Below are positions 1 to 44,355 of a stretch of DNA of 44,355 nucleotides, piece by piece (position 1 is the first letter of the stretch; each line of letters opens with the position of its first letter). The notes under the pieces were generated by a model. It was given only the letters and a program-made list of their open reading frames with translations, had not been told where the DNA came from and ran no database searches. Made by a program: the position numbers and the translations under genes. This stretch comes from Bacteroidales bacterium (GTDB lineage: Bacteria > Bacteroidota > Bacteroidia > Bacteroidales > UBA932): positions 1 to 44,355 of the forward strand of contig JAGCYZ010000053.1 in assembly GCA_017960545.1 (NCBI GenBank), read 5' to 3'.

Positions 1-726
1 AAGCCCGGAGACGAGATTGCCATCGACCTTACAGAGCCGTACCTGGACTATCTCTTCAACAACAGCGTATTTGTTTCCGAAGAGAAATACAAACAGGCCC
101 TTGCGGAAGGCCGCGACCTGCGCGGCGACCCCGCAAGGCTCCTCTACGCCGCCATCCGCGACGTGGCTCTCCAGAAAATGGAGATAATGGAAGCCAATGA
201 CGAGAAACTTGCGGAGGCAACCAAGGCCTACACCGCCGGCCAGATGGAATGGACCAAAGGCCAGCCCCTGTACCCTGATGCCAACAGCACCTGCCGCCTC
301 ACATACGGCACCGTCAAATCCTACTCACCCAAGGACGGAGTGCTGTACAAGCACTACACAACCCTTAAGGGCGTGATGGAGAAGGAAGACCCGGACAACT
401 ATGAGTTCAGGGTTCCTGCAAAACTCAAGGAAATATACCAGAACAGGGATTACGGCCAGTACGCCAACGAGGAAGGAGAACTGGTTACCTGCTTCCTTAC
501 CAATAACGACATAACCGGAGGTAACTCCGGAAGCCCGGTGCTCAACGCCAACGGAGAACTCATAGGCCTTGCCTTTGACGGCAACTGGGAGGCAATGAGC
601 GGAGACGTGATATTCGAGCCCAACCTGCAGAGGTGCATCAACGTGGACATCCGCTACGTGCTCCTGATGATGGACAAATTTGGAGGCGCCGGATACCTGC
701 TTGACGAAATGAAACTTGTAAAATAA
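1..726 (+). CDS. S46 family dipeptidyl-peptidase (DPP7/DPP11-like), C-terminal part
   Basis: The reading frame is open from the first base of the window, so this is the C-terminal 241 residues of a longer protein; family members are about 700 residues. The motif GGNSGSPV (bases 517-540) carries the catalytic serine (codon 526-528) of the chymotrypsin-like S46 fold, and it is followed by the family-typical GLAFDGNWEAMSGD and VDIRYVL segments. S46 enzymes act in the periplasm of Bacteroidota and release dipeptides from peptide N-termini, feeding amino-acid fermentation. DPP7 prefers hydrophobic and DPP11 acidic P1 residues; I cannot decide between them because most of the protein is missing. 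The stop is followed after 2 bases by mrp on the same strand, so the two are probably cotranscribed. Confidence 0.93.
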   Translation, partial: KPGDEIAIDLTEPYLDYLFNNSVFVSEEKYKQALAEGRDLRGDPARLLYAAIRDVALQKMEIMEANDEKLAEATKAYTAGQMEWTKGQPLYPDANSTCRLTYGTVKSYSPKDGVLYKHYTTLKGVMEKEDPDNYEFRVPAKLKEIYQNRDYGQYANEEGELVTCFLTNNDITGGNSGSPVLNANGELIGLAFDGNWEAMSGDVIFEPNLQRCINVDIRYVLLMMDKFGGAGYLLDEMKLVK

Positions 727-728
727 CT

Positions 729-1805
729 ATGACAGAACAGGAAATACTCAATATCCTCAAGGAGGTCCGCCATCCCGGCAAGGGAGACCGCAGCGTGGTT
801 GACCTTGGAATGGTGGACGGCATTGAGACCGGCACCGGAAAGGTTGCCGTAACCCTTGCCTTCACCGGCCGCAAGGACCCTCTGGCCGACTATCTTGGCG
901 GAGCCGTCCGCGCGGCGCTCATCCGCAACCTCCCCAAGGACACCCAGATAAACGTCAAGACCGTGGTCAAGGAAGAGGCCCCACACAAGAAGCCTATGGA
1001 ACTGGACGACCAGGGCCTGGCGGGAGTCCGCCACATCATTGGGATAGCCTCCGGAAAGGGAGGAGTGGGCAAGTCCACCGTGGCCGTGAACCTGGCGGTG
1101 GCGCTTGCGCGTATGGGCTTCAAGGTGGGCCTTGCCGACGCCGACGTTTACGGCCCTTCCATCCCCGTGATGACTGGCACCCAGGAAGCAAGCCCTGAAG
1201 TGGCGGAGACCAGGGGCCAGGACGGAGAAGAGGCAAGGCAATGGTTCGTGCCAATAGAGAAATACGGTGTCAAATGGATGTCCATCGGGTATTTTGCCAA
1301 GCCGGAACAGGCCCTTATATGGAGGGGACCTATGGCCAGCGGCGCCCTCAAGCAGATGATACTGCAGGTAAAATGGGATGACCTGGACTACCTGCTGGTG
1401 GATATGCCTCCGGGAACCGGGGACATTCACATAAGCCTCGTAAGGGACATCCCTCTGGAAGGAGCCATCATAGTGACCACTCCCCAGCAGGTTGCCCTTT
1501 CCGACGTACTCAAGGGCGTGAATATGTTCCAGACCCAGGGCGTGGAGAAACCGGTGTACGGCCTTGTAGAGAATATGGCCTGGTTCACCCCTGCGGAACT
1601 CCCTGACAACAAATATTACATCTTTGGCAAAGACGGAGGCGTCAGGATGGCCAAGGAGCTTGGCCTTGAACTTTTGGGACAGATCCCTCTGGTCCAGGGG
1701 ATACGCGAAAGCGGAGACTCAGGAGAGCCCGCCGCCCTTGGATCGACCCCTGACGGCGTAGCATTCATCGCACTTGCCGGAAGGATAGCAGAAATACTCC
1801 CGTAA
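729..1805 (+). CDS. mrp: Mrp/ApbC-family P-loop ATPase (iron-sulfur carrier family)
   Basis: The 358-aa protein has an N-terminal MIP18/DUF59-like domain (about residues 3-80) and a MinD-like ATPase domain with deviant Walker A GKGGVGKST (residues 109-117), then VDMPPGTGD and a VENMAWFTP segment. Family members carry Fe-S clusters to apoproteins in the cytoplasm using a C-x-x-C pair. At the place where that pair sits, this protein reads TPAELPDNKYYIFG, and I find no cysteine anywhere in the chain. It is therefore a Cys-free Mrp, and calling it an Fe-S carrier is only a family inference. It starts 2 bases after the S46 peptidase stop and is followed 16 bases later by a lipoprotein gene on the same strand. 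The fold assignment is firm and the biochemical role is not. Confidence 0.93.
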   Translation: MTEQEILNILKEVRHPGKGDRSVVDLGMVDGIETGTGKVAVTLAFTGRKDPLADYLGGAVRAALIRNLPKDTQINVKTVVKEEAPHKKPMELDDQGLAGVRHIIGIASGKGGVGKSTVAVNLAVALARMGFKVGLADADVYGPSIPVMTGTQEASPEVAETRGQDGEEARQWFVPIEKYGVKWMSIGYFAKPEQALIWRGPMASGALKQMILQVKWDDLDYLLVDMPPGTGDIHISLVRDIPLEGAIIVTTPQQVALSDVLKGVNMFQTQGVEKPVYGLVENMAWFTPAELPDNKYYIFGKDGGVRMAKELGLELLGQIPLVQGIRESGDSGEPAALGSTPDGVAFIALAGRIAEILP

Positions 1806-1821
1806 ATCAATCCCACTGCAT

Positions 1822-2340
1822 ATGAAAAAGGTTTTTTACATCCCGTTCCTAGTCATTGTCCTGGGTCTTTTCACCCAGTGCTCCAACGTAAAGAAGGTGG
1901 GCGTAGATCCATTGGTGGCCACAGCCGTGATGGAAGTGATCAACCAGAAATCGTTCACCATTGAAATCACCCGGGCGGTAGCTACCGGCGGGTCCGTGGT
2001 AAACGCCACCGGAGCCCGAATGGTAGTTGTCAACAGCGTTGTGTCCGCAAGGCTGCCATATTACGGTTCTGGCAGCAGCGCTTCAGCCTACGGTACCGAA
2101 GGTGATTCCGGAATTATCTTCGACAAGCTTCCGGTGGATATCGAAACTGACAAGTCAAGGGTGGCCGGAGAAGGCTTGTACGTGATGAGATTCACGGCCA
2201 AGAGCGGTAACAGCCCTTGCGAGGTAATACTCTCCGTATGGACAGACAGGACCGCAACGCTTATTTGCAGTCCTCTCAACAGGTCTCAGATGACATACTA
2301 CGGATATATTACCAGCGACACTAATGAATCACCCAATTGA
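1822..2340 (+). CDS. DUF4251 domain lipoprotein
   Basis: The protein has 172 aa. A short hydrophobic N-terminus ends in a lipobox-like LFTQC with the acylated cysteine predicted at residue 20. The body matches the Bacteroidota DUF4251 pattern: a KSFTIEI strand near the start, then SARLPYYG, an FDKLPVDIE stretch, and a C-terminal NRSQMTYYGYI strand. No function is known for the family. Anchoring in the periplasm or outer membrane is inferred from the lipobox. It lies 16 bases behind mrp and is likely the last gene of that transcript. Its 3' end overlaps the convergent rsmA by 12 bases. Confidence 0.85.
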   Translation: MKKVFYIPFLVIVLGLFTQCSNVKKVGVDPLVATAVMEVINQKSFTIEITRAVATGGSVVNATGARMVVVNSVVSARLPYYGSGSSASAYGTEGDSGIIFDKLPVDIETDKSRVAGEGLYVMRFTAKSGNSPCEVILSVWTDRTATLICSPLNRSQMTYYGYITSDTNESPN

Positions 2341-3102
2341 CAGCAAACCGGTAAGGCGGACGAAGTCTTCCACTCCCAGTCTCTCCGCGCGCAGGTCAAA
2401 TATGGGATCGCTTGTATCAAGTCCTTCAGGAATGAGGGGCTTGAGCGCGTTCCGGAGGGTCTTGCGGCGCTGGTTGAAGGCTGTTTTAACAACCTGGCGG
2501 AACATCCGTTGGTCACAGCCAAGTTCCGTGCGGGAGTTGCGTGTGAGGCGGATGACTGCTGACTGCACCTTGGGCGGCGGCAGGAAAGCGCCGGGGCCCA
2601 CAGTCATCACGTATTCTATGTCATACCAGGCCTGGAGAAGAACTGAAAGGATGCCGTAAACCTTGGTTCCGGGGCCTATCGCTATGCGGTCCGCCACCTC
2701 TTTCTGGACCATGCACACCACTTCCGGAATCCTGTCCTTATAGTCCAGTATCCTGAAGAATATCTGGGAGGAGATATTGTACGGGAAGTTGCCTATGACC
2801 CGGAAATCCCCGGGGAAAAGGTTGTCCGGAGATATGCGCAGGAAGTCCGCCAGGAACAGTTTTCCCTGCATTCCCGGCAGGTGGGTAAGCAGGTATTCCA
2901 CGGATTCCGCATCTATCTCCACCATCTTGAGGTCTATGTCCGGCCTTTCTATGAGATAGCGTGTCAGCACGCCTGTTCCGGGGCCTATCTCAAGCACGTC
3001 CCGGACGGGGGAGTCCGCGCTCAGGGCGGCTACTATGCCCCTTGCGGCGCCCTGGTCCGTGAGGAAATGCTGTCCCAATGATTTTTTAGCCCTTACATCC
3101 AT
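2329..3102 (-). CDS. rsmA: 16S rRNA (adenine1518-N6/adenine1519-N6)-dimethyltransferase RsmA
   Basis: RsmA (KsgA) dimethylates two adjacent adenines in the helix-45 loop of 16S rRNA with S-adenosylmethionine, a late 30S assembly step. The 257-aa protein is of normal length. It opens with the RNA-binding signature KSLGQHFLTD, has the SAM motif VLEIGPGTGVLT and the catalytic motif IV as NFPYNIS, followed by the C-terminal helical domain. The ATG at 3102 lies only 7 bases downstream of a TAAATTTG promoter box on its own strand, so the message probably starts at or next to the start codon. It diverges from mutS and converges with the DUF4251 gene. Confidence 0.97.
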   Translation of the reverse strand: MDVRAKKSLGQHFLTDQGAARGIVAALSADSPVRDVLEIGPGTGVLTRYLIERPDIDLKMVEIDAESVEYLLTHLPGMQGKLFLADFLRISPDNLFPGDFRVIGNFPYNISSQIFFRILDYKDRIPEVVCMVQKEVADRIAIGPGTKVYGILSVLLQAWYDIEYVMTVGPGAFLPPPKVQSAVIRLTRNSRTELGCDQRMFRQVVKTAFNQRRKTLRNALKPLIPEGLDTSDPIFDLRAERLGVEDFVRLTGLLSIG

Positions 3103-3109
3103 ACTTGTG

Positions 3110-3117
3110 CAAATTTA
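3110..3117 (-). promoter_or_regulatory. -7 promoter box of rsmA (TAAATTTG)
   Basis: On the minus strand the sequence reads TAAATTTG followed by 7 bases and the rsmA ATG. It matches the Bacteroidota primary-sigma -7 consensus TAnnTTTG at all fixed positions. It forms one arm of the palindrome CAAATTTAGTTAAATTTG (3110-3127) shared with mutS. I see no good -33 TTG at the expected distance. Confidence 0.72.
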
Positions 3118-3119
3118 GT

Positions 3120-3127
3120 TAAATTTG
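3120..3127 (+). promoter_or_regulatory. -7 promoter box of mutS (TAAATTTG)
   Basis: TAAATTTG matches the Bacteroidota -7 consensus, and the mutS ATG follows after 6 bases. Transcription would begin a few bases after the box, giving an almost leaderless mRNA. The TTG at 3125-3127, which could be read as an upstream start codon, lies inside this box and so is probably not transcribed. This favours the ATG at 3134. Confidence 0.72.
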
Positions 3128-3133
3128 CGTTAT

Positions 3134-5746
3134 ATGGGAAAGCGAGCCGAGGACACTCCACTTCTTAAACAATACTTTGGCATTAAGGCCCAGTATCCTG
3201 ACACTATACTGCTGTACAGAGTCGGGGATTTTTATGAATGTTACAGCGACGACGCCGTGACCATAAGCAAGGTCCTTGGCATTGTCCTGACAAAAAGGAG
3301 CAACGGAGACAACGACAGCACCCCAATGGCGGGATTTCCCCACCACGCTCTTAACGTCTATCTTCCCAAACTGGTCAGGGCCGGTTACAAGGCCGCCGTC
3401 TGCGACCAGCTGGAAGACCCGTCCAAGGCTAAGAAACTTGTCAAGAGGGGAGTGACGGAGATTATCACCCCGGGAATTGCCTTTGACGACGGCCTCCTTG
3501 AGCAAAAGCAGAACAACTTCCTCGCAGGCCTCACCTTTGAGGGGAACGACTGCGGAATTGCCTTCCTGGACGTATCCACGGGATCCTTCCAGGTGGCACA
3601 GGGGAGCCTTGACTACGCTGCTACCCTGCTTGCCAGCCTCACCCCAAAGGAAGTAATAGTGCAGCACGGCTACGAGAAGGGATTCAAGGAACGCTTCGGG
3701 GATTTCTACACCACCTCCCTTGACGAATGGGCCTTCGTCTATGAAGCGTCCGAGCAGAAACTCTGCAAGCAGCTTGGGGTAAGGAGCCTCAAGGGCTTTG
3801 GCGTGAACAATGCCCCTCTGGGCATCTGCAGCGCCGGCGCCCTGCTGGTTTACCTTGAGCAGACGCACCACAGCGGCCTGCGCAACATCTGCTCCATCTC
3901 CCGCATAGACCGCAATTCCTATGTGTGGATGGACAAGTTCACCCTGCGGAACCTGGAGGTGTTCAACGCCGCCGCAGGAGGCGAGGGCACGGCCCTGGTG
4001 GACGTTATGGACAGGTGCTGCTCCCCTATGGGATCGCGCCTTCTGCGCACCTGGCTGGCAATGCCCCTGCTGGACCTCAAGGAACTTGAAAGCCGCTACG
4101 ACATAATAGAGTATTTCCTCCAGAGACCGGAGGAGCTGGCCCGGCTCCAGGGCTATATGAACAACGTGGGAGACCTTGAGAGGATCCTTTCAAGGGCTGC
4201 CGCGGGGCGGATAAGCCCGCGCGAGACCGTGCAGCTTGCGCGCAGCCTGGCGCAGGGCGCCCCTATCGCGGAAATGTGCCGCGACAAGGGCTGCGCCGCG
4301 CTTGACAAGCTTGCCGGCGGCCTGGACCCCGCCGCAGGGCTGCTCGCTGAGATCCGCCGCATCGTCAAGGAAAACCCCGCCGTTGCCATAGGCAAGGGAG
4401 AAGTCATCGCCGCAGGCGTGGACCCTGAACTGGACGACCTCCGCGCCATCTTCTTCAACAGCCGCGAATACCTGCAGGAAATGCAGCAGAGGGAAAGCCA
4501 GCGCACCGGCATCCCTTCGCTGAAGATAGATTACAACAACGTCTTCGGCTATTACCTTGAAGTGCGCAACACCTTCAAGGACAAGGTTCCGCCGGAGTGG
4601 GTGCGCAAGCAGACCCTGGTAAGCGCGGAGCGCTACATAACGGAAGAGCTCAAGGAATACGAGGCAAAGATCTTTGGCGCGGAAGAGAAGATCAACGCCC
4701 TTGAAGCCCGAATTTACGCGGACCTCATAGCCCTTATCCAGAAACATATCCCGCAGATCCAGGCCAACTGCCGCATCCTTTCCAAACTGGACGTACTGTC
4801 CGGTTTTGCGGAACTGGCCGCGGAGCAGGACTACTGCCGCCCAGCACTGGACAAGAGCCTGGTCCTGGACATAAAGCAGGGCCGCCATCCTGTGATAGAG
4901 ACCCTTATGCCCGCCGGGGAGGAATACGTCCCCAACGACATAATGCTGGACAGCAAGACCCGCCAGATCATAATCCTTACAGGCCCCAACATGGCCGGAA
5001 AATCCGCCCTCCTGCGCCAGACGGCCCTTACGGTACTCATGGCCCAGGCCGGCAGCTTCGTGCCCGCCAAAAGCGCTAAAATTGGCTATTGTGACAAGAT
5101 TTTCACCCGCGTCGGCGCTTCGGACAACATTTCCCGCGGAGAATCCACCTTTATGGTGGAAATGCTGGAGACTTCTATGATAATGCACAACCTCTCCCAG
5201 CGCTCCCTGGTGCTCCTTGACGAGATTGGCCGCGGCACTTCCACCTACGACGGAATGTCCATAGCCCGCGCCCTTGTGGAATACCTGCACGAGAGGGGCA
5301 ACGGCGCAAAATGCCTCTTCGCAACCCACTACCACGAACTCAACGACCTTGAAAACCAATACAAGAGGGTCAAGAACTTCCACATTGCCGTAAAGGAATC
5401 CGGCAAGGACATCATCTTCCTGCGCAAACTGCGCGAGGGAGGCGTAGCCCACAGCTTTGGTATCCACGTGGCCAGGATGGCCGGAATGCCGGCGGAGATT
5501 GTGGAGAGCGCGCAGCGCACCCTGGACGCCCTTGAAAAGGGCGAAGTCCCGCAGGTGCTGCGCTCCCCCCAAAAAACAAAAGCCGGCACCGTAGAAGACG
5601 GCGCCGTGCAGCTCTCTTTCTTCCAGCTTGACGATCCCACCCTGTCAGCGATACGCGACTACCTCAAAGACGCGGATCTCAACAATATGACCCCAATGCA
5701 GGCCTTCGACCTGCTCCGCAAGATGAAAGGGGAACTTGGGCTTTAA
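3134..5746 (+). CDS. mutS: DNA mismatch repair protein MutS
   Basis: MutS recognises mismatches and small loops and starts methyl-independent repair. With the ATG at 3134 it has 870 aa, the usual length. The mismatch-reading Phe-x-Glu motif is GDFYE (F33, E35). Connector, core and clamp domains follow, then the ABC-type ATPase with Walker A GPNMAGKS (residues 617-624), the ST-x-E motif FMVEMLETS, Walker B LVLLDEIGRGTST and the ATHYHEL switch histidine. No mutL is near. An in-frame TTG at 3125 lies in the promoter box and was not chosen as start. The last codons overlap the convergent symporter gene by 4 bases. Confidence 0.98.
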   Translation: MGKRAEDTPLLKQYFGIKAQYPDTILLYRVGDFYECYSDDAVTISKVLGIVLTKRSNGDNDSTPMAGFPHHALNVYLPKLVRAGYKAAVCDQLEDPSKAKKLVKRGVTEIITPGIAFDDGLLEQKQNNFLAGLTFEGNDCGIAFLDVSTGSFQVAQGSLDYAATLLASLTPKEVIVQHGYEKGFKERFGDFYTTSLDEWAFVYEASEQKLCKQLGVRSLKGFGVNNAPLGICSAGALLVYLEQTHHSGLRNICSISRIDRNSYVWMDKFTLRNLEVFNAAAGGEGTALVDVMDRCCSPMGSRLLRTWLAMPLLDLKELESRYDIIEYFLQRPEELARLQGYMNNVGDLERILSRAAAGRISPRETVQLARSLAQGAPIAEMCRDKGCAALDKLAGGLDPAAGLLAEIRRIVKENPAVAIGKGEVIAAGVDPELDDLRAIFFNSREYLQEMQQRESQRTGIPSLKIDYNNVFGYYLEVRNTFKDKVPPEWVRKQTLVSAERYITEELKEYEAKIFGAEEKINALEARIYADLIALIQKHIPQIQANCRILSKLDVLSGFAELAAEQDYCRPALDKSLVLDIKQGRHPVIETLMPAGEEYVPNDIMLDSKTRQIIILTGPNMAGKSALLRQTALTVLMAQAGSFVPAKSAKIGYCDKIFTRVGASDNISRGESTFMVEMLETSMIMHNLSQRSLVLLDEIGRGTSTYDGMSIARALVEYLHERGNGAKCLFATHYHELNDLENQYKRVKNFHIAVKESGKDIIFLRKLREGGVAHSFGIHVARMAGMPAEIVESAQRTLDALEKGEVPQVLRSPQKTKAGTVEDGAVQLSFFQLDDPTLSAIRDYLKDADLNNMTPMQAFDLLRKMKGELGL

Positions 5747-7095
5747 GCCAGCAGGTTTGTTATGAATATGGCCAGGATTGCCACCGGGGCTATATACCTG
5801 ATAAAGAAATAGACCACTCCGAATATCTTGGAGCTGAACTTCAGTTTCCCGCCGTTTGTGATTTCCTCGCGTACGGTGGATTTCTTCATCTTCCAGCCAA
5901 CGAATATCACAAACAGCATACTTCCAAAGCTCATCAGGAAGTTGGAAGTGAGCTTGTCGCAGAAATTGAATATGGTCTCCCCGAACAGCTTGAATCCTGA
6001 CAGAGGCCCGAAGGACAGCGAGCACAGCGCTCCCAGCAGCCAGGTCCCGCAGAAGATGAGTGCCACGGCCTTGCGGCGGGACATCCCCCTCTCCTCCACC
6101 AGATATGCCGCTCCAACCTCGTACATTGAGATTGACGATGTAAGCGCCGCCACCACTATGGTCAGGAAGAACAGGATGGAAACGATGCGTCCCAGCGCCG
6201 CCCAGGAAGACACCATAGTCCCGAAAATATACGGCAGGGTCTCGAAAATGAGCCCGGGGCCGGCTCCCGGCTCAATGCCTGCGGCGAACACCGCGGGCAT
6301 TATGGCAAAGCCGGCTATGAGGGCGAACAGCAGGTCGAACGCCGCCGTCCCGAACCCTGACGCAAGTATGTCCGCATCCTTCTTCATATACGACGAATAC
6401 GTCAGGATGGTGCCCACGCCCAGCGACAGCGAGAAGAAACTCTGCCCCATTGCGGATGCTATGGCCGATGGCGTCAGTTTGCTGAAATCCGGCTTCACAA
6501 GATATTCCACCCCCTCCGATGCTCCCGGAAGGGAAATGGAGTAAACCATTATGACAATTATCAGGACGAACAGCAACGGCATTGAGATGTTGTTGAACTT
6601 CTCTATTCCGGATTTCACTCCGGCCATCACTATTCCTGCCGTCAGCGCCAGGAACAATGTATGGCAGACAAGCGGAGCCCAAGGCCTGGAGATGAAACCG
6701 CCGAACAACTCCGGAGAGGTCTCTCCGAACCCTTCTGCCACGCTCTTCCACAGGAACTCAATGGACCAGCCTCCAACAACGCTGTAATATGACAGGATAA
6801 TAAGCGGCGAAACTATTGTCAGGAGGCCTACCCACTTCCATCTGGTGCCCGGGGCCAGTTTTTCCATCGCCCCAAAGGTATTGGAAGCCGTACTGCGGCC
6901 AATTATTGTCTCCGAAAGGAGGATTGGCAGGGACAGGAATATGGCAAGCAGCAGATATACAATGATGTATGCCGCGCCTCCGTTACTTCCCACCATATAC
7001 GGGAAGCGCCAGATGTTGCCCAGCCCTATGGCGGATCCGGCCATTGCCAGGACCGCCGCGGTGCTGCTTCCAAAATTCTCCCTTCCCGAAGCCAT
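5743..7095 (-). CDS. Sodium-dependent transporter, neurotransmitter:sodium symporter (NSS) family, copy 2
   Basis: The 450-aa integral inner-membrane protein belongs to the LeuT-fold SNF/NSS family, which couples Na+ entry to uptake of amino acids. TM1 carries the unwound substrate and sodium site as AGSAIGLGNIWRFPY (near residues 18-32). The length suits the 11-TM bacterial subgroup rather than the 12-TM LeuT type. A paralogue lies 3 bases upstream on the same strand with the same TM1, the same IEPGAGPGLIFE/Q loop and the same GPLSGF/GPLKGL loop, so this is a tandem duplication. The substrate cannot be read from the sequence. It is the last gene of the Na/Pi-galM-thyA-folA-NSS-NSS run. Confidence 0.95.
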   Translation of the reverse strand: MASGRENFGSSTAAVLAMAGSAIGLGNIWRFPYMVGSNGGAAYIIVYLLLAIFLSLPILLSETIIGRSTASNTFGAMEKLAPGTRWKWVGLLTIVSPLIILSYYSVVGGWSIEFLWKSVAEGFGETSPELFGGFISRPWAPLVCHTLFLALTAGIVMAGVKSGIEKFNNISMPLLFVLIIVIMVYSISLPGASEGVEYLVKPDFSKLTPSAIASAMGQSFFSLSLGVGTILTYSSYMKKDADILASGFGTAAFDLLFALIAGFAIMPAVFAAGIEPGAGPGLIFETLPYIFGTMVSSWAALGRIVSILFFLTIVVAALTSSISMYEVGAAYLVEERGMSRRKAVALIFCGTWLLGALCSLSFGPLSGFKLFGETIFNFCDKLTSNFLMSFGSMLFVIFVGWKMKKSTVREEITNGGKLKFSSKIFGVVYFFIRYIAPVAILAIFITNLLA

Positions 7096-7098
7096 CGC

Positions 7099-8463
7099 CT
7101 AGAAAATGAAGTTGGTTATGAAAATGATCACTATCGCAACCGGAGTCACCCACTTTATCAGGAAATAGACAAATCCAAAAATCTTGTCGTTGATCTTCTT
7201 TGTGCCTCCGTTGGTGAGTTCGTCCCACACATCTTCCTTCTTGAGCACGAATCCCGTGAATATGACGGTAAGCAGGGCCATTACAAGGAGCAGGATATTG
7301 GATGACAGCCAGTCAAAGATGTCAAAGAGGTTCATTCCCCATAGCGTGAGGCCCTTGAGCGGGCCGAACGACAGCGAACACAGCACGCCCGCCGCACCGC
7401 ACAGAAGGAAGAGTATTATGCATCCCTTTACCCTTCCCACTCCGTACCTGTCCTTGAGGAAAGAAACTCCCACCTCCAGTAGCGATATGCAGGAAGTCAT
7501 AGCCGCCACGACAATGGTCAGGAAGAAGATAATCGAAACCGCTGCGCCTATGGCCGGATGGCTTGCGCTCATCGAAGAGAATACGAACGGGACGCTCTGG
7601 AAGATAAGCCCGGGTCCGGCGCCCGGCTCAATCCCTGCGGCGAATACCGCAGGCATTATTGCCAGTCCCGCCAGTATTGCGAACATAAGGTCCGATACCG
7701 CCGTACCTCCTGCGGCCGCCATAAGGTTCTCATCCTTGTGCACGTAGGATCCGTAGGTTATGATAGCGCCCATTCCAAGTGACAGGGAATAAAAACTCTG
7801 CCCTACCGCATACGCGAAGGAGCGGGCGTTGATCTCGCTGAAGTCCGGCCTCAGCAGATACCGCACGCCTTCCGAAGCCCCCGGGAGGGATACGGAATAC
7901 ACTATCATAAGCACTATCAGCACAAACAGCACGGGAATGGTGAACTTGCTGAATTTCTCTATGCCCGCCTTTATGCCGTTGGCCACGATAAAAGCACAGG
8001 CGCCCAGGAAGACAAGATGCAGTATTACAGGAGACCAGGTGGATGTGATGAATTCCCCGAATATGGAACTCACGTTATCCGGACTGGTCCTCACAAATTC
8101 AAGGGAAATGGACTTGAGGAGGAAATCCAGGGACCAGCCGCCAATCACGCTATAGTAGGAATCTATGATCAGCGGAATGGCTACTGAAAGCACTCCGGCA
8201 AACTTCCATATGCTCTTTCCCGGAGCAAGACTGGACATTGCCCCGTAGGAACTTGTGCGCGCCCGCCTTCCCACCGTGACTTCCGCAAGGAATACCGGCA
8301 GGGAAATGAGCAGGGTGGACAAGATATAGATAAGCACGAAGGCAGCGCCGCCGTGCTCTCCAACTATGAACGGGAACCGCCAGATATTGCCAAGGCCGAT
8401 AGCTGATCCGGCCATTGCGAATATCACTGTGATCCGGCTTCCAAAGAACTCTCTTTTCTCCAT
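7099..8463 (-). CDS. Sodium-dependent transporter, NSS family, copy 1
   Basis: The 454-aa LeuT-fold symporter has the TM1 signature AGSAIGLGNIWRFPF, a tyrosine-rich SYYSVIGGWSLDF segment in TM3 and an NSS-typical SIPEPGAGP-like loop (written here as GIEPGAGPGLIFQ). It shares block-by-block sequence with the downstream copy at 5743-7095, yet the two differ over much of their length, so the duplication is not recent. The start at 8463 keeps the conserved N-terminus MEKREFFGSRI and overlaps the end of folA by 40 bases, which implies translational coupling. A Na+-driven amino-acid uptake role is inferred from the family. Confidence 0.95.
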   Translation of the reverse strand: MEKREFFGSRITVIFAMAGSAIGLGNIWRFPFIVGEHGGAAFVLIYILSTLLISLPVFLAEVTVGRRARTSSYGAMSSLAPGKSIWKFAGVLSVAIPLIIDSYYSVIGGWSLDFLLKSISLEFVRTSPDNVSSIFGEFITSTWSPVILHLVFLGACAFIVANGIKAGIEKFSKFTIPVLFVLIVLMIVYSVSLPGASEGVRYLLRPDFSEINARSFAYAVGQSFYSLSLGMGAIITYGSYVHKDENLMAAAGGTAVSDLMFAILAGLAIMPAVFAAGIEPGAGPGLIFQSVPFVFSSMSASHPAIGAAVSIIFFLTIVVAAMTSCISLLEVGVSFLKDRYGVGRVKGCIILFLLCGAAGVLCSLSFGPLKGLTLWGMNLFDIFDWLSSNILLLVMALLTVIFTGFVLKKEDVWDELTNGGTKKINDKIFGFVYFLIKWVTPVAIVIIFITNFIF

Positions 8464-8948
8464 CTTTTCTTATACACTACAAACTTGAATTCATACCCTG
8501 TGGCTGGGTCCACCTGGGTATCTGAAATGCTGGTTTCCTCCCATATCCCCATATCTATCACGGGGAAGAAGGCGTCAGCATCTTCAATGGTGGTATGGAC
8601 GTGCGTTATGTACAACGTGTCCATATCGTTGATAGCGGCCCTATATACGGATGCGCCTCCCATTATGAAGCACTTGTCCGCACCCTCCGCGGCGGCGTAC
8701 GCCTCATCGAAGGAATTTGCGCAGATGACTTCCGGGATAGGGTCCCCGCCCAGGTTGAGCACAATGTTCTTCCTTCCTTTCAGGGGCCTGAAAGGAAGCG
8801 AGAAATAGGTTGTGCGTCCCATTATGACGGGATATCCGTGGGTCACTCTCTTGAAGTACTTGAGGTCTTCAGGAATGTGCCACGGAAGGTCTCCGCGGAC
8901 CCCTATGGCCCGGTTGTCGGCTATTGCCACTATCAGACACTTCTCCAT
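8424..8948 (-). CDS. folA: Dihydrofolate reductase
   Basis: DHFR reduces dihydrofolate to tetrahydrofolate with NADPH and restores the cofactor oxidised by ThyA. The protein has 174 aa. It has the N-terminal strand LIVAIADNRAIG, the DLPWHIPEDLKYFKR active-site helix with the catalytic acid at D28 (equivalent to D27 of the E. coli enzyme), the IMGRTTYFSLP NADPH-binding region and the FIMGGASVY strand. It starts 3 bases after the thyA stop, and its last 40 bases overlap the following NSS gene. The thyA-folA order is the common bacterial pairing. Confidence 0.97.
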   Translation of the reverse strand: MEKCLIVAIADNRAIGVRGDLPWHIPEDLKYFKRVTHGYPVIMGRTTYFSLPFRPLKGRKNIVLNLGGDPIPEVICANSFDEAYAAAEGADKCFIMGGASVYRAAINDMDTLYITHVHTTIEDADAFFPVIDMGIWEETSISDTQVDPATGYEFKFVVYKKRWRKESSLEAGSQ

Positions 8949-8951
8949 TTC

Positions 8952-9746
8952 CTATACGGCCACGGGGGCCTTGATTGCAGGCCAGGGATCGTATCCTTCA
9001 AGCGTGAAGTCTTCGTACTTGAAACTGAAAATGTCCTTGACCTGGGGGTTAATGATCATCCGGGGCAGCGGCCTGGGCTCGCGGGAGAGCTGCAGGGCCG
9101 CCTGCTCCAGATGGTTCAGGTACAGGTGCGTGTCACCTGTGGTGTGTATGAATTCGCCCGGCTCCAGGCCGCAGACCTGTGCTATCATCATTGTAAGCAG
9201 GGCGTATGACGCAATGTTGAAAGGAACACCCAGGAAGGTGTCCGCGCTGCGCTGATACAGCTGGCAGGACAGCTTCCCTTCCGCAACGTAGAACTGGAAA
9301 AGGCAGTGGCACGGCGGCAGGGCCATATTGTCCACCTCCGCCACGTTCCAGGCACTTACCAGCATCCTGCGGGAGTTGGGATTGTTCTTGATGGTATCTA
9401 TGAGTTTGGTTATCTGGTCTATGCTGCCTCCGTCCGGAGTGGGCCAACTGCGCCACTGGTGGCCGTAAACCGGTCCCAGGTCTCCGTTCTCGTCCGCCCA
9501 TTCGTCCCAGATGGAGACTCCGTGCTCCTTGAGGTAGCCTATGTTGGTGCTTCCGGAAAGGAACCACAGGAGTTCATAAATGATGGATTTAAGGTGGACT
9601 TTCTTGGTGGTGAGCAGGGGGAACCCTTCCGAGAGGTCATACCGGCTTTGCCAACCGAATATGCTCTTGGTGCCCACCCCCGTACGGTCAGTCTTGACAA
9701 CTCCGTCCGTATAGATATGCCTCAACAGATCCAGATACTGCTTCAT
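8952..9746 (-). CDS. thyA: Thymidylate synthase
   Basis: ThyA methylates dUMP to dTMP using methylene-tetrahydrofolate and releases dihydrofolate, the substrate of the next gene, folA. At 264 aa it has the exact E. coli length, and the catalytic cysteine of [12 protein letters not shown] falls at residue 146 as in that enzyme. RRMLVSAWN (phosphate binding), the NIASYALLT segment and [11 protein letters not shown] are all present. It sits 3 bases behind galM and 3 bases ahead of folA, inside the six-gene minus-strand run. Confidence 0.98.
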
Positions 9747-9749
9747 AGT

Positions 9750-10799
9750 CTATTTTACGCTAAAGGCAAAAATGATGGCCTCCTGATAGGTCTCGCCCGG
9801 TTTGAGCACGGTGCTGGGATATTCGGGCTCGTTGGGAGAGTCAGGGAAATGCTGGCACTCGATGGCTATTCCGCCGTAGTCAGGATAAACGTGGCCGTTC
9901 TTTCCCTTGGCATCGCCCAGCCAGTTGCCGGTATAAACCTGGACTCCGGGTTGGGTGGTGATAACTTCCAGCGCAATGCCGCTCTTCTCTGAATAGAGCT
10001 CGGCAGCGGTCTGCAGCTGGCCTGGCAGGTAGCCGTCTATCACAAAGCAATGGTCGTATCCCTTTGCAATGGTCAGGGCCGGGAAGTCCTCGTGCAGGTC
10101 GCGTCCCACTTTCTTTTCCGTAACAAAGTCAAGAGGCGTTCCTGCCACGGGTGCGGGCTCTCCCAGAGGGATGAGTCCGGCATCGGTAGGCAGATACTCG
10201 GAGCAGTTCAGTTTGAGGATGTGGTCCTCTATTGTGCCGTTGCCCTCGCCGTTAAGGTTGAAATATGCGTGGTTCGTGAGGTTTACCACGGTGTCCTGGT
10301 CTGTCTCGGCAGTGAGGGTGAGCTTGAGGGAATTGTCGTCCGCCCACTCGTAATGGGCCACCGCCTTGAGAGTTCCGGGATATCCTTCTTCGCCATCTTC
10401 TGAAATGTACATGAATTCTACGGCATTGTCCAGTACCCGGCTTTCCCATACCTGATAGGAGAAGCCCCAGGGACCGCCGTGAAGATGGTTGGGACCGTTG
10501 TTGACCGCAAGGTTGTACTCTTTGCCGTTGAGCTCGAAATGACCCTTGGCAATTCTGTTGGCGAACCTTCCGGGAACCCTTCCCAGGTATGCGCCGTCGT
10601 CAAAATAAGAGTCGGTGTCGTCAAAGCCCAGTGACACGTCCCTGAGGATTCCTTCCTTGTCAGGAACAATCACTGAAACTATGCTTGCGCCAAGAGATGT
10701 GAGCACTACCTGCGCTCCGCTGCTGTTTGTGAGGTAGTACTTGTAGATTTCCTTACCGTCTTTGGAAGATTTTCCCCAGAATTCTGTCTTGATTTTCAT
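9750..10799 (-). CDS. galM: Aldose 1-epimerase (galactose mutarotase)
   Basis: GalM interconverts alpha- and beta-D-galactose and so supplies galactokinase with the alpha anomer after lactose hydrolysis. The 349-aa protein has the RFANRIAKGHFELNG substrate region, NHLHGG, the NHAYFNLNGEG segment with the family's catalytic histidine, and the C-terminal catalytic glutamate in GIAIECQHFPDSPN. No signal peptide is seen, so it is expected in the cytoplasm. It is flanked closely by a Na/Pi symporter gene (14 bases) and thyA (3 bases). lacZ and galK lie about 6 kb away in a separate transcript. Confidence 0.95.
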   Translation of the reverse strand: MKIKTEFWGKSSKDGKEIYKYYLTNSSGAQVVLTSLGASIVSVIVPDKEGILRDVSLGFDDTDSYFDDGAYLGRVPGRFANRIAKGHFELNGKEYNLAVNNGPNHLHGGPWGFSYQVWESRVLDNAVEFMYISEDGEEGYPGTLKAVAHYEWADDNSLKLTLTAETDQDTVVNLTNHAYFNLNGEGNGTIEDHILKLNCSEYLPTDAGLIPLGEPAPVAGTPLDFVTEKKVGRDLHEDFPALTIAKGYDHCFVIDGYLPGQLQTAAELYSEKSGIALEVITTQPGVQVYTGNWLGDAKGKNGHVYPDYGGIAIECQHFPDSPNEPEYPSTVLKPGETYQEAIIFAFSVK

Positions 10800-10813
10800 A
10801 TGGCTGTGTGTTA

Positions 10814-12556
10814 TTAATACTCGTTATACTCAGGAAGGAGGGCCTGTGAGATGTTGATAATAAAGTCTCCCATCTTCTCGAACTCGCTCACGATATCCAT
10901 ATAGAACACGCCGGTCTGGTACTCGTAATTGGCCTTTTCCAGATTGGCGATGTGCTCCTCCCGGAGGTTGTTGCGGTATTCGTTTATGCTGTACTCCGCG
11001 TCAAGGGAGTTATTGATATCCTTGAGACCCCTCTCAGGAACCTTAAGGTTGTGCATCATAGCGTCATACGCCGCCTGGAGCAGGTCCATCATATGGTTGA
11101 GCTTGCGCAGGAGCACGGGAGAGAACTTCTTTCCGTGGGCCTGGGCCCTTTCCAGCATTCGGCCGATGGTCTCGCCGGAGTCACCAAGGCTCTCCATTTC
11201 GCCTATTATCTTGTACATGCTCTTGATCCTCTTTGTGGTGATGGCGCTGATCTCTCCCTTGGCAACCTCACCCAGATAGGAGGCAATCTCGTATTCCAGC
11301 TTATCCGTTATGCCTTCGTACTTCTTGAGCTTGTCGTATCGGGCTGTTATGTTGTCAGGGTCAGGGTCGTTGATAGCCTCACGCACGTGGCCGAATCCCT
11401 GGCAGCAAACTTCCCCAAAGTGGATGATTTCGTGCCTGGCCTCGTTGAGGGAAAGCTCGGCAATTCCCAAAGGACCTCCCTTGATGTACTGGAGCTTGAA
11501 TTCCTCCTCCTCTCCTTCCTGGCTCGGGACAAGGAACTTGACTATCTTCTCTATCTGAGGAACGAACCAGATGAGGATGAGGGTGTTGGTGATGTTGAAC
11601 ATGGAGTGCAGCGTGGCGACGCTGTACGGGAGTGAAGCGACCAGGGCGTTGCGGGTTGCCTCATCCGCCATCATAAAGTCTGTGGTGGCGGGGTTGGGGA
11701 AGCCGAAAGCAGATACAACCCCTCCTATGAGCCTAAGGAAAGGCCGGAATAGGATTGTAGCCCAGATAACTCCAAACAGGTTGAACACCATATGCGCCCG
11801 CGCAGTCCTCTTTGCAGAAACGTTTGCCACGGAAGCGGCGATATTGGAGGTGATGGTCGTTCCTATGTTCTCTCCAAGCACCATTGCGGCCGCCATTGAG
11901 AAAGGAATGAAGCCATTGGCCACAAGCACCATTGTGATGGCCATTGTGGCGGCGGAGGACTGGAGCATCAAGGTCATTACGGCACCCGTCACCATAAAGA
12001 TGAGAATGGATCCGAAACCGAAGCCCGTCAGCCGTGACAGGAAGACCCTTACGGGTTCGTTGTCCAGCAGGACGGTTGAAGTTTCCCTAAGTGTAGCCAG
12101 GCCAAGGAACAGAAGCGCAAAGCCCATCAGGAACTCTCCTCCGTTGTTCAGGTTCTTCTTCTTCATTGAAAGAAGGACGAAGGCGAAGAACATCAGCGGG
12201 ACCGCTATGGTTCCAAAGCTGAAGCCGCCTCCACCGAACGACAGGGCAAAGATCCAGGCCGTGACGGTTGTTCCGATATTGGCTCCCATAATTACTCCGA
12301 TAGCGTTTGCAAGCGACAGCAAACCTGCGTTTACAAAGCTCACTATCATAAGGGTGGTGGCCGTGGAAGACTGTACCAGGGCGGTTACTACCAAGCCGGT
12401 CATCACCCTCCTGAACGCTGTGGAGGTCATTGAAGCCATAAAGGAGCGAAGTTTGTCGCCCGCCATTTTCTGCAGGCCTCCGCTCATCAGGGACATTCCG
12501 TAAAGGAACATTCCCAGAGAACCCAGAAGGGTTAGGATTTGTAAAACTAAGGACAT
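10814..12556 (-). CDS. Na/Pi-cotransporter II family protein with C-terminal PhoU-like domain
   Basis: The protein has 580 aa with the start chosen here. Two inverted Na_Pi_cotrans repeats are marked by the QSST/QSSA motifs TALVQSSTATTLM and TLMLQSSAATMAI. A hydrophilic C-terminal domain of about 230 residues is rich in helices and resembles PhoU (EIASYLGEVAKGEISAI, MESLGDSGETIGRM). Such proteins bring phosphate into the cell with Na+ at the inner membrane. A GTG at 12580 gives 8 more residues, but it overlaps the minus-strand TAAATTTG box (12580-12587), so the transcript would begin downstream of it; the ATG at 12556 is preferred. It is the first gene of the six-gene run down to 5743. Confidence 0.92.
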   Translation of the reverse strand: MSLVLQILTLLGSLGMFLYGMSLMSGGLQKMAGDKLRSFMASMTSTAFRRVMTGLVVTALVQSSTATTLMIVSFVNAGLLSLANAIGVIMGANIGTTVTAWIFALSFGGGGFSFGTIAVPLMFFAFVLLSMKKKNLNNGGEFLMGFALLFLGLATLRETSTVLLDNEPVRVFLSRLTGFGFGSILIFMVTGAVMTLMLQSSAATMAITMVLVANGFIPFSMAAAMVLGENIGTTITSNIAASVANVSAKRTARAHMVFNLFGVIWATILFRPFLRLIGGVVSAFGFPNPATTDFMMADEATRNALVASLPYSVATLHSMFNITNTLILIWFVPQIEKIVKFLVPSQEGEEEEFKLQYIKGGPLGIAELSLNEARHEIIHFGEVCCQGFGHVREAINDPDPDNITARYDKLKKYEGITDKLEYEIASYLGEVAKGEISAITTKRIKSMYKIIGEMESLGDSGETIGRMLERAQAHGKKFSPVLLRKLNHMMDLLQAAYDAMMHNLKVPERGLKDINNSLDAEYSINEYRNNLREEHIANLEKANYEYQTGVFYMDIVSEFEKMGDFIINISQALLPEYNEY

Positions 12557-12579
12557 TAACCTAAAGAGTGATATTCTCA

Positions 12580-12587
12580 CAAATTTA
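12580..12587 (-). promoter_or_regulatory. -7 promoter box of the Na/Pi-galM-thyA-folA-NSS-NSS run (TAAATTTG)
   Basis: The minus strand reads TAAATTTG about 24 bases ahead of the ATG at 12556, a perfect match to the Bacteroidota -7 consensus. Its position rules against the GTG at 12580 as start codon. It faces away from a second box (12600-12607) serving the plus-strand gene. Confidence 0.7.
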
Positions 12588-12599
12588 GTAAAAAAATGT

Positions 12600-12607
12600 T
12601 AGTTTTG
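12600..12607 (+). promoter_or_regulatory. -7 promoter box of the HExxH/propeller/barrel gene (TAGTTTTG)
   Basis: TAGTTTTG matches TAnnTTTG, and the ATG at 12612 follows only 4 bases after the final G. The expected transcription start therefore falls on or beside the A of ATG, so the mRNA should be leaderless. Confidence 0.68.
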
Positions 12608-12611
12608 TATT

Positions 12612-15600
12612 ATGGATGTCCGCAAGCTGATATGCGCAGCCGGCCTGTTTTTTTTATGCCTCACGGCACACGGCCAGTTCTTTACTTATGGTGACGATCC
12701 GGGGGGAGTCCGCTGGTCCGGAATACAGACGGATTCTTACCGGATAATCTATCCGCGGACAATGGATTCCCTGGCCCTCCAATACGCATTGGCCCTTGAG
12801 AAATATGCCCCTGCAGTGGGCCGCAGCATTGGTTTTACACCCAACCAGGCTTACAGGAAACCTATGCCGGTAATCCTTCACGCCTTCACCTCCGAGGCTA
12901 ACGGAATGTCCGTATGGACGCCCCGCCGCCTGGAACTGCGCACCGTCCCAGACGCCTACGGCCCCACGCCGTTCCCCTGGATCACGGACCTTGCCATCCA
13001 CGAATCCCGCCACACCGCACAGATGCAGTATTCCAACACCGGACGCCTGCGCATCTTCAGCTTCCTGCTGGGAGAGATGTCTTCCGGAGCAATGGCTTCA
13101 CTGTACGGCAACCAGGCTTTTTTTGAAGGCGATGCCGTAGTGACAGAAACCGCCCTTACCAAATCCGGACGCGCCCGCACCGCGGACTTCCTGGAATACT
13201 ACCGCTTTGCCCTGGACCACGGAGATTTCAGGGATTATTACAAATGGTATTACGGATCCATAAAGAATTACACGCCAACCTATTATACGGCCGGATATAT
13301 GTTCGTGGCCGGTATGCGCACCCTGTACGACGACCCCTTGTTCACGAAGCGTTTCTACTCCAATGTCTTCCGCCTCAAGGTCTGGCCATTCCCAATGTTC
13401 AATATGCAGTACACCGTAAAGCAGGCGTCGGGAAAGCAGTTCAGGGAGACTTTCAGGGAGATAGAAGACTATTTCCTGGATATCTGGAGGCAGGAAACTG
13501 CCGCAAGGGCTCCCTTTATGCCGGGAGACCAGGTTACTCCGGATGCCCGGCGCCACCGCGTGTTCTGGGGAACGGCGCTGGCGGGGGACAGGCTCTATGG
13601 CATCAGGTCCGGACAGGACGTGACCACGCGTCTGGTGGACCTGCAGACAGGCAGGACTCTCAGAGAATTTGCAATAGGGACGGGAAGCCTGATGTGGTCA
13701 GATTCCCTTGGCCTGCTCCTCTGGAGCGAAAACGTCCCTGACGCCAGATGGTCCCTGGCCTCAACTTCCCGCATACGTTTCTATGATCCTGAAACCGGAA
13801 GGTCTGGGGACCTGACAAAGAAAGGACGGTACTTCAACCCGGCCCCTTCGCCGTCGGATTCCCGCATTGCGGTAACCTCCTACCCTTACGGAGGAGGTTC
13901 TCAAAGCGTAATCCTTGACGGTGGCACGGGCAACGTCTCCCTTGCCGTCTCTGCTCCGGATTCCCTGCAGATTGTAGAAAGCGCCTGGATAGGGAACGAT
14001 GTTGTCATCAGCGGAATCTCCGACGCCGGATTCGGCCTTTACAATGCCTCCAAGGGCTTTTCCACTATCCTTGAGCCCCGTCCGGTGAAGATCAAGCAAC
14101 TGCGTTCCAGCGGCACTGAACTGCTGTTCGTAAGCGATATGAACGGAGTCAACGAACTCTACAGCCTTGATACTGCAACCGGGGAACTCTGCCGGTTGAC
14201 CTCAACCCGGTACGGCGCTTCGGAATTCGTCTTCAAGGGAGATTCCCTGTATTATTCCGCCTTTTCCGCAAAGGGCAAATCCGTATTCCGTACCGCAATA
14301 AGTGACTTGCCCCGCACCAAGGTCAATCCCGCACAATACCACCAATACACCATAGAGGACAAGCTGTCCGCACAGGAGCAGTCCCTGGCTGATTTCCAGG
14401 CCGCATCCGCTGCTATCCAGCCTGCAAAGGATTACAGCAAGGCCCTGCACCTGCTTAAAATCCACTCCTGGGCTCCCGTTTACGTAGATTACAACTCCGT
14501 CAGCACCATCTCTATGGATATCTTCAACCACATAGCCAAGCCCGGCGCCATGGTCTTCTTCCAGAACGACCTTGGAACGGCTTCCGGCTATGCCGGATAC
14601 TCTTACTCCAAAGACGCCCACGGAGACCCCCGGCACGCCGTGCACCTGAATTTCAAGTATTCCGGGCTCTATCCCGTCATCGAGGGGACCCTCCATTACA
14701 ACAATTCGTTCAGCTCCCATTACAACCTTTTGTCAAGGATCAACGGCAACCGCATCGTCAAGAGCTTCAAACCCACGGAAACGTCTGACCCGCAGTTCTC
14801 CGGGAACATCTCCGTCTATGTTCCCCTCAAGTTCTCAAAGGGAGGGTGGATCTCCGGCATTGTCCCTCAGGTCAGATATACCTTTTCAAACACAATGTAT
14901 GACCTTGGCGTGGCTTCTTTCAAGTACTCCCCTGGATTCGGTCCCGACAACTCCGGAAGGATGGTCTTCCAGAACAAGGAGAGCGCCCAGATCCTTCCCG
15001 CCCAGAGGGTGATAGCCTCCATACGCGCTTACAGGATGACCAACAAGGCCCGCAGCGGCGTCTATCCGCACCTGGGAGGGGGATTGGAATTGGGTGTGGG
15101 TTCACGCGTAGGCTTGGGCAAGGTATTCAGCCCCAATTTTTACGCCTCCGCATACGGATACCTGCCAGGACTGCTTCCGGAGCACGGTATCAGGCTCTCC
15201 GCAGTGGGCCAGAAGCATCTGGACAGCGGCTACATTTTCAACGAGAACACTGTTTCCTGCCTGCCAAGGGGATATTCCGTCCTTGCAACCACGGCAGGTC
15301 CCATAGCGGCATACGGCACTCAGATTAAACTTGCATTCGACTACACGATGGCCATCCTCCCCGTGGACTGGTCCTTCCTCAGCCCCGTGGCTTACATCCG
15401 CAATTTCATCCTGAGTCCGCACGCGGATTATGCAATGTATTTCAAAGGGGATGATACCCTCCAGCTTTGCAGCGTGGGAGCAGACCTGAGCGTGTCCCTG
15501 GGCAACTTCCTGTGGCTGCCCTTTGACACTGAAGTTGGCGTAAGCTATGTTTATAACTGCGGAAAGGGATTCAACACCGTCAACGTGGGCGACTCCCCCG

Positions 15601-15644
15601 GACGGCATTATGTAGGTATGATTTTCAATATAGACATTCAATAA
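12612..15644 (+). CDS. Secreted outer-membrane protein: HExxH metallopeptidase-like domain, beta-propeller-like middle, beta-barrel-like C-terminus
   Basis: This is a 1010-aa protein with a signal peptide (residues 1-21, cleavage near AHG-Q). Residues about 40-290 resemble a gluzincin-type peptidase: LAIHESRHTAQM gives an HExxH motif (H130, E131, H134), and FFEGDAVVTE (E172, E179) offers the downstream glutamate such zinc sites need. Residues about 300-560 are short repeated beta units with SLMWSDS, YFNPAPSPSDSRIAV and ELLFVSDMNGVNELYSLD phrases, as in TolB/WD40-like propellers. Residues about 620-1010 alternate aromatic and polar residues and end in YVGMIFNIDIQ, as outer-membrane barrels do. 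I do not recognise a named family; a surface metalloprotease or receptor is an inference. The next gene is coupled by TAATG. Confidence 0.8.
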   Translation: MDVRKLICAAGLFFLCLTAHGQFFTYGDDPGGVRWSGIQTDSYRIIYPRTMDSLALQYALALEKYAPAVGRSIGFTPNQAYRKPMPVILHAFTSEANGMSVWTPRRLELRTVPDAYGPTPFPWITDLAIHESRHTAQMQYSNTGRLRIFSFLLGEMSSGAMASLYGNQAFFEGDAVVTETALTKSGRARTADFLEYYRFALDHGDFRDYYKWYYGSIKNYTPTYYTAGYMFVAGMRTLYDDPLFTKRFYSNVFRLKVWPFPMFNMQYTVKQASGKQFRETFREIEDYFLDIWRQETAARAPFMPGDQVTPDARRHRVFWGTALAGDRLYGIRSGQDVTTRLVDLQTGRTLREFAIGTGSLMWSDSLGLLLWSENVPDARWSLASTSRIRFYDPETGRSGDLTKKGRYFNPAPSPSDSRIAVTSYPYGGGSQSVILDGGTGNVSLAVSAPDSLQIVESAWIGNDVVISGISDAGFGLYNASKGFSTILEPRPVKIKQLRSSGTELLFVSDMNGVNELYSLDTATGELCRLTSTRYGASEFVFKGDSLYYSAFSAKGKSVFRTAISDLPRTKVNPAQYHQYTIEDKLSAQEQSLADFQAASAAIQPAKDYSKALHLLKIHSWAPVYVDYNSVSTISMDIFNHIAKPGAMVFFQNDLGTASGYAGYSYSKDAHGDPRHAVHLNFKYSGLYPVIEGTLHYNNSFSSHYNLLSRINGNRIVKSFKPTETSDPQFSGNISVYVPLKFSKGGWISGIVPQVRYTFSNTMYDLGVASFKYSPGFGPDNSGRMVFQNKESAQILPAQRVIASIRAYRMTNKARSGVYPHLGGGLELGVGSRVGLGKVFSPNFYASAYGYLPGLLPEHGIRLSAVGQKHLDSGYIFNENTVSCLPRGYSVLATTAGPIAAYGTQIKLAFDYTMAILPVDWSFLSPVAYIRNFILSPHADYAMYFKGDDTLQLCSVGADLSVSLGNFLWLPFDTEVGVSYVYNCGKGFNTVNVGDSPGRHYVGMIFNIDIQ

Positions 15645-16261
15645 TGGACAACCAGGCCAATTGCACCTGCTCCGCCTGCGGAGCCCCTTACCGGATGGAT
15701 ATCCATCCTTCCATCAACGTTTCCAAGGAGCCTTCCCTCAAGGCGGCAGTCCTGGACGGGTCCCTCTTTATGTGGGAATGCCCGCAGTGCGGGCAGAAGA
15801 ACCTTGCCAGGTACACCACCCTGTACCACGACCCCTCCCAGAAACTGCTCATCCTGCTGTCAGACGGCAATTCCAAGGCAGAAGAGGCCCTTGCCAAGGC
15901 CTTCTCCCAGTCATCGGAAATGGAGGGTTATACGGCTCGTTTCGTGGACGATGTGGGCACCCTGATGGAAAAGGTGAAGATCTTTGACGCCGGCCTTGAT
16001 GACAGGGCGATGGAAATGTGCAAGTACGTCACCTGTATGGAGATGGGCAAGACCCTCAACTTCAAGTTCTTCCGCCTGGACGGGGCTGACGGGGACATTA
16101 CGCTCACCTACCCGGGCAACGGGCAGATGGAAATGGTCAACATTGGATTCAACGTCTATTCCGACTGCGAGCGCATCCTTGCCCGCAACCCTTCCATAAC
16201 GGAAGGATCCACCGGATTTGTCAGGATTGACAACCGGTGGATCTCTCAGTTCCTGGGATAA
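15644..16261 (+). CDS. CpXC-domain zinc-ribbon protein
   Basis: The 205-aa protein has no signal peptide. Two Cys pairs, C9-S-A-C12 and C46-P-Q-C49, frame the CpXC pattern, with the typical SLKAAVLDGSLFMWECPQCG and a tyrosine/aspartate stretch TTLYHDPSQKLLILL after it. The two pairs most likely bind one zinc ion. The family has no known function. Its ATG overlaps the stop of the large secreted protein (TAATG, 1 base), so the two are translationally coupled; a functional link is plausible even though one product is predicted outside and the other inside the inner membrane. It converges on galK with a 3-base gap. Confidence 0.82.
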   Translation: MDNQANCTCSACGAPYRMDIHPSINVSKEPSLKAAVLDGSLFMWECPQCGQKNLARYTTLYHDPSQKLLILLSDGNSKAEEALAKAFSQSSEMEGYTARFVDDVGTLMEKVKIFDAGLDDRAMEMCKYVTCMEMGKTLNFKFFRLDGADGDITLTYPGNGQMEMVNIGFNVYSDCERILARNPSITEGSTGFVRIDNRWISQFLG

Positions 16262-16264
16262 GCC

Positions 16265-21457
<5,193 letters not shown>

Positions 21458-21461
21458 ACTC

Positions 21462-21469
21462 CAAATATG
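21462..21469 (-). promoter_or_regulatory. Possible -7 box of the EEP-lacZ-galK run (CATATTTG)
   Basis: The minus strand reads CATATTTG, one mismatch from TAnnTTTG, ending 4 bases before the ATG at 21457. The spacing equals that at the plus-strand gene starting at 12612. Confidence 0.45.
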
Positions 21470-21481
21470 GCATTAAATTGT

Positions 21482-21489
21482 TAAATTTG
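21482..21489 (+). promoter_or_regulatory. -7 promoter box of ychF (TAAATTTG)
   Basis: This is a perfect TAnnTTTG match 22 bases before the ychF ATG. It faces away from the weaker minus-strand box at 21462-21469. Confidence 0.68.
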
Positions 21490-21511
21490 CATAAATAAAT
21501 CTCTCAGCACT

Positions 21512-22612
21512 ATGTCATTGAAGTGTGGTATAGTAGGTCTCCCCAACGTGGGCAAATCTACCCTTTTCAACTGCGTCAGCTCCGGCAAGGCCCAGAGCGC
21601 CAATTTCCCTTTCTGCACCATCGATCCCAACCTGGGTTCCACCAATGTCCCTGACAGGCGCCTGGATGCGCTTGCAGAGCTTTGCAAGCCCAAGAGGGTG
21701 ATACCCGCCACGGTTGACATCGTGGACATTGCGGGCCTTGTGAAAGGCGCCAGCAAGGGCGAAGGCCTTGGCAACCAGTTCCTGGCAAACATCCGCGAGA
21801 CGGACGCCATCCTTCACGTGCTGCGCTGCTTTGACGATGACAACATAGTGCACGTTGACGGCACCGTAGATCCTGTCCGCGACAAGGAAGTGGTGGATAT
21901 GGAGTTACAGATAAAGGACCTTGAGACGGTTGAGAACCGCATTGGCAAGGCAGAAAAGGCTGGAAACGCCGGCAACAAGGAAGAGAAGAAACTCTTTGGC
22001 CTGCTTACCCGCTACCGCGAGGCCCTGCAGCAGGGCAAATCCTGCCGCACAGTCGAGCTTAACGACCCCGAGGAGGAAGCCCTTGCCCACGACCTGTTCC
22101 TGCTCACCAACAAGCCGGTGATGTACATCTGCAACGTTGACGACGCCTCCGCGGCCGGCGGCAACAAATATGTTGACGCAGTGCGCGAAGCCGTCCGTGA
22201 AGAAAATGCGGAAATCCTGGTGATTGCCGCTCGCACGGAGGCCGAGATTGCGGAGATAGAAAGTTACGAAGACCGCCTTATGTTCCTGGAGGAACTTGGG
22301 CTGGAGGAGTCAGGCGTAGTGCGCCTGATCCAGGGCGCGTACAAGCTGCTCGGCCTCCAGACCTTCTTCACGGCCGGCGCCGACGAGTGCCGGGCCTGGA
22401 CCATACGCAAGGGCGACAAGGCCCCTAAGGCAGCCGGAGTGATCCATTCCGACTTCGAGAAGGGATTCATCCGCGCGGAAGTGATAAAGTTCCAGGACTA
22501 TATGGAATATAAAACAGAGGCGGCCGTACGTTCTGCCGGCCGCCTCGCCACTGAGGGAAAAGAGTATGTGGTACAGGACGGTGACATAATGCACTTCCTG
22601 TTCAACGTCTGA
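21512..22612 (+). CDS. ychF: Redox-regulated ATPase YchF (Obg-like)
   Basis: YchF is a ribosome-associated P-loop protein of the Obg family that prefers ATP. The 366-aa protein has G1 GLPNVGKST (residues 9-17), the switch-II segment DIVDIAGLVKGASKGEGLGNQFL, the coiled insert (about 130-165, rich in Lys/Glu) and the altered G4 NVDD in place of NKxD, which explains the loss of GTP specificity. The C-terminal TGS domain runs from about 280 and ends VQDGDIMHFLFNV. It converges on the PpiD-like gene with a 3-base gap. Confidence 0.98.
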   Translation: MSLKCGIVGLPNVGKSTLFNCVSSGKAQSANFPFCTIDPNLGSTNVPDRRLDALAELCKPKRVIPATVDIVDIAGLVKGASKGEGLGNQFLANIRETDAILHVLRCFDDDNIVHVDGTVDPVRDKEVVDMELQIKDLETVENRIGKAEKAGNAGNKEEKKLFGLLTRYREALQQGKSCRTVELNDPEEEALAHDLFLLTNKPVMYICNVDDASAAGGNKYVDAVREAVREENAEILVIAARTEAEIAEIESYEDRLMFLEELGLEESGVVRLIQGAYKLLGLQTFFTAGADECRAWTIRKGDKAPKAAGVIHSDFEKGFIRAEVIKFQDYMEYKTEAAVRSAGRLATEGKEYVVQDGDIMHFLFNV

Positions 22613-22615
22613 TTC

Positions 22616-24715
22616 CTAGAAGAACCTTGCCCTGTTATCCTTGTAGTTGGTAGCCTGCTCCATTACAGGGATAATCATCTGGGTGTAGTACTGGTTCATC
22701 TGGTTCTTGTAATTCTTGGCGTCTTCCTCTGTGTAGAAAGCGCCGTTCTCACGGTTGGTAACCTGGAATACATAAGTTCCGATGGATCCTGCCACAGGGC
22801 CGCAGATGGTGTTCTCAGGTGCAGATGCTATAGCGCCTACAAACTTGGGATCAAGGCTCTGTGCCGTAAGGGATGAGAATGATACGCCGCTGGTTGTGCT
22901 GACTCCTGCGTTGAGCTTGTCTGCAATCTCCTGGAGGTCTGTCATTCCCTTGATCTTCTCTGCAGTCTCGGCTGCTACCTTCTCTCCGAGCTTGTCAAGA
23001 TAGATGGCTGTCTTGATATCGCTGGCAAGATCCCTGATAGGGGTTGTTCCCTCTTTATGGATATCCTTGAGGGTTGCTACAAAGAAGTAGTTGTTGTTTA
23101 TGGTCATAATAGGGGAAACCGCATTCTTCTTTGCGTCAAACACCCACCTGGTGATTTCCTTGGCGTTGTCAATTGCTCCGTAAGCGGATGTGCTCTCAAG
23201 CACGTTGTCAACCGGATGGGAGTAGATTCCCATTGAATCGACGGCTGCGCGGTAGTTGTCATAGCTGCCTGCGGCAAGGGTGGCGAACTTGTTTGCCTTT
23301 GCGTAGTAGTCGTTGAACGTCTCCTTGCTGGCAACTGCTTCCTTCTCCAGGAGAGCGACCTGCCTCATCTGTACAGGACGGGTCTTGTCAGTTACAAGGA
23401 CGAGGTGGGTTCCGTAAATGGTGTTCAGGATGAAAGGCTCGTTAACCTTTGCGTCAAGAACGGACTCCATTCCCTGGATCATATAGTTCTGGGTCATCCA
23501 GCCAATTGTTCCAAGCTCTCCGTCAACCACTGAACTCTGGTCTGCGGAATACAGGGCGGCAAGAGTGGAGAACGGGGTTGCGCCCTTCTTAACTACGTCA
23601 AGAAGGCTGTCGGCGGTAGCCTGTACGTTCTCTCCTGAAAGCAGGATGTGCTTTACGAATACGGAGTCTGACCTGTCGGCAATATCCATAACCTTGGCTA
23701 CATAGAAGGTGTTTCCGTCGCGGATGACAGGAGAAACATCCCCAACCTTGGTCTCGGGAGCGAATACAAAGTCGTTCACCTCAGTTGAGATGGTGTAGAG
23801 CTCGCCTGACTTGTTCCAGTATGTAGAAAGAGGCCTGTCAGAATTCTTGGTGAGGAAACTGCGCATGTTGTCTGTGGTGGAGAACTCCTCATAGAGGCCG
23901 TTGACTTCGTCAAGGGTGGCTGCTATGTCGCTCTCTGAAGGAACTACCTCATAAACGACATACTCCATATCCCTGCTTGCAGGCTGGGTGTAGAACTCCT
24001 TGTGCGCCTCGTAGTAATCCTTGATTTCCTGCTCAGTAACTACAATTGTAGAATCTGTATCGAATCCGTAGGGAACCATCACGAAATCTACGTCAGCGGT
24101 GGTGTTGTTCTCCTCCACTGCCCTGCGCAGCATAGTCTTGTTCATTACGTCGCTGTAAGTGAAGAGGGCTGCGTACTTATTGTAGAACTGCTGGGTATAA
24201 ACTGAATTCTGGATATAGTCCCAGAGGGTCTGGTACCTGCCGGTAGCGTCGTCGGGAATAGACCTGACAAAGTTCACTACGTTCTGGGGATCGAATACTC
24301 CGGTCTCGTCGGTGAAAAGCTGGGTAACCATTGCGGAAGGATTGGCTCCGGTGGTAAGGTCAACTATCTCGTCTTCTCCAACTACTATTCCTGCGTCCTT
24401 GGCGCTCTTGACAAAGAGGTATTTGTCAATGAGACCCTGCCATGCAGCATCCCTGATGCCAGCCTGGGTTTCCTCGTTCTGAACGGAAGCGCCGGTGAGC
24501 ATTTCGTTGATGGTGGTGTATTTTTCTACGTCTTCCAGGAAATCTGTATAGGAAATGTTCTTTCCATTGATCTTTCCAACGTCATATTTTGAGGACATTG
24601 TCTGCATTGCAGACTGGAGCGTGCCTGGGTCTATGATGAATGACAAGAGGGCCAGAGCGATAATGATAGATATCGCAAGACCGAATTTTACGCGAATTTT
24701 TTGAAGAACCGCCAT
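22616..24715 (-). CDS. ppiD: PpiD-like periplasmic peptidylprolyl isomerase/chaperone (SurA_N plus parvulin domains)
   Basis: The 699-aa protein has a single N-terminal membrane anchor (about residues 12-30, FGLAISIIIALALLSFII). A SurA-type N-domain follows, then a parvulin rotamase domain marked by VFVKHILLSGENVQ, DGELGTIGWMTQ and IYGTHLVLVTDK, a second, more divergent rotamase-like region and a helical C-terminus. PpiD proteins assist folding of outer-membrane and secreted proteins at the periplasmic face of the inner membrane. It closes the outer-membrane protein, TPR and lptC run. A weak TAACTTCG box (24755-24762, minus strand) may give it a promoter of its own. Confidence 0.9.
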   Translation of the reverse strand: MAVLQKIRVKFGLAISIIIALALLSFIIDPGTLQSAMQTMSSKYDVGKINGKNISYTDFLEDVEKYTTINEMLTGASVQNEETQAGIRDAAWQGLIDKYLFVKSAKDAGIVVGEDEIVDLTTGANPSAMVTQLFTDETGVFDPQNVVNFVRSIPDDATGRYQTLWDYIQNSVYTQQFYNKYAALFTYSDVMNKTMLRRAVEENNTTADVDFVMVPYGFDTDSTIVVTEQEIKDYYEAHKEFYTQPASRDMEYVVYEVVPSESDIAATLDEVNGLYEEFSTTDNMRSFLTKNSDRPLSTYWNKSGELYTISTEVNDFVFAPETKVGDVSPVIRDGNTFYVAKVMDIADRSDSVFVKHILLSGENVQATADSLLDVVKKGATPFSTLAALYSADQSSVVDGELGTIGWMTQNYMIQGMESVLDAKVNEPFILNTIYGTHLVLVTDKTRPVQMRQVALLEKEAVASKETFNDYYAKANKFATLAAGSYDNYRAAVDSMGIYSHPVDNVLESTSAYGAIDNAKEITRWVFDAKKNAVSPIMTINNNYFFVATLKDIHKEGTTPIRDLASDIKTAIYLDKLGEKVAAETAEKIKGMTDLQEIADKLNAGVSTTSGVSFSSLTAQSLDPKFVGAIASAPENTICGPVAGSIGTYVFQVTNRENGAFYTEEDAKNYKNQMNQYYTQMIIPVMEQATNYKDNRARFF

Positions 24716-24784
24716 TGTGTTATGTTATTTTTTAGTTTTTCCGATATTGGGGTGCGAAGTTAACAATTTTCCTTTAAAACACCA

Positions 24785-25414
24785 TTATTTTTTAAGAAAA
24801 GGCCCTATAAAATTCACAGAATCAACGAAAACCGCAGTTGTATCCTGGACTACTACGGAATAACTGTTGAACGGCCTGAGAATGGTGGCGTCGCGGGCAT
24901 TCTCATCGGAACGCATCCCATACCCCTGCATGAATCCGTCAGGGGAATACATCCTTATGTAGGAATCGGTGTAGATAAGACCGGCGAATCTGTCCCAATA
25001 AAGGGTATCGGTCTCCATTGTCTCCCGGTCAATGACATTCTGGATGACCACGTTGCCCGTCACTTCCCACAGTTCTCCTTTGGTGGCCCTGTATGTATAG
25101 TGGCTGGCGTTGTCTGAAAATATGGTAGTTTCCAGCAGGCCTTCGGAATTGTATCCGTACAGGGCAAAGCCCTGGGGAAACTTCTCCACGGTAGCGGTGT
25201 CGTTCTCGTATCGGGCCATCTGGGGGGCCTCCATACGCATTTTCACGCGGCCGTTCTCCGTTTGCACTGCAAACATGCTGTCAACTATCTGGCGGGGGGT
25301 CTCGTCAAGGTTGAGCACTTCCGCCTGCTTGAGTTTGCCTGAACACGAAAACAAGATAGTAGCAACCACGAACGTGATTGCTACTATTCCTGTAGTATTT
25401 GTCAAACTCTTCAA
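24785..25414 (-). CDS. lptC: LPS export protein LptC (lipoprotein form)
   Basis: LptC passes lipopolysaccharide from the LptBFG extractor to LptA across the periplasm. The 209-aa protein has an N-terminal hydrophobic segment ending in LFSC (C24), a lipobox-like site, so the protein is probably lipid-anchored instead of having the enterobacterial transmembrane helix. The beta-jellyroll repeats are visible as FALYGYNSEGLLETTIFSDNA, ATKGELWEVTGNVVIQN and METDTLYWDRFAGLIYTD, which fits the LptC/OstA superfamily. It starts 6 bases after the TPR gene. In related genomes a CNNM/CorC-type gene often lies between lptC and the PPIase gene; here there are only 69 bases. Confidence 0.9.
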   Translation of the reverse strand: MKSLTNTTGIVAITFVVATILFSCSGKLKQAEVLNLDETPRQIVDSMFAVQTENGRVKMRMEAPQMARYENDTATVEKFPQGFALYGYNSEGLLETTIFSDNASHYTYRATKGELWEVTGNVVIQNVIDRETMETDTLYWDRFAGLIYTDSYIRMYSPDGFMQGYGMRSDENARDATILRPFNSYSVVVQDTTAVFVDSVNFIGPFLKK

Positions 25415-25420
25415 AACGCT

Positions 25421-26743
25421 TTATTTCTGAGTCCTTACAGTGGTGGTTGCCCTGAGGCCGCCGCAAGATACTGTGTAGGACTGTCCGTCCTGAACGTCGT
25501 ACATAAAGGCGTCGGCTGTTGCAGGGAAGTACCTTGAGTACTGTCCGATGAGCCTGTTGGCCTCTTCTGCAAGTGAAGGATCTGCGGTCCTTGCCCTCTG
25601 CAGATAATCAACAGCTACCCAGTAAGGTGCCCTGTTCTCAATCTCGTTTCCACCGCACCTGATGGATCCCCAGATTGTTCCAAGGAGCATATAGGACTTG
25701 CCTGCAAGGCTCTCGTCAAGCTCCACAGCCTTCCTGGCTGCGTCGGCTGCCTTTACGTTCTGGCCGTTCTTGTAGCAGAATGCTGCAAGCTCGTAGTTGT
25801 AGTTGGCGTCTGTGATGCTGTCAGAATCAGGAGAAGCGATAGCCTCCTCAAGATACTTGATGGCGTCTGCGGCGTTGCCCCTTACGGAGTTGAGCCTGTA
25901 AAGGAAGTATGCGGAATTGTAAGAAGGATCAAGCCTGTACATTGCTGTAACGGCGTTGAGGTAGAGGTCGTTGTCCTGGCATCCCTCGGTGTTGCTCATC
26001 ATCCTGGCAATGTTGGTAACAAGGGCCAGATCGTCAGGATTGGCGTTGAACCTGGGGGTGTAGAGCTCGAGCAGGGTCTCGCAGGAAGCTACCTTGCTGG
26101 AGATGAACACGGTCTCGATGTCGGTCTTGAGCTGTGCGTTGGCTGCTTTCTCCTCGTCAGTCTTTCCAGGGATCTTCTCAAGAAGGGAGATATTGTCATT
26201 GTAGGTGTTGATGATATCCTCTGCACCCATATCGCCATTCTTGAACATCTCTATTGCGGCGTTGAGCTGGAAGAGAAGGGCCTTGGGGTCAACTTCCTCC
26301 TTGTTGGCGGCAATGACCTCTTTCAGTCCGTTGTAAAGAGCCTTCTGATCCTTTACGTAGTTGTTCATGTCAATTGCCTTGTTGTTGAGGGCAGTAACCG
26401 CATAGGACGGATAATACTGAGCCCTGACATCGTGAAGGGTGAGCAGGGTGTCAACCAGACCTGCTACGTATTGAGGATTGTTGGCGTTTCTCTGGATGAG
26501 GGTCCTGACCAGAGTGGTACCGTTCAGAATGAGGTTCTGGCTTGCCGTAGGAGGGCAGAGCTTGTAAGCGGTTCTCCAGTTAGGAATAGCATCGTCGTAG
26601 TTCCTCTGCCTGTAGTAATCCTGATAGTAGGAGAGGTACTTGATGCACTCTGCGCTGTCAGCGCCGTACTTTCCCTGGGCAAAAGCGTTTGTGCCCGTAA
26701 GGATCATTGCGATTCCCGCAATAGCGATTAAGATTCTTTTCAT
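25421..26743 (-). CDS. Secreted TPR-type protein of the lptC locus
   Basis: The 440-aa protein has a signal peptide (cleavage near NAFA-QGKYG). The body is helical with TPR-like pairs, for example YYRQRNYDDAIPNWRTAYKLCP near the start, AADAIKYLEEAIASPDSD and AADAARKAVELDESLAGKSYMLLG later. No enzyme motif is seen; the likely role is protein scaffolding in the periplasm. A TTG at 26755 would add 4 residues, but the ATG at 26743 gives a cleaner signal peptide. It sits between the outer-membrane protein gene and lptC, a conserved Bacteroidota arrangement that suggests a role in envelope assembly. Confidence 0.85.
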   Translation of the reverse strand: MKRILIAIAGIAMILTGTNAFAQGKYGADSAECIKYLSYYQDYYRQRNYDDAIPNWRTAYKLCPPTASQNLILNGTTLVRTLIQRNANNPQYVAGLVDTLLTLHDVRAQYYPSYAVTALNNKAIDMNNYVKDQKALYNGLKEVIAANKEEVDPKALLFQLNAAIEMFKNGDMGAEDIINTYNDNISLLEKIPGKTDEEKAANAQLKTDIETVFISSKVASCETLLELYTPRFNANPDDLALVTNIARMMSNTEGCQDNDLYLNAVTAMYRLDPSYNSAYFLYRLNSVRGNAADAIKYLEEAIASPDSDSITDANYNYELAAFCYKNGQNVKAADAARKAVELDESLAGKSYMLLGTIWGSIRCGGNEIENRAPYWVAVDYLQRARTADPSLAEEANRLIGQYSRYFPATADAFMYDVQDGQSYTVSCGGLRATTTVRTQK

Positions 26744-26768
26744 ATCCTGATTCAATTAGTTTTCAACA

Positions 26769-28094
26769 TTATCTATAGTAGTTCTTCTGGAACCAAATGT
26801 CATAAGTATTGATACCTATGGTGAAGTTTATGTAGTTCTCTTTTACCCCATTATCAATATTTATGCCTTTTTTGCCAAATTCCATTCCAAAGGTCAGTCC
26901 GTTGGACAATTGGAAGACGGGCATAGTGAGGCCCAAAGTGATTCCTATGTTGTCCTGCTGTATGCCGTTAAAGGCAAAATACGACTGCTTCCAGAACACT
27001 CCGGCGCGGTATGCCCACCTGCGGTAGAAGTACCTCACGTCATTGGCGTTGGGGATGTACTCGAAGCCTGCGCGGATGGCCTGGGCCTTGGCGGTTCCAA
27101 ACTGGAACCCTTCTCCGGCCACGGCCATTCCAGCTATGGAAGCCATTCCGGAATTTGTCCAGTCAGACATTGTGTAATCCACTTCAGCCCTCCATCTCTG
27201 TCCGGATTTCAGGGTGATTCCCACTCCAATCTCGCTGCCGAAGCGGAGAGGGGAGGTGGTGATACCCAGTGTGTCAACCTTGTAGCGGAGCGTGTCGGTG
27301 GTAGCGCCCTTGGCAAGCCTGGTGTCCGTAACGTAGCCGTTTATCTTGGATTCCATTGTATATGTGGCGCCCACTCCAAGCGTGACGTTGCCTATTGGCT
27401 GTTCGTACTGGAGGCCGAACTTTGCGGTATTTCCCTTGAGGACTATCTGGTAGGAACTCTGCAGGCTGCTGTAGGAACTGTTTGCAAACGTGCGCGGGAA
27501 GAATTCCTTTGTTATGTTTCCAAAATAGTGGATGCCCTCGACTCCCAGGGAGAGGCGGTTCCAGAAAGTGACGCCCGCAGCTACGAACAGTTTGTACGTG
27601 CTTCCCTGTCCCAATGCCGTAGAAGTGATGTCCTTGGTCTGGGATATGAGTGCGGGATCGTCAACGTACATAGAGTACTTGTAACCTGTGGTGCTGTAAG
27701 GCACTATTCCTACCATCATAGCGGATGAGCGGTAGATGGGGAACGATATTGCGATATCCTTGAGGTTGAACAGATTGTTTGCGGAAACCTTGTCTCCCTG
27801 ACGGAGAATTGTGTTGCCCTGATACAGGCTGAAATCCGCCATGAAAGAAAGGGAATCCCTTGCCGTAACCGCGGCCGGATTAAGCAGGTTGATGTATCTG
27901 GTGTTCCTTGAAGCTATTCCAACGCCACCCATAGTCATAGTATAGGCGTTGCCCTGGTCGAACAGATCTCCTATACCGAACAGATTGTAAGGGGAGTAAC
28001 CGCTGTATGCACCGCTTTGTGCAAGAGCTGCAGCTCCACCTGCGCAAGTCAGGATGATGGATAGAAGTATTCTTTTAATAGCCTGTTTTAACAT
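26769..28094 (-). CDS. Outer-membrane beta-barrel protein (FadL/PorV-like) of the lptC locus
   Basis: The 441-aa protein has a signal peptide (cleavage near AALAQ-SG). The mature start, YSGYSPYNLFGIGDLFDQGNAYTMTMGGVGIASRN, resembles Bacteroidota FadL/PorV-like barrels, where an N-terminal plug passes Asn-Pro-Ala (LLNPAAVTARDS). The rest is about 14 amphipathic strands with aromatic girdles, ending in ITYDIWFQKNYYR-like residues. It is first in the run with the TPR gene, lptC and the PpiD-like gene, behind a box at 28114-28121. Substrate and function are unknown. Confidence 0.82.
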   Translation of the reverse strand: MLKQAIKRILLSIILTCAGGAAALAQSGAYSGYSPYNLFGIGDLFDQGNAYTMTMGGVGIASRNTRYINLLNPAAVTARDSLSFMADFSLYQGNTILRQGDKVSANNLFNLKDIAISFPIYRSSAMMVGIVPYSTTGYKYSMYVDDPALISQTKDITSTALGQGSTYKLFVAAGVTFWNRLSLGVEGIHYFGNITKEFFPRTFANSSYSSLQSSYQIVLKGNTAKFGLQYEQPIGNVTLGVGATYTMESKINGYVTDTRLAKGATTDTLRYKVDTLGITTSPLRFGSEIGVGITLKSGQRWRAEVDYTMSDWTNSGMASIAGMAVAGEGFQFGTAKAQAIRAGFEYIPNANDVRYFYRRWAYRAGVFWKQSYFAFNGIQQDNIGITLGLTMPVFQLSNGLTFGMEFGKKGINIDNGVKENYINFTIGINTYDIWFQKNYYR

Positions 28095-28113
28095 TATACT
28101 TTATAATGAACTA

Positions 28114-28121
28114 CAAATTTG
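28114..28121 (-). promoter_or_regulatory. -7 promoter box of the outer-membrane protein-TPR-lptC-ppiD run (CAAATTTG)
   Basis: CAAATTTG, one base off TAnnTTTG, lies 19 bases ahead of the ATG at 28094. On the minus strand a TTTG precedes it by 20 bases, the spacing expected for a Bacteroidota -33 element. Confidence 0.55.
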
Positions 28122-28146
28122 GGTATTTTCCCTCTTTTTACAAAAT

Positions 28147-31100
28147 TTATTTCATCTTCTGGAGCAATGCATACGCCTTTTGCATTGAATCTATGCCCCT
28201 TGTGACAATTTTCAGCTTTCCTTCTGACTGTTTCAGGCTTAAATTGTCCATTGAAGCCGTCCTTTCCAGAACGTTCTGGAAAGTGTCCGACTTATAGAAC
28301 GGCGACATAGGATTGCTCACGAAAAATGCAATAAACATTCCGTTCTTGACTATTATCTTCTCAAAGCCGAGGCTTTCTCCCAGGTTCCTGAGCTTGACTA
28401 CGTAGAAAAGGTTGAGCGCCGGCTCAGGCAATTCCCCGAAACGGTCCGCCAGCTGGGCCTGGAAACGGTTTATGTCCCTTTCCTTCTTCATTGAGTCCAA
28501 CTGCTTGTAAATGCGCAGCTTTTCTGCCTGGACGTCTATGTAGGAATCCGGGATATAGGCCTGAAGGTCCGTCTCTATGGTACATTCTACAATGAAGTCT
28601 GACGAGGATGAACTAGTCCTTATGCCACTCTCCATTCCAAGTTCCTCCATTGCCTCCGACAGGATCTTCTGGTAGGTTTCGTATCCCATTTCCGCAATGT
28701 AGCCGCTCTGCTCCGCTCCAAGGAGGTTTCCGGCACCGCGGATGTCAAGGTCCTGCATAGCAATGTTGAAACCGCTTCCAAGGTTGGAGAACTCTTCTAT
28801 GGCCTTCAGCCTGCGGCGCGCTTCGTCCGTTATGCTGATGAGCGGAGGGACTATCAGATAGCAGAACGCGCGCTTGTTGGAGCGGCCGACGCGCCCGCGA
28901 AGCTGGTGCAGGTCGCTGAGGCCTATGTTCTGCGCCTGATTTATGATTATTGTGTTAGCGTTGGGGATATCCAGTCCGTTCTCAATGATGGTGGTGCAGA
29001 GCAGCAGGTCGTAATCCCCGCGGATGAAGTCCAGCATCCGGTCCTCAAGGGTCTTTGCCTCCATCTGCCCGTGGGCTATGCATATCTTCATATCCGGTAC
29101 AAGGCGGTGCAGGATATCGTATATGGACTGCAGTTCCTCCACCTTGTTGTGCAGGAAGAATATCTGTCCCCCGCGGTTCAGTTCATAGTTAAGGATGCTC
29201 TTTATCTCTTTCTCATCGAACAGGATAATCTCTGTCTGGATAGGAATCCTGTTGGGCGGAGGGGTGTTTATGATAGAAAGGTCCCTGGCGCCCAGGAGTG
29301 AGAACTGGAGGGTGCGGGGGATAGGTGTTGCGGTAAGGGTGAGGGTATCCACGGAAGCCTTAAGGTTGCGCAGTTTCTCCTTTGCCGCCACGCCGAATTT
29401 CTGCTCCTCGTCAATGATCAGAAGCCCCAGATCCTTGAATTCGAAGCCGGCCCCAAGCATCTTGTGCGTGCCTATGAGTATGTCTATGCGCCCGTCGGCA
29501 AGTTGCTTCTTTATTTCAGTTATCTCCTTTGCGGTGCGGAGGCGGCTCACGTAATCCACCGTGCAGGGGAAGTCCTTGAGACGCGTGCGGAAAGTCTCGA
29601 AATGCTGCAGCGCAAGGATGGTGGTGGGCACCAGCACGGCAACCTGCTTGCCGTCAGTGGCAGCCTTGAAAGCGGCGCGGATGGCAAGTTCAGTCTTGCC
29701 GAAGCCCACGTCGCCGCAGATAAGCCTGTCCATAGGGCAGGAGTCCTCCATATCGTGCTTGATAGCCTCGCACGCGGTCTCCTGATCGGGGGTATCCTCA
29801 AAGATGAATGACGATTCCAACTCCTTCTGAAGGTAGGTGTCTGCGCTGAACGCGAAGCCTCTTGACGCCTTCCGCTTTGCGTAAAGTCGGATGAGGTCCT
29901 TGGCAATGTCCTTGACCTTGGACTTGGCTCCGGCCTTGAGCGCCTGCCAGGCTTTGGAGCCAAGCTTGTTGACGCGCGGAGGCTCGCCGTCCTTTGAGCG
30001 GAAGCGTGAAATCTTGTTGAGCGCGTGCACTGAGACGAACACCACGTCTCCGTCCTTGTAGGAGAGCTTGACCACCTCGCGGTAGCGGCCCTTGTCGTCT
30101 TTCATCCTCACAAGGCCGCCGAAGACTCCCACTCCGTGGTCTATGTGCACCACATAGTCGCCAATGTTGATGGCGTTGAGGTCGTTGATTGTAAGCTGCT
30201 CGCTCTTTTCAACAGTGCGGCGCATAGTGACGCGGTGGAACCTGTCAAAGATTTCGTGGTCAGAGTAGCAGCAGACACGGTTCTCATTATCTATGAAACC
30301 GTTGTGGATGTTCTTTCCCTTTACGAATTCCGGAATAAGGCCTCCGTTCTGGAAAAAGATGGTCCTGAGCCTTTCCAACTGGGATTCCTTCTCCCCGTAA
30401 ATGTAAACCTTGTATCCGCTTTCCATTCGGGCGCGGATATCCTCGGTGAGCAACTCGAAATTCTTGTTGAAAGACGGCTGGGGAGAGATCCTGAACATAA
30501 CGTCAGGAACCTGTTTACGGGAGATGGGGGAGTCTATATATACTTTGCTGAACCTTTCAAGGCCGCCGAAGAATTCCTGGTTGGAATACATATCGGAAGA
30601 ATCCAGCCATACCAGGGTGCCCTTGGGCAGTATGTCAGTGAAAGGCTTTCCTCCTTCATTGTCCTGGGAAACGGTATTGGAAATGATGTCCATAGAGTCC
30701 ACCTTTTCCTTTGAAAGCTGTGTATTGCAGTCAAAGACGCTTATTTCCTCTATTTCATCCCCAAAGAAAGATACCCTGTAAGGATCATTGAAAGAGTATG
30801 AAAAAATATCTATGATGGAACCCCTGACCGCAAACTGTCCCGGGGCGGAAACAAAGTCCACCTTTTCGAACTCTGCCTTATAAAGGGCCTCCTTTACGCT
30901 CTCATAGGATACTTCTTCACCTGACTTTAGGGTAAAGATGGATGATTTGAGAGTGGAAGAGTCAGGAATCAGTTCAGAGAGGGCTTCAGGATAACTGACT
31001 ATGAAAAGGGGATCGGTACCGGAATAGCTTACTACTTTACCTATTGCGGCGGTCCGTTGCACACCAAGGGAAGATTTATAATTGCTTCTTTCTATCTTGC

Positions 31101-31332
31101 GTCCTGAAGAAGGCAGGAAGAATACCCTGTCGCCTTCTACAAGGCTGTAAAGGTCTGCGCTGCAATACTCTGCGCTCTCCTGTGTAGGCAATACAACAAG
31201 GTGTACCCCTTTATTTGCTATATTTGAGAGCACGAACCACCGCGCAGAAAGAAATAATCCGCTGCAGAAAACTTCTTTTTGCGTTACCAGCAATCCCTTG
31301 ATTTTAGCAGAAGAATCAGAACTTATCAACAC
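28147..31332 (-). CDS. mfd: Transcription-repair coupling factor Mfd
   Basis: Mfd removes RNA polymerase stalled at lesions and recruits UvrA. The 1061-aa protein has the UvrB-homology module (about 60-300), the CarD-like RNA-polymerase-interacting domain (INIGDYVVHIDHGVGVFGGLV), the translocase with Walker A GDVGFGKTE, DEEQ in LLIIDEEQKFGV, TATPIPRT and QLRGRVGRSNKRAF, and the C-terminal TRCF domain. No ATG lies near the N-terminus; the frame opens with GTG (31332) or TTG (31329), and a stop lies 9 codon-bases upstream (31342-31344). The N-terminus therefore looks shorter than in related proteins. The start codons overlap the DnaA-box-like TGTTGATAA. Confidence 0.95.
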   Translation of the reverse strand: MLISSDSSAKIKGLLVTQKEVFCSGLFLSARWFVLSNIANKGVHLVVLPTQESAEYCSADLYSLVEGDRVFFLPSSGRKIERSNYKSSLGVQRTAAIGKVVSYSGTDPLFIVSYPEALSELIPDSSTLKSSIFTLKSGEEVSYESVKEALYKAEFEKVDFVSAPGQFAVRGSIIDIFSYSFNDPYRVSFFGDEIEEISVFDCNTQLSKEKVDSMDIISNTVSQDNEGGKPFTDILPKGTLVWLDSSDMYSNQEFFGGLERFSKVYIDSPISRKQVPDVMFRISPQPSFNKNFELLTEDIRARMESGYKVYIYGEKESQLERLRTIFFQNGGLIPEFVKGKNIHNGFIDNENRVCCYSDHEIFDRFHRVTMRRTVEKSEQLTINDLNAINIGDYVVHIDHGVGVFGGLVRMKDDKGRYREVVKLSYKDGDVVFVSVHALNKISRFRSKDGEPPRVNKLGSKAWQALKAGAKSKVKDIAKDLIRLYAKRKASRGFAFSADTYLQKELESSFIFEDTPDQETACEAIKHDMEDSCPMDRLICGDVGFGKTELAIRAAFKAATDGKQVAVLVPTTILALQHFETFRTRLKDFPCTVDYVSRLRTAKEITEIKKQLADGRIDILIGTHKMLGAGFEFKDLGLLIIDEEQKFGVAAKEKLRNLKASVDTLTLTATPIPRTLQFSLLGARDLSIINTPPPNRIPIQTEIILFDEKEIKSILNYELNRGGQIFFLHNKVEELQSIYDILHRLVPDMKICIAHGQMEAKTLEDRMLDFIRGDYDLLLCTTIIENGLDIPNANTIIINQAQNIGLSDLHQLRGRVGRSNKRAFCYLIVPPLISITDEARRRLKAIEEFSNLGSGFNIAMQDLDIRGAGNLLGAEQSGYIAEMGYETYQKILSEAMEELGMESGIRTSSSSSDFIVECTIETDLQAYIPDSYIDVQAEKLRIYKQLDSMKKERDINRFQAQLADRFGELPEPALNLFYVVKLRNLGESLGFEKIIVKNGMFIAFFVSNPMSPFYKSDTFQNVLERTASMDNLSLKQSEGKLKIVTRGIDSMQKAYALLQKMK

Positions 31333-31587
31333 TGTTCTTTTTTATTCTGTTAAAAGCCTGTGTAAAACCTTGTTTAAAACCACCCCCTTGGTTATTGATA
31401 AAAAAACCGAATGATTTTTCAACAAATGACAAGCAGGGTAAAAAACAATATCCTAACAGGTATATGTATTTATATAGTATTGTGTATCAATCTATTAATA
31501 TAGTTTTCAACATATTAACAGCAGTATTATAATCAACAAGAAATGAATAAAAATATATTATATTTGTGATATAAAACTGATTGTCAA
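31323..31587. other. AT-rich gene-free gap with DnaA-box-like 9-mers: candidate replication origin
   Basis: The gap separates mfd (leftward) from ruvB (rightward). TTATCAACA at 31323-31331 is one base from the E. coli DnaA box TTATCCACA. TTTTCAACA occurs at 31416-31424 and 31504-31512, and TAATCAACA at 31530-31538. In the opposite orientation three related 9-mers are evenly spaced: TGTTAAAAG (31348-31356), TGTGTAAAA (31359-31367) and TGTTTAAAA (31371-31379), followed by CACCCCC. Bases 31441-31560 are very AT-rich, as expected for an unwinding element. No coding frame fills the gap. The origin call is an inference: dnaA is not in the window, and spot counts of G and C on either side show no clear skew switch. 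Confidence 0.42.
31559..31566 (+). promoter_or_regulatory. -7 promoter box of ruvB-frdA-frdB (TATATTTG)
   Basis: This is a perfect TAnnTTTG match 21 bases before the ruvB ATG at 31588. It lies at the right edge of the AT-rich gap, so any origin activity and ruvB transcription would share this DNA. Confidence 0.65.
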
Positions 31588-32613
31588 ATGTCTGATTTCG
31601 ACCCTCACAATACCAACGCGGGCAAAGATAAGGATTTAGACGGAATAATTAGGCCCCGTGAACTGGATGATTTTACAGGGCAGAAAGAAATTATTTCAAA
31701 TCTCAACATCTATATCCAGGCTGCAAAGATGCGCGGAGAGGCTTTGGACCATACCTTGTTCCACGGTCCTCCGGGTTTGGGAAAGACTACCCTTGCGCAT
31801 ATCATAGCCAATGAGATGGGAGTTAATATGAAGATTACGTCAGGACCTGTGCTTGACAAGCCAGGAGACCTTGCCGGCCTTCTTACATCGCTTGATCCGG
31901 GAGACGTCCTTTTCATTGACGAGATCCATCGCCTTTCCCCTGAAGTTGAGGAATACCTCTATTCCGCAATGGAGGATTATGTGATAGACATTATGATTGA
32001 CAAGGGTCCTGGTGCCAGGTCGGTAAGGATATCACTCAATCCATTCACCCTTGTGGGTGCAACAACGCGCAGCGGATTGCTTACAGCGCCTTTGCGCGAG
32101 CGCTTCGGCATAAAATGCGCCCTTGAGTATTACGATACTGACGATCTCATAAAGATTGTGACCAGAAGCTCACGCATCCTGAGAATTGACATTGACAAGA
32201 CAGCAGCGCGCGAGATTGCCCTCAGGAGCCGCGGCACGCCCCGTATAGCAAATGCGCTCCTGAAGAGGGTCAGGGACTTCGCCCAGGTGATGGGAGACGG
32301 ATTCATTGACCTCAAGATCACAAAATACGCCCTTGACAAGCTGAACATAGACACAAGGGGACTGGATTCAATAGACAACAAGATTCTCAGGACCATAATT
32401 ACAACCTTCAAGGGCGGTCCCGTAGGTGCCAATACAATAGCCACGGCAATAAGCGAAGATCAGGGAACCTTTGAAGAGGTGTACGAACCATTCCTTATCA
32501 AAGAGGGCTTCATTATACGGACTCCTCGCGGAAGGATTGCCACAGACCTGGCATACAAACATCTTAAGATGGAGGATTACATACCTCCAAAGGAAGAAGG
32601 GTCGCTCTTTTAG
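31588..32613 (+). CDS. ruvB: Holliday junction branch-migration ATPase RuvB
   Basis: RuvB is the hexameric AAA+ motor that drives branch migration of Holliday junctions with RuvA, whose gene lies at 42741-43334. The 341-aa protein has [11 protein letters not shown] at the start, Walker [10 protein letters not shown], Walker [23 protein letters not shown], sensor 1 [20 protein letters not shown], and the C-terminal winged helix ending [21 protein letters not shown]. It is followed after 20 bases by frdA on the same strand, an unusual pairing of recombination and respiration genes. Confidence 0.98.
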
Positions 32614-32633
32614 TAAGTTAACATAATATTAAA

Positions 32634-34580
32634 ATGCCCGATAAGCTGATTTCAAAGATTCCTGCCGGGCCCTTGGCAGAAAAATGGACCAGACGCAAGT
32701 CAGAGATAAATCTTGTCAGTCCCAACAACAAGAGAAAACTTGAAATTATTGTTGTTGGAACCGGGCTTGGCGGAGCTTCAGCCGCCGCTGCCCTGGGTGA
32801 ACTTGGATATAATGTTAAAATATTCTGCATAAGCGACTCCCCTCGCCGCGCCCATTCCATAGCGGCTCAGGGAGGAATCAATGCAGCAAAGAATTATCAG
32901 AACGACAACGATTCCGTATATCGCCTTTTCTACGATACAATAAAAGGAGGAGATTACCGTTCCCGCGAGGCAAATGTTTACCGACTTGCAGAGGTTAGTT
33001 CCGCCATAATAGATCATTGTGTAGCCCAGGGAGTTCCTTTTGCCAGGGATTACGCAGGATATCTTGCAAACCGTTCTTTTGGTGGCGTTCAGGTAAGCAG
33101 GACCTTCTATGCAAGGGGCCAGACCGGACAGCAGCTTCTTCTTGGAGCGTATGCTTCCCTTAACAAGGAAATAGCAGCCGGCACTGTAAAATGTTATTCA
33201 AGGTATGAAATGCTTGACCTTGTCCTTGTAAACGGAGAAGCAAAGGGTATCATAGTCAGGAATCTTGTCACTGGAAGGCTTGAGAGATTTGGAGCCCACG
33301 CCGTTGTCATTGCCACTGGAGGTTATGGAAACACATATTTCCTATCTACTAATGCAATGAACAGCAACGGATCTGCAATAATGCAGTGTTTCAGGAAGGG
33401 AGCATACTTTGCAAACCCCTGTTTTGCCCAGATCCATCCTACCTGCATACCCGTTCACGGCACCCAGCAGTCCAAACTTACCCTTATGTCAGAATCGTTG
33501 AGGAACGATGGAAGGATATGGGTTCCAAAGAAGTTGGAAGATGTAGAAAAACTGCGTAAACATCAGGTAAAGGCTTCCCAGATACCGGAAGCTGACAGGG
33601 ATTACTACCTGGAGCGCAGGTATCCCGCATTTGGAAACCTTGTTCCGCGCGATGTGGCTTCAAGGGCTGCAAAAGAGAGGTGTGATGCCGGCTATGGAGT
33701 AAATGAAACCGGTCTGGCGGTATTCCTTGATTTCAGGGATGCCATTTCACGCCTTGGACACGACAAGGTTGAGGAAAGATACGGCAACCTGTTTGAAATG
33801 TACAGGAAGATTACAGATTCCAACCCTTGGGAGGAACCTATGATGATATATCCTGCCATACATTACACTATGGGAGGTCTTTGGGTGGATTACGATCTTC
33901 AGACAACGATACCCGGCCTCTATGCCATTGGAGAAGCCAATTTCTCCGACCACGGCGGCAACAGGCTCGGAGCATCTGCCCTTATGCAGGGTCTTGCGGA
34001 CGGATATTTCATTCTTCCTGTTACTATAGGGGACTATCTTTCCAAGAAGTTCTCAGAGCCAAAGACAGATGTGACATCTCCTGAATTCGATGCCGCTGAA
34101 GAGCGTGTACAGGCCAGGATAGACCGTCTTTTCTCAATCCAGGGTAACTGCACGGTAGATTCTTTACATAAGCAGTTGGGCAATATTATGTGGGAATATG
34201 TAGGTATGGCCCGCAGCGAGGAAGGCCTGAAAAAGGCAATGGAAGAGATAGACCTTCTAAAAGAAAAGTTCTATAAGGAAGTGCGGGTGTCTGGAGTACA
34301 AAACGAATTCAACCAGGAACTTGAAAAGGCGCTCAGGCTGGAAGATTTCTTTGACATTGGAAAACTGATGGCAATTGACGCCCTTAACAGGAAAGAATCC
34401 TGCGGAGGCCATTTCAGGATTGAGAGCCAGACTCCGGAAGGAGAGGCAAAGAGGGACGATGAGCATTTTATGTATGTCTCCGCGTGGGAATACAAAGGTC
34501 CCGAAGCGGATCCTGAACTGCACAAGGAGCCGCTCGACTATGAATTCACAGAGGTAAAAACCAGGAATTACAAAGAATAG
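32634..34580 (+). CDS. frdA: Fumarate reductase/succinate dehydrogenase flavoprotein subunit
   Basis: The 648-aa protein is the FAD-bearing catalytic subunit that interconverts fumarate and succinate at the inner face of the cytoplasmic membrane. It has the dinucleotide-binding [18 protein letters not shown], the flavinylated histidine region [14 protein letters not shown], the [14 protein letters not shown] segment, the active-site [12 protein letters not shown] and [21 protein letters not shown]. The length matches the quinol:fumarate reductase type of Wolinella and Bacteroides. frdB starts 1 base after the stop. No cytochrome b gene precedes it; ruvB does. Confidence 0.96.
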
Positions 34581-34581
34581 G

Positions 34582-35325
34582 ATGGATTTCAACTTGAAAA
34601 TATGGCGTCAGAAAAACGCCCGGGAGAAAGGTCATTTTGAGACTTATAAGGTTTCTGGTATAGAGGAGGACACATCCTTCCTTGAGATGCTCGATATCCT
34701 CAATGAACAGCTCATAATGAAGGGTATAGACCCCGTTTCCTTCGACCACGACTGCCGGGAAGGAATCTGCGGTGCCTGCTCTTTATATATAGATGGAAGG
34801 GCCCACGGCCCGGATGACAAGGTCACCACCTGTCAGCTGTTTATGCGCCATTTCAAGAACGGAGCAACCATTACAGTAGAGCCTTTCAGGAGCGCTGCTT
34901 TCCCGGTAATCAAGGATCTTGTAGTAGAGAGGAAGGCTTTTGACAAGATACTTCAGGCTGGTGGATTCATTTCCGTAAGAACTGGTTCCGCGCAGGATGC
35001 CAACGCAATACTCATTCCTCACGACAAGGCGGAGGAAAGCATGGATGCGGCGGCCTGCGTAGGGTGCGGCGCTTGCGTCGCTACCTGCCGCAACGGCTCC
35101 GCGATGCTCTTTGTAGCCGCGCGCGTCAGCTCGCTCGCCCTGCTTCCGCAGGGCCGCGCGGAAGCCGCCCGTCGCGCAAAGGCAATGGTGGCCAAGATGG
35201 ACGAACTTGGCTTTGGCAACTGCACCAACACGCGCGCCTGTGAGATGGAATGCCCAAAGGGCATTTCCGTCGCTCACATTGCGCGCCTGAACCGCGAATT
35301 CCTCAAAGCCAAATTCAGCGATTAG
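34582..35325 (+). CDS. frdB: Fumarate reductase/succinate dehydrogenase iron-sulfur subunit
   Basis: The 247-aa electron-transfer subunit carries three clusters: the [2Fe-2S] ligands in [15 protein letters not shown] with the later C of VTTCQ, the [4Fe-4S] set [11 protein letters not shown], and the [3Fe-4S] set beginning [14 protein letters not shown]. It passes electrons between the FrdA flavin and a membrane quinol site. It lies 1 base behind frdA. The usual third subunit, a five-helix cytochrome b, is absent from both sides: the next gene, on the other strand, is a receptor gene 5 bases away. Confidence 0.96.
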
Positions 35326-35330
35326 TCCTT

Positions 35331-37697
35331 TTAAAAGCTAATTTTAAGTCCCGTCACAACTCGTTTGGTTGACGGGAATGATCCAGTTTCTTCTCCAATG
35401 GTATTCCAATCCAGAAGGTATTCCGGATCACTTCCAGGATAGGAGGTGAACAGGAAGAAATTTTCAAAAGAAAGGAAGAGATTGATAAAACTGCTGAATC
35501 TGCTCACCGGAAGGGTATAATCCAGGCGTATCTGGTCTATGCGGAAAAATGAAGCATCCTGCAGTGCGGCGGATGAATTGCATACAGTCGGGTAGTAGCT
35601 GTAAAGCGGGTATTTTGCATCTTTGTTCTCCGGACGCCAGCTGTTTATCAGATAGTGTCTTGTAAGAAGGTCAAAGTGATGGGAATGGACCACTGATTGC
35701 CCCAAATTACCGTGTCCCCTTAATGAAAGCTGGAAATTGTTCCAGGATATTGATCCGTGGAGACCCATTACCGCGGTAGGAAACACTCCGTTTCCATAGG
35801 CTTCAGGAGTACCCACAGTAGGAGTTCCAGTCTCTCTGTCAATATTTTCAAGAGGTCTAAGCCAAGCTACTTTAACTGGATAATTTTCCTTTACAATCAG
35901 ATTGTTGTCATATCCAAAACTGCCTATGTTCTCATTCATAGCCAGTACTTTGTTCTTGTACAAAGTAAGGGATGCTCCTGCATTGAAAGTTACGGAGCCT
36001 GTCTGTCCGGACCATTCGGCGCTTGTCTCGATACCTTCATTACGGATCTTTAATCCAGTGCTTTCTATTCTATACTGATTCCCTTCATAATGTACATAAT
36101 ATAAGTCAGAATCCAGGAATCCAAGAGCCCGTAAGGCAAGCGTTCCTATACCTATATTGAAAAAAGCCTCCGCCCCAACGTCCATACGTGAGAATTCTGC
36201 CGAAAGAGGGATATGCACAGTGTTTATTCTTGAATTATGGTATATGGTATTTGTTTTACCCCACGATCCAAACACTGCCCAGCCATTCCCTGAGTCCCAT
36301 CTTAGATCAGATGAATAAGAAAGTGCCTCCTTCAACCGTTTGTATATTCCGAATCCTGCATACAAGTGTTTGTTCCAGTCATAATTCGCTTTAAAGGCGA
36401 AATCTGTCAGGTTATCTTTACCGCCTGCAGATGAATAACTTGCACCTGGTAGCGCATTCAAGTTGCGCATACCTTCTAAAATGGGGTCGATATATAGAGA
36501 TTTGACCGCTTCATAATCTCCCCAGGGGATGTCATATTCACTGGGTCTGTGTGCACCATTGAAAGAATAGACATTGAAGTGATCGTAATACTGGCGTTTT
36601 GCAGTCAGACCAACATTAATGGTATGTGCTCCAAAAGACTTCAGGTAATCTGCGTCTATGCCATATTGGTTCCAGTACCACGTTTCAAATGATCCATTAT
36701 TGACACTGAAATAGTCCTGTTCTTTAAGCCAATTTACCTGATAAGAGTCAATCTTTTCACTGGATAGTCCATAGAAGGCCCTGATGGATAATCCTGAGAC
36801 AGGCAGGAATTCTACCAAAGCCTGTGCTGACAGTCCTTCGTGGTATGGCTTGTTGTCAGAATTGGCCAGCACATCCTGAGCAATCTGTGTATTCTCTAAA
36901 GGCAGGTTGTAAAGAAAGGTGGTCATCAATCTCAGGTTAGAAGAAGTTGAGCGTCCCGCTCCCCCTGAAAGTTCTATGCGAAGCCAGTCCAGAGGAAGAT
37001 ACTCTATTCTTGCATTTCCATAGAAGCGTCTCTGACTATCCTTGCGCCCGTCTTGCGGCCCATCGTTGTCCAAGAAATCGAAGGAAGAGGCAACCTTTAT
37101 CCTGTTGCCTAGGTACTGCAGGTTCAGATGATGGTTTTGGGCGAATGACGTCTTGAACCTGTCAAGTAAATAAGGGTTCTGAGACCTGTCGGTATAGTAC
37201 GGCAAGTATTTGTTCCATTCCTCCAGGGTAATTTGCTTTGGTTCCCAGGCAAGTTGATGTATCGCCCCGGTAAGGGCGTATGACGCGTGGAATCCGGTGC
37301 GGGCTGCCTTGCGAGTAGTAATGGCAAGCGCGCCGCAACCGGCCTCCGGCCCAAAGCGCATCATTGCCTCCGCACCGGAGAGCACCTCTATCTTTTCTAT
37401 GGATTCCGGAGCGATGAGACCAAGGTCAAGAACCTTCACACCATCTACATAAAAAGCGGGATCTTCATTGAAAAGATGCAACCCGCGTATATATACCGAA
37501 GGCGTCATCCCCGGTGATCCGAAAGATGACATTGCCACTGTCCCGGGAGTCTGTCCCACCAGCAGTTCGCGGATATCGCTTACAAAAGGTTTAACGTCTT
37601 TCAGAGTATCTGTCTGGCCAAAACTTTTAACAGGTATGGCAAAAGCAAGGATTCCCATTATAAAGGAACCCAGCATAGTTCTTATTCTAGATATCAT
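35331..37697 (-). CDS. SusC/RagA-like TonB-dependent outer-membrane receptor, orphan and short
   Basis: The 788-aa protein has a signal peptide (cleavage near VKSFGQ-TD). A plug domain follows at once: VYIRGLHLFNEDPAFYVDGVKVLDL and SIEKIEVLSGAEAMMRFGPEAGCGALAITTRKA. The beta-barrel then ends ENFFLFTSYPGSDPEYL and TKRVVTGLKISF, as in SusC-type proteins. SusC proteins are usually about 1000 aa with an N-terminal carboxypeptidase-regulatory-like domain; that domain is missing here, and there is no SusD neighbour. The substrate is unknown. The frame is open to 37757, but the ATG at 37697 gives the proper signal peptide. It lies 10 bases behind hflX and is AT-richer than its neighbours. Confidence 0.87.
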   Translation of the reverse strand: MISRIRTMLGSFIMGILAFAIPVKSFGQTDTLKDVKPFVSDIRELLVGQTPGTVAMSSFGSPGMTPSVYIRGLHLFNEDPAFYVDGVKVLDLGLIAPESIEKIEVLSGAEAMMRFGPEAGCGALAITTRKAARTGFHASYALTGAIHQLAWEPKQITLEEWNKYLPYYTDRSQNPYLLDRFKTSFAQNHHLNLQYLGNRIKVASSFDFLDNDGPQDGRKDSQRRFYGNARIEYLPLDWLRIELSGGAGRSTSSNLRLMTTFLYNLPLENTQIAQDVLANSDNKPYHEGLSAQALVEFLPVSGLSIRAFYGLSSEKIDSYQVNWLKEQDYFSVNNGSFETWYWNQYGIDADYLKSFGAHTINVGLTAKRQYYDHFNVYSFNGAHRPSEYDIPWGDYEAVKSLYIDPILEGMRNLNALPGASYSSAGGKDNLTDFAFKANYDWNKHLYAGFGIYKRLKEALSYSSDLRWDSGNGWAVFGSWGKTNTIYHNSRINTVHIPLSAEFSRMDVGAEAFFNIGIGTLALRALGFLDSDLYYVHYEGNQYRIESTGLKIRNEGIETSAEWSGQTGSVTFNAGASLTLYKNKVLAMNENIGSFGYDNNLIVKENYPVKVAWLRPLENIDRETGTPTVGTPEAYGNGVFPTAVMGLHGSISWNNFQLSLRGHGNLGQSVVHSHHFDLLTRHYLINSWRPENKDAKYPLYSYYPTVCNSSAALQDASFFRIDQIRLDYTLPVSRFSSFINLFLSFENFFLFTSYPGSDPEYLLDWNTIGEETGSFPSTKRVVTGLKISF

Positions 37698-37707
37698 TGC
37701 AATGGAT

Positions 37708-38880
37708 CTAATACAAAAAATTGTTGAAGGGATAACGGCCGGCGTGGATTTCCGCAACCATCTTGTAGATGTCGTTGCGGAGTTTTTCTATGTTCAGTTT
37801 CTTCTTTGCCGATATGAATATGCAAGGGGTTTTCTCCTTTGCGATCCAGCTGTTCTTGAGTTCATCAAGAGTAAGATTTTCCTTGGCCTTGGGCTCCAGG
37901 GAGAATTCATCGTATTCCTGATAGGAATAGGCATCTATCTTGTTGAATATCACAAAGATAGGCTTATTGCGCGCGCCAATGTCCTGCAGGGTCTTTTCTA
38001 CGGTGGCCATCTGTTCCTCGAAGTCCGGATGGGAGATGTCAACTACGTGTAGAAGGATATCGGCCTCGCGCACCTCGTCCAGGGTGCTTTTGAATGCTTC
38101 TATGAGCTGTGTGGGCAGCTTGCGGATGAACCCTACGGTATCGCTCAGCAGGAACGGCACATTCTCTATGACAACCTTCCTCACCGTGGTGTCCAGGGTT
38201 GCAAAGAGCTTGTTCTCCGCAAAGACATCGGACTTGGCAAGCAAGTTCATCAAGGTGCTTTTTCCCACGTTTGTATAGCCCACAAGGGACAGGCGCACCA
38301 TCTGGCCGCGGTTGCCTCTTTGCGTTGCCATCTGGCGGTCCACTTTCTTGAGCTGTTCCTTGAGCCTGGTGATCCTTTCCTTGACAATTCGGCGGTCAAT
38401 CTCTATCTGGGTTTCACCCATACCGCCTCGGGTTCCCATTCCTCCGCGCTGCCTTTCAAGGTGGGTCCACATTCCTGCCAGACGCGGCAGCATATAGTTA
38501 TATCGGGCCAGTTCCACCTGCATCTTTGCGTAGGAGGTTTTTGCCCTTTGGGCAAAGATTTCCAGGATCAGGCTTGTCCTGTCAATGACGTGACTGACCT
38601 TTATGACTTTCTCTATGTTCCTTTGCTGTATTCCGGTCAGTTCATCGTCAAAGATTACGTACTGGATACAGTTATCCTCGCAGTATTGTGCAATTTCCTG
38701 TAGCTTACCGCTTTTAATATATGTGGAATTGTCCGGCTTGTCCAACCTCTGGATAAAGTTCCTGTCTCCGTCCACTCCGGCCGTCTCCGCCAGGAACCGC
38801 AATTCCTCAAGGTATTCAAGGACTTTCCTCTCCTCGTCTTCCCGTTTTATTATGCCTACGAATACTGCTTTTTCTTCCAT
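37708..38880 (-). CDS. hflX: Ribosome-associated GTPase HflX
   Basis: HflX binds the 50S subunit and splits stalled or stressed ribosomes. The 390-aa protein has the N-terminal HflX domain with the glycine-rich QRGGMGTRGGMGETQIEIDRR linker, G1 GYTNVGKSTLMN, G3 DTVGFIRKLP, G4 NKID and a C-terminal segment. A TTG at 38889 would add 3 residues, but the ATG at 38880 is preferred. A strong hairpin with a T-run ends 8 bases before the start codon, so hflX either reads through from tonB or starts at the T-tract (TTTTTTTG followed by 6 bases and ATG). Confidence 0.96.
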   Translation of the reverse strand: MEEKAVFVGIIKREDEERKVLEYLEELRFLAETAGVDGDRNFIQRLDKPDNSTYIKSGKLQEIAQYCEDNCIQYVIFDDELTGIQQRNIEKVIKVSHVIDRTSLILEIFAQRAKTSYAKMQVELARYNYMLPRLAGMWTHLERQRGGMGTRGGMGETQIEIDRRIVKERITRLKEQLKKVDRQMATQRGNRGQMVRLSLVGYTNVGKSTLMNLLAKSDVFAENKLFATLDTTVRKVVIENVPFLLSDTVGFIRKLPTQLIEAFKSTLDEVREADILLHVVDISHPDFEEQMATVEKTLQDIGARNKPIFVIFNKIDAYSYQEYDEFSLEPKAKENLTLDELKNSWIAKEKTPCIFISAKKKLNIEKLRNDIYKMVAEIHAGRYPFNNFLY

Positions 38881-38887
38881 ATAAGTC

Positions 38888-38914
38888 AAAAAAAGGCCAT
38901 CCTTTTGGACAGCC
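38888..38914 (-). terminator. Rho-independent terminator downstream of tonB
   Basis: On the minus strand GGCTGTCC pairs with GGATGGCC around an AAAA loop (8 bp with two G-U pairs; arms 38907-38914 and 38895-38902), followed by seven T residues (38894-38888). It lies 22 bases after the tonB stop and 8 bases before the hflX ATG. Confidence 0.85.
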
Positions 38915-38936
38915 TTATTATTAGATAGATTTTGTA

Positions 38937-39632
38937 TTATCTCAGCTGGAATACTACAGGGAAGGTGTAGGTAACCTTTACTGCGCGGTCCCTCTGGCGT
39001 CCGGGAGTCCAGTTAGGAGAGCTGGATACAACCCTCACGGCCTCCTTGTCAAGAGAAGAGTCAATGCCTCTGAGCACCTTTACATTGGATACGGATCCGT
39101 CTGCGTTAACGGTGAACTGAAGGGTTACACGGCCCTGTACTCCGTTCTCCTTTGCAATTTCAGGATAGACGATCCTTGAGTTCACCCACCTGGTGAAATC
39201 GTTGGCGTCTCCGCCCTGGAACTTAGGTTTTTCCTCTACAAGCTGGAAAGGAATGGCTTCCTCTTCTACTTCCTCTTCCTCTACTACTGCCTCTACGTAG
39301 TCCATAATGGCGATACCTACGCTTGCATCATCCTCAAGGTTAAGGAACAGGTTGTCGTCAACGACGATTTCGTCGTCCACAATGTCAATCTGGTCTGAAA
39401 GTGCCTGTACTTCCGGAGTCTCCGGTGGCGGAGGGGTGTTCTCCTGTGTGATAGGAACCATCTCCTCTACGTCAACTGCCTCATTGATTTCCTCAAATAC
39501 GGCAACTTTCTTTTCCTTGGTGCTGTATGAGAAAGCTCCCCATACTACAAGAAGGGCCAAGATTAAACCAATTTCAACGAAGAGCAATTTTTTGTTCTCC
39601 AGGCTGGCTTTTTCTGATTTCTTGATTTCCAT
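38937..39632 (-). CDS. tonB: TonB family energy transducer
   Basis: TonB carries proton-motive energy from ExbBD in the inner membrane to outer-membrane receptors. The 231-aa protein has a cytoplasmic start, one transmembrane helix (about residues 15-35, LLFVEIGLILALLVVWGAF), a periplasmic spacer with VPITQENTPPPPETPE and acidic EEEVEEEAIP stretches, and the C-terminal TonB domain (YPEIAKENGVQGRVTLQFTVNADGSV, NWTPGRQRDRAVKVTYTFPVVFQL). The C-terminal domain is complete. No exbB or exbD is in the window. An orphan SusC-like receptor lies one gene further on and is a possible client. Confidence 0.95.
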   Translation of the reverse strand: MEIKKSEKASLENKKLLFVEIGLILALLVVWGAFSYSTKEKKVAVFEEINEAVDVEEMVPITQENTPPPPETPEVQALSDQIDIVDDEIVVDDNLFLNLEDDASVGIAIMDYVEAVVEEEEVEEEAIPFQLVEEKPKFQGGDANDFTRWVNSRIVYPEIAKENGVQGRVTLQFTVNADGSVSNVKVLRGIDSSLDKEAVRVVSSSPNWTPGRQRDRAVKVTYTFPVVFQLR

Positions 39633-39665
39633 ATCTTTTTGTCTTAATTATGCGTTTTAGGCCTC

Positions 39666-39673
39666 CAAATATA
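39666..39673 (-). promoter_or_regulatory. -7 promoter box of tonB (TATATTTG)
   Basis: On the minus strand a TTG lies 20 bases ahead of TATATTTG, matching both Bacteroidota elements. The tonB ATG lies 33 bases downstream of the box. It diverges from the ybeY box at 39706-39713. Confidence 0.75.
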
Positions 39674-39705
39674 GAAAGAATTAATTTCAAATCCAATTTT
39701 TTAAG

Positions 39706-39713
39706 TAGATTTG
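39706..39713 (+). promoter_or_regulatory. -7 promoter box of ybeY-mnmG (TAGATTTG)
   Basis: TAGATTTG matches TAnnTTTG, and the ybeY ATG follows 16 bases later. The 9-mer TTATCAACA (39721-39729), identical to the one at 31323, sits directly before the ATG. Confidence 0.68.
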
Positions 39714-39729
39714 CACATATTTATCAACA

Positions 39730-40161
39730 ATGGTCTCATATTATACACAAGACATAGAGTTTACTTTCAAAAATAAGGCCGCAAACAACCAGTGGCTCAG
39801 GCTTGTAGCTGAAAGTGAGCTTAAAAAGCTTGGCCCGGTATCAATTATCTTCTGCTCGGACAATTACATCTTGGATGTAAATATGAAATATCTGGGTCAC
39901 GACTATTTTACCGATATCATCACTTTTGACTACTCCAAGGGGGACAAGATTTCCGGCGACCTTTTCGTGAGCATCGACTCCGTCAGGGAAAATGCCAACG
40001 AGTACAAGGTTGATTTCAAAGACGAGCTTTACCGTGTCATTGTCCACGGCATCCTCCATCTCATCGGCTATGACGACCACACTCCGGAAGAGATCGCCCA
40101 GATGCGCGCCAAAGAAGATTACTACCTTTCCGTAAGGGAAGCAATGTTCGGTTTTATCTAG
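39730..40161 (+). CDS. ybeY: Endoribonuclease YbeY, 16S rRNA maturation
   Basis: YbeY is a zinc-dependent single-strand endoribonuclease involved in 16S rRNA 3'-end processing and ribosome quality control. The 143-aa protein has the diagnostic HGILHLIGYDDHT motif, whose three histidines (H-x3-H-x5-H) bind zinc, and the preceding GDLFVSIDSVRENA strand. mnmG begins on the base after its stop codon, so the two genes are translationally close. The promoter box at 39706-39713 suggests a very short leader. Confidence 0.96.
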   Translation: MVSYYTQDIEFTFKNKAANNQWLRLVAESELKKLGPVSIIFCSDNYILDVNMKYLGHDYFTDIITFDYSKGDKISGDLFVSIDSVRENANEYKVDFKDELYRVIVHGILHLIGYDDHTPEEIAQMRAKEDYYLSVREAMFGFI

Positions 40162-42021
40162 ATGACCTTCCAGTATGACATCATAGTTGTGGGAGGCGGG
40201 CACGCCGGGTGCGAAGCTGCGATGGCTGCCGCCAACCTCGGCTCGTCCGTCCTTCTTATAAGTATGGATATGCTGGGCTTTGCCAAGATGTCCTGCAACC
40301 CGGCGGTAGGCGGAATTGCCAAGGGACAGATTGTGCGTGAGATTGACGCTCTTGGAGGATATATGGGAATTGTCACCGACGACTCCACCCTCCAGTTCCG
40401 GATGCTTAACAAGTCAAAGGGCCCGGCTATGTGGAGTCCACGCGCCCAGTGTGATAAAATCCAATTTTCCCTTAACTGGCGAAAATTGCTCGAAACTCAT
40501 TGTAAATTAGACATTTACATAGATTCTGTCACCAGTTTTCTCTTTGAAAATTCAAAAATCACGGGGGTGGGTACGACTACCGGTGCAATTTTCAAATCTC
40601 GCGCAGTTATCCTCACCGCCGGAACATTCCTCTCCGGCAAGCTCTTCATTGGCAGGACTTGCTTTGAAGGAGGCCGAATTGGAGAGCTCGCTTCTCACGG
40701 TCTAACCGAACAACTTAAATCTTTGGGAATCCGTACCGACAGGATGAAGACTGGGACTCCCCCGCGAATCGACATTAATTCCGTCGATACTTCAAATTTG
40801 ATTTTGCAATACGGCGATGCCCAGCCCGCGCGTTTTTCTTATTTGCCGAGACCTTCGGCAATTCAGAAGAGCGGTGATCAGATGCAGTGCTTCATCCTTC
40901 ATACTACGGAAGAAGTTCACGATATACTCAGAACCGGCTTCAAGGATTCTCCTCTGTTCACAGGAATGATTCACGGAAAGGGCCCGCGTTATTGTCCCAG
41001 CATTGAAGATAAATTGCGGGTATTCCCTGATAAGACTTCGCATCAGCTTTTCCTGGAACCTCAGGGAAGAAACACTTCAGAGTATTATCTCCAGGGTTTC
41101 TCTTCATCTTTGCCTTTGGATGTTCAATTGCGCGCTCTTCACGCAATCCCAGGTCTTGAGAATGTCAAGATTTTCAAACCAGCCTATGCTGTGGAATACG
41201 ATTATTTCGACCCCACGCAGCTTAAGGCTACGATGGAATTGAAGGATATAGAGAATCTCTATTTCGCCGGTCAGATCAATGGAACCACGGGTTATGAAGA
41301 AGCCGCTGCCCAGGGTCTCATTGCCGGAATCAACGCTCATTTGAAACTTGCAGAAAAGGACCCATTCATTCTCCGTCGCGACAGTTCCTATATTGGAGTT
41401 CTCATTGACGATCTGATTACTAAAGGAGTCGATGAGCCTTATCGTATGTTTACTTCACGGGCCGAGTATAGAATCCTTCTCAGGCAAGATAACGCTGACC
41501 AGAGACTCACTCAGCTTTCTCACAATATTGGCCTGGCTTCTGAAGAGCGTTATGCCTATACTATGGAGAAGTATTATCAGGTCGAGAAATTTTCTGAGAT
41601 TGCCGCCAATACTAAGGTTAAAGCTTCTCAGGTAAATGATTTTCTTGAAAGCATTGGCTCTGCCGTGCTGACTGATTCCAAGAAATTGGAAGAAATTGCA
41701 GTCCGTCCCGAGGTTTCTCTTGAGGAACTTTTGAAAATTGTTCCACGAGGAACATTCGACAGAGAAGTCATAGAATCCGTTGAAATCTCCATTAAGTACC
41801 GTGGCTATATAGACCGTGAGAAGCAGATGGCCGCCAAGATTCAGCGTCTGGAGGACCTTGCAATTCCAGAGGACTTCGACTTTGATAAAGTGGCCGGTTT
41901 GACCATAGAATGCCGTCAAAAACTTAAGCGATACGCTCCCCGGACAATAGCTCAGGCCTCGCGTATTTCCGGAGTTTCTCCCTCCGATATCTCCGTCCTC
42001 CTGGTCTATTTCGGCCGCTAA
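40162..42021 (+). CDS. mnmG: tRNA uridine-5-carboxymethylaminomethyl modification enzyme MnmG (GidA)
   Basis: MnmG with MnmE installs the cmnm5 group on U34 of several tRNAs, using FAD, NADH and methylene-tetrahydrofolate. The 619-aa protein is of standard length. It has the FAD site [19 protein letters not shown], the [22 protein letters not shown] signature, the TGTPPRID loop, [23 protein letters not shown] and [21 protein letters not shown]. By base counts, GC falls from about 65% in a line near its 5' end (40201-40260) to about 27% at 40501-40560 and about 40% further on, rising again at the very end. A one-mismatch parS copy lies at 41739-41754 within the codons for IVPRGTF. Confidence 0.97.
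41739..41754. promoter_or_regulatory. parS-like site inside mnmG (one mismatch)
   Basis: TGTTCCACGAGGAACA differs at one base from the perfect palindrome TGTTCCACGTGGAACA found 968 bases downstream. It encodes part of an MnmG IVPRGTF stretch, so coding constraint could produce it. The second copy nearby makes ParB binding more credible. Confidence 0.5.
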
Positions 42022-42129
42022 TTTCCATTTGTTACCATAACTTTTCCTTATAGCTATCCGCTAAAGGAGGAGTAAGAACTCCGCTGACGGCGGTGAATGG
42101 CAAGTCCAGCAGTCGCGTGCTCGACGGCT

Positions 42130-42185
42130 AACTGCTTCGCAGTTGCTATACCCCCCTCCGGCTATGCCGGTGTCCCCCAAGGGGG
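42130..42185. repeat. Cluster of short perfect hairpins
   Basis: Three hairpins follow one another: AACTGC-TTC-GCAGTT (42130-42144), CCGGC-TAT-GCCGG (42158-42170) and CCCCC-AA-GGGGG (42174-42185). Further downstream are CACACG-CCGT-CGTGTG and GGCGCC-CGAT-GGCGCC. Such arrays are typical of dispersed intergenic palindromic repeats. Confidence 0.7.
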
Positions 42186-42397
42186 AATGCGTCCTCCACT
42201 ACGTTCCGTACGGTGCCTTCCGGTCGTCGCATCGCTCCTCCCTCACGGCACGGCGCCCGATGGCGCCTTCACACGCCGTCGTGTGGAGCAACGCACGCTC
42301 TCTGGAGGGACTTGCTGCTTCATTCACCGCCTATTCGCTCCGTCCCTTCTCCTTCTTTAGCAAAGGTGGAGCGGAAAGAACTAGCAGATCCTTCGCT

Positions 42398-42435
42398 GAC
42401 GCTCAGGATGACGGAGGGAAGACGCTCAGGATGAC
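42398..42435. repeat. 15-bp direct repeat GACGCTCAGGATGAC
   Basis: The 15-mer occurs at 42398-42412 and again at 42421-42435, exact in both copies, with 8 bases between them. It is not coding. Its position between the hairpin cluster and the long stem suggests a module boundary of a composite repeat. Confidence 0.75.
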
Positions 42436-42447
42436 AGTTTAGAAGGC

Positions 42448-42565
42448 GTTGGGAGGTGGTGCGTGGAAAACCCGAGGCCGCCCGTGGCCTCGTGAACGGG
42501 TGGATGGCGCTTGCGCCAGACGGGATGGAGCGAAGCGGAAGGTTTTCCAGGTATCACCTCCCAAC
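42448..42565. repeat. Long-stem multibranched inverted repeat, possible structured RNA
   Basis: Arms 42448-42472 and 42541-42565 form a 25-bp stem with two G-U wobbles and one G-G mismatch on the plus strand. Inside are hairpin CGAGGCC/GGCCTCG (42473-42492) and hairpin TGGCGC/GCGCCA (42505-42518). The loop CCCGT of the first hairpin (42481-42485) is complementary to ACGGG at 42496-42500 and at 42520-42524, allowing a pseudoknot. No known RNA family was recognised. Confidence 0.6.
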
Positions 42566-42607
42566 TCCAGGATCTATCAGGGAACAGACGAGAAATACCG
42601 GAGGGAG

Positions 42608-42674
42608 CGCGGGAGGGGGTGGAAAGTGATTTGGGCGGAGCCTCTTGTTGCTACACTTTTCACCCGCTCCCGCG
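42608..42674. repeat. 21-bp imperfect inverted repeat
   Basis: Arms 42608-42628 and 42654-42674 pair over 21 positions with one G-U wobble and one G-G mismatch on the plus strand, around a 25-base loop. There is no T-run after it, so it is not a standard terminator. Confidence 0.65.
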
Positions 42675-42706
42675 GACCGGAGCGTGGTGGTTACAAATGT
42701 TAAGGG

Positions 42707-42722
42707 TGTTCCACGTGGAACA
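42707..42722. promoter_or_regulatory. parS site, ParB-binding centromere
   Basis: TGTTCCACGTGGAACA is a perfect 16-bp palindrome and matches the widely conserved bacterial parS consensus (TGTTNCACGTGAAACA type) with the symmetric GG variant. Chromosomal parS sites bind ParB/Spo0J and usually cluster near the origin of replication. It lies 18 bases beyond the ruvA stop. Confidence 0.85.
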
Positions 42723-42740
42723 GATGCTGGCCAAGGTGGA

Positions 42741-43334
42741 TTAGAGGATCTGCAGGGCGGCCTTGATGAGGTCCTCGACCTTGGCTTCAGGGGTTTTCTT
42801 CAGGATGGCCTGAAGGGCCTTGTTGACGTTAGGCTTGGAGAAGCCAAGCATCACAAGGGCGCGGGCCGCCTCTTCCATAGCCTCGTTCCTGGAAGGGACA
42901 AACAGCTGCTCCGCAGCCTCGCCCTCCCCTTTCACGATCTTGTCCTTTAGCTCAAGGATAAGCCTCTGAGCGCTTTTCACGCCAAGGCCCTTGACGCTCT
43001 TGAGACGGTTGACGTCTTCGGAAAGGATGGCCTGGTTGAACTCTTCAGATGTAAAGGTTGACAGGATCATCCTGGCAGAAGCGGCTCCCATTCCGGAGAC
43101 ACCGGTGATAAGGCGGAAGAGTTCCCGCTCCGCCTTGGTGGCAAAGCCGTAATCGATGAAAGAACCGTCGCGGGGGTTGAGCTGGCGCTGAACATATACT
43201 GTGGCCTGGGACTTCCCTTCCAATGCCGAATAGGTCTGGAGAGAGATCTCAGAAACATATCCTATTCCTTGATTGTCTATCACTACCTGGGTGGGAGTCA
43301 GCTCCGCTACCCTGCCTGAAATATAGTCTGTCAT
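42741..43334 (-). CDS. ruvA: Holliday junction DNA-binding protein RuvA
   Basis: RuvA binds four-way junctions as a tetramer and loads RuvB. The 197-aa protein has the N-terminal OB fold (MTDYISGRVAELTPTQVVIDNQGIGYV), two helix-hairpin-helix motifs (LITGVSGMGAASARMIL and LKSVKGLGVKSAQRLILELKDK) and the C-terminal RuvB-binding domain (EAARALVMLGFSKPNVNKALQAIL). The ATG at 43334 is preferred over the frame's earlier start at 43379, which lies upstream of the promoter box. ruvB is 10 kb away rather than adjacent, and ruvC is not in the window. Confidence 0.97.
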   Translation of the reverse strand: MTDYISGRVAELTPTQVVIDNQGIGYVSEISLQTYSALEGKSQATVYVQRQLNPRDGSFIDYGFATKAERELFRLITGVSGMGAASARMILSTFTSEEFNQAILSEDVNRLKSVKGLGVKSAQRLILELKDKIVKGEGEAAEQLFVPSRNEAMEEAARALVMLGFSKPNVNKALQAILKKTPEAKVEDLIKAALQIL

Positions 43335-43342
43335 AACAGAAA

Positions 43343-43350
43343 CAAATATA
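43343..43350 (-). promoter_or_regulatory. -7 promoter box of ruvA (TATATTTG)
   Basis: This is a perfect TAnnTTTG match on the minus strand, 8 bases before the ruvA ATG at 43334, giving a near-leaderless message. It supports that ATG against the upstream in-frame start. Confidence 0.7.
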
Positions 43351-43361
43351 ATAATTAATGC

Positions 43362-43369
43362 TAAATTTG
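43362..43369 (+). promoter_or_regulatory. -7 promoter box of the sufS-type gene (TAAATTTG)
   Basis: This is a perfect TAnnTTTG match 20 bases before the ATG at 43390. It diverges from the ruvA box 11 bases away. Confidence 0.68.
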
Positions 43370-43389
43370 TAGGCTCCAAAAGCGATATT

Positions 43390-44355
43390 ATGACTTTACA
43401 AGAACTCCGCAGTCAATTCCCCATCCTGGGGCAGAAAGTGTACGGGCGACAGCTCGTATATCTTGACAACGCAGCTACAAGCCAGCGTCCCCTTTCGGTA
43501 GTGGAAGCCTGGAACAAAGTCACCTTGGAGAGCAACGCTAACCTGCACCGCGCGGTACATAAACTGGCTGCCGACGCCACCGCTCTTTACGAAGGGGCAA
43601 GGCAGGCAACGGCAGACTTCATAGGAGCCCCCGACGCCCGCAACATAGTTTTCACCGCCGGCGCAACGGCGGCCATCAACCTGGTTGCCTTCTGCTTCGG
43701 AGAAGCTTGCATAAAGGCTGGGGACCAGATAATAGTCACAGAAGAAGAGCACCACTCCAACATAGTTCCCTGGCAACTGATGGCCCAGCGCAAAGGAGCC
43801 GTGATAAAAGTGCTTCCGATAGATGACAACGGCAACCTGCGCATCGACCTTTTGGACGAGATGCTTTCTACCGGGAAAGTCCGCCTGATGTGCGTCGCCC
43901 ACGTCTCAAATGTGCTCGGAATTGTCAATCCCGTCAAGGAGATAGTGGAGAAGTGCCACAGCTACGGATGCGCCGTGCTTGTGGACGGAGCGCAGGGGAT
44001 TGTTCATCAGAAGGTGGACGTAAGCGATATGGACTGCGACTTTTACGCCTTCTCCGGACATAAGCTTTACGCCGCTCCGGGAACCGGAGTCCTGTATGCA
44101 AAGCAGCAGTGGCTGGACGAGTTCCCTCCGTATATGGGAGGAGGCGAAATGATCCAGAATGTAAGCTGGTCCGGGACCACGTTCGCAAAAGCTCCGCATA
44201 AATTTGAGGCCGGTACTCAGAATATTTCGGGAGTGCCAACATTGGTTCCCGCTTATGCAATTGCCGCCCAGATGACGGAGCAACCTATTGAGGCAGAAGC
44301 AGTTGCAGTAAAAGAATACATATACGGAGCCCTCAGCGCAGACAGCAGCATAAAG
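43390..44355 (+). CDS. sufS: Cysteine desulfurase, SufS/CsdA type, N-terminal 322 residues
   Basis: This PLP enzyme takes sulfur from cysteine and passes it as a persulfide to the Suf scaffold for Fe-S cluster assembly. The gene runs off the window at a codon boundary; complete members have about 400 residues. Visible motifs are QLVYLDNAATSQRP, NANLHRAVHKLAADAT, VTEEEHHSNIVPW, the cofactor-binding VLVDGAQG (Asp) and the Schiff-base lysine in FSGHKLYAAPGTG, followed by YMGGGEMI. The catalytic-cysteine loop lies beyond the window. The start follows a box at 43362-43369. No sufBCD gene is seen on this side, so this may be the first gene of a transcript leading right. Confidence 0.95.
   Translation, partial: MTLQELRSQFPILGQKVYGRQLVYLDNAATSQRPLSVVEAWNKVTLESNANLHRAVHKLAADATALYEGARQATADFIGAPDARNIVFTAGATAAINLVAFCFGEACIKAGDQIIVTEEEHHSNIVPWQLMAQRKGAVIKVLPIDDNGNLRIDLLDEMLSTGKVRLMCVAHVSNVLGIVNPVKEIVEKCHSYGCAVLVDGAQGIVHQKVDVSDMDCDFYAFSGHKLYAAPGTGVLYAKQQWLDEFPPYMGGGEMIQNVSWSGTTFAKAPHKFEAGTQNISGVPTLVPAYAIAAQMTEQPIEAEAVAVKEYIYGALSADSSIK

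Follow-up and report, generated by a model that had tools for sequence, protein, structure and literature searches.

What would a protein do that joins an HExxH motif to a propeller and a barrel, and on which side of the outer membrane would it act? The question is raised by a gene (positions 12,612–15,644, forward strand, ATG to TAA) in the window analyzed here, a 44,355-nt stretch from a Bacteroidales bacterium (contig JAGCYZ010000053.1). With moderate confidence, we read its 1010-residue product as an outer-membrane peptidase, predicted from sequence to combine a gluzincin, a TolB-like propeller, and an Omp85-type barrel, and to cleave envelope proteins on the periplasmic side.

The reading frame, put forward in the initial annotation, is real beyond chance. 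It is 88% and 84% identical to the near-copies L001 and L002, respectively, with dN/dS values of ~0.09 (dN 0.064, dS 0.71) and ~0.12 (dN 0.102, dS 0.86), and HExxH and Glu172 are invariant in the alignments described below. Four bases before the ATG lies TAGTTTTG (12,600–12,607, forward strand), a candidate promoter −7 element that is identical in L001 and L002 and fits the Bacteroidota consensus TAnnTTTG. Over the 44-kb window, this pattern occurs 9 times on one strand and 11 on the other, and the match is thus weak; a leaderless start is possible. Residues 1–21 (12,612–12,674, forward strand) form a hydrophobic N-terminus that lacks a lipobox Cys and would serve as a signal peptide cut before Gln22. 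This residue occurs in 99/99 aligned members, and its place as the first mature residue agrees with the Bacteroidetes Q-rule.

The protein is a member of a common, unnamed, Bacteroidota-wide family. A first alignment held 61 members (set A3 being 49 of these), and a joint alignment held 99 members that were picked by their match to the family, with L001 and L002 left out as near-copies. The 40 distant members were hand-chosen among the listed matches; all 40 match the family over the N-terminal domain and propeller (whole-protein E ≤4.4e-36), while several match poorly or not at all over the C-terminus. A profile search gave matches below E 1e-90 in 39 of 295 genomes, 38 of them nearly whole-model. 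The full tallies, 152/295 in this search and 276/296 in another, are unfit as family counts, with many of the listed matches being propeller-only. Of 243 good genomes in the order, 94 lacked the gene in a single-sequence search, so it is not universally needed.

Domains ahead of the barrel

The N-terminal domain (residues 22–305; 12,675–13,526, forward strand) resembles gluzincins of peptidase clan MA. Its HESRH motif (residues 130–134; 12,999–13,013) and Glu172 (13,125–13,127), the latter within EGDA (172–175), are invariant as HExxH plus Glu in 61/61 members of the first alignment and 99/99 of the joint one. His130, Glu131, His134, Glu172, Arg187 (13,170–13,172), and Tyr225 (13,284–13,286, within YxxGY) are each present in 99/99 aligned members, the last two being probable active-site residues; Asn97 (12,900–12,902) is likewise invariant. 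Three ORFs with long 5′ extensions, from which HExxH had seemed absent, do carry it. Among 59 regular-expression matches, 51 place the Glu 37 or 38 residues after the second His of the motif. By analogy with gluzincins, His130 and His134 would be zinc ligands, Glu172 the third ligand, and Glu131 the general base. The glutamates of FFEGDAVVTE (residues 170–179), which had been singled out from the sequence, fared differently: Glu172 stands throughout, whereas Glu179 (13,146–13,148) is present in 78/78 rows of the order-level set, where at least two proteins are counted twice (the G022 and G328:C32 copies, with identical rows), but falls below 90% conservation in the joint 99.

Similarity to known peptidases emerged through distant relatives. 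A Pfam search with the window protein returned no family up to E 10, and annotation thus overlooks it. Peptidase_MA_2 was matched by 17 of the 40 distant members at E 0.1 (best 2.3e-10), some above the curated cut-off. The N-domain profile also aligned with L104, a protein bearing HELVH...WMVEGMA (hhalign 96.3%, E 1.8e-9); for this comparison, three of four Peptidase_MA_2 loci yielded an ORF with HExxH. Against the PDB, the close-member N-domain profile found no solved structure at E 10, and the distant-member profile returned an unrelated repeat protein (E 0.02) and a collagenase (E 1.3). The conserved HExxH, the third-ligand Glu, and the Peptidase_MA_2 matches support the zinc-peptidase-like domain suggested in the initial annotation, and zinc binding and proteolysis are predicted for it.

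The middle of the protein (about residues 306–605; 13,527–14,426, forward strand) is a TolB/DPP-like β-propeller, which bears out the earlier call of TolB/WD-like repeats. A profile of the 61 members (A2) matched solved TolB structures at E 7.2e-12, and that of the distant members (A6) matched TolB in the PDB at E 3.7e-25; TIGR02800 was matched by 39/49 close and 40/40 distant members. Searched by itself, the window protein gave E-values of 0.043 for the TolB model and 0.25 for a TolB chain. When the whole protein, the N-domain, and the barrel were compared with the PDB by sequence, meaningful hits came from the propeller alone. An orthologue of TolB from the Tol-Pal system was considered and rejected, the window protein scoring 12.7 bits against a curated cut-off of 343. 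At L218, a second match beside the gene covers the propeller only.

The barrel and its membrane side

The barrel-like end that had been proposed for the protein (about residues 606–1010; 14,427–15,641, forward strand) was borne out and can be narrowed to the Omp85/BamA type (hhalign 95–97%), with probably 16 strands. The joint C-terminal profile aligned with the Bacteroidota BamA barrel at 95.1% in local mode (E 3.4e-8) and 97.1% in global mode, versus 0.5% and 0.1% for a TonB-receptor control with a usable row from 26 of 30 loci. The distant-only profile gave 95.8% with BamA and 0.2% with TonB receptors; a TonB-type barrel, at 0.1–0.5%, was accordingly rejected. In local mode, reversed profiles and the protein's other two domains likewise gave 0.1–0.5%; no barrel control rose above 0.6%, and the top score among 40 column shuffles was 19.2, compared with 64.8 for the real profile. 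PRGY (residues 885–888; 15,264–15,275) aligns with the loop 6 LRGY of Bacteroidota BamA at a distance to the C-terminus that agrees with BamA, with Arg886 in 57/61 members and Gly887 in 60/61.

The profile of the window subfamily by itself reached 2.4% with the BamA barrel and 0.9% with whole BamA, so the Omp85 call rests on homology via the distant members. Library models for Omp85, BamA, and TamL gave few and weak matches, with 1/40 distant members at E 0.012 and 3/40 at best 0.0016, and the barrel profiles found no solved structure in the PDB at E 10. These subfamily and PDB results would suit an ordinary outer-membrane anchor that is not related to Omp85. We nevertheless regard such an anchor as improbable, given the joint and distant-only alignments with BamA over TonB receptors, the one other barrel type compared, and the placement of PRGY on LRGY. 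No POTRA model appeared among the best 25 of 32 (close) and best 25 of 31 (distant) listed Pfam families, and Omp85 subfamilies that lack POTRA domains have been described (PMC4104836).

The Omp85 assignment bears on the side of the membrane. The protein had been placed on the cell surface, which becomes less likely because the pre-barrel parts of Omp85/BamA-type proteins sit in the periplasm. TolB-type propellers are also periplasmic. In the patatin–Omp85 fusion PlpD, the enzyme domain is periplasmic and an earlier surface claim was revised (PMC11116518). Were the peptidase and propeller instead passed through the membrane, they might act on, for example, dietary or host proteins. Bacteroidota have many surface enzymes, their BAM carries a surface propeller, BamI (PMC12611786, PMC12578637), and sequence alone fixes neither side; set against the periplasmic precedents, we consider a surface role unlikely.

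For the periplasmic peptidase that we prefer, orientation and substrates are argued by analogy. The protein would be exported by Sec, cleaved before Gln22, and anchored through its C-terminal Omp85-type barrel, from which the gluzincin domain and propeller would hang into the periplasm. Zinc would be held by His130, His134, and Glu172, with Glu131 as the base and Asn97, Arg187, and Tyr225 near the site. The propeller may offer or filter substrates, as the related propellers of TolB and S9 peptidases do. The most plausible substrates would be envelope proteins that reach the outer membrane misassembled or still maturing, which would make the role BepA-like. In some genomes, a second copy that lacks the site may only bind, serving as a partner, or may be a regulator or a decoy.

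The CpXC neighbor

The next gene (15,644–16,261, forward strand) encodes a 205-residue CpXC zinc-ribbon protein (PF14353, E 1.1e-33, residues 8–127). At the junction, CAATAATGGAC, TAA and ATG share one A, the last base of the stop and the first of the start, which confirms the TAATG overlap reported in the initial annotation; the same overlap is found in L001 and L002. In G084, the order is reversed, with CpXC preceding the large gene and, as read by eye, a start/stop overlap of ATGA. Within the genus, CpXC occurs in 7/7 sampled genomes and lies on the same contig, within ~2 kb of a copy of the large gene, in 6/7. These overlaps and this proximity would fit a two-component system in which the proteins act together, as was first suggested.

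The wider surveys point the other way. At the family level, the large gene was found in 93/99 genomes and CpXC in 11/99, leaving 82 of the 93 without any CpXC; at the order level, the counts were 174/295 and 3/295. The four CpXC genomes outside the genus carry CpXC on another contig, and even within it the arrangement is loose: an opposite-strand gene separates the pair in G058 and G072, and the two lie on different contigs in G041. The adjacency is not limited to one genome, but it is confined to one genus. Because the gene block as a whole is common to the genus, the linkage may be plain synteny. Moreover, no signal peptide was apparent in the 11 CpXC proteins of the family, whose N-termini were read by eye, and the two products are therefore probably in different compartments. 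We consider joint action of the two proteins very improbable, and CpXC probably stands outside the mechanism of the large protein.

Other searches of the surroundings were negative. Across 64 stretches, no neighboring gene was shared by more than 20, so gene context gives no substrate; in this comparison, simple gene calling overlooked the L003 copy. PADLOC returned no family for the large protein or CpXC, 75 pattern stretches on viral contigs included no relatives, and a tblastn search of plasmids with one distant member found no match.

Site-less copies and known relatives

Second copies without the catalytic site occur in four genomes (G022, G015, G014, and G079), found through multi-copy genomes, which is less than a full survey. 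His130, Glu131, Glu179, Arg187, and Tyr225 are each gone in 4/4 of these copies, and Asn97, His134, and Glu172 in 3/4 each, while the conserved cells of the propeller (12/12) and barrel (44/44) are kept. Each of these genomes also has another copy with an intact site. A tree of the copies, made by a quick method, needs three changes for the site loss, which could formally also be one loss and two regains. Since the site-less copies keep propeller and barrel, the scaffold has value without catalysis, and the pattern suggests a real enzyme with a separate scaffold job. They are in effect natural catalytic knock-outs on a retained scaffold, and their losses map the active site.

These copies also bear on whether the protein serves chiefly in assembly or as a scaffold, akin to a fusion of BamA and BamB, with peptidase cleavage as a minor activity. 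Heinz and Lithgow (2014) made this comparison for the propeller–Omp85 class that they named WD40-Omp85 (PMC4104836), and the four retained scaffolds agree with it. The site is, however, invariant in 99/99 aligned members across the phylum and, among the multi-copy genomes examined, was lost only where a live copy remains. We therefore hold a mainly structural role to be unlikely and retain the peptidase as the preferred reading. WD40-Omp85 proteins resemble the large protein in having an Omp85 barrel immediately preceded by a TolB-like propeller, with no POTRA (PMC4104836); compared by description, they differ in that the large protein has a conserved gluzincin domain ahead of the propeller. 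In the main text of that paper, the word "peptidase" does not occur (PMC4104836).

Other systems share single features. The propellers of TolB and S9 peptidases belong to the same sequence family as that of the large protein. TolB is soluble and has neither peptidase nor barrel, and the S9 enzymes use a catalytic serine. BepA and its M48 relatives form a different family and are not known to carry a propeller or a barrel alongside the peptidase. PF00149 is the calcineurin-like phosphoesterase family, not a gluzincin. It is the domain of the "Metallo" Omp85 subfamily, likewise named as a metalloprotease–Omp85 fusion and suggested to serve periplasmic quality control, with no propeller mentioned in its section (PMC4104836). 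The zinc peptidases BepA, YcaL, and LoiP take part in quality control of outer-membrane proteins, and BepA and its M48 relatives act on outer-membrane proteins in assembly, as proposed here (PMC13067283). PlpD similarly has a hydrolase ahead of its Omp85 barrel, with a lipase for the peptidase and POTRA for the propeller (PMC11116518). Bacteroidota BamA and TamL have barrel type and phylum in common with the large protein, and BamI has a propeller (PMC12611786, PMC12578637, and PMC12045153). The word "peptidase" is absent from both BAM papers in their main text (PMC12611786, PMC12578637) and occurs twice in the TamL paper, both times for signal peptidases (PMC12045153).

More tentatively, Omp85 barrels with their own periplasmic zinc peptidase and propeller gate may be phylum-wide units of assembly and disposal, with repeatedly evolved dead copies as holdases or regulators. 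In our judgment, outer-membrane assembly in Bacteroidota is unusual, and its proteolytic quality control is little known. The family offers a concrete quality-control candidate in 93/99 sampled genomes of one taxonomic family, with a testable active site. A propeller–Omp85 class with no assigned function would gain an enzyme role and predicted residues, and, if this holds, the WD40-Omp85 class, taken for a BamA–BamB fusion, would be an enzyme family.

Domain architecture of the large protein

The large gene (12612–15644, forward strand) encodes 1010 aa and shares the bases TAATG with the CpXC gene (15644–16261, forward strand; 205 aa; PF14353, E 1.1e-33). This overlap and the identity of the neighbor hold as given in the initial annotation, as do HESRH (residues 130–134) and FFEGDAVVTE (170–179) in the large protein. 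Shortly 5′ of the large gene ATG, at 12600–12607, stands TAGTTTTG, which is identical in two loci carrying near-copies of the gene (L001 and L002) and which, by comparison with the Bacteroidota promoter consensus, may serve as a leaderless promoter. Within 9750–20502, the pair is flanked on one side by presumed galactose mutarotase-like and Na/Pi cotransporter-like genes and on the other by presumed galactokinase-like and beta-galactosidase-like genes, as read from sequence.

Searched alone, the large protein had no Pfam match at E ≤ 10, and its sole NCBIfam match was TolB (E 0.043). Alignments of relatives were more informative for the N-domain (residues 22–305). H130, E131, H134, E172, E179, R187, N97, and Y225 are invariant in 61 close members; in a joint alignment of 99 (59 of these plus 40 distant members), H130, E131, H134, E172, N97, R187, Y225, and Q22 are present in every sequence. 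DUF2268, a predicted zinc protease family, was touched by 6/49 close members (best E 2.2e-4), and Peptidase_MA_2 was matched by 17/40 distant members (best 2.3e-10). The N-domain profile aligned at 96.3% with a protein of the same order bearing HELVH and WMVEGMA (L104, a 781-aa reading frame) and at 77.0% and 57.7% with two smaller proteins. The invariant site, family matches, and profile alignments together mark the N-domain, at the level of sequence, as gluzincin-type, in line with the zinc peptidase-like domain first proposed. E172 is the likely third ligand, and we infer zinc binding and proteolysis.

For the middle of the protein (approximately 306–605), profiles of the 61 close members and of the distant members reached TolB structures at E 7.2e-12 and 3.7e-25, respectively, and TIGR02800 (TolB) was matched by 39/49 close and 40/40 distant members, supporting the suggested TolB/WD-like repeats. 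Identity with TolB itself was rejected, as the TIGR02800 match of the window protein falls far below the cut-off; the region is therefore a TolB-like propeller.

The barrel-like C-terminus (approximately 606–1010) was upheld and, through the distant members, points to the Omp85 type. Aligned locally, the joint 99-member profile reached the Bacteroidales BamA barrel at 95.1% (E 3.4e-8), and aligned globally, at 97.1%; the corresponding local and global values were 0.1–0.4% and 0–0.6% for controls (reversed profiles, propeller, N-domain) and 0.5% and 0.1% for TonB-receptor barrels. Forty column shuffles scored up to 19.2, compared with 64.8 for the real alignment. The conserved PRGY (885–888) falls on the LRGY of BamA, with the C-terminal strands following. 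However, the close-member profile alone failed to reach BamA (0.9% against whole BamA, 2.4% against its barrel), and a sequence search of solved structures with either barrel profile found none, which counts against an Omp85-type barrel. Among distant members, one library search touched a BamA, TamL, or Omp85 model in 1/40 (E 0.012), and a second gave such matches in 3/40, 1/40, and 1/40 (best E 0.0016, 0.0061, and 0.081, in that order).

The nearest described group is WD40-Omp85, which likewise joins a TolB-like propeller to an Omp85 barrel and was proposed as a BamA–BamB-like platform; the word "peptidase" is absent from that paper's main text (PMC4104836). In open-licence PubMed Central full text, the term WD40-Omp85 was found in one paper only, and no other account of a propeller–metalloprotease–barrel combination was recognized by title and abstract.

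Second copies lacking the putative catalytic site

Genomes with more than one large-gene copy brought to light four full-length second copies that lost HExxH and kept the propeller and barrel residues: L193:6910–9921 and L209:8111–11092 (reverse strand), and L211:8270–11407 and L286:430–3399 (forward strand). Each of the four genomes (G022, G015, G014, and G079) has another copy with the site kept; in G022, the two are in tandem and the dead copy adjoins CpXC. Of the 21 copies examined in the multi-copy set, the remaining 17 retain HExxH and E172. At the 45 positions with at least 95% conservation, counted as cells across the four copies, the dead copies kept 12/12 in the propeller, 44/44 in the barrel, and 78/124 in the N-domain. 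L127, H130, E131, V176, E179, R187, and Y225 were lost in all four, and N97, H134, and E172 in three; the positions lost together outline a putative active site. Persistence of the propeller and barrel shows that they are useful without catalysis. On a propeller-plus-barrel tree (quick method), strongly supported branches force three changes in the state of the site.

Distribution and gene neighborhood

Sequence searches with the window protein (E ≤ 0.001) gave matches in 93/99 genomes of the same family and 174/295 of the same order (149/243 among good genomes). Among 295 genomes sampled from the class, a profile search found 39 with matches below E 1e-90, 38 of them spanning approximately the whole model. 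In the 40 distant relatives, our choice from phylum search matches, N-domain and propeller were both matched (whole-protein E 4.4e-36 or better). The large-protein family is thus spread across Bacteroidota, though not universal.

CpXC occurs in 7/7 sampled genomes of the genus, in six on the same contig and within about 2 kb of a large-gene copy; in G041, the two are on different contigs. The arrangement varies: CpXC lies downstream and overlapping in the window, L001, and L002; in G022, it follows the dead copy; in G084 (L197:7666–11384), it lies upstream, and the junction there reads as a stop/start overlap, ATGA. An opposite-strand gene of about 436–441 codons separates the two in G058 and G072 (L195:11461–12768; L196:4385–5707); it presumably encodes a membrane exporter, judging by resemblance. 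Outside the genus, CpXC was found in 4/92 family genomes, each time on a different contig from the large gene, and order-wide in 3/295, of which only G304 lies outside the family (large gene on C47, CpXC on C50). In 11 CpXC proteins of the family, the stretch N-terminal to the first Cys pair showed no visible signal peptide. The neighborhood proposed initially therefore recurs within the genus but not beyond it, which argues against a two-component system; the two genes seem to be paired through synteny within the genus, with translational coupling in some cases.

No gene neighbor recurred in more than 20/64 stretches. The most widely shared, cluster 22 in the L217–L232 set, encodes an approximately 1022-aa membrane protein; in 20/64 it is found no more than 11 kb from the large gene, at varying distance and strand, and it probably reflects old synteny.

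Proposed placement and function

Q22 stands at the expected cleavage site and fits the Bacteroidetes Q-rule. In PlpD, an Omp85 fusion, the hydrolase domain is reported to be periplasmic (PMC11116518); this result and Omp85 topology favor a periplasmic placement. The large protein is most likely a periplasmic peptidase anchored in the outer membrane, whose propeller would select substrates and which may act in envelope quality control or maturation.
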